In this document: piece after piece, positions 1 to 64,000 of the stretch
How the letters are laid out: every line of letters begins with the position of its first letter
Position numbering within the stretch: the first letter of the stretch is position 1
Program-made: the position numbers and the translations under genes
Assembly (NCBI GenBank): GCA_002840165.1
Contig: PGZN01000002.1
Span: 1 to 64,000, forward strand
Direction: 5' to 3'
Length of the DNA: 64,000 bases
Source of the DNA: Firmicutes bacterium HGW-Firmicutes-8
GTDB taxonomy: Bacteria > Bacillota > Thermincolia > Thermincolales > UBA2595
Notes under the pieces: model-generated
The model's input: the letters and a program-made list of their open reading frames with translations, nothing else
Told to the model about the DNA's origin: nothing
Databases searched by the model: none

Positions 1-145
1 TCCTTTGTTAATAGTCCCATGCTTTTGCCCCCTTAAGAATATTTTATATCCTATCCGGGTTTCTGGCAAAAGCACAAACTATTTTACACTACCCCTCATT
101 TTTCTATAATACTTCTTCCTTAGATTTTAAATATACTCTATATGA

Positions 146-2152
146 TTAGTTAATGGCAGCTAACTCAATACTTTTAATTTCAAATTGACCTAAATCTGAC
201 ATTGGGTCTAACCTTAAACTAATTATTTCTTCAAGGTTTAACCACGTTTTATTAAGATATAGGGGAATATAATATTGATGTACATTATTGTCTAATATAA
301 CTCTAAAACTTAGCGGCAAAGAATTTAAGTAACTTGGAAATCTTTTTGTTGCAATAAATAATTGTCCTGTTGTTTCACCAATTTGAGGCTTAGCTTGAAT
401 GTCAGCTTTTATCGCAACTTTTAAGAAAAATTGTTTTTTAAGAACATTTTTCGCTTGTGGTAAACTTAACTCTAATATTGGATCGCCATTTAAATTTTTA
501 TATTTATTGTTTTCCGTCTTTTCTTTGATTATATTATATGTTTCTTTAATGCCCAATTTTTCTAATACTTTAGAGTCTAAAATCTTTTGCTTCCAAGACT
601 GTGCTATCCCTAAAATATATTGATCTTTTTCATAATCTAAAGGAAATGCCACCGTAGGCATATCAGATTGATGTTCTCTAGCCAATTTAGGACTTTTTTG
701 CTTCTTATATAAAATGTATTCTCCTCTAAATAAGTTAAAAGTTTTTACTTGTAGGTAGGCTTCCCTAAACCAAGGCACTGCTTCCCATTCTTGGTGTGGT
801 GTCGCCTTTTGCCATACCCAGCTTGGTTTATTGAATAGAAGATAATCTGGCTCAGTTTCAACTACCCAAAATCCAACATCTCTTGTACGTACTTTATCAG
901 CAAGCATTTTATTGTTTAAACCCAGGCAATCTATTATTGGTCGCTCCGAGACCCAAGCAAGTACACCTACTTCTGTAGCACCCACAGTTGCTTCTTTAGG
1001 TGTATTATCTTTTAAATATTGTCCTATAACTTTATAGTCTTCTACATGACCACTACTGTTCGATTTAAGTTGAAGTGGTAAATTGAAAAAGTAATTTTGG
1101 CTAAAGATAATTACTAGTGAAAACAATATAACAGAAAATGTCGCTTTACCAAAAATATTAAAATATGGAACCAAACTAAGAATAATAATAAGGGAATAAT
1201 AAACAATTGGTGTATAATACCAATGGTAATTTGGAACTCGTAAAATGAAAGCATAAGCTACAAAATAGGTTAATACATATGCAAGCATTATTCCTTGTAT
1301 TGCTTTGATCTTGATGTTACCTAACATTATCTTATGCGTAATTGCGTAAATCCCAAGCAGTAAAATAAAAATTAACAAGAAAAGAGTTATAGGTTCTTGT
1401 TGGTAAATAACTTTTACCTGTTCGATTAATCCTTGAGAAAATGAGATTGGCCAAAAACCTGATTGACTCTGTCCAATCTTTACAGATAAAGTATCTGGAA
1501 AAACCGACCCGAATTTTATCCATGAATATACCAACCAAGGCAAAATTACCAGTCCAAAGATTAGTATGCTTGTCCAAGGAATTTCTTTGTTCTTATAAAT
1601 AACAAAATAAATTCCAATTATTGCTACAAGTGCTAAAGTATCTGGTCTAGCCAAGAAAGCCAATCCAATAAAAAATGACATTAATTTATATCTTTTTTGA
1701 ATAAAGAATAATAATCCTGCCATTTGTAATACTAAAACCAAATGGCTTTCCATCCTATAGACAGAAGTAAAAAACGGTAAGGTTATAATAGACAGTGCCC
1801 CAAAAAAAGCCAACCAACGTTTTTCAATTAATATATATAAAAAAATATAAGTAAGCCCTCCCCATATAGCCCATATACCGGCATTTAGAATTACCGAAAA
1901 TTTTTCGATGTTTTGTCCAAAAACCCCACCTAAAGACAATAACAATACATAAAGAGCAGAAGTTGAACCATTACTTTTTTCAAGTCCATTAAAAGTCCAC
2001 TCACCTAGCTTAACTAAATTATCAGCATACTTAAGTAAAATATATGCATCGTCCAGCATGTATTTATGATTGAAAATGGCAATCAAGAAACCAATCATTA
2101 CAGAAACCAATAAAAAAACAGGATTTAATAGCTTTTCCTTATTTTCTATCAT
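146..2152 (-). CDS. GT-C type membrane glycosyltransferase with C-terminal beta-sandwich domain
   Basis: This is a polytopic membrane protein of about 668 residues, the last gene of the polysaccharide operon. Near the N-terminus it has the motif DDAYILLKYADNL, typical of lipid-linked-sugar-dependent GT-C glycosyltransferases (ArnT/PMT/AftB-like), followed by roughly ten hydrophobic segments and then a soluble region from about residue 400. The last ~100 residues form a predicted beta-rich domain ending in LRLDPMSDLGQFEIKSIEL, a pattern also present in the kinase-like protein at 5712-7337. The start at 2152 is chosen because GGAGG lies 8 nt upstream; a longer frame to 2167 has no such site. 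Donor and acceptor are unknown. By inference it modifies the glycan made by the operon on the outer face of the membrane. Coding sequence is AT-rich compared with the housekeeping genes. Confidence 0.8.
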   Translation of the reverse strand: MIENKEKLLNPVFLLVSVMIGFLIAIFNHKYMLDDAYILLKYADNLVKLGEWTFNGLEKSNGSTSALYVLLLSLGGVFGQNIEKFSVILNAGIWAIWGGLTYIFLYILIEKRWLAFFGALSIITLPFFTSVYRMESHLVLVLQMAGLLFFIQKRYKLMSFFIGLAFLARPDTLALVAIIGIYFVIYKNKEIPWTSILIFGLVILPWLVYSWIKFGSVFPDTLSVKIGQSQSGFWPISFSQGLIEQVKVIYQQEPITLFLLIFILLLGIYAITHKIMLGNIKIKAIQGIMLAYVLTYFVAYAFILRVPNYHWYYTPIVYYSLIIILSLVPYFNIFGKATFSVILFSLVIIFSQNYFFNLPLQLKSNSSGHVEDYKVIGQYLKDNTPKEATVGATEVGVLAWVSERPIIDCLGLNNKMLADKVRTRDVGFWVVETEPDYLLFNKPSWVWQKATPHQEWEAVPWFREAYLQVKTFNLFRGEYILYKKQKSPKLAREHQSDMPTVAFPLDYEKDQYILGIAQSWKQKILDSKVLEKLGIKETYNIIKEKTENNKYKNLNGDPILELSLPQAKNVLKKQFFLKVAIKADIQAKPQIGETTGQLFIATKRFPSYLNSLPLSFRVILDNNVHQYYIPLYLNKTWLNLEEIISLRLDPMSDLGQFEIKSIELAAIN

Positions 2153-2192
2153 AAAATGTTCCTCCATAGGAATGTAAAGTTATATTTGTTTC

Positions 2193-3122
2193 TTAATTTA
2201 GGACTTTTTTTAGATACTCGACAGTTAAGGATACACCTTCCAAAAAGCTTGTTTCCGGTTGCCAAAGAAGTTCTTTTCTTGCTCTGCTTATATCTAAAAT
2301 GTTCACCGGGACATCTAAAGACCTCGACGGTTGGAAAACAACTTCTAGTGGGTAACCAACTTTTGCTTCAACAACTTTTATAACTTCTAACAAAGAACGG
2401 CCTTCACAACTGCCAATATTAAAACTTTTCTTATCTCCCTTATATTCCAATAGCGCCAAGACCGCTTTGGCCACATCTGATACATAAATATAATCACGAA
2501 CTACCGAACCATCACCCCAAATCTCAATCGGTTCTTTTTTTAGAGCTTTATTAATAAAAACTGGTACAGCCCCTTGGCTTCCATAAGGTGATTGTCTCGG
2601 TCCAAATGGATTTGACATTCTTAAAATCCCATAATCCAACCCATATAAATGGTTAAATAAGTGTAAATATTTTTCTATTGTTAATTTATGTATACCATAA
2701 GAACAAATAGGTTCATTTGAATGACTCTCTTTTATTGGCACTTGTTCAGGTACTCCGTAAACAGTCCCCCCGGAAGAAAAAAATATCACTTTCTTAACTC
2801 TGGCCTTTTTTGCCGTCTTAAGCATACGTAATGTAGGAACTACGTTTGTTTCAATATCAAGAGCAAGGTTATCATTAGATGTTTTGGGCAGAGTCGTGCA
2901 AATCAGATGAAATACCAAATCAGTACCAGTTAGTGCTTTTTCTATATCTGACGGGTTGCAAAAATCACCTTCCATCCAGTCAATTTTATTTAATAAATGT
3001 TCGATATTTGCTTTTCTTGATTTGTCTCTTTCAAATACTTTAACTTTAAATCCAGCTTTAATCAGTTCCTCACATATGTGTGAACCCAGGAATCCCCCTC
3101 CACCTAAAACAGTACAATTCAT
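2193..3122 (-). CDS. NAD-dependent epimerase/dehydratase (GalE-like)
   Basis: A short-chain dehydrogenase/reductase of the extended type, about 309 residues. The N-terminus carries the Rossmann motif GGGGFLGSHICEEL, with a catalytic Ser in FFSSGGTVYG and the YxxxK pair in YGIHK. These are the features of UDP-glucose 4-epimerase and related nucleotide-sugar epimerases or dehydratases. The ATG at 3122 is preferred over the in-frame ATG at 3140 because the run AGAGGGGG lies 6-7 nt upstream of the inner one. It sits 25 nt behind the following gene and presumably supplies an epimerised sugar nucleotide for the glycan operon. The exact substrate cannot be read from the sequence. Confidence 0.88.
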   Translation of the reverse strand: MNCTVLGGGGFLGSHICEELIKAGFKVKVFERDKSRKANIEHLLNKIDWMEGDFCNPSDIEKALTGTDLVFHLICTTLPKTSNDNLALDIETNVVPTLRMLKTAKKARVKKVIFFSSGGTVYGVPEQVPIKESHSNEPICSYGIHKLTIEKYLHLFNHLYGLDYGILRMSNPFGPRQSPYGSQGAVPVFINKALKKEPIEIWGDGSVVRDYIYVSDVAKAVLALLEYKGDKKSFNIGSCEGRSLLEVIKVVEAKVGYPLEVVFQPSRSLDVPVNILDISRARKELLWQPETSFLEGVSLTVEYLKKVLN

Positions 3123-3146
3123 GCGGTACCCCCTCTTCAAATGTTT

Positions 3147-4490
3147 CTAAGTAGTTTTTAAATGATACAGGGCAAGAATTTTGTCAACGTAATCTTCTAA
3201 ACAGTTAGGTTTTGGAGCAGCCTCGGTAATCGTCTTAATTAATTTCCTATCCTTGGATAATTTAATTAAAATTGACGCTAACTTATAGGCATCTCCGGCC
3301 GGAAAAGCAAAACCGCTCACACCATCATTAATTATTGTTGACAATCCGCCAAGGTCGGAAACAACTAAAACGCGGTGTGCCGCCAATACGGATATAGCAG
3401 TAAGCGGTGTGTTCTCATACCACAAAGAAGGAATTACTACTACATGAATATCCCGCAAAACTACAGGAAACTTTTCCTGAGGAAACGTTCCGCAAAAATA
3501 TATCCACTTGATTGTTTCCACACTTTTCTTTAATCCAACTTCAAACGTCTGATTATCAGCTGATCCCCATATATATATCTCAATGTAGTCTTCGTTGTAT
3601 TTCTCTCCGGCCAAGATTTTACATGCTTCCAGCAGAACCTGAGGTCCTTTTGAATGTCTCAATGTGCCTATAAAGGCTACCTTAAGAGGACCTTCCAAGC
3701 TTGCCGGCGGTAAATCTATAAGCCCTTTTGCTCTTTTCGGGATAGGAAAAGAGACAATTTGTTCTTTATTATTGGACATTCCGTTTTTGTGAAACATATC
3801 CTGTATAAAGCTATTTGCCCACATGACCCCGTTAGCCAATTCCATTATAGTTCTATTGCGAATTACTCTTTCTTCAAGTATCTTCTGACATTCAGACGCC
3901 GACTGATTAAACCTGGCAGCCAACCGGGGGAATTTTTGGGCCAGCCGGAATTTCAAAGGCACCTTGGTCATTCTTTTTGCATAAACACCGGTTAAACAGA
4001 CAAAGCATTGTTTTGCTTCCTGTCCTTCGCAAAGAGTATCATTATATCTTATCAATTGATAAGTTGGACAGATTAACCAGAAATCAGTCACTGTCAAAAA
4101 AAACGGGATTCCCCTTTCCTTAACGCAATTAACAAATGTTAAAGTCAACCTCATTAAATGAAAAGAGTGAACAATATCAGGTGAGAACTCGTCCAACACC
4201 TCGTCGAACAGTTTTCTTAACGGTTCCTCATCAGATTCGCGATTTAGCCGTTCAACCGGATTTACAAGATTAGGAACAAATAATCTCCAAATAGAAAAAC
4301 CTTCATAAGTATCCTTTCTCAAAACAGCGTGCTCAGGCATTGGGTCACCCGGTAAAATCGGCTCAGTTGTTATTATGGCAACTTCATATTGCCGCTTCCT
4401 TAGCTCTTCAGCGACTTCTAAAGTTAAAATTTCAGTTCCCGTATAATACCTTGGGAAAAACTGGTGGCAGGCAAGAAGTATTTTAGCCAA
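3147..4490 (-). CDS. Glycosyltransferase family 4
   Basis: A 447-residue GT-B fold glycosyltransferase. The N-terminus MAKILLACHQFFPRYYTGTEI has the early glycine-containing turn of the acceptor domain, and the C-terminal half carries PLKVAFIGTLRHSKGPQ and later ENTPLTAISVLAAHRVLVVSD, the donor-nucleotide binding region of GT4 enzymes. An insertion with a CxxC-like pair (CEGQEAKQCFVC) around residues 155-170 is unusual. The start is a TTG with a G-rich site 6 nt upstream, and it begins 2 nt after the end of the preceding GT2 gene, implying translational coupling. It probably adds one sugar in the repeat or adaptor region of the surface glycan. Confidence 0.88.
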   Translation of the reverse strand: MAKILLACHQFFPRYYTGTEILTLEVAEELRKRQYEVAIITTEPILPGDPMPEHAVLRKDTYEGFSIWRLFVPNLVNPVERLNRESDEEPLRKLFDEVLDEFSPDIVHSFHLMRLTLTFVNCVKERGIPFFLTVTDFWLICPTYQLIRYNDTLCEGQEAKQCFVCLTGVYAKRMTKVPLKFRLAQKFPRLAARFNQSASECQKILEERVIRNRTIMELANGVMWANSFIQDMFHKNGMSNNKEQIVSFPIPKRAKGLIDLPPASLEGPLKVAFIGTLRHSKGPQVLLEACKILAGEKYNEDYIEIYIWGSADNQTFEVGLKKSVETIKWIYFCGTFPQEKFPVVLRDIHVVVIPSLWYENTPLTAISVLAAHRVLVVSDLGGLSTIINDGVSGFAFPAGDAYKLASILIKLSKDRKLIKTITEAAPKPNCLEDYVDKILALYHLKTT

Positions 4491-4491
4491 A

Positions 4492-5682
4492 CTAAACCCC
4501 CCGTAAGTGCGGTGAAATCAGTTCTTGAATTTCGTAAGGAACTGGTCCTTTAAGTTTATAGCTTGCATAGACTTCACCAAACAATCCACCTTGCATACTT
4601 GACGCAACTTGGTCAATAACTGAACAGAGTCCTTCTACATCAGCTTCAGGGTACTTTGTTAATATGATTTCTATAATGTATCTCAAGTGGTTTTCGAAAG
4701 ACTGCTTCATGCCAAAGTCCAAAGCTGTGCGAAAGTCAATCTTTCTGAACATTCCATGCAAAGCCCAAAAGATTCGTTTTACAAGAGGCATCCTCGATAG
4801 AAACTTATGATGATATTCTCTTGAAACTGAAATTTTTTTTCTCCGCCTGTATTGTTGATGAATATCCAAATACGTTTTATCCACTAGGTTTTTTATCTGA
4901 GAAGATACGATATATAAATCTTCGGCGTTTAAATGAGACAAATCATTTCTTACTTTTCCTAATAGTTCCGAACAGACGATAGTATCAATAATAGCTCGAC
5001 TAAAGCGATATTCGGGTGAACGATTATGAGAATGATGAACTTTAATATTTGGCTGGTACATTACCTTATAGCCTTGCTTTAAAGCTTCAATAGCCCAAGC
5101 CATATCTTCTCCAAAGGGTACATTAGGAAATGGGGTTCTTACCAAATGGTCCCTTTTATAAATTGCACAAACATTATCAAACCTAACTCTGCGTAGCGCT
5201 TCATCATAAGATAATCGGTTAAACTCATCGAGAGAATCAATAACTTGAATCGTTGGTTCCCGTCCTAAGTACTCTGAATGATAATCAACTTCAAATTTCG
5301 CATATAAATCCGCATCAATATGGGGTACCTGTTGGCCATATACACCCACAACATCATAATAAGTAATGGCTCTAACAAGGTTATTCAACCATTCCACTGA
5401 AATAGGTATAGCATCCTGGACTAGTAATATTACATAAGGATATCTCGTTAAAGAAACGGCCTCATTTCTAGTTCTGCTATGATGAAAAATTTTTTGGTTT
5501 ATTTTTTTGAGTTCTGCCCCAGCTTCTATAGCTGCTTCACATGTTCCATCGGTAGACCCGGAATCGATAATAATAATTTGCTTGTCCCCATTGTATTTTT
5601 GATTAGACAGAGCTTTCAAGTTTTTTTTAAATATATCCCCCCCCTTCCATGTGGGGATGATAATACTTACACCTTCATCCAA
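4492..5682 (-). CDS. Glycosyltransferase family 2 (rhamnosyltransferase-like)
   Basis: A 396-residue GT-A enzyme. The GT2 domain occupies about residues 1-240: VSIIIPTWKGG at the N-terminus, IIIIDSGSTDGT for nucleotide binding, and LLVQDAIPIS where the metal-binding acidic residue sits, a form common in rhamnosyltransferases. The region FGEDMAWAIEALKQGYKV supplies the ED catalytic-base motif. The C-terminal ~150 residues are helical and of unknown role. It starts with TTG, with AAAGGG about 9 nt upstream. It follows the kinase-like gene by 29 nt inside the glycan operon. The sugar transferred is an inference only. Confidence 0.87.
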   Translation of the reverse strand: MDEGVSIIIPTWKGGDIFKKNLKALSNQKYNGDKQIIIIDSGSTDGTCEAAIEAGAELKKINQKIFHHSRTRNEAVSLTRYPYVILLVQDAIPISVEWLNNLVRAITYYDVVGVYGQQVPHIDADLYAKFEVDYHSEYLGREPTIQVIDSLDEFNRLSYDEALRRVRFDNVCAIYKRDHLVRTPFPNVPFGEDMAWAIEALKQGYKVMYQPNIKVHHSHNRSPEYRFSRAIIDTIVCSELLGKVRNDLSHLNAEDLYIVSSQIKNLVDKTYLDIHQQYRRRKKISVSREYHHKFLSRMPLVKRIFWALHGMFRKIDFRTALDFGMKQSFENHLRYIIEIILTKYPEADVEGLCSVIDQVASSMQGGLFGEVYASYKLKGPVPYEIQELISPHLRGV

Positions 5683-5711
5683 TGAATGTCGCCCTTTCTA
5701 AATACACACTT

Positions 5712-7337
5712 TTAATTGTCTTTTTGAAGAATTTGTCCGATCCACCGCAACAGAGCAGTAATCCGCCAGGAACGCGAATTTAGTATTTGTTCCAATTCTA
5801 CTTGTAATCTAAATAATTCTTTACTGTGTTCGGTTAACTTTTTTTCTTTTTCTGCTAACTTACCCTTCAATCCCGATAACGCTTTGTTCTGTTCAATCAA
5901 TTCTTCCTCTTTACTTTTAAGTTCTAATTCCATGATTTTTGTCAAATCAAGAGAAGCTTTCTTGTCTACTCGCATTATCACACGTAAATTTAATTGGTGA
6001 AAGTCTTTTGGGATAACAAAACTATTTAATAAAAGCTGTGGGTCTTGGTCCACGCAAATAAATCTATATAACTCCTGACCGGTTAACCTAACAACACCCG
6101 GTCCCGTTAATAAGCCACAAAAATCATTATCTGCCGACCAGTGAGCCAACGGTTCAATAACTTCAGACATGGTATCGCCGATATCCAATATTATATTTTT
6201 TATTTCCATGAAGGCAGGTTTGTTACCGGGATCTAGACGTAATTTACTAATCGCAATAGATGAAAGTGAAAATTTGTATTCATGAAAAGCACCATCATCA
6301 ATTAAAGATAACTTTACTGAGTCTTCTTCTTTAAAAATGTCATCCTTAGTCCAAAAGAGTTGTAACACATTCTTAGTTGAAGTCAAAGGAATATCCCTAT
6401 CATTTACAAATGGAACTTCTAAGGTGAAACTTGAAGTCATTGTTGACCCATCATCAGTACCAAGAAGTTTTTGAAAGTAATACATTGCTGTGTTTCGGCG
6501 AGGTTCTATAGATTTGAGAAACTGTGCATAGGGTGAAATTAGTTGTTGTAAGCGTACCTCGCTTAACCAAAAAAGGAGATTAATTAAAGTTGGGTTAACA
6601 CCCTCAGGTATAAATTTTAAATAGTCTTGGTTCCATACAACTTCTTTTGAGTAATATATACTTCGGCAAACATCAATCCACAAAAAATGTGTCCGCCGAC
6701 TGAGATCGAAATCAACAATAACAGGTTTCCCATTTGAAACTAGTATGTTCCTTGGAATCAAATCACGAGTAGTCCGTATAACCGGCCCAGCAATTTTACC
6801 CAAATCTCTTTTCAAAACATCTTTGAGATAATTAACATACTTGTCAGGAATAGAAAGAATGTCCGCGGCAGCAAAAAATTCGTCTACTTCCTTATTAAGT
6901 AATGCAGGGTCGGGTTCTAATGAAGGCTGAGTAGCAACTTCTTGAAAAAGCTTTTCTAAAATTGAGGAAGCCTCCCTAGGTAATAAGTCTCCGCGAATAA
7001 CAGCGTCGTCTAGCATTCTAAATGATTTAATAGGTTCTTCCATAATATAAACATTGCCATCATCGCCGTAATAAACTCCTAAGATTTCTGGAGCTGTAAA
7101 ACCAGAAAATTTGATAAAAAATTTTTGCGTTTGAATAATATCATCTAAGTTGAAAATTCCGTTATCTGGTAATCGTTTAACTGAGCAAATTATCTTTTCC
7201 TTTAACCAAACAAAATAACGACAACTACTGGCAAAAGAGTTACGCATTCCATCGGAAATTTGTAAACTTATGGCTAAATTTCTAAAATCTCGCGGATTAC
7301 ATATCCCAGTTTGAACTAATGCTTTTTTTATAATCAT
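5712..7337 (-). CDS. Kinase-like (APH fold) protein with beta-sandwich and C-terminal coiled coil; possible glycan chain-capping kinase
   Basis: Residue numbers count from a frame beginning at 7352 (546 residues). The N-terminal ~290 residues look like a phosphotransferase fold: RDLIPRN at 196-202 resembles the HxDxxxxN catalytic loop, and VDFD at 213-216 resembles the metal-binding DFG/DxD. Residues ~305-395 form a beta-rich segment ending LRLDPGNKPAFMEIKNI, shared with the GT-C protein at 146-2152. Residues ~470-525 are a charged heptad-rich coiled coil, and the tail SRSWRITALLRWIGQ is an amphipathic ending common in polysaccharide proteins. It follows the methyltransferase by a 1-nt overlap. 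Methyltransferase plus kinase plus coiled coil is the layout of WbdD, the O9a chain terminator, there fused in one protein. Function here is inferred, not shown. The start at 7337 uses GGAG 9 nt upstream; 7343 and 7352 are alternatives. Confidence 0.72.
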   Translation of the reverse strand: MIIKKALVQTGICNPRDFRNLAISLQISDGMRNSFASSCRYFVWLKEKIICSVKRLPDNGIFNLDDIIQTQKFFIKFSGFTAPEILGVYYGDDGNVYIMEEPIKSFRMLDDAVIRGDLLPREASSILEKLFQEVATQPSLEPDPALLNKEVDEFFAAADILSIPDKYVNYLKDVLKRDLGKIAGPVIRTTRDLIPRNILVSNGKPVIVDFDLSRRTHFLWIDVCRSIYYSKEVVWNQDYLKFIPEGVNPTLINLLFWLSEVRLQQLISPYAQFLKSIEPRRNTAMYYFQKLLGTDDGSTMTSSFTLEVPFVNDRDIPLTSTKNVLQLFWTKDDIFKEEDSVKLSLIDDGAFHEYKFSLSSIAISKLRLDPGNKPAFMEIKNIILDIGDTMSEVIEPLAHWSADNDFCGLLTGPGVVRLTGQELYRFICVDQDPQLLLNSFVIPKDFHQLNLRVIMRVDKKASLDLTKIMELELKSKEEELIEQNKALSGLKGKLAEKEKKLTEHSKELFRLQVELEQILNSRSWRITALLRWIGQILQKDN

Positions 7338-7351
7338 ACTCATCGTCTCCA

Positions 7352-8389
7352 TTATTTACATGCAATTATTCCGTAAGATGGACAGAAATATTGTGCAATA
7401 CCATTTTTGCCCAATAGGCGATAAATAGCGTCTAATTCTTTTTCAAAGCCCAAAAGACTACCATCTGTTCCATTGTGTTCAGAAACAATAAGCCCATAAT
7501 CAGATACAAATTTATTTATTGTGCGGATGTCTACCATCTGCCTGATTATCTTGTAATCAGGAAAACAGCAGTAAACTCGTTCTAATTTAAGCCCTGCTTT
7601 TCTTATCATTTGCCGATACTCTTCCAGACTCCATGTTTTTGCAGGAAGTCTTTCAGACTGTTTTATAGTATTATATTTTTGTTCGGCTACCCTTTCGGGT
7701 AGAAAACTTATAAACGAAAGCCCTGTATGGTCATCATAGGCCCCCAATAAATATTTAAGTCCTAAACTGTTTTCAATCCCAATATATATGTGTCCCCCTT
7801 TCTTTAACAACTTGGACGCTTTCCGTAGCGCTTCGCATTGAACATCTAAAATACTTTGTTCACCTGTTCTTCCTAAACCAATCCATTCTAGAGAACCATT
7901 AAAAATAATCAATTCGAATGAGTTTTGCTTGAACGGAAAAGTAATAAAATTGCCTTGAGCATAATATAGGTCAATTTGCTCTTGTTGGGCTATTGCTTGG
8001 AGGATGTTAATACGGTTAGCTGTTAAGTCTAAAGCAATAACCTCTCCATACCGGGCTAAAGGTAAACTAACTTGCCCCCAACCTGATCCAACATCCAGAA
8101 ATGTTCCACCCTGGGGAATTTCAAGCAAATCCAAGAATATCGCTCGTCCTCCATCAACAATGACTTGATATAGCCAGGGAGAACTTGACGCAAATTCCTT
8201 GGCCACTACATCCTGCCACGAACCTTGTCTAATTTCATGTAAAAGGTGTAATTCTTCATCGTTACTAACGTCCGCGTAAATCCCTTCGTAATCTCGGTCC
8301 ACTATATAATTTTCTGTTACAAACTGTACTTGCTTAGAAATTGGTTCAATTACCTTGGATAGTTTAAAAGAATTTGTCAACTTTTTCAT
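7352..8389 (-). CDS. SAM-dependent methyltransferase, class I
   Basis: A 345-residue protein with a class I SAM-binding motif FLDVGSGWG at residues 97-105, the acidic ribose-binding position in VIALDLTANRI, and motif IV-like ELIIFNGSLEWIG. The N-terminal ~90 residues and the C-terminal ~100 residues extend beyond the core domain. Its ATG overlaps the Wzt stop by 4 nt and its TAA overlaps the kinase-like ATG by 1 nt, so the three genes are translationally coupled. In ABC-exported glycans the exporter-adjacent methyltransferase often blocks the non-reducing end of the finished chain. That role is an inference from position; a plain sugar O-methyltransferase is the alternative. Confidence 0.85.
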   Translation of the reverse strand: MKKLTNSFKLSKVIEPISKQVQFVTENYIVDRDYEGIYADVSNDEELHLLHEIRQGSWQDVVAKEFASSSPWLYQVIVDGGRAIFLDLLEIPQGGTFLDVGSGWGQVSLPLARYGEVIALDLTANRINILQAIAQQEQIDLYYAQGNFITFPFKQNSFELIIFNGSLEWIGLGRTGEQSILDVQCEALRKASKLLKKGGHIYIGIENSLGLKYLLGAYDDHTGLSFISFLPERVAEQKYNTIKQSERLPAKTWSLEEYRQMIRKAGLKLERVYCCFPDYKIIRQMVDIRTINKFVSDYGLIVSEHNGTDGSLLGFEKELDAIYRLLGKNGIAQYFCPSYGIIACK

Positions 8390-9699
8390 TTATATACCTC
8401 TTTCGTGGAATCCCATACACCTAACTCTTTTTTATTGAAATAGTTAATGTTAATCTCACTAGTCAAATTTGCTAGTCCAAAGCTACGATCATGACCTTCA
8501 GGTAATACCTTAACTTCAACAGCATCATAACGACGGTCTAAAGGAACAATGTTATCACTGTTTAATTCAACAAAACCAAAAGAAATATAGTAGTTCCCAG
8601 GCATAAGAGCCAATCGTTGTCTAAATGTAACTTCTATACTGTCTCCTAACTTCAATGCATTGAAAGGTATTGCTTGAAAATAACTATTTGTACCATAAAC
8701 CTCAAGACCTTTTATCGTTTTAATAGTCATTGCATATATAGGTTTTTCGATTGGCTTTTTTGCTGTTACAATCATTCGCATAACCACTTCGTCACACGTT
8801 GTTACCGCTCTTGCCGGTTTTAGATCGTTGTTTAAAACCTCAAAGTATTCAATAATGCCGTCTTGGGTACCATAACGATATTCCTTTAACTCATTGCCTT
8901 CTGTACTCCCAACTTTGTTTTCATTTTTCTTATTTGGTACTTCGGGAAGTTCAATATCTTCGGACGAAAAAAGTATCCTTATATAGTGATTAACAATAAT
9001 ATTTGGAGCGCCAATCTCTAATAAAACTCCCTTATCAATCAAAAAAGCAAAATCACAGAATTGGCGAATTGATTGCAAATCGTGGGAAACTATGAGAATG
9101 GTTGTTCCTGCTTCTTGAAGAGATTTAATGCGTTCAAAACACTTTAACTGGAATTTTCCGTCTCCTACAGCTAATGCCTCATCAACTATTAAAATATTTG
9201 GTTCTACATTAACTGCTACAGCGAATGCCAACCTTACAAACATTCCACTGGAGTACATTTTAACTGGTTGATAGACAAATTCGCCTATATCTGCAAAAGA
9301 AAGTATGTTCTTAAGTCTTTTGTCTATTTCGTCCTTGCTGTATCCCATTATCGTTCCATTAAGGTAGATATTTTCTATGCCCGTAAGTTCGGGATTAAAT
9401 CCTGCACCTAACTCCAAGAGAGCAGAAACCTTACCTTTTACATTAATCGTACCGGATGTCGGTGTAAGAACACCAGTTATTATTTCAAGCAGTGTTGACT
9501 TACCTGAGCCGTTTTTCCCTATAATGCCTACAGTTTCACCTTTTTTAACCTCAAATGATACATCATTTAGTGCATAAAATTCTTTATGATATTTTTTCCC
9601 AAATGGATTAATAGACTCCTTCAGTCTGTCTAAAGGCTTATCATATAGCTTATATACTTTTGAAACATTTTCTGCTTTTATAGCTATATCTTTATCCAT
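8386..9699 (-). CDS. wzt: Polysaccharide ABC transporter ATPase with glycan-recognition domain (Wzt)
   Basis: A 437-residue ATPase of the Wzt/TagH/RfbE group. The nucleotide-binding domain covers about residues 1-245, with Walker A GKNGSGKST (61-69), signature YSSGM (149-153) and Walker B ILIVDEAL (169-176). A C-terminal beta-sandwich from about residue 255 to 435 matches the Wzt C-terminal domain that binds the modified end of the glycan before export in E. coli O9a. It pairs with the permease just upstream in the operon (9 nt gap, AAGGAG site) and overlaps the methyltransferase by 4 nt. It works at the inner face of the membrane. The C-terminal domain argues for export of a capped chain rather than simple flipping. 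Confidence 0.92.
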   Translation of the reverse strand: MDKDIAIKAENVSKVYKLYDKPLDRLKESINPFGKKYHKEFYALNDVSFEVKKGETVGIIGKNGSGKSTLLEIITGVLTPTSGTINVKGKVSALLELGAGFNPELTGIENIYLNGTIMGYSKDEIDKRLKNILSFADIGEFVYQPVKMYSSGMFVRLAFAVAVNVEPNILIVDEALAVGDGKFQLKCFERIKSLQEAGTTILIVSHDLQSIRQFCDFAFLIDKGVLLEIGAPNIIVNHYIRILFSSEDIELPEVPNKKNENKVGSTEGNELKEYRYGTQDGIIEYFEVLNNDLKPARAVTTCDEVVMRMIVTAKKPIEKPIYAMTIKTIKGLEVYGTNSYFQAIPFNALKLGDSIEVTFRQRLALMPGNYYISFGFVELNSDNIVPLDRRYDAVEVKVLPEGHDRSFGLANLTSEININYFNKKELGVWDSTKEVYK

Positions 9700-9708
9700 A
9701 ATGTCTCC

Positions 9709-10518
9709 TTATAAAACATCTGCAAAATGGGGCCTTAGTCTTTTAAATATTAGAGCCCCAATAACAAATAATACTAAAGTGATTATCCAAAAATAACTGG
9801 CTTGTCTCGGACTTTGCCAAAACCAGGAATGATATATAAAAGTATTCCGGTATCCTTCAACTATATAGTATATTGGGTTGAGTTTTAGGAAAATGTGATA
9901 CTTTTCAGGCACAAGTTTAAGTGACCAAAATATTGGTGTCAGCCAAAAACCAAACTGTAATAACATCCCGACTACTTGACCTATGTCTTTAAGAAATACT
10001 ACAAGTGACGAAGTTATCCACGAAATACCAAGTGCTAGGACTATTGTTGCAAATAAGTAATAAATTACTTGAAAGCTATAAATACTCGGCTTGTAGCCGT
10101 AGACCAAGAACATGATGAACAAAAATATTATAAAAAACAGGTGAATAAACAGTGCCGATATTATTTTAATTATCGGTAATACGCTAACTCTAAAAACTAC
10201 TTTTTTAACCAGGTAGCTATTTTCTATAACTGCGTTAGTAGCATTCGAAACAGCTTCCGAAAAGAAAAACCACGGTACCATACCACATAATAGCCAGAGT
10301 ATGAAGGGAAAATTATCAACCGGCCTCGACTTAAATCCAAGCTGAAATACAAACCAAAATATAAGTATAGTGATGGTTGGTTGAACAAAAGCCCAAAGCA
10401 TACCAAGATATGAGCCCAAGTATTTCGCCCGAAAATCCTTTTTAGCCAGTTCAAAAATTAGTTTTCGGCTTTTTAACGTATCTGATATAAAAGTATAAAA
10501 CTGGTTTAGATAATTCAT
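9709..10518 (-). CDS. wzm: Polysaccharide ABC transporter permease (Wzm)
   Basis: An ABC-2 type permease of about 269 residues with six hydrophobic segments and the family-typical SRKLIFELAKKDFRAKYLGS stretch before the first one, then YLGMLWAFVQPTITILIFW. It is the membrane partner of the Wzt ATPase encoded immediately downstream and would export an undecaprenyl-linked glycan. The ATG at 10518 is preferred to that at 10566: the former leaves a 19-nt gap after the preceding gene and has AAAGGAG upstream (spacing rather long, 14 nt), while the latter would overlap the preceding gene by 29 nt and add a non-conserved N-terminus. From here to the left the DNA becomes clearly AT-richer. Confidence 0.9.
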   Translation of the reverse strand: MNYLNQFYTFISDTLKSRKLIFELAKKDFRAKYLGSYLGMLWAFVQPTITILIFWFVFQLGFKSRPVDNFPFILWLLCGMVPWFFFSEAVSNATNAVIENSYLVKKVVFRVSVLPIIKIISALFIHLFFIIFLFIMFLVYGYKPSIYSFQVIYYLFATIVLALGISWITSSLVVFLKDIGQVVGMLLQFGFWLTPIFWSLKLVPEKYHIFLKLNPIYYIVEGYRNTFIYHSWFWQSPRQASYFWIITLVLFVIGALIFKRLRPHFADVL

Positions 10519-10537
10519 CTTTTTGGTTTTTGCTCCT

Positions 10538-11758
10538 TTAAATTGACTGTTGCAGGTTATCTTCAAGTTCCCGGCATACTGTCTCCCACGAACGGTTTTG
10601 GGTAATCCTTTTCCGTTTATTTTGGTATTCTTTACAATCCTCTGTAAGCGCTTGTTTTAAGACTGCCACAAAACTGTCAGCATCATCCGCCAGATAAGCT
10701 ATGCCCGGACCGTTTTCATCGCTAAATCGCTGTAATTCCGGCATCTTCGTAGCTACTATCGGCAATCCCATCACCATATACTCATTTATCTTAGCAGGTC
10801 GCATTTCCGCAACATACGGGGTGGGGGTATACGGAATTAGTCCGGCCCTACATCTTTTCAAAAAATATCCCAGTTGAGAATACTCCTTAAAAGGAGGAAG
10901 CCAAGCGACATTTTTGCCAAATCCCGCACAAGGTAATTCATCATATTCTTTAGGACCCACAAAAACAAAGTTTACTTCCGGGAAAGCTTGCGCCATAGCT
11001 GAGACAGCATCCCACCATATTTTGCTATTGACTCCTCCGATGTACGCCACCAGCGGTTTAGCCGCGTCCCGGACATGCAGGTTTAATTCTTTGAACTCCA
11101 GTTTTGCCAGATCAATCAACCGGGTCGAAAAACCATCCTCAAACAAATGCACTTTAAGATGCCGGCCTTCTTCTAGATATTGCTTCGTTGTATTCATAAC
11201 CGGTACTGATGCACACAATATCACATCAGCCGACTGCAGCATCTTTTTATGTGAAACAGTTATCTCTTCTGCTCCGCTTACCTTACATGGATCACTCACC
11301 AAATCCACCACAACCCCGGCCCACGGAAGACTGTTGGCCAGTTCAACAGCCAGCGGTGTGGTCATATATGACCAAAGCAAAATCCGGTTAAGGGGAATAT
11401 TCCTTTGTTTGCTAAACTGCAAAATTTTACTGCGCAGCAGAGCAGCATTCAATTTTACGGCTGTTTGCAAGTAAGGAAAAGGCAGTGCAAAGGGGCTAAG
11501 TATTTCAATATTAGAGTTACTTTCAGTTGGACTCCCCTTTACCGGGGAAAATACCTTTTTCAAACGATTCCAAATTCTCGGGGCATCTTTAATACCAGGT
11601 ATTCGTACCCCGGTATTCTCCACAAACAAAACAGGATACCCCATGGCAGCAAACTGGCTCATTATTTCCTGGGTCCGCTGCCAGAGAAAATCCCAGTCAA
11701 TCTGTGATAGGCATACAATAGCATCAAATTTTGTTTGCTTATTACCCTGAGTTTGCAT
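10538..11758 (-). CDS. Glycosyltransferase (GT-B fold, GT4-like)
   Basis: A 406-residue glycosyltransferase. The N-terminal half has FDAIVCLSQIDWDFLWQRTQE, seen in GT-B enzymes of polysaccharide loci; the C-terminal half has KPLVAYIGGVNSKIWWDAV and MRPAKINEYMVMGLPIVATK, the donor-binding region. There is no signal peptide or membrane segment. It overlaps the end of the preceding GT4 gene by 17 nt. Its base composition is closer to the downstream housekeeping genes than to wzm, marking a boundary. The acceptor and sugar are unknown. Confidence 0.85.
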   Translation of the reverse strand: MQTQGNKQTKFDAIVCLSQIDWDFLWQRTQEIMSQFAAMGYPVLFVENTGVRIPGIKDAPRIWNRLKKVFSPVKGSPTESNSNIEILSPFALPFPYLQTAVKLNAALLRSKILQFSKQRNIPLNRILLWSYMTTPLAVELANSLPWAGVVVDLVSDPCKVSGAEEITVSHKKMLQSADVILCASVPVMNTTKQYLEEGRHLKVHLFEDGFSTRLIDLAKLEFKELNLHVRDAAKPLVAYIGGVNSKIWWDAVSAMAQAFPEVNFVFVGPKEYDELPCAGFGKNVAWLPPFKEYSQLGYFLKRCRAGLIPYTPTPYVAEMRPAKINEYMVMGLPIVATKMPELQRFSDENGPGIAYLADDADSFVAVLKQALTEDCKEYQNKRKRITQNRSWETVCRELEDNLQQSI

Positions 11759-12905
11759 TTAGACTCCGCCTTGAAGTTAGCTTAAAATACCCTGCATATT
11801 CTTTTACCATTCTCTCTACGGAAAAATCCTTCCGGTAAAATTTTAGGGACTGTTTGCCCATTTGTTCCCTTAAGGAATTATCCCTTAAGAGCCTGATTAT
11901 ATATTGGGCTGCTTCGTCTTCGTTGTTTTCGGTGTACAAAAAGCCGGTCTCACCGTGTTTTACAATGTCACCTGTTCCACCAACATCACTGGCCACCACC
12001 GGTGTACCGGCAGCCATGGCTTCAATCACAACCAAAGGACAAGCTTCATAGTTTGAAGTCAAAACCGCCACATCGATATCCCAGAAAAACTGGCTGGCAT
12101 TCTCAATGGGACCCATTAGTAAAACATCATTAGTTAAACCCAGGTCTCTTAAGGCTTGCTCACACTCATCATGTAATGGGCCGTCCCCTATCATCACAAA
12201 AGTGGGTTTTATTTTGTCATTACTGAATTCTTGCAGCACCTTTTGGGCAACCCTGATAAAGGCCAACGGGTTTTTCTGTCCGGATAGTCGACCGATTTGA
12301 CACACCAGGGGGGACCCCCCCTTAATCTGCAGCAAGGATCTTAAACCTTCATCGGGCTTATCAGGAACAGGCCTCCCGTTGGGAATTATCTTGCAATATT
12401 CAGTTCTCACTCCCAAAGACTGTATAGCGGCCATATCGACAGGAGAAACAAAAATATACTCGGTTCTCAAGGGTAATAAGATTTTTTCGATATTCCTGTA
12501 AAGAAATCGAGCTATTGGAGATATCCCTGGCCGGAAGGAAACTCCGTGTATTGTAACACAGATACGGGGAATACCGGCTGTAATTGCTGCCAACCGGCCG
12601 AGCCAGGATGCTTTAGAACTATGGAAATGTATCAGGTCATATTTTTGTTCTTTACAAAGCTGTCTTAGTTGCATAAAAGCCTTAATATCATTTAACAAAC
12701 TAATGTTCCTAACTAAAAAAGGAGTTTGAATAAAGCCCCCCGTAAACCAGCCTGCAAGGGCGCGAGGAATATACTCCCCTGTGCCGCAAACCACATCTAT
12801 CTCAACTTCAAAGCCACCGGAAGAAAAGCCTTTGACCAAATCCACCAGTACTGCCTGGGCCCCGCCAATTTCCCCCAATGTTATAACTTCCAATATCTTC
12901 ATCAT
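11742..12905 (-). CDS. Glycosyltransferase family 4
   Basis: A 387-residue classical GT4 enzyme. It begins MMKILEVITLGEIGGAQAVLVDL, the N-terminal GGAQ loop of the family, then IHGVSFRPG, and in the donor domain GRLSGQKNPLAFIRVA, and EACPLVVIEAMAAGTPVVASDVGGTGDIV, the EX7E-type region for the nucleotide sugar. It is cytoplasmic or membrane associated. The start overlaps the TAA of the GT2 gene upstream by 1 nt, so it belongs to the same operon. It likely performs an early linkage step on the lipid carrier. Confidence 0.9.
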   Translation of the reverse strand: MMKILEVITLGEIGGAQAVLVDLVKGFSSGGFEVEIDVVCGTGEYIPRALAGWFTGGFIQTPFLVRNISLLNDIKAFMQLRQLCKEQKYDLIHFHSSKASWLGRLAAITAGIPRICVTIHGVSFRPGISPIARFLYRNIEKILLPLRTEYIFVSPVDMAAIQSLGVRTEYCKIIPNGRPVPDKPDEGLRSLLQIKGGSPLVCQIGRLSGQKNPLAFIRVAQKVLQEFSNDKIKPTFVMIGDGPLHDECEQALRDLGLTNDVLLMGPIENASQFFWDIDVAVLTSNYEACPLVVIEAMAAGTPVVASDVGGTGDIVKHGETGFLYTENNEDEAAQYIIRLLRDNSLREQMGKQSLKFYRKDFSVERMVKEYAGYFKLTSRRSLNANSG

Positions 12906-14701
12906 TACACCGCCAATGAATAATCATTGCGTTCCAAACTTAAATACGGGTGATAGTAGGGGTCACCCAAGTTAATCTTGTCTCTGTAGACGGTCACAAA
13001 CAGGTCTAATTCAGCTTGAACTACATATTCCCCCCTGGTCAAAGATTCGTAATGCATCAACCTGACATGAGGTGTATAAATATTTTGATAGCCCTGCTGG
13101 TTCAACCTCAGGCATAGATCAACGTCATTCATACCTACTTTAAACTTGGCATCAAAACCACCCACTCGCAAAAACTTCTCCTTTTCTATCATCATGCAGG
13201 CAGCTGTGACAGCAGAAACATTCCTGACACAGTTTAATAACCTATAGAACCCTTCATGTCCTTCCTCGCATTTATAAAAGGCATGAGATGCACTTCCCCT
13301 AATTCCAAGAACTATACCCGCGTGCTGAATAAGTTCATTGGGAAATAATAATAAACCTCCTACAGCCCCAACATCGGACATCTGGCTGAATTCAAGCATG
13401 GCTTCCAGCCAATCTGAACTCAAAATTTCAGTATCGTCATTTAGAAACACCAAATGGCGCCCAGCAGCCCCAGCAGCCCCAAAATTATTAATTAAAGGAT
13501 AATTAAACTCACCTGGGTACCTGAGAACATGAATGAGTTTTTTGTTTTCCAAAGAAGCAAGATAATCCAAGGTTAAACTGTCGGTACTGCCATTATCTAT
13601 AATTATCAACTCATAGTTGCAGTAGGTAGATTTATTCAAGATACTTTCGAGACAACGCTGCAATACTTCTCCGTTGTCTTTAGTCGGTATAATAATAGAT
13701 ATTTTGTCCGACTTATTTATTGACACCCGGTAGCTGAAAACCCCTTTACTGGGCGAGTACTCCACACTGGCGGTATATCCTTTCCTGGCCAGGGATTCTT
13801 TGACAGCCATAGAGCTCTCATTCACCGCTTTTTCCAGAGTTAGCTGATCAGTAATACTGTTGGATATTATCCTGCTGAAAAGAATATCGGGAATCCTTTT
13901 CACCTTTAACGGAAGGTCAGTCATTCTCAATAATAAGTCGTAGGTATCACAGTTTTCATAACCCTCTCGAAAGCCTCCTACCTGTTCAAACAAATTTTTA
14001 CGTATAACCAGAGGGTATCCTACATAATTGAAGGAATGAAGCAAGTAAGGAGACCATTCCGGTTTAAACCAGGGTTGAACCCTCTCCCTGGAACCTTCAT
14101 CCAGGGAGTCTTCGTCCCCATATAGAAAATCTAATCCCCTGTCCTCTTTAATGGCTTGTTGAAAAAATGTCAAAGCCCAGGGATGGAGTACACCTTCAGG
14201 ACTCATGAATAATAAATATTCAGTATTGATCTCTGCTATCAAATTATTAAGGGCTTTTGTTCGACCTTGCTCTTCGTAATGCCTTATAATATTAAAACGG
14301 TTGTCTTTTGCAGCCAATTTATTCAGTAATTCAATCACCTTTTCTTCACTTGAAATACCATGAACCAGATATAGGTCCCAATAAGGTGATGTCTGGTCTA
14401 TTAAAGACTCAATAGCTTTCTGAAGGCTGTAGGTGTCAGGGTTTACTACCGGCAGAATAATACTGATTTTGGATGTCTCCACATCTGGATTAATTTGGCT
14501 TACATCCCGCTGTTTACCTTTAGTTTTCGCCAACCACTTCCGGTATTGAGTATTTAAGTCTTCACCGGCCGCAACACTTCTCCATCCACGCCTTCTTAAA
14601 TACTTCCAGATTCTTTGTATAAAATATTTAAACCCATAGGATTTAAATATCCTGGCGCCCCTATTACACAGTTCCGCAAGGCTTGTTCCGGAGTATTTCA
14701 T
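12905..14701 (-). CDS. Tandem-domain glycosyltransferase family 2
   Basis: A 598-residue protein with two GT2 domains. After a basic helical N-terminus (about 1-70), domain 1 (about 78-290) begins ISIILPVVNPDTYSLQKAIES but has FMSPEGVLHPWAL where active enzymes have a DxD/DHDD metal site. Domain 2 (about 335-585) has ISIIIPTKDNGEVLQRCLES, LIIIDNGSTDSL and the intact FLNDDTEI metal motif, then VGMNDVDLCLRLNQQGY. Domain 1 may therefore be inactive or structural. The protein starts inside the stop of the upstream initiating transferase gene (ATGA overlap). It probably extends the glycan backbone. Confidence 0.88.
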   Translation of the reverse strand: MKYSGTSLAELCNRGARIFKSYGFKYFIQRIWKYLRRRGWRSVAAGEDLNTQYRKWLAKTKGKQRDVSQINPDVETSKISIILPVVNPDTYSLQKAIESLIDQTSPYWDLYLVHGISSEEKVIELLNKLAAKDNRFNIIRHYEEQGRTKALNNLIAEINTEYLLFMSPEGVLHPWALTFFQQAIKEDRGLDFLYGDEDSLDEGSRERVQPWFKPEWSPYLLHSFNYVGYPLVIRKNLFEQVGGFREGYENCDTYDLLLRMTDLPLKVKRIPDILFSRIISNSITDQLTLEKAVNESSMAVKESLARKGYTASVEYSPSKGVFSYRVSINKSDKISIIIPTKDNGEVLQRCLESILNKSTYCNYELIIIDNGSTDSLTLDYLASLENKKLIHVLRYPGEFNYPLINNFGAAGAAGRHLVFLNDDTEILSSDWLEAMLEFSQMSDVGAVGGLLLFPNELIQHAGIVLGIRGSASHAFYKCEEGHEGFYRLLNCVRNVSAVTAACMMIEKEKFLRVGGFDAKFKVGMNDVDLCLRLNQQGYQNIYTPHVRLMHYESLTRGEYVVQAELDLFVTVYRDKINLGDPYYHPYLSLERNDYSLAV

Positions 14702-16065
14702 GACGCCTTATCCCTCATAAACAGCGCCTTCACAGTATGCAGCAGAATCTGCAGATCAACCAAAATATTATTCCTCTTCGCATACAGCAGATCAAAAACC
14801 AGCTTCTCCCTCGGCCCCGTATTATACTTCCCGGCAATCTGGGCTATCCCGGTTATTCCGGGCTTCATCCGGTGCCGGTTGTCATAGCCGTTTATCTCTT
14901 TGGAATACTGCTCCACAAAGAACGGTCTCTCCGGTCTGGGTCCAACCAGGCTCATATCTCCTTTAATTACATTGATTAATTGGGGGAGTTCATCCAGCCT
15001 GGATAACCGTAAAATACGACCGACCCTGGTGGCGCGCTGGTCTTCTTCTAAGGCAAATACCGGGCCTGTTTCCACTTCGGCGTCCTGCACCATAGTGCGA
15101 AACTTGTACAGAGTAAACGCCCTGCCACCCCTGGTCACTCTTTCCTGCTTATAAATGGCCGGGCCTGGTGAATCCAGTTTGACCATCACAGCTACCACAG
15201 ACATGACAGGAAGGGTAATAATAAATGCCAAGGCGCCGATTACCACATCTAACAATCGTTTTACAGAATTATTCCCTTCAATGTAATCCTTAACCATGAA
15301 GACAGGAATATCATCAATTATATTGAGATCAGCTTTAATTACCAGGACCTCGTACAAATCGGGAATCAGGAATACCTCTTTGCCTGCTGAGAAACAAGAG
15401 CACACAATCTGCTCCTTTAGAGCAGCATCAATGGATGGTGTAACAACCACAACATCACAATCTGTCTGGGCCAGGATATACTCAAAATCAGCTGCGGCGC
15501 CTAGAATCGGGTATTCCTCATCCCCACTTTTTTCCTGATCAACTTCATCATTAATAAATCCGATAATATCGATATGGCTTTCCGAGAACTCTTTAATGCG
15601 GCCGGCTGTTTCCAGAGAATCCGCCTGGGTCCCAATGATGACTGCCCTCTGTACACCCAGAACCCTTTTAGTCAATCTCCACAAAAAATAGCGCCATCCA
15701 AGCAAAAAGACTACCTGCAGGAACCCGCTTAAAAGGAAAACCGAGCGCGGGAATGAGTAGTTAGCGCTTATGTACGTCAGAGAAATACTCAACATCAGGG
15801 TCAGGGCAACAGCTAAAATAATTGAATAAAATTGGTCATCCCACCTGGTCCGGGGGGAAACCGAGTAAAGGTGATACAGATTAAAGAAAAATAAGCCGCC
15901 CAGCGAAATCCAAAAGAACATCTGCAGGTAGGGCTGAAAATTGAACTCCGGCAGGGTAAATTTGAACCGGATGAGATAGGCTAAGATAATACTAAAGTTG
16001 ATTACTGCAACATCGGCCAGCATTATCAGCACGGAGTACTTTGATTTACTGTTTGTAAGCCACAT
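14698..16065 (-). CDS. Undecaprenyl-phosphate sugar-1-phosphate transferase (WbaP/WcaJ family), initiating enzyme
   Basis: A 455-residue exopolysaccharide polyprenyl glycosylphosphotransferase. Four to five hydrophobic segments in the first ~140 residues are followed by a nucleotide-binding-like middle domain (VQRAVIIGTQADSLE) and a C-terminal transferase domain with one more membrane segment, then SPGPAIYKQERVTRGGRAF and FRTMVQDAE, and SLVGPRPERPFFVEQY. These enzymes attach the first sugar-1-phosphate to undecaprenyl phosphate. GGGGAGG lies 9 nt before the ATG. It is the first gene of the glycan operon, separated from the ligase gene by a terminator. In S-layer glycan loci the equivalent is WsaP. 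Confidence 0.93.
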   Translation of the reverse strand: MWLTNSKSKYSVLIMLADVAVINFSIILAYLIRFKFTLPEFNFQPYLQMFFWISLGGLFFFNLYHLYSVSPRTRWDDQFYSIILAVALTLMLSISLTYISANYSFPRSVFLLSGFLQVVFLLGWRYFLWRLTKRVLGVQRAVIIGTQADSLETAGRIKEFSESHIDIIGFINDEVDQEKSGDEEYPILGAAADFEYILAQTDCDVVVVTPSIDAALKEQIVCSCFSAGKEVFLIPDLYEVLVIKADLNIIDDIPVFMVKDYIEGNNSVKRLLDVVIGALAFIITLPVMSVVAVMVKLDSPGPAIYKQERVTRGGRAFTLYKFRTMVQDAEVETGPVFALEEDQRATRVGRILRLSRLDELPQLINVIKGDMSLVGPRPERPFFVEQYSKEINGYDNRHRMKPGITGIAQIAGKYNTGPREKLVFDLLYAKRNNILVDLQILLHTVKALFMRDKAS

Positions 16066-16204
16066 GGCATCTGTCCTCCCCTAAATGGGGTACATATCGT
16101 TACAGTTTTTAGGTAACTGTGTTAATTTTCTACTTTGGAACCGGAATTCCTCCTTATTTCGCTACTTTCTGCCTGAAAATACAAACCTGAAATGCATTAA
16201 TTTT

Positions 16205-16234
16205 CCAAAAAGATTCCCCTCCCTGGGGGAGGGG
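16205..16234 (-). terminator. Rho-independent terminator after the O-antigen-ligase-like gene
   Basis: A 7-bp G+C stem (CCCCTCC/GGAGGGG, loop of 5) at 16216-16234 is followed on the minus strand by AATCTTTTTGG. It lies just beyond the stop of the ligase-like gene at 16253 and before the initiating transferase, so these are probably separate transcripts. I see no convincing promoter between 16066 and 16204. Confidence 0.65.
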
Positions 16235-16252
16235 TTGTATTGACTTATCTTT

Positions 16253-18349
16253 TTAAGATATTGTCTCCAGTAATAGCCTGGCTTTCTTTACATACTCCTG
16301 TATTGCGGGACTAATTGTTAAATGTGGTGTAGCAATCCATAATTTCTTTTCTTCCTCTGTCAACTGATTCATTTTGTTATCGATCAGTTCAGGAACCTCA
16401 ACAGTTTTCATTAGATTTGCTTTGGCTTTATCTCTGTCCCCGTTTTTTAAATGATACTCCCCTGCCCACCAATAACAGTATGCCAGCAACTCATAACTAT
16501 CCAGACTCCAGGGAACAAGCTCGACAACAGCTTCTGCTTCTTGAACAGCGTTATCAAACTTTTCTAATGATAATAAGATATTTATTTTTTCTGCCCGAAA
16601 TGCCTGATTACCTTGGTCTCTATTAATTGCTTTGTTTATATACTCCAGTGCCGTATTAATATGTTCCTTACTCTGTTCTTCCTCGAATAATGCGCGCTCC
16701 ATTACGGCCAAATTTGCATAGTGATAACCTTCCAGAGGATTAAAGGTAAGCGCTTGTTCAAGGTGTTTCTTTCTGGCAAAAAAATCACTTCTGTTCATTG
16801 CTTCTATGGCTTTCTCACTATATATAAGTGCGGTTAATATGCTAAAACATAGTCCGGCCACCAATAATGAAACAATAACAGGCGAATATTTTAAGAGTTT
16901 TAGTTTAAAGTCTTGCTTCACCGTGCTTTGACGAGGCGCTGTTGCTGTTCCAGACAGCCTGGATAGTATTCCAAATAGTGACCACAGCATTATATATATG
17001 GCCCCGTTTGCCAGGACAAAGTCTATGGCGCTTTGCAAGCCAATAATAATGATTGCAGTCAGAACAGTTACAGCCAAAACGTTATTTTCCGATTCATCAG
17101 TCTTTCGTATTTTGTAATAGCTTCTTAAAACGCCCAAAAAGATTAGGCATATTGAGATAATCCCCAGGACACCGGCCTCAACCCATGTCTGCAAATAGAA
17201 ATTATGTATCTCTAAGGTTTTATAACCATAGCTCTGGTATTGCTGATAAATGGACGTCCAGCCTCCCCCACCTGTTCCGAACAGGGGAAACTCCTTTATT
17301 ATTTTAATGGCATCCTTGTAAAAGTACCCTCTTTCAACTACATTCCTTTCCTGAAAACTGATATCCATCAGTCGTGTTAAAACTTGAGCCTTAGGAAGAA
17401 CAAAAGCACCGGCCACAATTAATACAGCTAATATTAACAACAAAGCAGCCGCTATGGCTTTTCTGTTCCCGGCCTCAGATACTCTATGCCTGATAATAAA
17501 CCAATCAAGTGCAAGATACAATAAAACGTTTATTATCATTCCTGTAAAAACGTAACCCCAAATCCCGGGCGTGCCCAATTCGCCGGTAATGAGATAGCCG
17601 GTTAAACCTCCTACAGCAAAATTAATCAGAGTGAAAATAAGTCCCAAAAGCCTATTTCGGCCATGTTGCAGCAGTATAAAAGTCAAGTATGTTATCGGCA
17701 GAATCACAAACGTACCTCTCGAAGCGGTACCGAAAAGAGCCGTAAATACTAAAAGGTTACCGACAGCGAGCGCAATCAGGGAGTTCCTATTAGAAGCCGT
17801 TAAGGTAAAAAAACAACCCAGAATCCCTATTACGGCAAGATATGCTCCCAAAGTATTAGGGTATTGAAAAGTTGAAGCAATTCTGCCTGCTATGACTCCC
17901 CCCTTGATTGCGGCCCCGCCAAAGGCAGCCAACCCGGCCAAAGCAACTGTTACACCGGAAAAATACATAGCTATGAGTATTTTTTTTGTTTCTTTTGCAC
18001 TGCTCGCCAAACCTAAAACCAGTATATAAACCATTAAAAAAATAACCATTTTCAGATCCATATTAACCGCGGCAGATATCTTTACTGCCACTACAGTAGA
18101 AATAAGATAAGCTGTCGTCAGGCCAAGTAGGGCAAAATCAACAATCTGTAACTGGTAATTTAAAAAACGTTTATATCCACCTGACCACATGTACCAACTA
18201 AATAAACCAGTAATGACAATACCGGCAATTAACATCTCCTTATCGAAAAAAAGCCCCCTAAATAACGGAGTCAAAAAGAGAATAGCCATTAGCAAGTACA
18301 AAACAACATTTGTTTCGTTATCCACTGCTTGCTTTTTAGACCGACCCAT
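16253..18349 (-). CDS. O-antigen ligase/polymerase-family membrane protein with C-terminal TPR region
   Basis: About 698 residues. Residues ~20-520 contain roughly a dozen hydrophobic segments with the Wzy_C-type region FPLFGTGGGGWTSIYQQYQ and EIHNFYLQTWVEAGVLG, the large outside loop and conserved His of O-antigen ligase/polymerase proteins. The last ~150 residues are soluble, helical and TPR-like (YHYANLAVMERALFEEEQ, AINRDQGNQAFRAEKIN). Such ligase-like proteins with TPRs occur in Gram-positive S-layer glycan loci and may transfer finished glycan to protein. The ATG at 18349 has GGAGGAG 5 nt upstream. It stands as its own transcription unit upstream of the glycan operon. Confidence 0.85.
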   Translation of the reverse strand: MGRSKKQAVDNETNVVLYLLMAILFLTPLFRGLFFDKEMLIAGIVITGLFSWYMWSGGYKRFLNYQLQIVDFALLGLTTAYLISTVVAVKISAAVNMDLKMVIFLMVYILVLGLASSAKETKKILIAMYFSGVTVALAGLAAFGGAAIKGGVIAGRIASTFQYPNTLGAYLAVIGILGCFFTLTASNRNSLIALAVGNLLVFTALFGTASRGTFVILPITYLTFILLQHGRNRLLGLIFTLINFAVGGLTGYLITGELGTPGIWGYVFTGMIINVLLYLALDWFIIRHRVSEAGNRKAIAAALLLILAVLIVAGAFVLPKAQVLTRLMDISFQERNVVERGYFYKDAIKIIKEFPLFGTGGGGWTSIYQQYQSYGYKTLEIHNFYLQTWVEAGVLGIISICLIFLGVLRSYYKIRKTDESENNVLAVTVLTAIIIIGLQSAIDFVLANGAIYIMLWSLFGILSRLSGTATAPRQSTVKQDFKLKLLKYSPVIVSLLVAGLCFSILTALIYSEKAIEAMNRSDFFARKKHLEQALTFNPLEGYHYANLAVMERALFEEEQSKEHINTALEYINKAINRDQGNQAFRAEKINILLSLEKFDNAVQEAEAVVELVPWSLDSYELLAYCYWWAGEYHLKNGDRDKAKANLMKTVEVPELIDNKMNQLTEEEKKLWIATPHLTISPAIQEYVKKARLLLETIS

Positions 18350-18460
18350 CAAATCTCCTCCACAAATTTATCTCCTAATATCATTGGTTCAACAGTAAAC
18401 AACAAAAATCCTTCTGGTAACATTTCAACGCTCCTTTCAACAGCACTCCTACACATTTTC

Positions 18461-18495
18461 TAGAAAAATAAAGGAGCGCCCTAAGGCGCTCCTTT
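18461..18495 (-). terminator. Rho-independent terminator of the major SLH gene
   Basis: An 11-bp perfect stem (arms 18470-18480 and 18485-18495, loop of 4) is followed on the minus strand by TATTTTTC. It begins 15 nt after the stop of the 843-residue SLH protein and is the strongest terminator in the left part, as expected behind a highly expressed gene. Confidence 0.9.
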
Positions 18496-18510
18496 AAAGT
18501 CTGATTGAAA

Positions 18511-21039
18511 CTATTCAATGTAAATTGCGTCGTAGACTACATCTGCAGGTGCCAACTTGACCTTATTATCCTTGTCAAGGTAGTTGTAGAAGTCAACAAC
18601 CTTGCCGTTGCTAAGGTCGCTCAGGCTGCCCTCTACGGTGCCTGTTGTAGTCTTCTTGAAGACTTTGACATTCTTGGAGATTACAGTGTACTCAGTATCA
18701 CCAGTGCCCCATCTTACTTCGATAACTGTAGCCAGTTCATTAACATCAGTTACAGTCTTGTTAACTACAGGAGTATCAGTATCCTGGATATCTGTAATCT
18801 TGGTGCCTGCGGTATTGAACTTAACCAGAAGAACATCGTTCTTAACCAGAGCAGATTGCTCACTCTGCTCATCATATGCAATGGCGGTTACTTCATAAGT
18901 AAGAGCAGCTTTACCAGGCTCGATAATAGTGATACCCCACTTGCCATCGCCAACTGCTATAGCCTTGCCGGTAAGAATAGCCGGTTTCAGGCCGCTTGCA
19001 ACATCAGCTTTACTGTCGACGAAAACATACTTCAGTTTGGCATCCTTGTAGTAAGCCGTGAGTGTCTTACCAGCAGCCAGTTGATCGAATGCAAAGGACT
19101 CGCCGGCAGACCAGGTTACAACTTCAGCTTCGTATACGAAGTCAGTGTCACCATCGCTGGCGCCATACTTTTTGACCTTGACAATCTTAGTGTCGCTGTC
19201 AGCAAACTTCTGAACGCCACCAGTTGTAATATAATCCTGATCCTTATTAACAGCAGTAACTGCACCATTGCTAATTGTTGCAATCTTTTCTACCTTGCCT
19301 GTGCTGTCCAGGGTCAGTTTAACTACCATCATAGGTGTCACATCAGGTGTGGAGTCTTCATTGATGTCAATTTGCTGAGAACTGTTAATAGGATCACTAC
19401 CAAAATCACTGTAGGTATAATCGTCATTGTCGATTACGTATTCAACTGCAGTACCATCCATTTTGGTAACTTGAATCTTGTTGGTGTAGTTGCCGCTGGC
19501 GCCTTCTCTGTAAATCTGGCGAATAAATGCATCGGAGGCGTTAGCATCAGCGGTGGCTCCTGCAATTACCTGCACTAGATTACCTTGGGCATCAAGCTTG
19601 GCAGTCACAGTCTTGCTTACAAGCTTGGTACCAACGGTAGACACGCTGGTAGTTCTGGCATTGATGGTGTCTCCTCCGTCATCGGAGTAGAAAATACCTG
19701 CTTCTGTACTGTATTTTGCCTTACCGTCGATAACGAGTTTGAGCGAGGTGCTTCCTACAGTAGCAGCTGAATCCAGTTTACCGGTTACTACCTCGTCAGA
19801 AACATAAATGGAGTAAGAAGTGCCATTCTTATAGTAAGATACTACATCTCCGGCCTTGATGTCAGCCAGGGAAATAATCTTACCACCCTTAATAATTTCC
19901 ATGTTCTTGGCATCAACGTTTTTCAGGTCAAGAGCAGAAATCTTCTTGAACTCAATCTTGTTGTCAGTAGTATTTACTGCCTTGACAACATCGGCATCGG
20001 TGTAATTCTTGTCGATGATGGAAACGATCTTGCCACTGTCATTCAGGGACAGGGTTACATACATTCCCGCAACGGGAAGGCCAAAGTAATCGAAACTGGT
20101 AGCAGTGGTAAATTCGCCCTGACCAAAGATTTTAATTTTGTCATAAACTGCGGCAACAGTGGTAATTGAATCGATTTTACCGGATACAAGTTTGCCGGCA
20201 GGGGCTATCGCAACAACTTTCTTGTCATTGCCGTCTGCCTTCCAGTAAATTTTAGCATGGATACCAAAGAAGGCGGAAGCAGGAGTGGTTAATCCCCACT
20301 TGTACTCGACAGCTGCAGTACCAATTTTAAAGCTGATTTTGTCGGTTGGTGTTCCTGTAAAACCAGGACCGGCTTCTTCAATGAGACCATCTGCTGTTTC
20401 GGTAACTTTCTGCTTCTCAACAAGTAATGTACCGATTTCACCGTATACTTTCTCACCTTTATTGTTAGTTGTAACTAAACCCCACATCTTAGTATCGAGG
20501 GCATTATCGGCAAGAATAAATACATTGCCCCGGGTAGCGGGAGCCGTAAAGTCAGCAACTACCATGCTGTCAAGAAGTTGCAGTTCAGCAGCTTTAGCTA
20601 CATAGGAAGTCGGGTATACTGCATTTTCCATTGTGTCAGCATATCCCAGCATCCTTACAACCATGGTAATAGATTCATTGTAACTAACATTTTGTGCGGG
20701 TTTAAAGGTACCGTCCGGATAACCGGCCAGAATCCCCTGACTTACAGCGATGTTAATTACGCCAGAAGCCCAATGGTCTGCCTTAACATCTGAAAACTTC
20801 GTGTTACCTGTAACATACTTAGCAGCTTCACCTAAGCCGAGAGATTGAACCACAATAGCGGCATACTCAGCACGTGTGATGTTCTGCTCAGGTTTAAACT
20901 CGCCGTCGCCATAACCAACAACGACACCAAGAGCATTCAGCCTGCTGACAGCATCATCATTTGTCTTGGCAGATACTCCAGGTGCGGCGAATGCGAAGAT
21001 AAACATTGCTACGGTTATGAGTGCAATCATTCTTTTCAT
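18511..21039 (-). CDS. SLH-domain surface protein, probable major S-layer protein
   Basis: About 842 residues with a signal peptide (ALITVAMFIFAFAAPGVSA, cut before KTNDD), then three S-layer homology repeats in the first ~190 residues (VVGYGDGEFKPEQNITRAEY; FSDVKADHWASGVINIAV; ILAGYPDGTFKPAQNVSYNE), followed by ~650 residues of Thr/Val/Ala/Asp-rich beta-type sequence without recognisable enzymatic motifs. SLH repeats bind pyruvylated secondary cell-wall polymer, and csaB lies 1.7 kb upstream. The fourth-codon ATG at 21039 is preferred because TAGGAG then has a 9-nt spacing; the first ATG at 21048 would have only 1 nt. Size, signal, long leader and strong terminator suggest an abundant structural protein. 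Confidence 0.9.
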   Translation of the reverse strand: MKRMIALITVAMFIFAFAAPGVSAKTNDDAVSRLNALGVVVGYGDGEFKPEQNITRAEYAAIVVQSLGLGEAAKYVTGNTKFSDVKADHWASGVINIAVSQGILAGYPDGTFKPAQNVSYNESITMVVRMLGYADTMENAVYPTSYVAKAAELQLLDSMVVADFTAPATRGNVFILADNALDTKMWGLVTTNNKGEKVYGEIGTLLVEKQKVTETADGLIEEAGPGFTGTPTDKISFKIGTAAVEYKWGLTTPASAFFGIHAKIYWKADGNDKKVVAIAPAGKLVSGKIDSITTVAAVYDKIKIFGQGEFTTATSFDYFGLPVAGMYVTLSLNDSGKIVSIIDKNYTDADVVKAVNTTDNKIEFKKISALDLKNVDAKNMEIIKGGKIISLADIKAGDVVSYYKNGTSYSIYVSDEVVTGKLDSAATVGSTSLKLVIDGKAKYSTEAGIFYSDDGGDTINARTTSVSTVGTKLVSKTVTAKLDAQGNLVQVIAGATADANASDAFIRQIYREGASGNYTNKIQVTKMDGTAVEYVIDNDDYTYSDFGSDPINSSQQIDINEDSTPDVTPMMVVKLTLDSTGKVEKIATISNGAVTAVNKDQDYITTGGVQKFADSDTKIVKVKKYGASDGDTDFVYEAEVVTWSAGESFAFDQLAAGKTLTAYYKDAKLKYVFVDSKADVASGLKPAILTGKAIAVGDGKWGITIIEPGKAALTYEVTAIAYDEQSEQSALVKNDVLLVKFNTAGTKITDIQDTDTPVVNKTVTDVNELATVIEVRWGTGDTEYTVISKNVKVFKKTTTGTVEGSLSDLSNGKVVDFYNYLDKDNKVKLAPADVVYDAIYIE

Positions 21040-21048
21040 TTTTCTCAT

Positions 21049-21397
21049 TCTCCTAAGATCCCCCTTTACTTTTCTTTAATCTCTTTTTTGAAGCTTAATT
21101 AAAAACTGGTTTATTACTTGTTGCGGTCAACACCCCCTTCAAGTAGTCTTATTATGAACCCATAAAGCTAAAGGCTGATTACCTTTAGAAACTTAGAACT
21201 GCATAATTTGACTCATTCCTATTTTATTCTACAGGCTGGATATGTTTTCCTGCATTTTCCCGGATTTTTTTTCGGATAATAATGTTTCGTGAAGCTTATG
21301 TAATGTCCCTGTCATTGTATTCATAGATATTCGAGGATATGTTGTGCTTTAGTGGGGTCAGCAGAGGAATTTTTTATTTTTTCTTGTACATTTTGGC
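21049..21397 (-). promoter_or_regulatory. Long structured 5' leader region of the SLH gene
   Basis: This 349-nt gap lies between the two SLH genes. On the minus strand it holds a 7-bp hairpin (21168-21188, CTAAAGG/CCTTTAG) and, closer to the start, a 6-bp stem TACTTG/CAAGTA (21115-21120 with 21140-21145) enclosing a G-rich loop. I found no promoter that satisfies both -35 and -10, and no match to a riboswitch class I know. Long leaders are common for S-layer genes, where they stabilise mRNA; here that is inference. Confidence 0.35.
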
Positions 21398-22660
21398 CTA
21401 TATTTTTGTTTCAGCTAATATCTGGTTCAGTTTATCTACGAAAGTAATCGTCCCCGGGGCCCCCTGGAGAAGTTCAACCTTAACGAGGGTAAACGGGTAG
21501 GTAATTACCGGAATAAATACAGTATTCTGGTCAGGGTCGGTGAGGTCAATCCATACCCTGTAATAAACACCCTCTTCGTCCACGGTGCGGGATACTTTGG
21601 TAATGTCAACAAAAAAACCGCTCGTCATTTTCCCCCCACGGGCAGCCAGCAAATATAATTGATTACCGGCTTTATTAAACAAGTAATTTTCGGAAGCCTT
21701 GCTTTTTTCCACCCATTCCCGGATATCATCAGGTTCCATGGCAGGGTCAACCTGTTCCACGCCTATCAGGTCAGGGATAACCTTCTGGGCAATAATCACC
21801 GTCAAACCCAAAGAATCGTTACTGATAATTGTTATGAAATTTCCCTCGGCCATTTCATCAACAGAGGCGGGTCTGTTATTTAGGTAGCTGATGTACTGTG
21901 CAGGCAGACTAAATTCGGTGTCTTTTCCGTCCCCGTAAATTTCTGAAATTACAATTTTTTGCCGGTCGACTGATTTAATTAAACCGGAAACCTGTCCGGA
22001 ATCATCAAAGGGAATCTGTTCGTTAATGTTGCTGAGCAAAACGGCGATTTCCGCTCTGGAAATGGGACTTGACGGTTGAAAGATACCGTTGGGATAACCG
22101 TTCATTATCTTTCTCTCAACCGCAATTGAAATACTTGCTTTGGTTATCTGGTCAACCTGTAAGACATCGTTAAAGGGGAGAACTGCCTCTTTCATCCTTC
22201 CTGCCCGTTTGGTCAGGCCCAAAGCCCTAACGGCTAATACCGCCCCGTCCTGCCTGATTAGGGGCTGTTGAAGTGAAATCTTTTGCAGTTCGCTGTAGTG
22301 GAGAAGCTCATTTCTTAGCGCTAATTCTACATATCCCGCAGCCCATTTCGGGATGTTAAACATTCCGCTTATACTGCTTTCGTCTATATCGCTATTTGAC
22401 GGCACATATCCAAGAAGCTTGTTAAACATAGCGATAGCTTCCAGAAACGTCACAGGCTTCCTGGGGTTATATTTTGCATCCCCGTAACCCTTGATAACGT
22501 CTCTGGCATACATCTCAACTATTTCAGCCTCAGCCCAGTGCCCTTTAATATCCCTAAAGGGGAGACCGGCAGAAGGTTGATCGTTTGCAACAGATGGCGG
22601 GACAAAAATCATCTGCAGTATAACAAGGACGGTCACCACTCGTGATGATATAATTTTCAA
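21398..22660 (-). CDS. SLH-domain secreted protein
   Basis: About 420 residues. The start is a TTG at 22660, placed 8 nt behind GGGAGG and giving a clean signal peptide (VVTVLVILQMIFVPPSVA); the frame open to 22690 places that ribosome site inside the coding sequence. Three SLH repeats fill roughly residues 35-225: FRDIKGHWAEAEIVEMYA, a divergent middle one, and FNDVLQVDQITKASISIAVE followed by YPNGIFQPSSPISRAE. The remaining ~195 residues have beta-type composition and no known motif. It follows csaB by about 100 nt. Probably a wall-anchored protein of low abundance. Confidence 0.83.
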   Translation of the reverse strand: MKIISSRVVTVLVILQMIFVPPSVANDQPSAGLPFRDIKGHWAEAEIVEMYARDVIKGYGDAKYNPRKPVTFLEAIAMFNKLLGYVPSNSDIDESSISGMFNIPKWAAGYVELALRNELLHYSELQKISLQQPLIRQDGAVLAVRALGLTKRAGRMKEAVLPFNDVLQVDQITKASISIAVERKIMNGYPNGIFQPSSPISRAEIAVLLSNINEQIPFDDSGQVSGLIKSVDRQKIVISEIYGDGKDTEFSLPAQYISYLNNRPASVDEMAEGNFITIISNDSLGLTVIIAQKVIPDLIGVEQVDPAMEPDDIREWVEKSKASENYLFNKAGNQLYLLAARGGKMTSGFFVDITKVSRTVDEEGVYYRVWIDLTDPDQNTVFIPVITYPFTLVKVELLQGAPGTITFVDKLNQILAETKI

Positions 22661-22768
22661 ATTCAGGGACCTCCCTTCATAAAATGCCATTTATTGCAAC
22701 TACTATATTTATCGAGTTTGGATCCTGTTTTTTGGGGGTAATACTGCTGTCTGGGATGATTTCAACGG

Positions 22769-23860
22769 TTACTTTGTTTTACCGGTGAGGAGGTCGGCAG
22801 CAATTTGGCTGTTGCGGAGGGCTTTCCGGCGGAGGGCTGTTTTATCGGTGAGGAGTTTCTGCCTGATGTTATCCAGATTGGCAATCACCTCCTCAATCTC
22901 CCCGACAAGGCGCAGGGAAGTTACGGAGGCCAAGTCTTCAACAACCGGCTGACCGATAGATGCCAGGAATTCCGAAACCTTGGGGTCATAGCTGAGCCCT
23001 ACCATCGGCACCCCGGCCACAGCGGCAATAATCAAGGCATGCAGTCTCATCCCGACAACGATTTTCATCGAACTGACGAGTCCAACGGCCTGCATAAAGT
23101 TGAGGCCCTGTTCAATGAGATGGGGTTTGTTTTTCATCATTCCGGCGATTTCTTTAGCGGGGGCGTTGTCTCCGGGGTACTGCATCGGGACAAACATGGC
23201 CTCCCATCCCCGGTCATACATGCTGTCCGCCATCCCGGCCACGGCCTTCTTCCAGCCGGCGGGCCCGGGCCATTCGCGGATAAAAATTCCGGCGACGGGT
23301 TTCCCCGGCGGGGTAATACCCAAGGCAGCATATGGGTCAGCGGTAATGTCCAGCTCAGTCCCAAATACGGGGTCAGCCGTGATTTCGACAGGCGGCTGAG
23401 TCACTCCGATTTCCCGCAGCAAATCGGCCGAAGCCGGGTCTCTGAGGGTAATCATGTCTACCCTATTAGCGATAAGCCTGACGAGCATCCTGCCAAATGG
23501 CCTGTTGACAGGGCCTATGCCTTGGGCGTAAAACATCACCGGTTTGCCGAGCAGCCCGGCCACAGCTGCGATGCCCAGGTAATATGGGATAGTAAGCGGC
23601 CCGGTGACATCCTGCAGTAAGCTGCCCCCGCCGCTGATAAACAGATCGGCTTTACTCAAAGCAGTAATAATCGAAATGGGATTAAGCCTGCTGACAGCCT
23701 CTACACCATAGCGGGAACGTGTCTGTCCAGGCTGGGCTGACAAAACAACAATGCGCAGGTCAGGGAGTTCTGACTTTAACGCACTGATTATTGAAGCCAG
23801 GAGGGCTTCGTCACCTATATTATCATATCCATAATACCCGGATATCACGACTGTTTTCAT
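22769..23860 (-). CDS. csaB: Polysaccharide pyruvyl transferase CsaB
   Basis: A 363-residue polysaccharide pyruvyl transferase family protein. It begins VVISGYYGYDNIGDEALL, the diagnostic GxxGxxNxGDE motif, followed by DLFISGGGSLLQD and PVMFYAQGIGP, and ends in a GT-B-like C-terminal half with MRLHALIIAAVAGVP. CsaB adds ketal-linked pyruvate to secondary cell-wall polysaccharide, which makes the polymer a ligand for SLH domains. Neighbours on both sides encode SLH proteins, supporting that role. It lies 43 nt after the LCP gene. Confidence 0.95.
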   Translation of the reverse strand: MKTVVISGYYGYDNIGDEALLASIISALKSELPDLRIVVLSAQPGQTRSRYGVEAVSRLNPISIITALSKADLFISGGGSLLQDVTGPLTIPYYLGIAAVAGLLGKPVMFYAQGIGPVNRPFGRMLVRLIANRVDMITLRDPASADLLREIGVTQPPVEITADPVFGTELDITADPYAALGITPPGKPVAGIFIREWPGPAGWKKAVAGMADSMYDRGWEAMFVPMQYPGDNAPAKEIAGMMKNKPHLIEQGLNFMQAVGLVSSMKIVVGMRLHALIIAAVAGVPMVGLSYDPKVSEFLASIGQPVVEDLASVTSLRLVGEIEEVIANLDNIRQKLLTDKTALRRKALRNSQIAADLLTGKTK

Positions 23861-23903
23861 TACCTCTGGTCCCTTCCAGGCGGCGTTTTACCTCTTTGCC
23901 TGT

Positions 23904-24905
23904 TTAATTAACTATCCCCGGAGCGGCTGCCGGGATTTCATCAGTTAATATCTTGTCCATGTAGAGCTTAAGTTCTTCCTCATCCACAACATAATAGCTG
24001 GCCCCATTAATATACTGCGGTAAACCCGGGATATCCGAGAACCTGATATTGTCCGGGCTGATATTCTTAAACTCACTGATTAAAACGAGAAGATCGGCTG
24101 TTGACATATCTGTTTTCACATTACTGTGCAGTTCCCCGGCGATTTCGGGCAGTTTAAGAAGAGTTTTGGGCTGCAGAACTTGAACTGCCAACAACCCCAG
24201 GAACCGGTGCTGCCGCTCAATCCTCGGCAGGTCACCCTTACCGTCGCTTCTGTACCGCACATAAGACAGGGCATCATGCCCATCAAGGCGCTGCGGCCCT
24301 TTTCGCAGGTTGATGTCTTCGGCCGGGTAGTACATTCTCTTTTCGACATCAACCTCAACCCCCCCAAGAGAGTCAATAATGTTTTCAAACCCGCTGAAAT
24401 TGGTCTCAATGTAATTATGGATTGGTGTTCCCAACAACTGTCCGGCTGTTTTCCTGGCCAGTTCGGTCCCCCCGTTGGCATAAGCATGATTAATCCTGGT
24501 CGGGTTGGCCAATCCTTCAATTTTAACACGGGTATCGCGGGGTATAGAAATAACCTGAACTGTCTTGTCTTTTAAGTTTAACATTGCCACCATAAGTGTA
24601 TCCGAACGGGAAGGCTCATTATTCCTCTGGTCTACTCCGATTATCATTATGTTCAGCCGGTGGTTGTCCCAACCCCCGCCCTGCTGGGCGCTGGCGGCAT
24701 TAATCCGGTTGTTGAAATACCGGTCAGCAATATAGATCCACAAACTGTCAGCATAAACAAAAGCATAAATCAAAGCCCCCATGATTACCAAAATACAAAA
24801 TGAAGTGAGAAATAACCGGCCCTTTCTTGTTCTTCTCAGTTTAAGCCGGTGAAGCCTAGTTTGTTCATCATAAGCGGCCTGGTCAAACCTACTGAAATCC
24901 GGCAT
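23904..24905 (-). CDS. LytR-CpsA-Psr (LCP) family cell-wall polymer ligase
   Basis: About 333 residues. A basic cytoplasmic tail is followed by one membrane segment (FLTSFCILVIMGALIYAFVYA) and an extracellular LCP domain with IMIIGVDQRNNEPSRSDTLMV, VISIPRDTRVKIEG and DLPRIERQHRFL, which carry the Asp and Arg residues that bind the polyprenyl pyrophosphate and metal. LCP proteins transfer lipid-linked polymers to peptidoglycan. The ATG at 24905 has AAAGGA 7 nt upstream; the longer frame to 24944 overlaps the SLH gene before it. Lying between an SLH gene and csaB, it may attach the secondary polymer that SLH proteins bind. Confidence 0.92.
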   Translation of the reverse strand: MPDFSRFDQAAYDEQTRLHRLKLRRTRKGRLFLTSFCILVIMGALIYAFVYADSLWIYIADRYFNNRINAASAQQGGGWDNHRLNIMIIGVDQRNNEPSRSDTLMVAMLNLKDKTVQVISIPRDTRVKIEGLANPTRINHAYANGGTELARKTAGQLLGTPIHNYIETNFSGFENIIDSLGGVEVDVEKRMYYPAEDINLRKGPQRLDGHDALSYVRYRSDGKGDLPRIERQHRFLGLLAVQVLQPKTLLKLPEIAGELHSNVKTDMSTADLLVLISEFKNISPDNIRFSDIPGLPQYINGASYYVVDEEELKLYMDKILTDEIPAAAPGIVN

Positions 24906-24921
24906 TATGTTGTCCTTTCTG

Positions 24922-25668
24922 CTATTTCCGGCGTGATGGGTCAAGGGCCTTCGCTAAGAATACGGCTGCTTCCGCCCTTCTAACCAAAGCGGCCGGCCGG
25001 AAGGTCTTGTCTTCAAATCCTATGCTTATCCCGTTATCGGCCAATCTCTGAATTGCGTCATAAGCCCAGTAACTTATCGGCACATCTATGAATTCGTCGG
25101 CTCTGTTGATTCTCTTTAAATCAAACGCCTTCGCCAGCATCATGGCCATCTGGCCTCTTGTTACATAGTCTTCCGGTTTAAATTTTCCTCCGGGGAAACC
25201 GGAAATAATCCCTGCCTTCTGGGCAGCGGCGATTTGGGCGCCGGCCCAGTGCCCCTTAGGGACATCGATAAAGCCGGTTTCCGTACCCACTGTCGGCAGT
25301 TCAAGGGCTTTAACGAGCATAACAGCCAGTTCACACCGGCGAGCCTGGTTGTCTGGCCCGAACTTTTGGCCCCCCAGGCCGGTGATAATGCCTTTTTCAG
25401 TCATCAACTGAATATCACTGAAAGCCCAGTATGTAGAAGGGACATCTGTGAATTTGGGCTGTTCACGGGTAGCCTTCAGTTGGGCAACCTCCGCCTGCAG
25501 TGAACTGATCTGTTCCTGAATAGGTTTAAACACTTTATCGGCATAGCTTTTGGAAATAACCGGATTGCTGCTGCTGCCGGGAGGTCCGGATGAGGCGATA
25601 ACTGCCTGGGCGATTATAAAACCAACCAGTAAAGGCAGCACGAATAAATACCGTTTTTTTATCTGCAT
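24922..25668 (-). CDS. SLH-domain protein with N-terminal membrane anchor and coiled coil
   Basis: About 248 residues: an N-terminal hydrophobic segment (LFVLPLLVGFIIAQAVIA), a Gly/Pro/Ser-rich stretch, a short coiled coil (FKPIQEQISSLQAEVAQLK), then three consecutive well-formed SLH repeats to the C-terminus (FTDVPSTYWAFSDIQLM, FIDVPKGHWAGAQIAAA, FIDVPISYWAYDAIQRL). This could tether the membrane to the SLH-binding wall polymer, as small SLH anchor proteins do. The ATG at 25668 is preferred over a GTG at 25677. Its N-terminal 65 residues resemble the whole small protein encoded just upstream. Confidence 0.88.
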   Translation of the reverse strand: MQIKKRYLFVLPLLVGFIIAQAVIASSGPPGSSSNPVISKSYADKVFKPIQEQISSLQAEVAQLKATREQPKFTDVPSTYWAFSDIQLMTEKGIITGLGGQKFGPDNQARRCELAVMLVKALELPTVGTETGFIDVPKGHWAGAQIAAAQKAGIISGFPGGKFKPEDYVTRGQMAMMLAKAFDLKRINRADEFIDVPISYWAYDAIQRLADNGISIGFEDKTFRPAALVRRAEAAVFLAKALDPSRRK

Positions 25669-25715
25669 AACAATCACATCCGCCGTATTATTTTAGCCTT
25701 CCTAAACCGGTCAGC

Positions 25716-25922
25716 TTATTTTAGCTTCTCAACTTCTGCTTTAAGGCTGTCAATCTGGGTCTGCAGTTTACTTACTTCGCCATCGATGTAACTCTTTGTG
25801 ACGAGCGGGTCAGATTCGCCGCCAGGCCCCCCGGCCACCGCATTTACGGCCTGGCCCAGGATAAACCCGGTAATGGTCATGATAATCACGATTCCCAGTA
25901 TTAATACTTTTTTTCTAGACAT
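25716..25922 (-). CDS. Small membrane-anchored coiled-coil protein, sibling of the SLH protein's N-terminus
   Basis: A 68-residue protein. It has an N-terminal hydrophobic helix (VLILGIVIIMTITGFILGQA), a Gly-rich linker (AGGPGGESDPLVTKSYID) and a short coiled coil (VSKLQTQIDSLKAEVEKLK). The order and several residues (GPxGxxSxPxxxKSY, then SLxAEVxxLK) match the first ~65 residues of the next gene, which continues into three SLH repeats. A strong GGAGGG lies 6 nt before the ATG, so it is very likely translated. It is the first gene after the terminator of the flagellar/LCP unit. Function unknown; co-assembly with the SLH protein through the coiled coil is a possibility. Confidence 0.8.
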   Translation of the reverse strand: MSRKKVLILGIVIIMTITGFILGQAVNAVAGGPGGESDPLVTKSYIDGEVSKLQTQIDSLKAEVEKLK

Positions 25923-25989
25923 AAACGTCCCTCCTCAGCCAATAGATAGTTTTAAAATTCGAGAAGCGGACATTTATTTCCTTTATAAT

Positions 25990-26029
25990 TCTACAAAAAA
26001 ATACAGGCTTCACCGAAGCCTGTATTTTT
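25990..26029 (-). terminator. Rho-independent terminator of the mbl-flagellar unit
   Basis: A perfect stem (arms near 25996-26011 and 26015-26029, loop of 3) is followed on the minus strand by a T-rich tail. It overlaps the stop codon of the LCP-like gene at 26028-26030, so the last gene runs directly into the hairpin. It separates the mbl-flhO-flhP-flgJ-LCP-like genes from the S-layer genes. Confidence 0.9.
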
Positions 26030-26993
26030 ACTGTGTAATTTCATATATTATGTTTTTCCACGTCTGCTCCGGGACAAATAGGTATTTCAAATTTCCTTTT
26101 ATATATTCACTCCCCGGCAGGGCTGTTTTATCCATATGGGCCAGATCCATCTGCCTGCTGAGGTAAAATACTCCCAACATCTGTTCAGTCGAAAAATTTG
26201 TGCTGATATCATGCGCAAAAACCCATAACAGTTTGGGCAGTTTGAACAGGATTTCCGGTTGGAGGGCCTGGGAAGCTATGGCTCTGACTACATTCCGGTC
26301 ATCAGTGCGCAGTCCTGCCGCTGTCTGCTCAAAGGCCTCCAACATCGTTATTTTGCCGTCATTAACACTCAAGACCCCCATGATATCACTTAACTTCTGT
26401 AAAGCGGTCTGGTTTACATGGATAAGGTTGGGGATGTCGATATCAAGCCGCTGCTCAAGAAACGCCCGGAGAGCTTCCTGGCCTTTTTCCCGGTATAAGT
26501 CCTGTACTGTATAAAAGCCCGGCCCGGCAATATATCCGTTCCCCGTAATCAGAGAGGTACTGTTATTTACGACGGTATGCAGGGGTATGACAACTATGGC
26601 GGCCTGCTTTGTAGCTTTATTAAAACTTGTAATGGAAATAACCTTTAACACATCATTGTCTATCCACAGGTACATGATGTTAAAACAGTCAGCCCGGCGG
26701 TTAAAAGCCGTCCTGGCAGCTTCCGGCTGAAAGACCTCCACCGCCCGCGTTCCAGCCTCCGGGCTGCTTTTCTCAACTTCCAGCGAGGCCGGACTGTATG
26801 AACTATCCTGGCCGGTTCTCAGCCAGTGCCCGGCAAGTATTGTACTCCTAACGGGAGACCCGGTGCGGCCTAACTTGGTCCAGGCCTTTTCGATTTCTGC
26901 GGCCTGAAAAAAAAGTACTGTCAGGGCAGCCATCAATGTCCCGATAAAAATACCGGAAATAACACGCGGCGCCCGGTGATTCTGCCTTCTCAT
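26028..26993 (-). CDS. Divergent LCP-like membrane protein lacking canonical catalytic residues
   Basis: About 321 residues with an N-terminal membrane segment (VISGIFIGTLMAALTVLFFQ) and an extracellular domain that aligns in order with the LCP protein at 23904-24905: VNQTALQKLSDIMGVLSV against the IDSLGGVEV region, then RNVVRAIASQALQPEILFKLP against RIERQHRFLGLLAVQVLQP. Where the true LCP protein has IPRDTRVK this one has IPLHTVVN, and the SRSDTLMV and RIERQHR positions are also altered. It is probably a pseudoenzyme or a regulator. The ATG at 26993 has AAGGAGG 7 nt upstream. It follows flgJ, an odd place for a wall-polymer ligase. Confidence 0.72.
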   Translation of the reverse strand: MRRQNHRAPRVISGIFIGTLMAALTVLFFQAAEIEKAWTKLGRTGSPVRSTILAGHWLRTGQDSSYSPASLEVEKSSPEAGTRAVEVFQPEAARTAFNRRADCFNIMYLWIDNDVLKVISITSFNKATKQAAIVVIPLHTVVNNSTSLITGNGYIAGPGFYTVQDLYREKGQEALRAFLEQRLDIDIPNLIHVNQTALQKLSDIMGVLSVNDGKITMLEAFEQTAAGLRTDDRNVVRAIASQALQPEILFKLPKLLWVFAHDISTNFSTEQMLGVFYLSRQMDLAHMDKTALPGSEYIKGNLKYLFVPEQTWKNIIYEITQ

Positions 26994-27065
26994 AAAGAAA
27001 CCTCCTTCAGCCAAGTACTATTATTCGCTGGAGGAGGAAAAACCATACAGATTCAGGTTTTTTTA

Positions 27066-27416
27066 TTACTTTTTCTTCAGCTGTTCATAAATGATTTGGG
27101 CCAAGCCCAGGCTGCTGCTCTCAGCCGCTTTCAGGCTGACTTCCTGGTCCAGCATACCCTGAAATATCTTCTCACCCATGGATTCTTCGAATAACCCGCC
27201 TTTGACAACCGTTTCCCGCATTTTCTGAAACATCTGGTAGATAAACAGGGCTTCGAACTGTTTGGCGGCCTCCTTTAAATCCTTGTCTTCTTTGGAAGCC
27301 AGGGCTTTATCCAATACCTGTTTAAACTGCTCATCAGCCGGTTTAACATAGCCCCTGTTCCCCTGGTCGGGGACGGCGCCGATGACCTGAGTCATTCCTA
27401 ATCCATCAACCTTCAC
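27066..27416 (-). CDS. flgJ: Flagellar rod-binding protein, FlgJ N-terminal domain only
   Basis: About 116 residues. The region EAAKQFEALFIYQMFQKMRETVVKGGLFEESMGEKIFQGMLDQEVS is the rod-binding (Rod-N) domain of FlgJ, with the typical FEAxFxxQM and GEKxFxxMLD patterns (only parts are conserved). The C-terminal muramidase domain of proteobacterial FlgJ is absent, which is usual in Gram-positives. A GTG start at 27416 with AGGTGG 5 nt upstream is preferred. It follows the FlgG-like gene by about 20 nt and probably acts in rod assembly at the cell wall. Confidence 0.85.
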   Translation of the reverse strand: MKVDGLGMTQVIGAVPDQGNRGYVKPADEQFKQVLDKALASKEDKDLKEAAKQFEALFIYQMFQKMRETVVKGGLFEESMGEKIFQGMLDQEVSLKAAESSSLGLAQIIYEQLKKK

Positions 27417-27434
27417 AAATACCACCTGCTTTCA

Positions 27435-28628
27435 TTAGCGGCGCAGTAACGCGTTAGCTTGACTGAGCATGTCATCAGAGGTCTTGATTGAACGTGAACA
27501 TAACTCGTAAGCTCTCTGAGCAATCATCATATTAACCATCTCCTCGGCAACCTGGACATTCGACATTTCCAGATTGCCGGGGACCACCGAGAACTCTTCG
27601 GCAGTCTGAGCATTACCTGAATTGGCAGTTTGAATATAGAGGTTGGAACCTATCTTTTCCAGACCGGCAGGGTTGGCAAACTGGACTATACTAAGCCTGC
27701 CTTCTTCTGTTGAAATGTTAATCACACCATCACTGTTAGCAGTTACTGTGTCACCTGTCTTCAGCGGGGATCCCGATGTATCCACAAATACTTCAGGCTC
27801 TAGGGGGTAACCCTTATCAATCGTAACGAGCCTGCCGTTTTCGTCAATCTCAAAACTGCTGTCAGTAACATACCCAGTATCACCTTCGGGAAGAGTGACC
27901 TGATAATATACCTGCGGTTTGGGTCTTTCTTCTTTGACCACCGGCAGGGGATTACCTTCTTCATCTGTAGGTACCTCAAGTTCGGCGTCGGCTTCTTCCT
28001 GGGCAGCCAGGGCGTCTGCCAAAAGGATGGGCTCCCCGGATTCCTCGGTCGGAATGAATACACCGTCTTCGGCTTTTCCAAGGTCCTTGGCTGATGTAAA
28101 CGTATAGGCTTCCAAGGCTAATAATTCTTTATCCCGATAGAAAATACCGCTGTCATCAATATTAAGTTTCGAAGCACCCTCAGGAAATGTTACGAGCCCC
28201 GGTTCTGTGCCATTTATATTAACCAAATAACCACTCGCCGTAACAAGGTCTCCATCGGCGTCAATCTTAAAAGATCCGTCCCTGGTGTAAGCCTTGGACC
28301 CGTCAGGGAGTAATACCTCAAAAAAGGCATTGCCGGTAATGGCAAAATCCGTAGGATTCCCAGTCAACTGCAGGCCTCCCTGTTCAAGCAGCATTTGAGT
28401 TGCCGCCGGTCTTGTCCCGGTTCCTACCTGGATTCCATTCTCTACAACCTGCCCGTTCCTCGTCTGCCGACCGGGTCCCCTGATGTTATTGTAAAGCAGG
28501 TCCTGAAATTCCACCCGGTTCTTTTTGTAGCCCGGAGTATTGATATTAGTAATATTGTTGGCCACAGTATCCATCGAAGTTTGTTGAGCAAGCATTCCCG
28601 CGCTTGCTGACCATAACGCTTGTAACAT
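27435..28628 (-). CDS. flgG: FlgG-type flagellar rod/hook-basal body protein with duplicated middle domain (FlhP homologue)
   Basis: A 397-residue flagellar basal-body protein. The N-terminus LWSASAGMLAQQTSMDTVANNITNINTPGYKK and the C-terminus VPGNLEMSNVQVAEEMVNMM, ending AYELCSRSIKTSDDML, are the conserved coiled-coil ends of FlgG/FlhP (only short pieces cited here as landmarks). The family is normally about 260 residues; the extra ~135 come from a repeat of the middle beta-domain: LPDGSKAYTRDGSFKID at ~107-123 recurs as LPEGDTGYVTDSSFEID at ~246-262, separated by an acidic linker (~195-238). By position (mbl, flhO, flhP) it is the B. subtilis FlhP equivalent. It should be exported by the flagellar type III apparatus. 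Confidence 0.92.
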   Translation of the reverse strand: MLQALWSASAGMLAQQTSMDTVANNITNINTPGYKKNRVEFQDLLYNNIRGPGRQTRNGQVVENGIQVGTGTRPAATQMLLEQGGLQLTGNPTDFAITGNAFFEVLLPDGSKAYTRDGSFKIDADGDLVTASGYLVNINGTEPGLVTFPEGASKLNIDDSGIFYRDKELLALEAYTFTSAKDLGKAEDGVFIPTEESGEPILLADALAAQEEADAELEVPTDEEGNPLPVVKEERPKPQVYYQVTLPEGDTGYVTDSSFEIDENGRLVTIDKGYPLEPEVFVDTSGSPLKTGDTVTANSDGVINISTEEGRLSIVQFANPAGLEKIGSNLYIQTANSGNAQTAEEFSVVPGNLEMSNVQVAEEMVNMMIAQRAYELCSRSIKTSDDMLSQANALLRR

Positions 28629-28770
28629 GGCTCTTCCCCCTTATTTATCGCTGTTTAAAAAAGAAATTTAAACAGCTTTACCGCCTCAGTCGGTCGGCGG
28701 TTAGAGAGGCTTCCGCGCAGCGGTCCAGCCCCGCACATATTAATTTTTACCCTTCACAGCTGTTTTACGA
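28629..28770 (-). other. Structured spacer between the two flagellar rod genes
   Basis: A 142-nt gap inside an otherwise compact operon. It contains a perfect 10-bp hairpin GCTGTTTAAA/TTTAAACAGC (28650-28676, loop of 7), a stem ACCGCC/GGCGGT near 28681-28703 and a short CCGC/GCGG stem near 28710. None is followed by a clear T-run, so these look like mRNA-processing or stability structures, or a decayed insertion, rather than a terminator. Confidence 0.4.
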
Positions 28771-29526
28771 CTACTGCTGCCTCCCTATCTCAATCGCCTG
28801 GCCGAGAGTCACGTCATGGGCCTGAATCATTTTTTGGTTCGCCTCGTAGGCTCGCATGATAGTAATCATATTAACCATTTCGGTGATAACATTGACATTT
28901 GACGCTTCAATGGATTTTTGCTTCACCTGTCCGGCATTCCCTGCGGCGGCCTGTCCACCTGTAAACAATGAATCCCCTGCTTTCGTTAAAGCCGCTTTGT
29001 CAGCAACAGTGACTATTCTAATTACAGCTGTCTGCTGACCGTCCACAGATACATTACCTGCTGCGTCTACTAACACGTTGTTAGAGCTGCCGATTTTGAT
29101 TCGACCGGCCTGTCCCATTACATAATCACCCTGGGTAGTAACAAGATATCCCTGGCTGTCTAGAGTAAAACTCCCGTTTCTGGTATAAAAGGTTCCTCTG
29201 TCATTCTGGACTACGAAAAACCCTTCCCCGGCAATAGCCATATCAAACGGGTTCGTGCTTTCGCGAAGCTGCCCCTGTTCGTGAGAGGTGATTACCTCAT
29301 CGACTATGGCGCCGGCGCCCAGAGTACCGATAACCGGCCGCGGGCTAATTTCGCTTTGCTTCTGGTCATTTACCCTTTGGATCAGGACCTCCGGGAAGGT
29401 CATGAACAGGACCTCATCTTTTTTGTAACCTGTAGTGTTAACATTGGCCAGGTTGTTAGCCGAAACATCATTTCTGACCATCTCAGCCATCATGCCGGAA
29501 GCGGAAGTATATAAACCTCTTATCAT
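28771..29526 (-). CDS. flhO: Flagellar rod/hook-basal body protein (FlhO/FlgF-type)
   Basis: A 251-residue protein of the FlgF/FlgG/FlhO group, at the normal family length. It begins MIRGLYTSASGMMAEMVRND with the NNLANVNTTGYKKDEV motif, has a middle domain GEGFFVVQNDRGTFYTRNGSF, and ends with the helical IEASNVNVITEMVNMITIMRAY region (landmarks only). AAGGAGG lies 6-7 nt before the ATG. It stands directly after mbl, as flhO does in B. subtilis, and would form part of the distal rod together with the FlgG-like protein downstream. Confidence 0.93.
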   Translation of the reverse strand: MIRGLYTSASGMMAEMVRNDVSANNLANVNTTGYKKDEVLFMTFPEVLIQRVNDQKQSEISPRPVIGTLGAGAIVDEVITSHEQGQLRESTNPFDMAIAGEGFFVVQNDRGTFYTRNGSFTLDSQGYLVTTQGDYVMGQAGRIKIGSSNNVLVDAAGNVSVDGQQTAVIRIVTVADKAALTKAGDSLFTGGQAAAGNAGQVKQKSIEASNVNVITEMVNMITIMRAYEANQKMIQAHDVTLGQAIEIGRQQ

Positions 29527-29569
29527 AAATTCACCTCCTTGCGGATTTAAATAAACTTCGCCTAGCTAT

Positions 29570-30598
29570 TTAAATTACTTTTTTGGCGAGTTTGTTGGTG
29601 TCAGGTAGTACACTGATCATTGACAGGGCTTTACCTGTGCCAAGGGCTACACATGAAAGGGGGTCATCGGCGACATATACCGGGAGGGAAGTTTCCTTAC
29701 TGAGCAGGATATCCAGGCCATTAAGGATAGAGCCTCCACCGGTCAGCACTATCCCTTTATTAATGATATCAGCAGACAATTCCGGAGGGGTCTTTTCCAA
29801 AACTTCCCTGACTGCCCCTACTACAGCTTCAATCGTTTCCTGCATCGCTTCAAATGTCTGCCGGCTTGTCACCGTTACAGTCTTGGGCAATCCCGAGACG
29901 AGGTCACGCCCTCTGATGTCCATAGAATCGTTTTCTATCTTACCCTGAGGATAAGCTGTACCGATATTTATTTTTAATTCTTCGGCTGTTCTTTCTCCAA
30001 TCATCAAATTAAATTCGCGGCGGATAAACCTGACAATTGCCTCATCAAACTTGTCCCCTCCAACTCTGAGCGAAGCGCTGGCTACAATACCGCCCAGGGA
30101 AAGCACGGCCACATCGGTCGTTCCCCCGCCAATATCAACAACCATACAGCCGCTCGGTTCGGAAATTTCCAGACCGGCGCCCAGAGCGGCGGCTAACGGC
30201 TCTTCTATAAGGTGGGCTTGTCTTGCTCCAGCCTGCAGAGCAGCCTGGCGGACCGCTCTTTCCTCAACTCCGGTAACCCCTGAAGGAATGCATACCATTA
30301 TCCGGGGACGAAAGAAAAATCTCCGGCCGCACGCCTTGGTTATAAAGTAACGCAGCATCTTTTCAGTAACATCATAATCGGCGATGACCCCTTCCCGCAG
30401 CGGACGGGTAGCAATGATATTTCCGGGGGTACGCCCGAGCATGCGGCGAGCCTCCTCACCAAGGGCAATTATTTTTCCGGTATCTTTATCCATCGCAACA
30501 ACAGACGGTTCTCTTAAAACAATTCCCTTTCCTTTTACAAACACCAACACACTGGCTGTCCCTAAGTCTACTCCGATGTCAGCACCAAACCCGAACAT
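29570..30598 (-). CDS. mbl: MreB-like cell-shape protein Mbl
   Basis: A 342-residue bacterial actin. The N-terminal phosphate-1 loop is DIGVDLGTASVLVFVKGKG, phosphate-2 is MVVDIGGGTTDVAVLSLGG, and the adenosine loop region is GIVLTGGGSILNGLD. MreB/Mbl polymers attach under the membrane and guide wall synthesis. The spoIIID-mbl-flhO-flhP order identifies it as Mbl rather than the MreB of the mreBCD operon. The start at 30598 has AAAGGGG upstream. It is likely transcribed both with spoIIID and separately. Confidence 0.95.
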   Translation of the reverse strand: MFGFGADIGVDLGTASVLVFVKGKGIVLREPSVVAMDKDTGKIIALGEEARRMLGRTPGNIIATRPLREGVIADYDVTEKMLRYFITKACGRRFFFRPRIMVCIPSGVTGVEERAVRQAALQAGARQAHLIEEPLAAALGAGLEISEPSGCMVVDIGGGTTDVAVLSLGGIVASASLRVGGDKFDEAIVRFIRREFNLMIGERTAEELKINIGTAYPQGKIENDSMDIRGRDLVSGLPKTVTVTSRQTFEAMQETIEAVVGAVREVLEKTPPELSADIINKGIVLTGGGSILNGLDILLSKETSLPVYVADDPLSCVALGTGKALSMISVLPDTNKLAKKVI

Positions 30599-30723
30599 TA
30601 AGTTTTCCCCTTTCCGGTCTATATAGAAACAACTAATGGAACAATTGCAGCAGTCTAAAATTGCCCAGAAAACGCTATGTTTTAAATTCTACAGCATAGG
30701 GGAAATTCCTCTTTTTTTTTATC

Positions 30724-30978
30724 TTATTCTACCATTTCTTGATATTTTTTTCGGGTGGCTTCTCCACCCCTGAGGTGGCGTTCAGCTTTGTTAAATTCCA
30801 GGATATCTTTAATTTGGGCAGCCAATTTCTTATTTACACTGGGGAGCCGTTCAGTCATATCTTTATGAACTGTACTTTTACTAACCCCAAAAATGGATGC
30901 CGCCTGCCTTACAGTCGCTTTCGACTCAAGCATGTAGGAACTGATATCGAGCACACGTTTCCTAATATATTCTTGCAT
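30724..30978 (-). CDS. spoIIID: Sporulation transcriptional regulator SpoIIID
   Basis: An 84-residue DNA-binding protein. It has a helix-turn-helix ATVRQAASIFGVSKSTVHKD at about residues 20-39 and a basic C-terminus (HLRGGEATRKKYQE), the usual layout and size of SpoIIID, the mother-cell switch protein acting under sigma-E. GGGGGAGG lies 7 nt before the ATG. It lies between spoIID and mbl, as in Bacillus and most spore-forming Firmicutes. Confidence 0.97.
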   Translation of the reverse strand: MQEYIRKRVLDISSYMLESKATVRQAASIFGVSKSTVHKDMTERLPSVNKKLAAQIKDILEFNKAERHLRGGEATRKKYQEMVE

Positions 30979-31008
30979 GTATTTACCTCCCCCTCGATTA
31001 CTAATAAA

Positions 31009-31036
31009 TATATATGCGGGGGGGATGAATAAATGC
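31009..31036 (-). promoter_or_regulatory. Possible sigma-E type promoter of spoIIID
   Basis: On the minus strand GCATTTA (31030-31036) and CATATATA (31009-31016), 13 nt apart, resemble the sigma-E -35 (KMATATT) and -10 (CATACAHT) elements. The spacer is a C-rich run. spoIIID is sigma-E dependent in B. subtilis, which supports the assignment, but the match is imperfect. Confidence 0.35.
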
Positions 31037-31053
31037 GTAAAAAAGCCCTTTTA

Positions 31054-32028
31054 TCAATCCCGAAGCTTTTGTATTTTTACACCGGTGTAGTAATGAGAGA
31101 TGATTGTCCGGTAATTGCTGCCAGCCACGGCCATTCCGTTTGCTCCACGCTGACAGAGACCGACTGCATGGCCTTTACCAAATGAACTGACTCTCATCTT
31201 CCCGTCGACAATTTCCCATGTTAAGAATGTTGAAGTTAACCCCAGGGCCTGCCGCAGACCGGTTCCGGTAATTTTTTGACCAAATACCTTGACTTCCTGA
31301 AGTCTCCCCCGGGCGCTCTTTTTTACCGGAAAAAGAAGAGGCTCTTTTCCTGCCACAGCAGGGACTGACCCCAGACCGGCGTTTTTTAGCCGGGACAACA
31401 GCTCCGGTTTGTTTACTTCTATCGTGCAGATCTGGTCTGATCCACCATATTCATTCAGACAGTCAACACTCCTCAGATACGGTACTTCGCCTGGCCACAC
31501 ATCTTCGGAGTTTTCAGTTCCCTTGCCGCCGCAGGAACCGTGATACACCGGGTCTATCATAATGCCGCCATAAGTAATTACCTGCCCTTGGGTAGCACGG
31601 ACTACTGTTCTTATTTTATTAATATTTACTGTATATTTTATTGTGCCCCATTTTTCCCTGAGCGTGTCATCATTATCCCATGCCTGGCAGTGTACCGAGT
31701 CAGTACATACCTCAGCGCTGGGATGTTCCGCACTCGGTTTGGCCTCATAGTTAAACATACGCTTAACAGTGTAGGTCCGGGCCGCTATGGCCTGTGCCTT
31801 TAACGCTTCCAGCGTGAAGTCAGCAGGCATTTCAGCTGCGACTACCCCTACCAGGTATTCCTCTAATGGCATATTTACAATTTTTCCGCTTGTCTTAATT
31901 AAAACCCTTACGGTTTGTTCGGACCCAGAAGTCAAGCCCGGGGTTTCCGAATAACCGCGCAAAACAAACAGGGGAATAAAAAAAAGAGAGACGAAAACGA
32001 GCGATAAGGCTAACAAAACTTTTTGCAT
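31054..32028 (-). CDS. spoIID: Stage II sporulation protein D (SpoIID), septal peptidoglycan lytic transglycosylase
   Basis: A 324-residue membrane-anchored protein with an N-terminal hydrophobic segment (LALSLVFVSLFFIPLFVL) and a SpoIID/LytB domain: LEEYLVGVVAAEMPADFTLE, with the catalytic Glu in AAEMP, ALKAQAIAARTY, and the C-terminal GHAVGLCQRGANGMA. SpoIID cuts peptidoglycan glycan strands during engulfment together with SpoIIP and SpoIIM. GGAGGT lies 5 nt before the ATG. It lies between the atp operon terminators and spoIIID. Confidence 0.96.
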   Translation of the reverse strand: MQKVLLALSLVFVSLFFIPLFVLRGYSETPGLTSGSEQTVRVLIKTSGKIVNMPLEEYLVGVVAAEMPADFTLEALKAQAIAARTYTVKRMFNYEAKPSAEHPSAEVCTDSVHCQAWDNDDTLREKWGTIKYTVNINKIRTVVRATQGQVITYGGIMIDPVYHGSCGGKGTENSEDVWPGEVPYLRSVDCLNEYGGSDQICTIEVNKPELLSRLKNAGLGSVPAVAGKEPLLFPVKKSARGRLQEVKVFGQKITGTGLRQALGLTSTFLTWEIVDGKMRVSSFGKGHAVGLCQRGANGMAVAGSNYRTIISHYYTGVKIQKLRD

Positions 32029-32040
32029 GCCAAACCTCCA

Positions 32041-32067
32041 AAATAGTTGCTGGTTAGTTGCTAGTAC
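32041..32067. repeat. Relic of a TAGTTGC heptamer array
   Basis: Upstream of spoIID the sequence reads tagttgc, tgg, ttagttgc, tagta. It holds two copies of the 7-bp unit seen in the larger arrays at 40.5 and 49.3 kb. It looks like a decayed end of the same repeat family, without a matching inverted partner. Confidence 0.45.
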
Positions 32068-32142
32068 GGAGTGCGGAGACAGACGTTCTGCACGCCCTGC
32101 GGAATCCGCGGCTAATTAAAAAGTAATATACACTTTTATTCA

Positions 32143-32174
32143 TATTAAAAAAACATGGTCTTAGACCATGTTTT
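32143..32174 (-). terminator. Second terminator beyond the atp operon
   Basis: An 11-bp perfect stem (AAAACATGGTC, loop of 3, GACCATGTTTT; 32150-32174) is followed by seven Ts on the minus strand. The stem is symmetrical enough to act on the other strand too. It backs up the terminator at 32203-32244. Confidence 0.8.
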
Positions 32175-32202
32175 CCTTTACTCTTCTGATGTCTGCTCCC
32201 AG

Positions 32203-32244
32203 AAAAAATAAATAGAGGGCGCCTCTTCAATTGAGACACCCTCT
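32203..32244 (-). terminator. Rho-independent terminator of the atp operon
   Basis: A 12-bp stem with G-U pairs (arms 32214-32225 and 32233-32244) is followed on the minus strand by ATTTATTTTTTC. It begins 11 nt after the atpC stop codon. Confidence 0.88.
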
Positions 32245-32255
32245 AAAAAACCTTT

Positions 32256-32663
32256 TTAGTCCTGACCGACTGCCTTTAAACGAATCAAGGCCCGGCGCAG
32301 GGCCAACTCAGCCCTGGCAACATCGATATCTGCGGTACGGTTCGCCAACCTCTGCTCGGCACGTTCACGCGCGGCTTTGGCTCTTATTACATCGATTTCA
32401 TCATCGCGTTCAGCTGTTTCAGCCAAGATAACAACCTTGTCGTTATTAACTTCCAGAAACCCGCCGCTCGTAGAAATTTTGGTCTGGGCGCCACCGGTAA
32501 TTACTTTGATTATCCCGTTATTGATACCGGAAACTATGGGAGCGTGCATAGGCAGGATACCAAGGTAACCCTCGACACCCGGAACAACTACGAAATCTAC
32601 CGGTTCACTAAAAACAACACGTTCAGGTGTAACTATTTCTACCGTGATGTTCTTATCAGCCAT
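32256..32663 (-). CDS. atpC: ATP synthase F1 epsilon subunit
   Basis: About 135 residues: an N-terminal beta-sandwich (ITVEIVTPERVVFSEPVDFVV, GYLGILPMHAPIVSGINNG as landmarks) and a C-terminal helical hairpin (AKAARERAEQRLANR, RAELALRRALIRLKAV), the full two-domain form that can inhibit ATP hydrolysis. The ATG at 32663 is one base after the atpD stop; an in-frame GTG at 32672 lies inside atpD. It is the last gene of the operon and part of the central stalk. Confidence 0.96.
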   Translation of the reverse strand: MADKNITVEIVTPERVVFSEPVDFVVVPGVEGYLGILPMHAPIVSGINNGIIKVITGGAQTKISTSGGFLEVNNDKVVILAETAERDDEIDVIRAKAARERAEQRLANRTADIDVARAELALRRALIRLKAVGQD

Positions 32664-32664
32664 A

Positions 32665-34089
<1,425 letters not shown>

Positions 34090-34113
34090 TTATGCGTTTT
34101 CCCTCCTATCGCA

Positions 34114-34962
34114 TTAATCTAGTGCGTTGGCGCCACCAACAATTTCCGAAATCTCTTTGGTAATTGCAGCCTGCCGTGCCCTGTTCAGGGAAAGGGTCAG
34201 TCTGTCGATTATATCTGACGCATTGTTAGTGGCCGAACTCATGGCCGTCATCCTGGCCCCTTGCTCACTGGCCTTGGATTCTAACAACGCCCTGTAAATT
34301 GTGGTCTCAATATATTTCGGTAATAATTCGGCCAGCAATTCATCAAGATTGGGCTCGTAGATGTAATCAACCGGGGCGGCCTTTTCACCTTCCTTGGGCG
34401 GTTCAACAGGCAGCAGTTTCATGGTGGTCGCTTTCTGAGTCATAGCAGATTTGAATTCTGTAAATACGAGATAAACTTCATCAAATATCCCTTTGACATA
34501 ATAGTCTACCAGAGTTTGGCCGATTTCCTTGGCCACTCTGAACGGAATATCATCACCGAGACCAACAAATTCTGATTTAATATCAAAACCCCGGCGGCGG
34601 AAGAAGTCCCGCCCCTTCCGGCCTACGATAACTAAACTGCCTGGTTTATCATGAAGTAATCCGGCATTCATCCGGAGAATGTTGGCATTATAACCGCCAC
34701 ATAACCCCCGGTCGGCAGAAATTAGTACATAACAGACATTTTTTGGCTCACGGACCTGCAGCAACGGGTGGATTATCTCTAAACTGCTGGTTATCAGGCG
34801 AACCAAAACCTCTCCAATTTTTCCAGCGAAGGGCCGTGCCGCTATTACCCGCTCCTGGGCCTTACGCAGCTTCGCCGCAGCAACCATTTTCATAGCGTTG
34901 GTAATCTGCTGAGTACTTTTGATACTCTTGATCCTGCGTCGCAAATCCCGTGCAGTTGCCAT
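34114..34962 (-). CDS. atpG: ATP synthase F1 gamma subunit
   Basis: A 282-residue rotor subunit. The N-terminus ATARDLRRRIKSIKSTQQI and the C-terminus ARQAAITKEISEIVGGANAL are the conserved helices that form the coiled-coil shaft; the middle domain has SADRGLCGGYNANILR. It lies between atpA and atpD, with a 52-nt gap before it. No unusual features. Confidence 0.98.
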   Translation of the reverse strand: MATARDLRRRIKSIKSTQQITNAMKMVAAAKLRKAQERVIAARPFAGKIGEVLVRLITSSLEIIHPLLQVREPKNVCYVLISADRGLCGGYNANILRMNAGLLHDKPGSLVIVGRKGRDFFRRRGFDIKSEFVGLGDDIPFRVAKEIGQTLVDYYVKGIFDEVYLVFTEFKSAMTQKATTMKLLPVEPPKEGEKAAPVDYIYEPNLDELLAELLPKYIETTIYRALLESKASEQGARMTAMSSATNNASDIIDRLTLSLNRARQAAITKEISEIVGGANALD

Positions 34963-35014
34963 GTTGATTTCTCACCACCTTTACTCAGTGTCTCTAGCGT
35001 CCAGACCTGTCAGT

Positions 35015-36520
<1,506 letters not shown>

Positions 36521-37087
36521 TTAGTTCCTCACCCCTATCTCCTTAACTTCAATTTGCAGAAGATTCTCTTTGAGTCTTTCTAACTTAGCGGCTATACTGC
36601 CGTCAATGACCTTGTCTCCAATACGCACCACAACCCCACCAATTAAGCCGGGGTCTACTTGCGGCTGCAGCCTGATCGTTTTTCCGGTTGCGGCAGCCAG
36701 GTTGGCCTTTAAGTTTTCGAGGTCAGCGTCAGTTAGTTCGACAGCCGCTTTAACTTGAGCGTCAGCCATATTGCGTGATTCGTTAGCGCATAAAACAAAC
36801 TCGTCATAAACAGCCGTTATATATGTAGCGCGATATTTATCAATGATAACATCCAAGAAGTTTATAGCGGTTTCTGAAATTTCCTGTGAAAAAACTTTAT
36901 CTATTATGGCCTTTTTTTCAACCGGCGAGACGAGCTGATGGTCCATTACCTTTTTCAGTTCCACACAGTCATTGATTGCATCAACTACAATTTTAAGTTC
37001 TGCCTCAAGTTTATCTACCAAATTGTTTTCCTGCGCAATAGTGAAAAAAGCTTGGGCATATCTGCGCGCAACAGCATTCTCTAGCAT
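36521..37087 (-). CDS. atpH: ATP synthase F1 delta subunit
   Basis: A 188-residue peripheral-stalk protein linking F1 to the b subunits. It begins NAVARRYAQAFFTIAQENN and has the conserved C-terminal pattern DPGLIGGVVVRIGDKVIDGSI. It overlaps atpF by 7 nt and abuts atpA, implying coupled translation. Confidence 0.97.
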   Translation of the reverse strand: MLENAVARRYAQAFFTIAQENNLVDKLEAELKIVVDAINDCVELKKVMDHQLVSPVEKKAIIDKVFSQEISETAINFLDVIIDKYRATYITAVYDEFVLCANESRNMADAQVKAAVELTDADLENLKANLAAATGKTIRLQPQVDPGLIGGVVVRIGDKVIDGSIAAKLERLKENLLQIEVKEIGVRN

Positions 37088-37590
37088 TTAAGATCCCCTA
37101 CCTCTGCCACAAAGTCCTTCACCAGTTTTTCATGGTCTGCAGCGGTAATGGCTTTGCCGAGTATCTTACCGGCTGCCATAACAGCCAGGATAGCTACTTC
37201 GTCACGCAGAGCGGCAATAGCCTGAGCTTTCTCTCTGGTAATTTCCTCCTGGGCCCTTTGAATAGCTTTTGTCGCTTCGTTTTGCGCAGTTGTAACGATA
37301 TCTTTTTTTATTTCTTCACCAAGCTTGGTAGCTTTGGCAATGATATCCTGAGCATCCTGCTTAGCTTCGGCGAGACGGGCTTCGTATTCTTTCCTCATTT
37401 TTTCAGCTTCATTTTTGGCAGTCTCGGCATTATTTATGGCATCCTCGATGGACTTCTTACGCTCATCGAGCATATTGAGAATCGGTTTGTAGGCAAATTT
37501 CTTTAAAAGAAAGAGGAGAACGAGAAAGTTTGCTACCTGCCAGGCAAATTTGCCAAACTCAAAACCTAGGCTCTTTAGAATTTCTTCCAT
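37081..37590 (-). CDS. atpF: ATP synthase F0 b subunit
   Basis: A 169-residue protein with one N-terminal membrane helix (FAWQVANFLVLLFLLKKF) followed by a long charged helix (KNEAEKMRKEYEARLAEAKQ), the right-handed coiled coil of the peripheral stalk. A normal single-type b subunit; no b' gene is present. It lies 121 nt after atpE, the widest gap in the operon. Confidence 0.97.
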   Translation of the reverse strand: MEEILKSLGFEFGKFAWQVANFLVLLFLLKKFAYKPILNMLDERKKSIEDAINNAETAKNEAEKMRKEYEARLAEAKQDAQDIIAKATKLGEEIKKDIVTTAQNEATKAIQRAQEEITREKAQAIAALRDEVAILAVMAAGKILGKAITAADHEKLVKDFVAEVGDLKC

Positions 37591-37634
37591 CTATCCAAAA
37601 ACCCCCTCTCTGCAATAATTCAAAAAGCTTGTTT

Positions 37635-37683
37635 TAGGCGAAAAGAGACCAAGGTTCTACCTTCCCTGATCTCTATCGCCTTA
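37635..37683 (-). promoter_or_regulatory. Intercistronic hairpin between atpE and atpF
   Basis: On the minus strand a stem AGGCGA/TCGCCT (37636-37641 with 37676-37681) continues through AGAGA/TCTCT (37644-37648 with 37670-37674) and encloses a small AAGGT/ACCTT hairpin. There is no T-run, so it is not a classic terminator. It may protect the atpB-atpE part of the message and so raise c-subunit yield. Confidence 0.5.
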
Positions 37684-37711
37684 GTTGATATAAGAAAAAA
37701 CCAACAATCTC

Positions 37712-38699
<988 letters not shown>

Positions 38700-38797
38700 T
38701 ATTTCCACCTCCTTCACTTAAACTTAAAAATCTATCTTCTTATTAATAATAAGTCTGCTGAATTTTATATTTTCCCGTTAGGGTCATGAAACCTGTG

Positions 38798-39022
38798 TTA
38801 GTCCCCTTCCTTTTTGGGGAAGGCCAGGTTGTATAAAGACTTCAAACCGGCCGCAGTCCCCAGGATAAACATAATCAATGTCAACCAGGGTTTTGTCCCA
38901 AAATACTTATCAAGCCAACTGCCGGCAAAATAACCAAACAGGACTGAAGCAGCCATTGTGAATCCCGCGGACATAATCAGGCCAAGACCCTTATACCCCT
39001 GGTACCCGTTGTCATCCGTCAT
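38798..39022 (-). CDS. atpZ: AtpZ-type ATP synthase accessory membrane protein
   Basis: A 74-residue protein with two membrane helices (GLGLIMSAGFTMAASVLFGYF and WLTLIMFILGTAAGLKSLY; landmarks) separated by AGSWLDKYFGTKP, as in the AtpZ/AtpI accessory proteins at the head of atp operons. The ATG at 39022 has GAGGGTG 5 nt upstream; the frame reaches 39127 but its first 35 codons are not conserved in type. The 180-nt gap to wecB should hold the operon promoter: a TATAAT (39231-39236, minus strand) is present, but without a good -35. Confidence 0.85.
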   Translation of the reverse strand: MTDDNGYQGYKGLGLIMSAGFTMAASVLFGYFAGSWLDKYFGTKPWLTLIMFILGTAAGLKSLYNLAFPKKEGD

Positions 39023-39309
39023 ATTTTCACCCTCTTTATGGGGCTTCTGGAGAGAGCATCTTGGGAAAAACCAGTGAAAGCGATAGTTTTGTAAATTATA
39101 TTTGCCCGCCCCGGAAATATTTCTCAATTCTCAAAATTTTTTGAACTCGGGGGCTTTATAAAAAGACATAAATATAATTCCTCCCGCTATCCGCAAAAGG
39201 CTTATATTGTATGCCTGGGGCAAAACAAAAATTATAACGTTCTCTATATTCTATGTTTTTTTACAAATTCCTTTTTTTCCATGACAATTTTTAATTTTTT
39301 TTCACAAGG

Positions 39310-40461
39310 TTATAAATTTATAAATTCCTCCGGTTTGTTGCCCCGCAAACCAAAGAAATACTCCAGTCCCGCTGTTATCCTGGCACAGGCCCGGCCGTCC
39401 CCGTATGGGTTTACGGCATTGGCCATCTTTTCGTAGGCAGCGGAGTCTTCCAAGAGTGTTTTGCACGCATTAAACACCGCATCTTTATCAGTGCCCACCA
39501 TGCGTACAGTGCCGGCATCTATCGCCTCCGGCCTTTCAGTTGTGTCCCTGAGCACAAGCACAGGTTTTCCCAAAGCAGGAGCTTCTTCCTGAAGGCCCCC
39601 AGAATCAGTTAATACTAGATATGCCTTGTTCATCAGGCTAACAAAGGGAGCATATTCCAATGGGTCGGTAAGATGCACCCTGGGCAGCCCTCCCAGGACA
39701 GATTCAACAATATTCCTGACCTTGGGATTTTTATGGACCGGAAACACCACCTCCACATTATTGTACTGCTCAACTATATCCCGTAAGGCCTCGTAAACAT
39801 TGCGCAAGGGCTCCCCGAGGTTTTCCCGGCGATGGGTGGTAACTACTAAAACCCGGCTTCCCCGGTAATCTATCGCATTAAGGGCCGCATCAGTGAATAC
39901 ATATTTGTCCTTCACCGTGGCCAACAAAGCATCAATTACGGTGTTGCCTGTAACCAAAATATTTTCCGGGTTAACCCCTTCTCTCAGGAGGTTAGCTTTA
40001 GCTGTGGCAGTAGGGGCAAAGTGAAGGTCGGCGATGGCCCCGGTCAGCCTCCTGTTCATTTCCTCCGGATATGGCGAGTATTTGTTTCCGGTCCGCAGCC
40101 CGGCCTCAATATGTCCCACCTTTATCTGCCGGTAAAAAGCGGCCAGTCCGGCGGCGAAAGTGGTCGTCGTATCCCCGTGGACGAGGACAATATCCGGTTT
40201 CTCCTGTTCCAGAATCTCGTTCAAACCAGTCAGGGCCCTGGCTGTAATTTCATATAAGGTCTGGTTTGGCATCATTATATTTAAATCATATGCCGGTGTT
40301 ATCTGAAATAAATCCAGAACCTGATCCAGCATTTCACGGTGCTGGGCTGTGACGGCAACCTTACACTCGATCCGACCGGGGTGTTTTTCCAATTCCTTGA
40401 TCAATGGAGCCATCTTAATAGCTTCCGGTCGGGTTCCAAACACTGCCAAGACTTTAAGCAT
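39310..40461 (-). CDS. wecB: UDP-N-acetylglucosamine 2-epimerase (non-hydrolysing)
   Basis: A 383-residue GT-B fold enzyme. Landmarks are VLAVFGTRPEAIKMAPL at the N-terminus, VHGDTTTTFAAGLAAF, HIEAGLRTGNKYSPYPEEMNRR, and LTDSGGLQEEAPALGKPVL with the catalytic Glu pair. It converts UDP-GlcNAc to UDP-ManNAc, a precursor of wall-linkage units and secondary polymers. The ATG at 40461 with GAGGTG 5 nt upstream is preferred. Adjacency to the atp operon is common in Clostridia. The gene's promoter region abuts a heptamer repeat element. Confidence 0.95.
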   Translation of the reverse strand: MLKVLAVFGTRPEAIKMAPLIKELEKHPGRIECKVAVTAQHREMLDQVLDLFQITPAYDLNIMMPNQTLYEITARALTGLNEILEQEKPDIVLVHGDTTTTFAAGLAAFYRQIKVGHIEAGLRTGNKYSPYPEEMNRRLTGAIADLHFAPTATAKANLLREGVNPENILVTGNTVIDALLATVKDKYVFTDAALNAIDYRGSRVLVVTTHRRENLGEPLRNVYEALRDIVEQYNNVEVVFPVHKNPKVRNIVESVLGGLPRVHLTDPLEYAPFVSLMNKAYLVLTDSGGLQEEAPALGKPVLVLRDTTERPEAIDAGTVRMVGTDKDAVFNACKTLLEDSAAYEKMANAVNPYGDGRACARITAGLEYFFGLRGNKPEEFINL

Positions 40462-40475
40462 GTCCACACCTCTAT

Positions 40476-40986
40476 TAGTTGCTAGTTGCTAGTTGCTAGT
40501 TGCTAGTTGCTAGTTCCTAGTTGCTAGTTGCTAGTTCCTAGTTCTCAGTTTCATAGTTTCATAGCTGATAGTGCCAGTGATTAGTAGATAGATTCAAATC
40601 AATTTTTTACCACAAAGATGTCCATGCCGCTGGCGCGGCACCATCAGATGGTCTAAGGATGTTAAGAACCACCGCTGGTCTTAAGATCACAAAGAGTCAG
40701 AGGTACTGCAAACTAGAGATTTTCTAGCGCAGTTTTGTTATTCCTATTTTACAGATAGTTATATAATTTTATAAAGTATAAAGAAATCCTCGGGTAGAAT
40801 GTTCATGTTGGCTTAATTCCATACTCTTTGTGGCCTTTCTTTTTATCCTCAGACCAGATAGAAATGCCTATTAGTCTTTGTGTTAAAAAAGAATCCCGGC
40901 ACAACACTTTAGAGCACTGCAACATTCACCTGTCACTTTGCACCTAATCACTCTCCACTCTCCACTCCCCACTCAACTAGCAACTA
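40476..40986. repeat. Heptamer-ended repeat element A (wecB-glyA gap)
   Basis: The whole 500-nt gap is occupied. The left end is TAGTTGC in register nine times (40476-40538, three units with C for G or similar changes) and then degenerate. The right end is the inverse, CAACTA-GCAACTA (40974-40986), next to three copies of CCACTCT/CCACTCC. Inside are short stems at about 40624-40640 (GCCGC/GCGGC; ACCATC/GATGGT nearby) and phrases resembling cacaaag. The double-hairpin core of the other copies is missing. The last triplet of the right end is the glyA stop codon. Confidence 0.75.
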
Positions 40987-42231
40987 ATTGTACAGCGGGT
41001 GCTCATTGCACAGCTCCCGGACCATATTTTTCGCTTTGGCCAGGTAAACTTCGTCTTCACTGTGAGCTAACGATATATCTATAATTTCGGCCACTTTTTC
41101 CATAGCCTCTTCCTTCATGCCCCGGCTGGTGGCTGCAGGTGTGCCGATCCTGATCCCGCTCGTAATGGAAGGGCCTTGCGGGTCAAAAGGAATGGTATTC
41201 TTGTTTACAGTAACCCCGACTTTATCGAGGGTCTTTTCCGCCTGCTTACCTGTCACTTCTTTGTTTCGCAGATCGACCAGCATCAGGTGATTGTCAGTCC
41301 CTCCGGAAACCAGGTTGAAGTTACGTTTCGTTAAAGCCCCGGCAAGCGCTTTGGCATTTTTCACTACCTGTTCCTGGTACTCCTTAAATTCAGGGGTCAG
41401 GGCTTCTTTAAGGGCAACGGCTTTGGCAGCAATAACATGCATCAGCGGCCCTCCCTGGATACCCGGAAATACTGACTTATCAATGGCTGCCGCATATTTC
41501 TGTTTACAGAGGATCATGCCCCCCCTCGGTCCACGCAGGGTTTTATGAGTTGTCGTAGTTACAAAATCTGCGTGGGGGACCGGAGTAGGATGAAGCCCGG
41601 CTGCTACGAGGCCTGCAATGTGAGCCATATCCACCATCAGCATAGCGCCAACTTCTTCGGCCACTTCTTTCATCTGCACAAAGTCAATTATCCGGGGATA
41701 GGCGCTGGCCCCGGCCACAATTAGTTTCGGTTTATGTTCAAAGGCTAAACTGAAGACCTTTTCATAATTTATTCTACCGGTATCTTCCTCAACTCCGTAG
41801 GGAATAAAATTATAGTATTTCCCAGACATATTAACAGGACTCCCATGGGTTAGATGCCCGCCGTGGCTGAGGTTCATACCCAAAACAGTATCACCCAGCT
41901 GCAGGACGGCGAAATACACGGCCATATTGGCCTGGGCGCCCGAGTGGGGCTGGGCATTGGCATGTTCGGCGTCAAAGAGCTTCTTGGCCCTTTGGATTGC
42001 CAGTTCCTCAACGATGTCGACAAATTCGCACCCGCCGTAATAGCGTTTGCCAGGATATCCTTCCGCATATTTGTTAGTCAGCACTGCTCCCTGAGCGGCC
42101 ATCACTGCCCTGCTGACAAAGTTTTCAGAAGCAATAAGTTCGATATTATTCTGCTGCCTGTTTTTTTCCTTGGCAATTGCCTCAGCTACTTCCGGGTCTA
42201 CCTGTTTAACAAAAAAAAGTTCGTCATCCAC
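40984..42231 (-). CDS. glyA: Serine hydroxymethyltransferase
   Basis: A 415-residue PLP enzyme converting serine and tetrahydrofolate to glycine and methylene-THF. Landmarks: [44 protein letters not shown], and the PLP lysine in [14 protein letters not shown]. The GTG at 42231 has GGGGAGG 8 nt upstream, yields the normal family length and overlaps the rpiB stop by 8 nt; longer ATG starts at 42258 or 42270 run further into rpiB. The TAG stop lies within a TAGTTGC repeat unit. Confidence 0.97.
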
Positions 42232-42703
42232 GATGTTTTCCTCCCCTGTCCCCGCCATATTCCTTTTCAATGCCTGCTATTTTCTCAATTCTCCGGGTGT
42301 GACGTCCCCCGGCGAAGTCCGTCTCCAGCCAAATGTTGACTACATCTTTGGCCAGACCCGGCCCGATGACCCGTTCACCCATCGTCAGAATGTTGGCGTC
42401 ATTATGTTCTCTTGAGGCTCTGGCCGTAAATGTATCATGGCACAATGCGGCCCTGATGCCGGCCAGTTTGTTGGCAGCTATTCCTATCCCAACCCCGGTG
42501 CCGCAAATAAGAATTCCTCTGTCATATGTACCGTCCTGGACGGCCCTGGCAACCTCAAGGGCAATATCGGGGTAATCAACAGATACTTCGGAAAAGGTCC
42601 CAAAGTCTTTGAATTCATACCCCTTATCCTGGAGCATTTTAATGATTTCTTCTTTTAATTTAAATCCCCCGTGGTCGCAGCCAACAGCTAATCTTAAGCC
42701 CAC
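42224..42703 (-). CDS. rpiB: Ribose-5-phosphate isomerase B
   Basis: About 159 residues of the RpiB/LacAB family: [17 protein letters not shown] at the N-terminus, the catalytic Cys in [17 protein letters not shown], and [20 protein letters not shown]. It interconverts ribose-5-phosphate and ribulose-5-phosphate. The GTG at 42703 is chosen because GGGAGGG lies 10 nt upstream; the ATG at 42730 lies before that site and so is unlikely. It is followed by glyA with an 8-nt overlap. Confidence 0.95.
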
Positions 42704-42780
42704 TGCCAAAACGCCCTCCCATGATAACAAATTTCAGCGCAATTATTATTTTTTCTACATCAAATGCCGTTTCCCTTTTT

Positions 42781-43251
42781 TTATCTGGTATCAGTCTGTT
42801 TTACTATCTTATGAAATATCTTGTTGACAAGTTCCTGGATTTCCCGGGCACATTTCAGGTATATGGCAGCCGGCTGTCCAATCGGGTCAGATATGTCATA
42901 ACTGCGGCTATCCGCTAATTCCGACAGGGTGAAGACCTTTAAAGCTGCCGCGGGAAATGAGTTGAGAATTGCCTGTTTATGGCCGTCCGTCATCGTAATA
43001 ATAACATCACTCTTGTCCGCATGCTCCCCGCAAAACCGCTTAGCTCTATGTTTTATCAAATCTATCCCAGCCATACTCATTACCTCTATGGCCTCAGGTG
43101 ACGCAGGACTTCCCGGATACGCCGCCAGACCCGCTGACGCCAGTTCGAAATCAGTCCGGCCGGGGGCATTATCCTTCAGCCATTTCCTGGCTATTACCTC
43201 CGCCATACTGCTGCGGCATGTGTTTCCGGTACAGACAAACAGGATTCTCAT
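42781..43251 (-). CDS. ywlE: Low-molecular-weight protein arginine/tyrosine phosphatase (YwlE-like)
   Basis: A 156-residue enzyme with the phosphate-binding loop CTGNTCR at residues 7-13 (CX5R) and the general-acid Asp in YDISDPIGQP near the C-terminus. In B. subtilis YwlE removes phosphate from arginine residues marked by McsB; the Thr in the CTGNT loop matches the arginine-phosphatase form, but tyrosine specificity cannot be excluded. GGAGG lies 9 nt before the ATG, directly against the end of a repeat element. Confidence 0.9.
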   Translation of the reverse strand: MRILFVCTGNTCRSSMAEVIARKWLKDNAPGRTDFELASAGLAAYPGSPASPEAIEVMSMAGIDLIKHRAKRFCGEHADKSDVIITMTDGHKQAILNSFPAAALKVFTLSELADSRSYDISDPIGQPAAIYLKCAREIQELVNKIFHKIVKQTDTR

Positions 43252-43267
43252 TGATTCACTCCTCCTA

Positions 43268-43696
43268 AGTTGACAGTTATCAGTTGACAGTTGACAGGGG
43301 AGAGTTCTCTACGCCTTCGGCTCCGAGGGGGTCGGAAGAGTTTGCTTCCACAAACTCTCGATGACACAAAAACCATTAATACAAATGTATAGCACGGGTA
43401 GAGAGTAAGAAAATCTCTTTTGTTTTGAACATCTCTGTAGGCTCGGTGTGCTATTTTTATATGATCGGAAGGTTTGCGACCAAAGGGAGCAAACCAACCT
43501 TTGCCCCTCGTTCCGCTCAATGCGGAACGAGGGAACCACTCATCACTATCATCTGTCATCTGTCAACTGTCATCTGTCATCTGTCAACTGTCATCTGTCA
43601 ACTGTCATCTGTCAACTGTCAACTGTCATCTGTCATCTGTCATCTGTCATCTGTCATCTGTCAACTGTCAACTGTCAACTGTCAACTGTCAACTAA
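43268..43696. repeat. Heptamer-ended repeat element B (tsaC-ywlE gap)
   Basis: The element fills the gap from the ywlE ribosome site to the tsaC stop codon. The left end has four AGTTGAC-type units (43268-43295); the right end is the inverse as a long array of CAACTGT/CATCTGT (43550-43689, closed by CAACTAA). The core has a hairpin AGAGTTTG/CAAACTCT near 43338-43358, a GGTTTGC/GCAAACC hairpin (43471-43495) and a perfect 12-bp hairpin with loop TCAAT (43505-43533). Open frames across it in several phases are artefacts of the repeat. Confidence 0.8.
43550..43689. repeat. Two-letter heptamer array, 20 units
   Basis: Twenty uninterrupted 7-bp units, each either CATCTGT (T) or CAACTGT (A), differing at one base. 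Read left to right the order is T T A T T A T A T A A T T T T T A A A A. No unit has any other change, so the array is either young or kept uniform by slippage and conversion. It forms the right inverted end of element B. Confidence 0.9.
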
Positions 43697-44761
43697 TTAT
43701 ACGTATATCACCCTGCCCCCCGCCGCTTTTATCAGCCTGTTCATGATAGCAGACCCAATCCCTGTTTCGGGGTAGCCTTCAGCGATAATGACGTCTACAT
43801 CGGCTCCGTCGAGAAAACGCAAACCATAAAACAGGTTCTGGGCTACCGTCTCCAGTCTGGTCCGGCTTCCTACCGGGAAAACCTCGTCAGCGCAGTAGCC
43901 CCTGGCCATTTCCGCTGAAGCCAGGATGCCGACTCTTTTAGCCGCGGAACGATACTCCGAAACAAGTTCCGCAATCCTGGCAAAAATCTTTGCATAGTCG
44001 TCACCTGTAACAACAATAACCTTCGCCTTGGGCGCGTAGTGTTTATATTTAACCCCGGGCGACCTCGGTGTTCCGGTTGAACTCACCTGATTTATATCGG
44101 TTTCCACATGGCCGAGTACACCCTCAATGTCTTCTCTGCTGATACCGCCCGGTCTAAGGATAACCGGCGGTTCGGAAGTCATGTCTATCACCGTAGATTC
44201 GAGCCCCACCCGGCAGGCTCCGCCATCCACAATCATATCGATTTTGCCTTCCAAGTCCCGTAAGACATGTTCAGCCGTAGTTGGGCTGGGTTTCCCGGAA
44301 CTGTTGGCAGATGGCGCCGCTACCGGCACTCCGGCAGCTTTAATAATCTCAAGGGCCACCGGATGATCCGGTATCCTAACTGCTACAGTATGTAAGCCGG
44401 CAGTTACCACATCAGGGACCACCGGTTTTTTATGCAAAACTATAGTTAAAGGCCCCGGCCAGAAGGCCTCCATTAACCTACCGGTCTGGACTGTTATTTC
44501 ATCTGTAAGGTCAGGAACCTGATTCTTATCGGAAATATGAACTATTAAGGGGTTATCGTCCGGGCGGCCTTTGGCTTTAAAGATTTCGGCCACCGCCCGC
44601 GGGTTAAGGGCGCTGGCGCCCAAACCATAGACTGTTTCCGTCGGAAAAGCAACCAACCCGCCTTCCCGTAAAATCCGGCCCGCTTCACGGACCCCCTCGG
44701 AAGACGGGCTGTCAGGGTTTACTTTTACATAGGTTGTTTCTTTATCTATCAATATGAACAC
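43697..44761 (-). CDS. tsaC: L-threonylcarbamoyladenylate synthase (TsaC/Sua5, YwlC)
   Basis: A 354-residue Sua5-type enzyme with the YrdC domain (GRILREGGLVAFPTETVYGLG, KGRPDDNPLIVHI, PGPLTIVL, VPVAAPSANSSGKPSPT) in residues ~15-215 and the extra Sua5 C-terminal domain (~245-350). It makes threonylcarbamoyl-AMP for the t6A37 modification of tRNA. The TAA stop touches the first base of repeat element B. It follows prmC by 1 nt, as in Bacillus, though ywlD and spoIIR found there are missing here. Confidence 0.95.
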   Translation of the reverse strand: MFILIDKETTYVKVNPDSPSSEGVREAGRILREGGLVAFPTETVYGLGASALNPRAVAEIFKAKGRPDDNPLIVHISDKNQVPDLTDEITVQTGRLMEAFWPGPLTIVLHKKPVVPDVVTAGLHTVAVRIPDHPVALEIIKAAGVPVAAPSANSSGKPSPTTAEHVLRDLEGKIDMIVDGGACRVGLESTVIDMTSEPPVILRPGGISREDIEGVLGHVETDINQVSSTGTPRSPGVKYKHYAPKAKVIVVTGDDYAKIFARIAELVSEYRSAAKRVGILASAEMARGYCADEVFPVGSRTRLETVAQNLFYGLRFLDGADVDVIIAEGYPETGIGSAIMNRLIKAAGGRVIYV

Positions 44762-44762
44762 C

Positions 44763-45617
44763 TCAGCTCCGGAACACCTTAATTATCCGGTCCAGTCCGG
44801 ACAGATCCCTTATCGTCTCGATATTTGAATACCCCAGTCCGTTGACGTAAGACCGCATTATAACGGCCTGGTCATAACCAACCTCAAGCAGGAGAACCCC
44901 GCCTTTTTTCAGCAGTTCCACAGCCCTGGGGCACATTTCCCGGTAGCAGTCCAACCCGTCAGGTCCGCCATCAAGAGCCCCCAGCGGCTCGTAGCCTCTC
45001 ACATCTACAGGTAGGTTGTCCATCTCAGGGGAAGGTATATACGGCAGATTGGCGGTTATCACATCAAACCTGCTGTTTAATTCAGTTGACCCCAGAGGAT
45101 CCAGCAGGTTTCCCTGAACAAAAGAAATTCTGTCAGACACGCCGTGCCGGGCCGCGTTAAAACGGGCGGCCTCTAAAGCCGCGGGCGAAATATCTATCGC
45201 CAAAACTTCGCAGTCTGGCAGGTAGTAGGCCAGCGAAACAGCCACAGCCCCGCTTCCGGTACCCACGTCAATAATACGCAGAGGCTTTATCGCTAAAGCC
45301 TCTGCCACCATTATTTCAGTATCGGGCCTGGGAATCAAAACGTTCCGGTTAACCTTAAACCCCAGGGACATAAATTCCTTTTCCCCGGTAATATAGGCCA
45401 CAGGTTCCCGTTTGAGGCGCCTGTTAACCATAGAAAAATATTCTTTTGCTGCTCCCGCCGGGATCATATCCTCACTTTTGAGATAAAGGTCCGGGCGGGA
45501 AGTCTGTAGGACAAAGGCCAATATCACCTCAGCGTCGAGACGGGCTGTTTCCAGTCCCTGCAGCCGCAAAACCCCGGCAGCTTTGGCCAGGGCTTCTCTG
45601 ATAGAAAGAGAAGACAT
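44763..45617 (-). CDS. prmC: Release factor glutamine methyltransferase PrmC
   Basis: A 284-residue SAM enzyme that methylates the Gln of the GGQ motif in release factors. An N-terminal helical domain is followed by the SAM site RIIDVGTGSGAVAVSLAYY and the substrate-binding tetrad, here NLPY (TANLPYIPSPEM) instead of the more usual NPPY. It overlaps the prfA stop by one base, so it is expressed with its substrate. Confidence 0.95.
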   Translation of the reverse strand: MSSLSIREALAKAAGVLRLQGLETARLDAEVILAFVLQTSRPDLYLKSEDMIPAGAAKEYFSMVNRRLKREPVAYITGEKEFMSLGFKVNRNVLIPRPDTEIMVAEALAIKPLRIIDVGTGSGAVAVSLAYYLPDCEVLAIDISPAALEAARFNAARHGVSDRISFVQGNLLDPLGSTELNSRFDVITANLPYIPSPEMDNLPVDVRGYEPLGALDGGPDGLDCYREMCPRAVELLKKGGVLLLEVGYDQAVIMRSYVNGLGYSNIETIRDLSGLDRIIKVFRS

Positions 45618-46687
45618 TAATCCACCTGCTTTAATTTTTCTGCCTGGTCTGTAGTAATCAAAGCTTCGATTATATCTCCCAGATCCCCTTCCAGGACCTG
45701 CGGCAGTTTGTGTACGGTCAGCCCAATCCGGTGGTCAGTAATCCGCCCCTGGGGGAAATTGTATGTCCTGATCCGCTCACTGCGGTCCCCGGTGCCGACC
45801 TGACTCTTCCTGGCGCTCGCCTGTTTAGCATCCTGTTCTTCCCTGGCCTTGTCCAGAAGCCGTGCCCGGAGGACTCTCATGGCCTTGTCTTTGTTCTTAT
45901 GCTGGGATTTCTCGTCCTGGCAGGAGACCACCATCCCAGTAGGAATATGTGTAATCCTGACCGCCGATTGAGTTGTGTTAACCGACTGGCCTCCGGGGCC
46001 GCTGGAACAAAAGACGTCTATCCGCAGTTCGTTAGGATCGATATCGATGTCGACCTCCTCAGCTTCGGGAAGGACAGCTACCGTAACTGTCGAGGTATGA
46101 ATCCGGCCGGAAGACTCGGTGCTGGGCACTCTCTGCACCCGATGGACCCCACTCTCAAATTTTAATTGGCTGTATACACCCTTCTGTCCCTCAATCAGGA
46201 AAACAATTTCCTTAAAACCGCCGATATCGGTGGCATTTGAACTTAGAAGTTCAGTCCGCCAACCCTGCGTTTCGGCGTACCGGCTGTACATCCGAAAAAG
46301 GTCTCCGGCAAATAGGGCAGCTTCTTCACCGCCGGCGCCGCCCCGGATTTCCACAATAACGTTTTTCTCGTCACGGGGGTCTTTAGGCAGCAGCAGGACT
46401 TTAAGCCTCTGTTCAAGCTCCTCCTGTTTTTCCTTCAGCTCATTAAGTTCAAGTTGAACCATTTCGCGAAAATCTTCATCCGGTTTTTCGTCCAGCATCT
46501 CCCGGGCATCCTTAATCCCGCTAAGCGCTTTCTTATATTCCCGGAAAACCGTAACAACATCAGTCAGGGAAGCATGTGTTTTGGCATGCTTCTGCCAATC
46601 AGCCTGGTTACTGATAACCTCGGGGTCACTCAAAAGTTTAGCCAATTCCTCATATCTATCCTCGAGGGACTGTAATTTGTCAATCAT
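45617..46687 (-). CDS. prfA: Peptide chain release factor 1
   Basis: A 356-residue class I release factor. The catalytic GGQ lies in [20 protein letters not shown], the N-terminal coiled domain begins [19 protein letters not shown], and the C-terminal half has [20 protein letters not shown]1 reads UAA and UAG. It overlaps the upstream DUF1385 gene by 4 nt and prmC by 1 nt. Confidence 0.98.
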
Positions 46688-47616
46688 TTTTCACACCCCT
46701 GAAGTTTTTCTGCCGCCAAATCCTGTGCCGGGAGAGGTTCTTTTTCGCTGTCACCCGCAGGCAGGACTGCTTTTAAGGCCTGAACAGCCACTTCGATCTG
46801 GCTTTCATCCGGGTCCCTCGTGGTCATTTTCTGCAGCCAAAGTCCCGGTGTAATTATGATTTTCATTAACGCGGAATCGCAGTATTTTGCCGACAATTTT
46901 AAAACCTCGTATGAAACCCCGGCGACGACCGGTAGTAAAACAATACGCGAAACTATCCTCATCACCAGATCCTGTTTACCTAAAAGGCTAAAGATAAGGA
47001 TCATTATTACCATTACAATAAGCAAAAAACTGGTGCCGCAGCGCGGGTGCAGTTGGGAATACCTGCGGACATTTTCAACAGTCAGTTCGACGCCCGCTTC
47101 ATAGGCATTGATGACCTTATGTTCCGCACCGTGGTACTGGAAGACACGCTGGATATCTTTCATCCGGGAGATTGCTATCACATATAATAGGAAGATAAGT
47201 ATCCGGAATAACCCTTCAAAGATATTTATCAGCACATTGCTGCTGAATGTTTTATATAACAGCCTGGCCCCCGTGGTTGGGGCAACGACAAATAAAAGGA
47301 TTCCCAAAACCAGGGCTAATCCTATAGTTAACGCCATCTCCCAGGGGCCTAATTCCTCCCCTTCCCCTTCAGCTGCCTGGTTGGCAGAAAAAGCAAGGGC
47401 CTGAATGCCAATAATCAGAGACTCAAAAAGCATTACCGTTCCTCTCAGAAAGGGCCATTTTAGGAAGGGCAGCTTCTTGGTTATAGAATTTACGGGGCGC
47501 CGTTCAATTATTATGTCATTATCGGGTTTTCTTACGGCAATGGCCACACCCTGACTGCCGCGCATCATTACTCCTTCAATTACAGCCTGGCCGCCATATT
47601 GAAATTTATCCCCCAA
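46684..47616 (-). CDS. DUF1385 membrane protein (YqhQ-like)
   Basis: A 310-residue membrane protein of the DUF1385 family. It begins [19 protein letters not shown], has several hydrophobic segments and the conserved [15 protein letters not shown] and [13 protein letters not shown] motifs, which suggest a metal or nucleotide site. Its biochemical role is not established. Position between rpmE and prfA is conserved in many Clostridia. It overlaps prfA by 4 nt. Confidence 0.88.
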
Positions 47617-47685
47617 AGCAAAACAACTCCTTACGTTTGTCCAAGTGAAACACTCTGTCGTTTGGAAACGTGTCTAATCATATTA

Positions 47686-47709
47686 AAAGAGCAGAGCCAG
47701 TGCTCTGCT
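47686..47709 (-). terminator. Rho-independent terminator of rpmE
   Basis: An 8-bp stem AGCAGAGC/GCTCTGCT (47690-47709, loop of 4) is followed by TTTTAAT on the minus strand. It starts 5 nt after the rpmE stop codon. Confidence 0.8.
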
Positions 47710-47713
47710 ATTA

Positions 47714-47911
47714 TTACATTCCGTATTTTTTCTTAAATTTATCCACACGGCCACTGGTATCAACAAATTTTTGCTTTCCTGTAAAGAAAGGATGGCACTT
47801 CGAGCAAATCTCCACCCTGACTTCCTTTTTTGTTGAACCTGACTCAAAAGTTTCACCGCAGGCACAGGTAACTTTAGCTACCCCATACTTTGGATGAATG
47901 TCTTTTTTCAC
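47714..47911 (-). CDS. rpmE: 50S ribosomal protein L31, zinc-binding form
   Basis: A 65-residue protein with four zinc-ligand cysteines: Cys16 and Cys18 in VTCACGE, Cys36 and Cys39 in EICSKCHPF. This is the zinc-containing (C+) L31 form. A GTG start with AAGGGGTG 7 nt upstream fits. It has its own strong promoter and terminator and so is a monocistronic unit. Confidence 0.97.
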
Positions 47912-47959
47912 GGCCCTTCACCCCTTTTCCCAGCGTTATTACCAAACATCAACTCTATT

Positions 47960-47988
47960 ATTATAACATACCACATATAGTGATGCAA
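47960..47988 (-). promoter_or_regulatory. Sigma-A promoter of rpmE
   Basis: Minus-strand TTGCAT (47983-47988) and TATAAT (47960-47965) are separated by exactly 17 nt, an almost consensus vegetative promoter. Transcription would start about 40-45 nt before the rpmE GTG. Confidence 0.8.
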
Positions 47989-48003
47989 CTATTTTCAAAA
48001 ATG

Positions 48004-49257
48004 TTATTTCACTACGGGTTTGGAGTAATTACCTATCTCCAGCTGAGGAATTTCTGTTTTCAGGATATCAATTAAACCAGCAATCCCCAACATGTCTTTT
48101 CCGTCCATCGGAATTACGGTGGCGAGATAATCAGGGTCAATATTCAAGTTGCGCAGCTGAATCATATTTATGTCATGCTCTCGCACAAACTCCACCAAGG
48201 CCTCGACCTCTTCCGGCTGGTCGGTTAGACCGGGCAGAGTGAGTAGGTTTAGGGACACGTAAACACCCTGTCGGCGAGCGTGGCGAATAGAAGATGTGAC
48301 ATCACCCCAACAGTAATCCCGGGGAGCATAATAGGCGGCATAGACCTGTTCACGGGCGCTGATGGTGCTTACCCGCAAGGAATCGATCCCGGCCTGGCAG
48401 ATAATTTTTATCCCCTCGGTATAACCGGCATTTGTGTTCATATTGATTGTCCCAGCCTGTGTCTGCCGGCGTATTTTTTCTACGGCCGCCGATATTTCCG
48501 GGGCAGACAGAGAAGGCTCCCCCTCACATCCCTGGCCGAAACTGATGATAGCGTCTGCAGCTTCAGTCAGGTGTGGTAAGGCAACTTCCAGGATTTCCTC
48601 CCCGGAAGGCTGGAAACCTATTCTGCCCTGAGGAGAGGGGCAGCATTCGGCCGGCTGCAGGGAGATGCACCCCAAACACCGGGCATTGCATGACGGTGAT
48701 ACCGGTATCCCGCCTTCCCACCTGCGGTAGAATATATTCTGGGCTGTAAAACAACTGTACTCCAGGGCACACCTGCCCAGCTGCTGAATAATCCTGTTAC
48801 TCCCGTGAGCGCTTACAGCGTCTTCTACCAACTGCCCAAGTTCCTGAGTTGAAAAGTGCAGCGGGTTCCATTTGTCTGTGTCATCGGTCTGCATGGCAGC
48901 AGTATAGACAACACCGTCTTTCCAGCCAACCGCTGCATATCCCAGCAGGGGCAGCGGTTTTTTATCGTCTCTCCTGTAAGAGGGTATATAGGTCCTGGTA
49001 TACCCCTGCGGGAGTAAAGCCCCCACGGCAAAAACAGGTTTTCCCCGCCCGTCAGTATATAAAGAAGTAAATTTCCCCTTACGGTTAATTCCAACGGGTA
49101 TACCCTCCGGAATCAAGACCAAAGAGGCCCCTTCCGGTAAGGGAATTGCCTCACCCTCCAGTATTTCGGTAAAGATGTTTCCCGTACGGCCCCCGGCCAA
49201 CAGGTCAGGGTGCTCATACATTCTACCCTTTTGGTCTGCATACAGTAGTTGGAACAT
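48004..49257 (-). CDS. Radical SAM protein with unique N-terminal domain
   Basis: A 417-residue protein. The radical SAM iron-sulfur motif CxxxCxxC is CNARCLGC at residues 190-197, followed by the SAM-binding SFGQGCEGEPSL (GGE-like) region, TINMNTNAGY and LRVSTISAREQVYAAYY (landmarks). Extra cysteines (Cys163, Cys169, and a pair in AECCPS) flank the core. The first ~170 residues form a beta-rich domain I do not recognise. It sits between an M23 peptidase gene and rpmE, with no link to a known maturation target. Function unknown; a modifying enzyme for a protein or peptide is one option. Confidence 0.83.
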   Translation of the reverse strand: MFQLLYADQKGRMYEHPDLLAGGRTGNIFTEILEGEAIPLPEGASLVLIPEGIPVGINRKGKFTSLYTDGRGKPVFAVGALLPQGYTRTYIPSYRRDDKKPLPLLGYAAVGWKDGVVYTAAMQTDDTDKWNPLHFSTQELGQLVEDAVSAHGSNRIIQQLGRCALEYSCFTAQNIFYRRWEGGIPVSPSCNARCLGCISLQPAECCPSPQGRIGFQPSGEEILEVALPHLTEAADAIISFGQGCEGEPSLSAPEISAAVEKIRRQTQAGTINMNTNAGYTEGIKIICQAGIDSLRVSTISAREQVYAAYYAPRDYCWGDVTSSIRHARRQGVYVSLNLLTLPGLTDQPEEVEALVEFVREHDINMIQLRNLNIDPDYLATVIPMDGKDMLGIAGLIDILKTEIPQLEIGNYSKPVVK

Positions 49258-49276
49258 GTGGGGTACTCCTTATAAG

Positions 49277-49666
49277 TAGTTGCTAGGTGCTAGGTGCTAG
49301 TTCCTAGTTGCTAGTTAGTATGATTCATTTTAGGAGATGCCTCTTTCCGCATTGAGCGGAACGAGGTTCAAAGGTTGGTTTGCTCCCTTCGGTCGCAAAT
49401 CTTCCGATTTTACAAAAACAGCATCACTGAACATACAAAAGTATTTAATATAAGATTAGTTTTCTACCAACCTTACTTGTACCTATTAGTTAACGCTAGA
49501 GCAAATCCTTTACTCGCAAGTAGTAGACGGATCCGTAAGCCACTATAGCGGAACGGCTTCGCAGCCAACCCTTCGTGTCGCAAGCGCACAGCATTTTTTC
49601 ACAGGCTTTAGCAACTAGCAACTAGCAACTAGCAACTAGCAACTAGCAACTAGCAACTAGCAACTA
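49277..49666. repeat. Heptamer-ended repeat element C
   Basis: This element fills the gap between the M23 peptidase and radical SAM genes. The left end has five TAGTTGC-type units (49277-49311), the right end eight perfect GCAACTA units (49611-49666), its exact inverse. The core carries the 12-bp hairpin (49339-49366, one mismatch) and the GGTTTGC-type hairpin (about 49374-49399) in the opposite orientation to element B, then about 200 nt of unique sequence with no open frame I would accept. Confidence 0.8.
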
Positions 49667-49689
49667 TAATTATATTATTTCCCCAGCCA

Positions 49690-49715
49690 AAATAAAAGAG
49701 CAGGTTTTCGCCTGC
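49690..49715 (-). terminator. Rho-independent terminator of the M23 peptidase gene
   Basis: A GCAGG/CCTGC stem (49700-49715, loop of 6) is followed on the minus strand by TCTTTTATTTT, 1 nt after the stop codon at 49717. The stem is short but the T tail is good. Confidence 0.65.
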
Positions 49716-49716
49716 C

Positions 49717-50610
49717 CTACAGTTTCGTGTCATCTTTAGTTAGGTAATCCTCCGGGTTTTGGGGGACCCCTTTATATCGCAGTTCCAAATGCAGGTGAGG
49801 GCCTGTGGAGTATCCCGTGCTGCCTACCAGGGCTATAACCTGGCCTTTTTCAACATAATCGCCGGGCGAAACCTTGAGTTTTGACGCATGAGCATATAAA
49901 CTGCTCCTCCCCCGGCTGTGTTTTATTATAACGGTATTTCCGTATATACCCCGTTCACCGGCAAAAACAACTTTTCCATCGTCAACAGCCTTGATAAATC
50001 TGCCCTCATCTGCCGCAATATCCAATCCATGATGCAGCTTGCCATCCCTCATTCCAAAAACAGATGTCACTGTCCCAGTTACCGGCCACAACCACCGATC
50101 TGACACACTGGCTGCCCGGTCGTCAAACCTGTGGTTTGGCTCTGACCCGCTGACCGTTACAACAATTGTCTGTCCGGCAAGTAGAATATGGCCGACTCCT
50201 TGTCCGTTCTTGTAAACAAGGTCTTCTACTGTTGTATTATACTTACGGGCTACTCCCCACAAAGTATCACCCTGTTTAACCTCATAGAACATTTCTTCTC
50301 CGGCCGGGATATACAATTTCACGTCTTCTAATAAAACATTGTCTGGTTCCAGGTCATTGGCGTCGGCTAATAAGTTTACTTCCAGATTATATTTTCCGGC
50401 TATTGACCATAAGCAGTCGCCTTTTTGTACAGTGTAATAAACCGGCAATGCCTGATTAACCGCCAGTTTCGGGCCTTCCGGGATCTCATCAGCCCATACC
50501 CTGTAATCACCGGCAGCCGAATAATTACCGGAAATCGCAAAAACGGCTACCAGTATCAATAGAACTATCTGTTTAATCCTTCTGTTTTGATAAATATTTT
50601 TTATAGACAT
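49717..50610 (-). CDS. LysM / M23 family peptidoglycan endopeptidase
   Basis: About 297 residues: an N-terminal hydrophobic export segment (IVLLILVAVFAISGNYSA), two LysM modules (YTVQKGDCLWSIAGKYN; YEVKQGDTLWGVARKYN) at ~65-160, and a C-terminal M23 LytM domain with the zinc ligands in KLHHGLDIA and GPHLHLELRYKG. It should be secreted, bind peptidoglycan and cut cross-bridges, perhaps in growth or sporulation. The ATG at 50610 has GGAGGG 10 nt upstream. The 300-nt upstream region is mostly repeat element D. Confidence 0.9.
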   Translation of the reverse strand: MSIKNIYQNRRIKQIVLLILVAVFAISGNYSAAGDYRVWADEIPEGPKLAVNQALPVYYTVQKGDCLWSIAGKYNLEVNLLADANDLEPDNVLLEDVKLYIPAGEEMFYEVKQGDTLWGVARKYNTTVEDLVYKNGQGVGHILLAGQTIVVTVSGSEPNHRFDDRAASVSDRWLWPVTGTVTSVFGMRDGKLHHGLDIAADEGRFIKAVDDGKVVFAGERGIYGNTVIIKHSRGRSSLYAHASKLKVSPGDYVEKGQVIALVGSTGYSTGPHLHLELRYKGVPQNPEDYLTKDDTKL

Positions 50611-50703
50611 ACTGTATTTTCCCTCCAAAAATGATTACCGTTTTATTATTGCCCCCAATCAAACAGTTTAAACCAAAAAAAATACAGCAACTAGGTGACA
50701 GAT

Positions 50704-50924
50704 AGTGGTGAGTGGTGAGTGGTGAGTGATCTAGGATTGATGTCTGACCTTGCTAAAGGAGAAAATCCGAGTTGCGGGCGTTGACTAAAATTAAAAGGTT
50801 CGCGCTTAAGCGCGAACCAACCGTTTTGCCTCGTTCCGCTCAATGCGGAACGAGGCATCTCTTCACAATGAATCATGGCACTTTGCACTAACCACTAACC
50901 ACTCTCCACTCTCCACTCTCCACT
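50704..50924. repeat. Heptamer-ended repeat element D (M23-rho gap)
   Basis: The left end has AGTGGTG three and a half times (50704-50728); the right end is the near-inverse, CACTAAC twice and CACTCTC three times (50886-50920). The core has a perfect 22-bp palindrome (50797-50818, starting GGTTCGCGC) and a perfect 12-bp hairpin with loop TCAAT (50828-50856). The right end reaches to 4 nt from the rho stop codon. Here the unit differs from elements A-C, but the core is the same. Confidence 0.8.
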
Positions 50925-50927
50925 GAT

Positions 50928-52184
50928 TTAAACTACTCTGCTCAAATCAGCTGTTTTCAGCAGGAGTTCCCTGTTTGATTTCGTTTTTCTCATTACCTCA
51001 TTTAGAAGTTCAATTGCTTCTGTGGCAGTTGACTGGTTAAAAGTTTTCCGGAAGCTCCACATTATTTCCATTTCTTCTTTACTTAACAACAGGTCTTCTT
51101 TCCTCGTACCTGACCGTTTGATATCAATAGCCGGGAAGATCCGGCGGTCTGCCATTTTCCGGTCCAGGATAAGTTCCATATTCCCGGTCCCTTTGAACTC
51201 TTCAAAAATAACATCATCCATACGGCTGCCGGTTTCCACAAGTGCGGTGGCCAAAATGGTCAGGCTGCCGCCCCCTTCAATATTCCTGGCCGCACCGAGG
51301 AACCTCTTCGGTTTATGCAGAGCGCTTGGGTCCACACCACCGGATAAAGTCCTGCCGCTCGGTGGTTCCACAAGGTTGTATGCCCTGGCAAGTCTCGTAA
51401 TGCTGTCCAGCAGTATTACTACATCGTTTTTATGTTCGACTAACCGCTTAGCCCGCTCCAGAACCATTTCGGCAACTTTAACATGATTATCGGCAGGTTC
51501 GTCAAAAGTTGAACTAATTACTTCACCTTTAACTGACCTCTGCATATCTGTAACTTCTTCCGGGCGTTCATCTATTAATAGTACAATTAATTTTATATCG
51601 GGATAATTCGTCGTAATACTGTTGGCGATTTGTTTGAGCAGGACGGTTTTACCGGCTTTCGGGGGGGATACGATGAGGCCTCTCTGCCCCTTCCCTAAAG
51701 GGGCCACCAGGTCGATAACCCTCGTTACAGCTAACTCGGGGCCGACCTCCAGATTAATCCGCTGGTTGGGATATATTGGGGTGAGGGCATCAAAGTGTAT
51801 TCGGTGGACTGCCTGTTCAACCCCCAGTGAATTAATTTTCTCCACTCTTAGCAGGGCAAAGTACCTTTCGCTGTCTCTGGGAGGTCTGACCTGCCCTCCC
51901 ACCAAGTCCCCGGTCCTGAGAGCAAACCTGCGGATCTGGGAAGGTGATACGTAAATATCCTCATAACTCGGAACATAACTAACAGGGCGTAGAAATCCAT
52001 ACCCATCCGGAAGAATCTCTAACACCCCTTCTGCAGTTAAGGTTTGATCCTGAGCTGTTTTAATCTTTGTAATCTCAAAAACCAGTTCCGTTTTTCTTAG
52101 CTTATAATACCCCGGAATTTCGAGATGTCTCGCCATCTCATAAAGTTCTACCATCGTTTTGGTCTCCAGTGCGGAATTCCCCAA
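50928..52184 (-). CDS. rho: Transcription termination factor Rho
   Basis: A 418-residue RNA-dependent ATPase. The N-terminal RNA-binding domain has [23 protein letters not shown] (landmark) and the helicase domain has Walker [15 protein letters not shown], Walker [18 protein letters not shown] and the R-loop KGTGNMEL. The start is TTG with GGAGG about 8 nt upstream. No intrinsic terminator follows; the gene ends against repeat element D, whose hairpins could serve as a transcript end. Confidence 0.97.
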
Positions 52185-52276
52185 AAACTCTCCCTCCTAT
52201 TACAGTAATACCTGTATTGTATCCCGATGGTAGAAAGCTTATTCACTGGAGCTTTAAAAAAGTCTTCCGGCGGCAA

Positions 52277-52753
52277 TTATTTTACTTTTTTGCGTTTGAG
52301 CTTTTCAAGCCTCACTCTCAGCAGGTAATAAACTGCAAGATAAGAGATAATGAAAACCACCAGGCCGTCTATAATACCAGCCATTAAATACGGGACTCCT
52401 CTGGACAGTATACTGTTGACAATTCTTTCTAAAAAGCTTACCCCAGACGAATGGGGCATGATTATTCTATTAATCACCGGAAACGCGGAAACAATAACTA
52501 ATTGCACATAGATGTTTATCATCACAATAAACGGGAAAAAGGGTTTTAGCGCCGTTGCCGACATTACGGCTGCCAGGCTGTTAATCTTTAGGATGCGGGC
52601 CACGACAAATGCTACAAAAATGCTGACTAGAGGTATTGGCACAGCAAAATCCATCGCCAAACCCAGACCTACGCCCTGGGCCACCTTTGATGGGGCATCC
52701 TTTAACCGGATCATTCTGTAATATTGATACTTCAGGTATCTGTTTAGACGCAA
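52277..52753 (-). CDS. DUF2062 membrane protein (second of a pair)
   Basis: About 158 residues with three to four hydrophobic segments and the DUF2062 pattern LKDAPSKVAQGVGLGLAMDF, SIFVAFVVARILKINSLAA. A TTG at 52753 with GGGGG 8 nt upstream is the best start; it overlaps the first DUF2062 gene by 10 nt. DUF2062 proteins have no settled function and often lie near glycosyltransferase genes. It lies between glpX and rho where Bacillus has no such gene. Confidence 0.8.
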   Translation of the reverse strand: MRLNRYLKYQYYRMIRLKDAPSKVAQGVGLGLAMDFAVPIPLVSIFVAFVVARILKINSLAAVMSATALKPFFPFIVMINIYVQLVIVSAFPVINRIIMPHSSGVSFLERIVNSILSRGVPYLMAGIIDGLVVFIISYLAVYYLLRVRLEKLKRKKVK

Positions 52754-53226
52754 TTCCGTTTCCCCCTGCTTTTGCTCACCAACCACTTGAGAATGGAAAG
52801 CCGATAACGTTCTACAATAAAATTAATGAATATATACAAGATTGTACCCAAAATTATACTGTTAACTATCGCCCCGGTAAAAAATACCTTTCCAATATCC
52901 GCCATAGTCGACAGCTTGGGGTCCATTAACGCCTTCCAGACGTGGTGTACATTTTGGGTCCGGCTCGTCCACAGGAGATGTCCGGTGAGCAAATTCAAAT
53001 AGAAAAATACCGGAAATAAAGGCTTGAAAATAATATCCCCCAGCAGTCCTGCCGGGATACTGGCTAAAATGATTCCAGCAGCAAGACCAGCCAGAGGAAC
53101 TCCAAACCCGAAGGTAGGATAAAAATTCACACAAGCTCCTACGGCAAAACCGAGGGCCAGCTTACTTGGAGACCCTTTTAACCTAAGGAATTTGATCAAG
53201 TTATATTTCAGCTGTCTTTTGAACAC
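52744..53226 (-). CDS. DUF2062 membrane protein (first of a pair)
   Basis: A 160-residue membrane protein. LKGSPSKLALGFAVGACVNFYPTFG, PLAGLAAGIILASIP and the C-terminal hydrophobic IVNSIILGTILYIFINFIV follow the DUF2062 layout (landmarks). It is clearly related to the next gene (SPSKLALGFAVG against APSKVAQGVGLG). The pair may form a heteromer. Function unknown. Confidence 0.82.
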   Translation of the reverse strand: MFKRQLKYNLIKFLRLKGSPSKLALGFAVGACVNFYPTFGFGVPLAGLAAGIILASIPAGLLGDIIFKPLFPVFFYLNLLTGHLLWTSRTQNVHHVWKALMDPKLSTMADIGKVFFTGAIVNSIILGTILYIFINFIVERYRLSILKWLVSKSRGKRNCV

Positions 53227-53260
53227 ATTTCCTCCAGACTTAAGCCTGTTACCCTAAATC

Positions 53261-53320
53261 AAATAAAAAACCTTCCACCTTAACTAATGCCTTCTCTAAT
53301 ACACAGTTAAGCAGAAGGTT
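53261..53320 (-). terminator. Terminator after glpX
   Basis: On the minus strand a two-part stem (AACCTTC/GAAGGTT and CTTAACT/AGTTAAG with a small internal loop) is followed by TTTTTTATTTG. It lies about 45 nt after the glpX stop and would end the fba-tal-glpX transcript. Confidence 0.8.
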
Positions 53321-53364
53321 ATTAAATTTAGTATATCATTGCCAATTTTAACCGTCAAGATGCA

Positions 53365-54330
53365 CTACCTTCTATATGTAAAGGGCTTGATATCCAACCT
53401 GTGAATGGCATCGATAAACCGCAGGGTCCCGGTCACAGACCGCATAACTACGGTATGAGTTCTGGCTCCGTTGCCAAAGAACCTGACACCCTGGACCAAA
53501 TCTCCGTCTGTTATTCCGGTAGCTGCAAACACAACATCATCAGTCTTGACTAGGTCATCCATTGTTAACAGCCTTTTTATATCTCCGATGCCGAGTTTTT
53601 TGGCCCTTTCCACATCCTCATCATCTTCCGGCCATAAGCGGCCCTGCATCTCCCCGCCCAGGCACTTTAATGCTGCGGCGGCTACTACTCCTTCCGGGGC
53701 TCCACCGACTCCCAAAAGCAGATCAACTCCGGTCCCGCCCATTGCGGCAGCAACGGCAGGAGCCACATCACCGTCCTGAATTAACTGGATTCGGGCGCCG
53801 GAAGCACGGACCTCGTTAATAATCTTTTCATGTCTCGGCCTATTGAGGATAACAACTGTTAAGTCCTCAAGTTCCTTGTCATTGGCTTCTGCTACTGCTC
53901 TTAAATTTTCAATGACAGGCGCGTCAAGATGTATCCGTCCTTTAGCCTTTGGCCCCACAGCGATCTTATCCATGTACATATCCGGGGCATGCAGGAATCC
54001 TCCTGTTTCGGAAGCAGCCAGTACGGCTATAGCATTATTTAATCCCCTGGCCACGTTGTTAGTACCCTCTACCGGGTCGACAGCTATATCTACCTTAGGG
54101 TCCACACCGGCCCCTACTTTTTCTCCTATAAACAGCATAGGAGCTTCGTCCATCTCGCCCTCCCCGATAACGACTGTTCCATCAATCTGGACGGTACTGA
54201 AAACAGCTCTCATCGCTACAACCGCCGCATCATCTGCCGCGTCCTTGTCTCCCCTGCCCATCCATCTGGCCGCCGCTATAGCCGCCGCTTCAGTTACACG
54301 GGCAAACTCCATTGTCAGTTCCCGGATCAA
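53365..54330 (-). CDS. glpX: Fructose-1,6-bisphosphatase, class II
   Basis: About 321 residues of the GlpX family. Landmarks: LEFARVTE-like MEFARVTEAAAIAAARWMG, the metal site GEGEMDEAPML, and DPVEGTNNVARGL, AVGPKAKGRIHL, GIGDIKRLLTMDDLV. It removes the 1-phosphate of fructose bisphosphate in gluconeogenesis. The TTG at 54330 has a G-run 7 nt upstream. It follows tal, as glpX follows the fba-tal-murA group in Bacillus, but murA is missing here. Confidence 0.96.
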   Translation of the reverse strand: MIRELTMEFARVTEAAAIAAARWMGRGDKDAADDAAVVAMRAVFSTVQIDGTVVIGEGEMDEAPMLFIGEKVGAGVDPKVDIAVDPVEGTNNVARGLNNAIAVLAASETGGFLHAPDMYMDKIAVGPKAKGRIHLDAPVIENLRAVAEANDKELEDLTVVILNRPRHEKIINEVRASGARIQLIQDGDVAPAVAAAMGGTGVDLLLGVGGAPEGVVAAAALKCLGGEMQGRLWPEDDEDVERAKKLGIGDIKRLLTMDDLVKTDDVVFAATGITDGDLVQGVRFFGNGARTHTVVMRSVTGTLRFIDAIHRLDIKPFTYRR

Positions 54331-54360
54331 GATTAATCCCCCCCGCAAATAGTTAATAGT

Positions 54361-54386
54361 ATAGCACGATGTAAATATTGTGCTAT
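54361..54386 (-). other. Hairpin between tal and glpX
   Basis: A 7-bp stem ATAGCAC/GTGCTAT with a 12-nt loop in the 114-nt tal-glpX gap. There is no T-run, so it is probably an mRNA stability or processing structure if it matters at all. Confidence 0.35.
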
Positions 54387-54444
54387 GCTGTTATCTTTCT
54401 TTCTACTTTATATGCACTTATTCCTGCCCGGAGAACCGAAAAAA

Positions 54445-55092
54445 CTATTTGTTTTTCACTGTTTCCCAATCAGCCAAAAACTTGTCGATACCTATGTCGG
54501 TAAGAGCATGTTTCGTCATCTGCATAATAATTTTGAATGGTATTGTAGAAATATGGGCACCTGCTTTTGCGGCTTCGGTAACATGGATAGGATGCCTAAT
54601 GCTGGCTGCAATAATCTGGGTATTAAAACCGTAAATTTCATAAATATGCACGATTTCCCTGACCAAGTCCATACCATTTTGGCCGATATCATCAAGCCTG
54701 CCAACGAAGGGACTGACAAACGTGGCCCCGGCCAGAGCGGCTAATAAGGCTTGGTTAGCAGAGAATATCAGGGTAACGTTAGTCTTTATCTTTTTTCCGG
54801 ACAGTATTTTTGTGGCTGTCAAACCCTCTGCCGTCATGGGAACCTTGATTACAATATTAGGGTGAATCTGGGCTAGTTCCTCTGCTTCTCTAACCATTCC
54901 CTCGGCATCGGGGCTAATTACTTCTGCACTTATCGGCCCGTTAACAATTTCACATATCTCTTTCACAACCTCTTTAAAATTGCGTCCTTCTTTGGCAATC
55001 AATGATGGGTTGGTAGTAACCCCACTGACAACTCCCAGCCGGCTGGCTTTTTTTATTTCTTCAATGTTTGCTGTGTCAATAAATATTTTCAT
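54445..55092 (-). CDS. tal: Transaldolase of the fructose-6-phosphate aldolase-like (TalC) type
   Basis: A 215-residue TIM-barrel enzyme. [35 protein letters not shown] and the Schiff-base lysine in [19 protein letters not shown] mark the small transaldolase subfamily found next to fba in Firmicutes. It transfers dihydroxyacetone units between sugar phosphates. AGGAGG lies 11 nt before the ATG. Confidence 0.95.
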
Positions 55093-55129
55093 AAAGTTCT
55101 AAACCTCCTGTATAAATTTGGTATCTTGA

Positions 55130-55162
55130 TTAACAAAGAGGCTGCCTGTTTAGACAGCCTCT
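55130..55162 (-). terminator. Rho-independent terminator after fba
   Basis: An 8-bp stem AGAGGCTG/CAGCCTCT (55137-55144 with 55155-55162) is followed by TTGTT on the minus strand, 8 nt after the fba stop. The T-run is weak, so partial read-through into tal is likely. Confidence 0.6.
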
Positions 55163-55169
55163 CCAATCA

Positions 55170-56024
55170 CTACGCTTTCCCCGAACTACCGAATAATCTT
55201 ATCTTCTCCCTGATAATTTCTATAGCAGCTGCGCGGGCCGGTCCAAGCATCTTCCGCGGGTCAATCTCCTTAGCGTCTTTGTTGAGGACATCACGAGCTC
55301 CCTGAACAAAGGCTTCCCGAATGTTTGTATCAATGTTAACCTTCCGGACCCCGAGTTTAATTGCTTTGGCAATGGCCTCATCGGGGACACCGGAGGAACC
55401 GTGCAGAACAATAGGAATATTGACCAATGACCTAATCTTTTCCAACCTCGGAAAATCAAGTTCCGGAATACCTTTATATTGACCGTGGGCTGTACCAATA
55501 GCTACTGCCAAGGCATCCACACCCGTACGCTCAACAAATTCCTTGGCTTCTTCGGGTTTTGTAAAAAGGGCGTCCCTTTGATTAACATGAATATCATCCT
55601 CTGTCCCGCCGATTTTACCCAATTCAGCCTCAACAGAAACGCCAACCGCCCTCGCTACTGCAATTACCCGGTTAGTTAACTCAATGTTTTCTTCAAAAGG
55701 CAGTTTCGACCCGTCGATCATAACAGAACTGAAACCCTTTCGAATACACATCATTACCTGTTCAAAACTGGTCCCGTGGTCTAAATGAAGGGCAACCGGG
55801 ACAGAAGCATTCTCGGCTGCAATATTAGCCAGGGCCGTTATATATTCAATCCCGGCATACTTTATCGCTCCCTGGCTGGCCTGCATTATTACAGGTGATC
55901 TTTCGGCCTCCGCGGCAGCTATAATAGCCTGAACTATTTCCATATTATTGCAGTTGAAGGCTCCTACAGCATACCCACCTTCTTCCGCTTTCTTCAATAG
56001 GTCACTAATTGGTACAAGAGACAT
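55170..56024 (-). CDS. fba: Fructose-1,6-bisphosphate aldolase, class II
   Basis: A 284-residue zinc aldolase. VALHLDHGTSFEQVMMCIRKG holds the zinc and catalytic Asp region, GTAHGQYKG and VLHGSSGVPDEAIAKAI hold further zinc and phosphate ligands (landmarks). It splits fructose bisphosphate in glycolysis and acts in reverse in gluconeogenesis with glpX. AAGGAGG lies 7 nt before the ATG. Position after spo0F is as in Bacillus. Confidence 0.97.
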   Translation of the reverse strand: MSLVPISDLLKKAEEGGYAVGAFNCNNMEIVQAIIAAAEAERSPVIMQASQGAIKYAGIEYITALANIAAENASVPVALHLDHGTSFEQVMMCIRKGFSSVMIDGSKLPFEENIELTNRVIAVARAVGVSVEAELGKIGGTEDDIHVNQRDALFTKPEEAKEFVERTGVDALAVAIGTAHGQYKGIPELDFPRLEKIRSLVNIPIVLHGSSGVPDEAIAKAIKLGVRKVNIDTNIREAFVQGARDVLNKDAKEIDPRKMLGPARAAAIEIIREKIRLFGSSGKA

Positions 56025-56087
56025 CAGTTATCCTCCTTAAATAATTATTTTTCTTAATTCTATCTGCGGCCTTACAGCGGCCGCGTT

Positions 56088-56771
56088 TTAATGCTTTGTG
56101 CGTTTGGTGGTCTTCTTTTTAGGCTTTTTGCTCTTATTCATATTATCAAGAGATTTAAAACCATTTTTCACCAGTTCAATTTTTTTGATTCCTTTGACCC
56201 TGCTCAAATCTTCTTCACTTTCGGCATAAACTATACTTACTGTCTTGCAGTCTTTGCACTGAAGCTCAATCCGGTCCGGAAATATATCGATTTCAATTTG
56301 GTAGCTCCCGCATTCACAGTAAAGGAACCCCTCTTCCGCGATGTCATGTAGACAGTTGAGAATCTCGAACATTATCTCCGGGTTAAAAAAATAGTCATCG
56401 TAACCAAGCTCGTTGACTAGAGATTCAAGGTTATGTTCATAATTGTCAACTACAGTCCGCACTTTTTCATCAGGACCAAAAAAACCCAACTCAACATTAG
56501 TATCATTGCAGTAAAAGAATGTAACATCATCAGACCAAAGCTGTTTAGCCTTATAATACACCAAATGGTTTGTTTCACAGAGGACACACGGCGCCTGCAG
56601 CCAGTATTGCTGGCGATTTTTAGTCCCAATAGTAAGTTTGGGGGCTCCACAGGAACATGTAGTTTTGACACTTTTTGACCCCGCAAAGGCAAAACGGGAA
56701 ATTGAGTGAAAGTCCAACTTCCCACATGACGGGCAGCGCATTGCAACAACAACTTCGGTGGCTACAATCAT
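56088..56771 (-). CDS. Conserved cysteine-rich protein of unknown function
   Basis: A 227-residue soluble protein I do not recognise. It has cysteine pairs spaced like several zinc ribbons: Cys13/16 (CPSC), Cys39/41 (CSC), Cys62/65 (CVLC), Cys152/154 (CEC) and Cys172/175 (CKDC), plus Cys88 and Cys140. The C-terminal ~25 residues are almost all Lys/Thr/Pro (KKPKKKTTKRTKH), suitable for binding nucleic acid or acidic surfaces. A G-run lies 6 nt before the ATG. It sits between spo0F and fba, genes that are neighbours in Bacillus, so it may have a link to sporulation. Confidence 0.78.
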   Translation of the reverse strand: MIVATEVVVAMRCPSCGKLDFHSISRFAFAGSKSVKTTCSCGAPKLTIGTKNRQQYWLQAPCVLCETNHLVYYKAKQLWSDDVTFFYCNDTNVELGFFGPDEKVRTVVDNYEHNLESLVNELGYDDYFFNPEIMFEILNCLHDIAEEGFLYCECGSYQIEIDIFPDRIELQCKDCKTVSIVYAESEEDLSRVKGIKKIELVKNGFKSLDNMNKSKKPKKKTTKRTKH

Positions 56772-56876
56772 CGTAAACCCCCCTCTTGTATTTTTACTTC
56801 GCCGCCGAAAATAAAATTCCTCTTTTTATCAAGAGTCGTTCCTCGCTACATCCGCCATTCCGTTGCTTTTAAAGAC

Positions 56877-57260
56877 TTATCCCGTCTGGTTTTTCCGGTT
56901 TTCGTCAAGCACCTTTTTAACAAGTTCCCTTAATTCATTGATATCAAAAGGCTTTGTCACATATTCCTTGACACCGAGCTTCATAGCCTCGGCAACTATT
57001 TCCAGTTCTCCGTAAGCTGTCATCATAATGACCAGGATGGAACCGTTGATTTTTTTTATTTCATGTAGGGCTTCAAGCCCATTCATGCCTGGCATTTTCA
57101 TATCCATGAGAATAATATCAGGCATGTCTGCTTTGACTTTTTCCAGGGCTTCATGTCCACTCCCGGCAAGGACAACTTCATAATCTCCTTCGTTGAAAGC
57201 CTCAAATAGCAGTCTTCTTACTCCCATTTGGTCATCAACGACAAGTAATTTAGCTGTCAC
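56877..57260 (-). CDS. spo0F: Sporulation response regulator Spo0F
   Basis: A 127-residue single-domain receiver. The acidic pocket is Asp9-Asp10, the phosphoacceptor is Asp53 in IILMDMKMPGMNG, and the switch Thr and Lys lie in MMTAYGE and YVTKPFD. There is no output domain. Spo0F passes phosphate from sensor kinases towards Spo0B/Spo0A. The pyrG-(...)-spo0F-fba order supports the assignment over a CheY-like role. The start is GTG with GGGGGAG 6 nt upstream. Confidence 0.9.
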   Translation of the reverse strand: MTAKLLVVDDQMGVRRLLFEAFNEGDYEVVLAGSGHEALEKVKADMPDIILMDMKMPGMNGLEALHEIKKINGSILVIMMTAYGELEIVAEAMKLGVKEYVTKPFDINELRELVKKVLDENRKNQTG

Positions 57261-57323
57261 AACGATCTCCCCCTCTCCACAGAGGAGTATTCGAGACGAA
57301 ACAAATTTTTCCTTCTTTATATA

Positions 57324-57352
57324 ACAATAAATAAGTCGTCATATTCCGTCAA
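57324..57352 (-). promoter_or_regulatory. Sigma-A type promoter of spo0F
   Basis: Minus-strand TTGACG (57347-57352) and TATTGT (57324-57329) are 17 nt apart. The -35 matches 5 of 6 and the -10 4 of 6 consensus bases. Confidence 0.5.
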
Positions 57353-57382
57353 CATTTTACACAGGGGGCTGACATATCCTGC
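57352..57382 (-). promoter_or_regulatory. Possible sigma-H promoter of spo0F
   Basis: Minus-strand GCAGGATAT (57374-57382) fits the sigma-H -35 pattern RNAGGAWWW completely; GTAAAATGT (57352-57360), 13 nt on, fits 7 of 9 positions of RNNGAATWW. B. subtilis spo0F is driven by sigma-H, which supports the call. Confidence 0.4.
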
Positions 57383-57395
57383 CAGGCATACAATA

Positions 57396-58043
57396 TTAAG
57401 ACATCCCCCCCGCTATTGGGTAAACTAACCCAAGCAAAACCGCTGTAAGAATAACTATAATTCCCATCAGGATACCAACTGGGATAACAAGAATGGCAAT
57501 CGCTTTCCCCGTAGGAATTCGCTGCACTTCCCTCAGACCAATAACGAGTAAGATAGCTGACCAGATAATGACCCCGAGAGACCCTGCCACGCTCAGGAAC
57601 CTGCCGGTAAAAGTGCCGGCCGCAAAATAACTGATTATCTGGAGAGGAATAATCAGGACCCTCGGAATATCCGCGAATGCTAAAACAGTTAACACCCCCG
57701 TGGCCCGGCCCGTCCCCCCCATAAACTCGGCTGTGAGTTGAAAAACCCCGGCCTGCACAAACCAGCCAAGAAAAGCCAGAATAATGCTGACAAGACCAAG
57801 GTACGGTCCGGCCTTCGTTAGAATGTCGGCAAATTCCGGCGGGAGGTTCGAGACTTCCGGAGGAACCAGATTCTTCACGAGCGAAGTGAGAACGGCGACC
57901 CCCGAAAAAACAATAAATCCGTAAAACAATGGTGGTTCCTGGGACATCCTGCGGAAAGCAGCTGTCGGGGCAAATATAACACCATATAATAATTCTACCA
58001 AACCCGGATAAGTAGTTTCTTTATCCTGTTCTAAATCACTCAT
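57396..58043 (-). CDS. Yip1-family membrane protein
   Basis: About 215 residues with five hydrophobic segments after a charged N-terminus, following the Yip1 domain layout: ELLYGVIFAPTAAFRRM, then FLGWFVQAGVFQLTAEFMGGTG and DIPRVLIIPLQIISYF (landmarks). Bacterial members have no settled function. The ATG at 58043 has GGAGGT 7 nt upstream, and that site lies over the stop of sppA, so the two are translationally coupled. Confidence 0.8.
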   Translation of the reverse strand: MSDLEQDKETTYPGLVELLYGVIFAPTAAFRRMSQEPPLFYGFIVFSGVAVLTSLVKNLVPPEVSNLPPEFADILTKAGPYLGLVSIILAFLGWFVQAGVFQLTAEFMGGTGRATGVLTVLAFADIPRVLIIPLQIISYFAAGTFTGRFLSVAGSLGVIIWSAILLVIGLREVQRIPTGKAIAILVIPVGILMGIIVILTAVLLGLVYPIAGGMS

Positions 58044-58057
58044 TCGGCTGACCTCCA

Positions 58058-58996
58058 TTAACGGTTCTGTATTGTTGGCTGGGTTATTAATATCTCCCGG
58101 AAGAGTTGTATTTCCCGAGGTGACAATCCAACGCCGGAGTTATTATTTAACCCAAGGAGACTCTGCACTCCCCCCAAAAACCTGGCGAAGGGATTTTTCG
58201 GCCCAAGTTCGTAGATACTGGGCTCCCCTTTTATTTTGGCGAGTTCCCCCGTTAACGCAACTGCATCATAATAATTGCCGAGTTTGTCAACCAACCCCAG
58301 TTCTTTGGCCTGCCGTCCGGTAAATATCCTTCCGTCAGCCAGGGCCAGCACTTTTTTTCGGTCCATGCCGCGCCCCTTGGCTACAACATCAACAAACTGG
58401 TTGTATATATCGTCCACCATCGTTTGTAGAAGTTCCCTCTCCTCTGGGGTAAGGGGCCGATTAGGTGAACCTATATCTTTAAACGGCCCGCTCTTAACCG
58501 TTTGCGGGGATACCCCTATCTTGTTGAACAGTTCCTGCAGGTTCATCGTTTCCATAATGACCCCGATACTCCCGGTCATCGTGGCCGGGTTAGCCATTAT
58601 TTTATCGGCCTTGGCTGCTATCCAGTAACCGCCGGAAGCCGCCATATCCCCCATGGAAGCCACGACTATTTTCCCGGACCGGCGGATTTTTTCGATTTCG
58701 TCCCCGATTTCCTGAGAGGCCGCGGCACTACCGCCAGGGCTGTTTATTCTAATTAGGACAGCCTTTATACTGTCATCCTCACGGGCTTCTTTCAACTGCT
58801 CCAACAGGGAACTCCCCGTTACAGCCCCGCCCAGAAGTTCGTCTCTGGCCCCGGTAATAATGCCCTCAACATAGATGACCCCGATACGTTCACCCTGTGC
58901 CGCTCCTTTCACCTTTGATTGGTTGGCCGCCAGAGCCGCTATCAGAGAAAAGATAATAATCCCCGCTATTATCCCTATAACTTGTTTTTTGTTCAC
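58058..58996 (-). CDS. sppA: Signal peptide peptidase SppA
   Basis: A 312-residue membrane-anchored serine protease of family S49. One N-terminal membrane segment (VIGIIAGIIIFSLIAALAA) precedes RINSPGGSAAASQEIGDEI, the catalytic Ser in MAASGGYWIAAKADKI, and the Lys dyad region LADGRIFTGRQAKELGLVD (landmarks). SppA clears cleaved signal peptides. It lies between pyrG and a Yip1 gene. Confidence 0.94.
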   Translation of the reverse strand: MNKKQVIGIIAGIIIFSLIAALAANQSKVKGAAQGERIGVIYVEGIITGARDELLGGAVTGSSLLEQLKEAREDDSIKAVLIRINSPGGSAAASQEIGDEIEKIRRSGKIVVASMGDMAASGGYWIAAKADKIMANPATMTGSIGVIMETMNLQELFNKIGVSPQTVKSGPFKDIGSPNRPLTPEERELLQTMVDDIYNQFVDVVAKGRGMDRKKVLALADGRIFTGRQAKELGLVDKLGNYYDAVALTGELAKIKGEPSIYELGPKNPFARFLGGVQSLLGLNNNSGVGLSPREIQLFREILITQPTIQNR

Positions 58997-59054
58997 CTGT
59001 CTTTCCCCCGTTTCTCATTAGTTTCAACCGGCATTTCCGGTTACCGGTTGGGTT

Positions 59055-59117
59055 TATAAAAATCAGGCTGCCGAGTGTGCATTTTACTACACCGCGCGTA
59101 CGCGCACTCAGCAGCCT
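59055..59117 (-). terminator. Terminator after pyrG
   Basis: A long stem (AGGCTGC and GAGTG pairing with CACTC and GCAGCCT, arms 59065-59076 and 59106-59117 with single-base bulges) is followed by GATTTTTAT on the minus strand. The loop holds a palindrome GCGCGTACGCGC. Confidence 0.75.
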
Positions 59118-59134
59118 TAAGCCCAAGGTGAATC

Positions 59135-60748
59135 CTAATTCTTCTCTTGCCGTAAGCGGTGCGCCATCCCTACAAAATCCCGGAACAGTGGATGAGGCCG
59201 GTTAGGACGTGATTTGAACTCCGGATGGAACTGTGTTCCGACAAACCAGGGGTGGTCTTTCAACTCAATAATTTCCACGAGCCGGTCATTTGGTGATGTG
59301 CCGCTTAAGGTCATACCCTTTGCCGCCATTTGGTCGCGATATTCATTGTTGAATTCAAACCGATGCCGGTGGCGTTCATAGATTAAATCTTCTTTATAAG
59401 CATCGTACGCCAAGGTCCCCTCTTTCAGTTTGCAGGGGTAAAGCCCCAACCGCATCGTGCCGCCCTTTTCCTCAATATCCTTCTGTTCCGGCAGCAGGTC
59501 AATAACCGGGAAAGGCGTCTGGAGGTCAAACTCGGAACTATTGGCCTTTTTTAAGCTAATATGGCGGGCAAACTCGATCACAGCACACTGCATTCCCAAG
59601 CAAACCCCCAGGTAAGGCACCTTGTTTTCTCTGGCGTAAGTAATGGCCTTTATTTTCCCTTCAATTCCGCGGTCGCCAAACCCCCCAGGGACGAGGATTC
59701 CGTCAGCACAAGCCAGCCTTTCATTCACAACATCCTGGCCTTTTTCTAATTCGACGGCATTTATCCATTTGATATCTATCGCCGAATCATGGTAGAGCCC
59801 GGCATGACGGAGGGCTTCTGCCACACTCATATAAGCATCCGGCAGCTCAATATATTTTCCTACAACTGCAATAGTGGTCCTGTGCTTGGGATTTTTGATC
59901 TTGTATACAATTTCAGTCCATTCCTTCATATCAGCATCCCGGCACTTCAGTCCGAGGCGTTCGATAACAATATCGTCAAGCCCTTCTTTTTTCATTAAAA
60001 GGGGCACTTCGTAAATTGTCTCCGCATCTATGGCCTGAATCACCGCATCTTTGTCAATATCACAGAAAAGGGCAATTTTTTCTTCCATATCCTTTGACAG
60101 AGGCATCTCGGATCGGCAGACGATGACATCCGGCTGAATCCCTATACTACGAAGTTCTTTGACACTGTGCTGGGTGGGTTTTGTCTTGAGTTCTCCGGCA
60201 GCTCTCAGGTAGGGGACAAGAGTGACATGAATGTACATGACGTTCTCCCGGCCAATATCACTTTTCATCTGCCTGATAGCTTCAAGGAACGGGAGGGACT
60301 CGATATCACCGACCGTACCCCCAATTTCAGTTATCACGACATCGGGTCTGCTTTCCTTAGCCCCTCTAAGGATACGATCCTTAATCTCATTAGTGACATG
60401 GGGGATTACCTGGACTGTCCCACCTAAAAAATCCCCTTTACGCTCTTTCGATATAATGGACCAGTATATTTTGCCTGTTGTTACATTACTATACTTACTA
60501 AGGTTTATGTCAACAAACCGTTCATAATGACCAAGATCAAGGTCTGTTTCCGCTCCGTCGTCTGTCACAAAAACTTCTCCGTGCTGGTATGGGCTCATTG
60601 TACCGGGGTCAACATTTATATACGGGTCAAACTTCTGAATGGCTACCTTCAGCCCCCTGCTTTTTAGAAGACATCCAAGCGAGGCGGCCGTAATCCCCTT
60701 TCCAAGTGACGAAACCACTCCCCCAGTCACGAAAACAAACTTAGCCAT
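59135..60748 (-). CDS. pyrG: CTP synthase
   Basis: A 537-residue enzyme. The N-terminal synthase domain has [20 protein letters not shown] and [21 protein letters not shown]; the C-terminal glutaminase has the catalytic Cys in [16 protein letters not shown] and the His-Glu pair in FHPEFKSRP (landmarks). It makes CTP from UTP, ATP and glutamine. AGGAGG lies 6 nt before the ATG. The leader lacks the GGGC start and terminator used for pyrG control in B. subtilis. Confidence 0.98.
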
Positions 60749-60798
60749 GATGTTCCTCCTGTCCGAAAATGGTAGAATACTTAACTTCGCACAAAAAC

Positions 60799-60827
60799 AT
60801 TCTATCCCTATGCAGAGTGCCTGTCAA
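60799..60827 (-). promoter_or_regulatory. Sigma-A promoter of pyrG
   Basis: Minus-strand TTGACA (60822-60827) and TAGAAT (60799-60804) are separated by 17 nt, a near-consensus vegetative promoter. The resulting leader would be about 45 nt long, without visible attenuator. Confidence 0.82.
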
Positions 60828-60840
60828 GGGGATTAAGGGT

Positions 60841-60868
60841 ATTAAAAATTGCGTGGAATATACCACGC
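60841..60868 (-). terminator. Rho-independent terminator of rpoE
   Basis: A 6-bp stem GCGTGG/CCACGC (60851-60868, loop of 6) is followed by AATTTTTAAT on the minus strand, 5 nt after the rpoE stop. Confidence 0.75.
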
Positions 60869-60873
60869 ATTTA

Positions 60874-61167
60874 TTAGTTGTCCCACTCCCCGTCGGGTTG
60901 ATTCAGCTGAAAACCCCTGTCAGGCATCCACTCCCTTAAACCCCAGATCCCTTTACCGATATGAACAAACCTGCCATCCAGGTTTAGTTCGGTATGAATG
61001 CCGGCCATGATATGGCCATGGTCTTTTCCGGATATCGGCTTGATAGCCAGAACCTGTTCGAATAAATCCCGGAAATACAAGGGGGCCCCCTTAGCTTTTA
61101 GAATCGCATGGGCCAGGTCCGCTTCGGACATGTGCGGGTTAAACTCCCGAGCCGTCAGGTTATCCAT
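60874..61167 (-). CDS. rpoE: RNA polymerase delta subunit, short form
   Basis: About 97 residues with the HARE-HTH domain of RpoE delta: MSEADLAHAILKAKGAPLYFRDLFEQVL and IMAGIHTELNLDGRFVHIGKGIWGLREW (landmarks). The long acidic tail that makes up half of the Bacillus protein is missing; only NQPDGEWDN follows the domain. The ATG at 61167 has GGAAGGTG 6 nt upstream. Lying next to pyrG, as in Bacillus, supports the identity. Confidence 0.87.
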   Translation of the reverse strand: MDNLTAREFNPHMSEADLAHAILKAKGAPLYFRDLFEQVLAIKPISGKDHGHIMAGIHTELNLDGRFVHIGKGIWGLREWMPDRGFQLNQPDGEWDN

Positions 61168-61295
61168 AATTATCACCTTCCCATTAACTTTATCTAAGTG
61201 ATTAAAGACTTTAAACCATCTGACTATTCAACTCTTTATTCGACTCGGTAGAAGTATTTTCCTGCCTAACATTAAAAATGTTGTCTGAATTTGTT

Positions 61296-61324
61296 GGAAA
61301 AAACCCCCTACATTGAGTCAGGGG
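61296..61324 (-). terminator. Terminator overlapping the argS stop
   Basis: A stem CCCCT/AGGGG (61305-61309 with 61320-61324, loop of 10) is followed by GTTTTTTCC on the minus strand. The first arm is inside the last argS codons, which end at 61308. Confidence 0.65.
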
Positions 61325-62993
61325 CTGTAAGGCCAAGTAAATGCAGCGCTCTACGCACTACGGTTTGCGTGCACTTAACCAATACCAGCCTGGCATTCTG
61401 TAATTCCACATCATCAGTAATAACACGGTGGCTGTTATAAAATACGTGGAACAATCCCGCCAATTCATGGGCATATCTGGCTAAACGGTGGGGTTCAAGA
61501 TTTACCGCAGCTTCGGAAACCTCTACCGGGAAGTCGACCAGTTTTCTGATCAGTTCCAATTCCGCCGGTTCCGCAAGGAGGGTTAAAGCGCATTCACCGG
61601 CCGGTGGTATAGCGCCTCCCTTTTCGTTTAATTGGCGTAAAATGCTGCAGATCCTGGCATGGGCGTATTGGATGTAATAAACCGGATTGTCGGTGGACTT
61701 AGATTTAGCTAAATCCATATCAAAATCGAGGTGGCTGTCCGCACTCCTCATCACAAAGAAGTACCGGGCGGCATCCCTGCCAACTTCCGAGATAAGGTCT
61801 TCCAGAGTAACGAATTCGCCCGAACGCTTGGACATCCGGATTATTTCCCCGCCCTTGAACAGGCGCACGAGCTGCATGATCACGATGTTGAGGTTATCCG
61901 GGTCGTAACCCAGGGCTTTAACAGCCCCCTTTAAACGCTTTATGTGGCCGTGATGGTCCGCCCCCCATATATTGACGACCCATTCGAAACCACGGTCAAA
62001 TTTATTTTTATGATAAGCAATATCAGCCGCAAAATAAGTTGGAGTTCCGTTGCTCCTAACGACAACTTCATCTTTTTCATCACCGAATTCGGTAGTTTTA
62101 AACCACAGGGCCCCCTCATGCTCGTAAATGTACCCCCTGCCGCGCAGTTCATCAAGTACAGCTTCAAGAGCGCCTGTCTCGTGGAGCGACCTTTCATTAA
62201 ACCATACATCATATTCAACTCCGAAGTCCTGCAGGGTATTTTTAATGGCCTGCAGTTTTTCTTCCAAGGCATATTCAATAAAATTTTTCTTCCGCAGGCC
62301 GGGTTCCATTGTTAAGTATTTGTCTCCGTCCCTTTCGATAAGGCCTTTTATTGTATCGATGATATCCTGGCCATGATAACCGTCCTCCGGAAATGGAATA
62401 TCCTGTCCGTACTGCTGTAAATATCTTACCTCAAGAGATTTCCCGAAATTATCTATTTGGTTCCCTGTATCATTTATATAGAACTCTCTTGTTACAGCAA
62501 ACCCCGCCGAACGTAAAAGGTTGGCCATTGTATCTCCCAGAGCAGCCCCCCGGGCATTTCCCATGTGTAACAATCCCGTCGGATTGGCGCTTACAAACTC
62601 TACCTGGACCTTTTTCCCAAGGCCGGTTTCACTATTGCCGTATTTATCCCCCTGTACCTCGATCTGCGGCAAAACCTCATATACCCAGCCATTATCGAGA
62701 TAAAAATTTATAAACCCGGGTCCGGCAATTTCTTTTCTGGCTACCCAGGCGCCTTCATTTATTATGTAGCTATCCAGTATTTCGGCCACCTTACGGGGCG
62801 GCATCCCGGCCTGACGGGCCAAAAGCATCGCAATATTGGTGGCAAAATCCCCGTGTTCTTTTTCTCTTGGCGCTTCCAGAACAAAATCGGGGAGAAATTC
62901 GTAGTTTAACTTTCCATCTGTTTTCGCTTTTTCAGCTGCCCTGCTGACAGCCATAATAATCTGGGATTTAACGTTTTCCAGAGCAGACTTCAT
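61308..62993 (-). CDS. argS: Arginyl-tRNA synthetase
   Basis: A 561-residue class I synthetase. The HIGH motif is HMGN in GLLHMGNARGAALGD, the KMSKS-like loop is IRMSKRSGEFVTL, and the ArgRS-specific N-terminal domain and C-terminal anticodon-binding helices (RLARYAHELAGLFHVFYNSHRV) are complete (landmarks). It loads arginine on tRNA-Arg. It starts 1 nt after the DUF1934 gene. Confidence 0.98.
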   Translation of the reverse strand: MKSALENVKSQIIMAVSRAAEKAKTDGKLNYEFLPDFVLEAPREKEHGDFATNIAMLLARQAGMPPRKVAEILDSYIINEGAWVARKEIAGPGFINFYLDNGWVYEVLPQIEVQGDKYGNSETGLGKKVQVEFVSANPTGLLHMGNARGAALGDTMANLLRSAGFAVTREFYINDTGNQIDNFGKSLEVRYLQQYGQDIPFPEDGYHGQDIIDTIKGLIERDGDKYLTMEPGLRKKNFIEYALEEKLQAIKNTLQDFGVEYDVWFNERSLHETGALEAVLDELRGRGYIYEHEGALWFKTTEFGDEKDEVVVRSNGTPTYFAADIAYHKNKFDRGFEWVVNIWGADHHGHIKRLKGAVKALGYDPDNLNIVIMQLVRLFKGGEIIRMSKRSGEFVTLEDLISEVGRDAARYFFVMRSADSHLDFDMDLAKSKSTDNPVYYIQYAHARICSILRQLNEKGGAIPPAGECALTLLAEPAELELIRKLVDFPVEVSEAAVNLEPHRLARYAHELAGLFHVFYNSHRVITDDVELQNARLVLVKCTQTVVRRALHLLGLTAPDSM

Positions 62994-62994
62994 T

Positions 62995-63417
62995 TTATGC
63001 CTCCCTCACAGTAAGTGACAGTTTATTGGCACTTATCTTTTCATTTTCAACCTCTAATACATATTCAAGATTAATACTCCCTCCCGCATCTGTCAAGTTA
63101 ACTTCTACTATGGAAGGAGTAACCGCAACATACATCACCCCGAAGGGTGTAATATAATTCGCCCGGCGCCGCTGGCCGGACTCGAAAACCTGTTTCTGCC
63201 GGGAAGTACCGGTCCTGTTTAAAGTTACCCGGTCCGGCTCGGCCTTAAGAAAAGTTGTCGTCCCGGACATGCCGGTGACCTCAGATTCACTATATATAAT
63301 GAAGTAGGCTCCATTTTTTAGATAATAGCTGCCCGTAGTTATTAATTCCTGGGAATCAACCTCGCCATATTCATTTAACTGGGTACCGGTAACCGATATT
63401 ATTACCTCTTTGTTCAT
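62995..63417 (-). CDS. DUF1934 family beta-barrel protein (YwiB-like)
   Basis: A 140-residue protein with the DUF1934 pattern: VIISVTGTQLNEYGEVDSQ, ITTGSYYLKNGAYFIIYSE, FLKAEPDRVTLNRTGTSRQ and the C-terminal GGSINLEYVLEVENEKIS (landmarks). These are small lipocalin-like cytoplasmic barrels of unknown role. It precedes argS, as ywiB does in B. subtilis. Confidence 0.9.
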   Translation of the reverse strand: MNKEVIISVTGTQLNEYGEVDSQELITTGSYYLKNGAYFIIYSESEVTGMSGTTTFLKAEPDRVTLNRTGTSRQKQVFESGQRRRANYITPFGVMYVAVTPSIVEVNLTDAGGSINLEYVLEVENEKISANKLSLTVREA

Positions 63418-63825
63418 GTCGTACTGCCTTTCTACTACCCCCGGTCTATTAAAATATTATACCAGAAAAAAGGCTGTCCTACACCAATTAATTTCCAGTT
63501 GGCAACCCCGGTATACAAAATGCAAACCATTCACCATCAAAAACCCTCCGTTTAAGGAACACCGGTGAAAAAATCCAAAAAAGAATACCACTTAGATGTG
63601 CTTATTGACCATTAACCGGGAAAATGTAGCTTTTAACCTAAAAACCAGTGCAATATTTTGGTGAGCCTTATACAATGTAATCAAATAAAGTCCTATGGCC
63701 TCTTTTTGTTTTCCATTTGGTTCAAGAAAATTTATGAGGAGGGGGGTTCGATGCATTAGATTAAATTGGCCGAACGGTCTTATTTTCAATTTTTATATAA
63801 ACAAAATTTACGGAGGTGTTTCTTA
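63418..63825. promoter_or_regulatory. Divergent intergenic region between DUF1934 and the OFA transporter
   Basis: This 408-nt region separates two divergent genes. Towards DUF1934 there is a TATAAT (63456-63461, minus strand) about 40 nt before the start, without a good -35. Towards the transporter I see AT-rich sequence but no clear promoter. A 26-codon frame with a GGAGGG site (63457-63537, minus strand) is noted among the findings. No repeat arrays or strong terminators are visible. Confidence 0.35.
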
Positions 63826-64000
63826 ATGAGTGAAGGAAGTAACGCTAGAGGTTGGGTTGTTACCTTCTCAGGAACAGCCATTAACCTTTGTTTGGGTGTA
63901 CTCTACGCATGGAGCGTTATCGGTAAAGCCCTGACCAAAGAGTGGGGCTGGACGGCAGCCCAGGCTAACGTGCCTTATGCCGTTGCCTGCGGGGTATTTG
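63826..64000 (+). CDS. OFA-family major facilitator transporter, partial at window end
   Basis: The first 58 codons of a plus-strand gene that runs out of the window. GGAGGTG lies 7 nt before the ATG. The sequence ARGWVVTFSGTAINLCLGVLYAWSVIGKAL followed by WGWTAAQANVPYAVACGVF is the typical first helix and first loop of the oxalate/formate antiporter family (landmark stretches). Substrate cannot be deduced; many members carry monocarboxylates. It is the only plus-strand gene of the window. Confidence 0.85.
   Translation, partial: MSEGSNARGWVVTFSGTAINLCLGVLYAWSVIGKALTKEWGWTAAQANVPYAVACGVF

Follow-up and report, generated by a model that had tools for sequence, protein, structure and literature searches.

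The FlgG-type protein encoded in the window, a stretch of 64,000 nucleotides of DNA, is a predicted distal-rod subunit that carries its D1 unit twice. Conservation and structural models indicate that copy 1 most likely contributes its first half, and copy 2 its second half, to one rebuilt D1, and that the material between them forms an extra domain. We regard this overall explanation, a duplication of D1 in FlgG with a nested fold and an outer extra domain, as probable. The gene is preceded by a leader RNA, which is the more unexpected result of the locus. The genome assembly that contains the window has 108 contigs and is 91% complete. For the analysis, the segments of each D1 unit were called a (first half), m (middle) and b (second half) and numbered by copy. 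The features of the locus and the segments of the protein are as follows.

27435-28628, minus strand: flgG (flhP-type) distal-rod gene, 397 aa, ATG start, stop codon included; TIGR02488, PF00460, PF22692 twice, PF06429
28771-29526, minus strand: flgF (flhO-type), 251 aa, ordinary single D1; TIGR02490 196.5 bits, cut-off 178.5
27066-27425, minus strand: rod-binding protein gene (N-terminal FlgJ type), 119 aa; PF10135 E 2.6e-16
29570-30598, minus strand: mbl (MreB/Mbl), upstream neighbour; PF06723 E 2.8e-145
28669-28735, minus strand: structured RNA of two hairpins between flgF and flgG, ~40 nt ahead of the flgG start codon, from covariation and a covariance model
28356-28628, minus strand: residues 1-91, D0 helix of the N-terminus and Dc, FlgG-specific stretch included, from an ungapped alignment to Salmonella FlgG
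28215-28355, minus strand: residues 92-138 (a1), the conserved first half of copy 1, which belongs to the predicted rebuilt D1, from conservation and models
28014-28214, minus strand: residues 139-205 (m1 and b1), middle and second half of copy 1, from conservation, with boundaries set by us
27921-28013, minus strand: residues 206-236, acidic, variable linker between the copies, the lowest segment in identity within the family (38%)
27702-27920, minus strand: residues 237-309 (a2 and m2), first half and middle of copy 2, with a2 less conserved than a1
27594-27701, minus strand: residues 310-345 (b2), the conserved second half of copy 2, predicted to complete the rebuilt D1, from conservation and models
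27438-27593, minus strand: residues 346-397, last D1 strand and C-terminal D0 helix; PF06429 at residues 350-394

By its sequence the 397-aa protein is an FlgG/FlhP-type distal-rod subunit. We call it a variant of FlgG because it has two PF22692 stretches and 397 aa instead of a single D1 and ~260 aa. The best NCBIfam match is the FlgG model TIGR02488 (298.1 bits, cut-off 252.75), split in two stretches, which bears out the FlgG-type assignment of the sequence-only reading. Two other FlgG models stay below their cut-offs (NF009456, 294.8/416; NF009278, 213.7/350), and both the N-terminal PF00460 (36.0 bits) and the C-terminal PF06429 (66.1 bits) lie above theirs. Residues 1-103 align without gaps to Salmonella FlgG, so that the FlgG-specific stretch is present; according to PMC5288503, this stretch comprises residues 46-65 in Salmonella and is missing from FlgE. 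The gene order on the minus strand is spoIID, spoIIID, mbl, flgF, flgG and the rod-binding gene. FlhO corresponds to FlgF and FlhP to FlgG as the last rod subunits of Bacillus subtilis according to PMC12153297. Generally, the flhO and flhP genes of B. subtilis also come after mbl. Compared with the FlgG/FlhP family (TIGR02488) and Salmonella FlgG (PDB entries 5wrh, 6jf2 and 7cbm), the protein shares the D0 helices, the Dc region with the FlgG-specific stretch, D1 and the gene order flgF-flgG-rod-binding gene, but it has the D1 unit twice, 397 aa versus ~260, and an extra domain. That it is instead a hook protein (FlgE) or another axial protein is very improbable. A domain nested in D1 is a trait of FlgE, and the FlgF model TIGR02490 is also passed, narrowly (182.7 bits, cut-off 178.5). 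However, TIGR02488 scores best, and among the best 25 of 31 families all FlgE models are below cut-off, the highest being NF004241 with 186.5 against 469. The genome also has its own FlgF adjoining and a separate FlgE-like frame of 425 aa (contig C12, L003), and a gene with the FlgG-specific stretch sits here between flgF and the rod-binding gene.

The duplicated middle domain proposed earlier is confirmed at the level of the D1 family. PF22692 (FlgE/F/G D1) matches the protein at 28143-28343 (E 3.2e-20) and again at 27717-27908 (E 1.6e-9), both above Pfam's curated cut-off. Local alignment of residues 91-236 with residues 237-350 (BLOSUM62) scores 91, against a mean of 30.7 (sd 5.7) and a maximum of 63 in 2000 shuffles. 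The repeat unit is the whole D1, about residues 96-205 and 237-345, with the acidic variable linker between them. The copies start at F102 and Y241, exactly the 139 residues apart that had been estimated. Two PF22692 stretches are also found in each of six scanned full-length double homologues. An assembly error around 27.8-28.1 kb had been named as a possible cause; it is ruled out in practice by colinear full-length homologues with 63-64% identity in four genomes of the same family (G001, G004, G007 and G008). With the same architecture in independent assemblies of other genera, an assembly or chimera artefact has a negligible probability.

How the two copies are laid out can be read from their conservation. 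Against 40 single-form FlgG proteins (258-269 aa after trimming), the identity is 0.53-0.61 for a1 and 0.41-0.53 for a2, with 0.60 among the singles themselves; for the second halves it is 0.11-0.32 for b1 and 0.42-0.51 for b2, with 0.59 among the singles. The order a1 > a2 and b2 > b1 holds in all four sets, namely within the family, against G009, within the second class described below, and between the classes. The half-by-half conservation thus crosses the two copies, and the conserved domain is therefore a1 plus b2. The diverged b1 probably belongs to the insert, as the models also suggest. Since m1 and m2 diverge equally from single-form FlgG, the exact insertion point is not fixed by conservation.

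AlphaFold2 models built on 9 sequences point to the same arrangement. The full-length model (pLDDT 66.4, pTM 0.45, D0 not modelled) has a match range of 84-352, which fits nested and tandem layouts alike because the last strand is common to both. Residues 92-340 were therefore modelled without that strand (pLDDT 84.3, pTM 0.62). In the VIA-align search with this model all 21 FlgG/FlgF/FlgE rows run from model residue 1-3 to 249, and the seven FlgG rows cover chain residues 92 to 201-202 with 108-110 residues at 2.1-2.5 Å; the search output gives first and last aligned residues and not contacts, and the nesting is read from those ranges. Unrelated rows follow with Z <= 2.6. Foldseek alignments of 116 columns between this model and Salmonella FlgG chains superpose at ~22-23 Å. 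Judging by their length, these alignments are taken to be one contiguous D1 copy, and such a value is expected when one contiguous copy is spread over two domains. In searches of structure libraries, where the insert region was covered as part of the larger models, no fold besides FlgG/F/E stood out for it.

The plain reading of a tandem duplication would be a side-by-side arrangement, in which a1-b1 and a2-b2 would each fold as a D1 of the usual kind, the first or second of them in the rod wall and the other shifted to its side. Each copy matches PF22692 contiguously and each contiguous copy is ~40% identical to Salmonella FlgG. The two layouts differ little in overall identity to Salmonella FlgG (45.8% nested, 40.5% tandem), which makes it a weak criterion. 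However, the crossed conservation speaks against two ordinary units, the model of residues 92-340 superposes a1 plus b2 and not one copy on the D1 of FlgG, and in alignments to the Salmonella D1 the nested pairings score 219-231 and the single copies 188 and 205. We consider the side-by-side arrangement unlikely. The earlier proposal of an extra domain is thus retained, while two ordinary D1 domains side by side are not what the models show; they place the insert nested in a rebuilt D1. The nested layout given by our models would resemble that of the hook protein FlgE (PDB entries 1wlg and 3a69), where the extra domain is D2. PMC5288503 places D2 of FlgE (141-286) inside D1. Unlike FlgE, the variant is not assigned to the FlgE family by score, and its insert would consist of D1-derived halves, an origin that we do not claim for the D2 of FlgE.

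The double form is rare and limited to two classes in a sample of 398 genomes of the phylum. With the window's FlgG as query some match is found in 54 of 61 relatives. FlgG is present in seven of the ten genomes of the window's class, as a double form in six and as a single form in one. The double forms are those of G000, G001, G004, G007 and G008, with ~390 aa, and that of G009, from another family of the same taxonomic order, with 362 aa. The single form of 256 aa belongs to G002, a member of the window's own family. No FlgG is found in G003, G005 and G006, whose genomes are 61-75% complete. In a second class all four genomes, from three families, have a double FlgG of 373-377 aa. The statement on rarity is based on the census of the 398 genomes with a profile of nine double FlgG proteins, which gives ten full-length matches of 556-679 bits at a threshold of E <= 1e-55, so that more divergent double forms may escape. 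The next match is G002 with 260 bits over its first half. Three census rows of 426-454 aa that cover nearly the whole profile at 192-211 bits (G387, G366 and G264) were taken as hook proteins. In a separate scan, among the matches listed, the long frames of G172, G372, G193, G225 and G057 were rejected as double forms, their length coming from N-terminal frame extensions, and that of G312:C176 is FlgE-like.

We favour a single ancient duplication of D1, followed by a loss in G002, from the comparison of sequences. When the D1 units are treed individually, the copy-1 units of both classes group in one clade (98/97), separate from copy 2 and the 40 singles, although the tool warns of long branches meeting at this clade. 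All six alternative groupings that were tried survive the AU test (p 0.15-0.26). One origin is accordingly favoured rather than established: the copy-1 clade is strong, but the AU tests decide nothing. Two independent duplications, one in each class, are possible but somewhat doubtful. Groupings that hold copy 1 and copy 2 of each class together are not rejected (p 0.152 and 0.204), the linkers and the insert lengths differ between the classes, and the two double-form classes are not sisters in a tree of the conserved ends of FlgG (row L066, identical to L035, was dropped from the FlgG trees). In the AtpA tree, used as a proxy for the species, the classes are near each other and their sisterhood is without support (40/0). 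On the other hand, the AtpA of the second class is 82-83% identical to that of the window's genome, the highest value outside the window's class, and this closeness, like the copy-1 clade, argues against two separate events. The AtpA tree has 21 rows from 27 genomes with a match; G010, G029 and G057 were not entered, and G023, G047 and G037 were lost by the motif filter. AtpA is a fragment in G011 and has no match in G016, G028 and G048.

The single form of G002 can be compared with the double form segment by segment. Its 256-aa FlgG has the order a1-m1-b2 with the halves joined directly. The segments match a1 with z 15-17.5 and b2 with z 15-17, against z 3-6 for b1 and z < 3 for m2. Its m segment matches m1 of four family members with z 8-11 and that of G009 with 2.4, and it is unlike the 40 singles (mean z 0.9, maximum 2.7). 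The protein reads as a double form that lost b1, the linker, a2 and m2, as if the insert had been excised. Alternatively, the m1-like segment may be ancestral to the window's family.

FlgG and FlgE share a fold, with FlgG building the thin stiff rod and FlgE the thicker flexible hook with its outer D2 layer. In the mechanism that we propose, an in-frame tandem duplication of D1 in an ancestor would have given the order a1-b1-linker-a2-b2. The a1 and b2 segments, which adjoin the D0 helices, would form a normal D1 packed in the rod wall. The additional outer domain, made of b1, the linker and a2, would branch off from D1 in the manner of D2 in FlgE. By analogy with D2 on the hook, we infer that this domain projects at the outer face of the rod. 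The distal rod consists of about two dozen FlgG subunits, and as many subunits of this kind would put an outer layer on it and give it a hook-like rather than a rod-like diameter. The widths are 13 nm for the rod and 18 nm for the hook according to PMC5288503. A literature search at the level of search results, covering few subscription papers, returned no description of a double-D1 FlgG.

The role of the extra domain might be that of a built-in bushing or spacer between the rod and the thick cell wall, a guess made because the genomes of both double-form classes are without the P-ring protein FlgI. FlgI was not found in any of the 11 genomes of the two classes. It was also not found in four of five other, single-form genomes, so that its absence is unspecific as a correlate of the double form and the bushing role is not indicated by gene content. 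Passage through an S-layered wall had been offered as the reason for the extra domain. This link is unsupported, because genomes with a single form carry SLH domains too: all 11 genomes of the two double-form classes have them, among these G002 with its single form (74 matches), and so do 10 of the 11 remaining genomes, all of single form, which makes 21 of 22 whatever the form of FlgG. The window itself has a wall cluster at 18511-25677 (minus strand) with three SLH proteins, a LytR-CpsA-Psr protein and a polysaccharide pyruvyl transferase, which we take to be CsaB-like. The 328-aa protein at 26028-27014 (minus strand), which Pfam does not match at 1e-3, is similar in its C-terminal part to the LytR-CpsA-Psr protein at 23904-24944 (E 1e-6 when these two sequences are compared) and perhaps represents a degenerate member of that family.

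The gap between flgF and flgG is 142 nt long, and its two-hairpin sequence is present there in seven genomes of the window's class. A first, strict pattern matched 3 of 16 genomes. Many single-form flgG genes, and also flgE genes, turned out in a pattern search to be preceded by similar two-hairpin sequences. From 50 pattern hits, 36 were chosen by eye for the alignment; the 14 left out comprise some true ones (L060, L070, L082, L084 and L096 were later matched) and some chance hits in coding sequence. RNAalifold on the 36 sequences gives 17 paired columns, 13 of them with compensatory changes. In this alignment 90.8% of cells pair versus 73.8% in shuffles, and the covariation is 0.554 versus 0.236 when shuffled and at most 0.188 when slid. 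In 15 further matches aligned to the model (14 distinct, one at the place of a training row), pairing is 93.7% and covariation 0.487, above all 500 shuffles. For pairs changed on both sides, 75 of 500 shuffles reach the value of the 36 sequences and 0 of 500 that of the 15 further matches.

The covariance model, run on 61 whole genomes, gives 73 matches from 48 of them, which have one to three each. It finds no RNA in the seven genomes without any FlgE/F/G match, and none in six of the 54 genomes with one (G012, G017, G020, G026, G037 and G053). Of the 73 matches, 68 lie 11-184 nt (median 29.5) upstream of an FlgG- or FlgE-type frame on the same strand. Exceptions are two matches at contig ends just behind flgD (G003 and G050), a weak one at G036:C17 and one in G052 with no listed gene. 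At L157 (G043:C5:29783-29847, minus strand) a copy with the flgG-type inner stem lies behind mbl and an FlgF-like frame, with no flgG after it, while the flgG of G043 has its own RNA copy on another contig; L157 is possibly the leftover of a moved flgG. In G013 and G059 of the second class the RNA is ahead of flgE only. Two of 20 named loci gave a match to the model, one from an unclassified Bacillota MAG and the other from Desulfocucumis palustris.

The RNA has an invariant GGAC and a GA-NN-GA-NN-GA loop. Its inner stem is mostly of the CNGC type ahead of flgG and CCUC/GAGG ahead of flgE. It starts with CCUC in 21 of 21 rows ahead of flgE, some of which repeat a place and two of which were assigned by an upstream flgD, and in none of the 29 flgG rows. 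A third hairpin, with a 10-bp stem, is seen at 28650-28690 (minus strand), between the two-hairpin RNA and the ribosome-binding site of flgG; this region has another sequence in G001, G004 and G008. Rfam 15 gives 0 matches across the whole window and 0 in the 301 bases around the RNA (E <= 10). With 10 loci (E <= 1) it gives nothing at the RNA element; T-boxes and one weak match lie elsewhere, at three loci. The T-box leaders (114-120 bits) are ~0.3-1.4 kb from flgG at L012, L055 and L064, all of one family. The leader is in our view presumably comparable to CsrA-type leader sites in being structured, in lying directly ahead of a flagellar gene and in having an invariant GGA. It differs from these and from the cis-regulatory RNAs of Rfam in its two hairpins, the invariant GGAC, the GA-NN-GA-NN-GA loop and the lack of an Rfam 15 match. 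The literature search, again of search results and few subscription papers, found no description of a two-hairpin leader of flgG or flgE. We are fairly confident that the leader is a real, previously undescribed RNA family dedicated to the flagellar axial genes flgG and flgE. One regulator or the export machinery could recognise both rod and hook mRNAs and tell them apart by the inner stem.

The flagellar rod of these bacteria may have a hook-like outer domain, made from a shuffled second D1 copy nested in the first. This domain may have persisted from a time before two bacterial classes diverged, with one later excision. An FlgG with a domain nested in its D1 would show a way in which a protein can gain an outer layer out of its own sequence, and G002 provides a natural comparison without the insert inside the same family. 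If the leader RNA works in cells, it would give a direct handle on the timing and balance of rod and hook synthesis in bacteria whose flagella span a wall.
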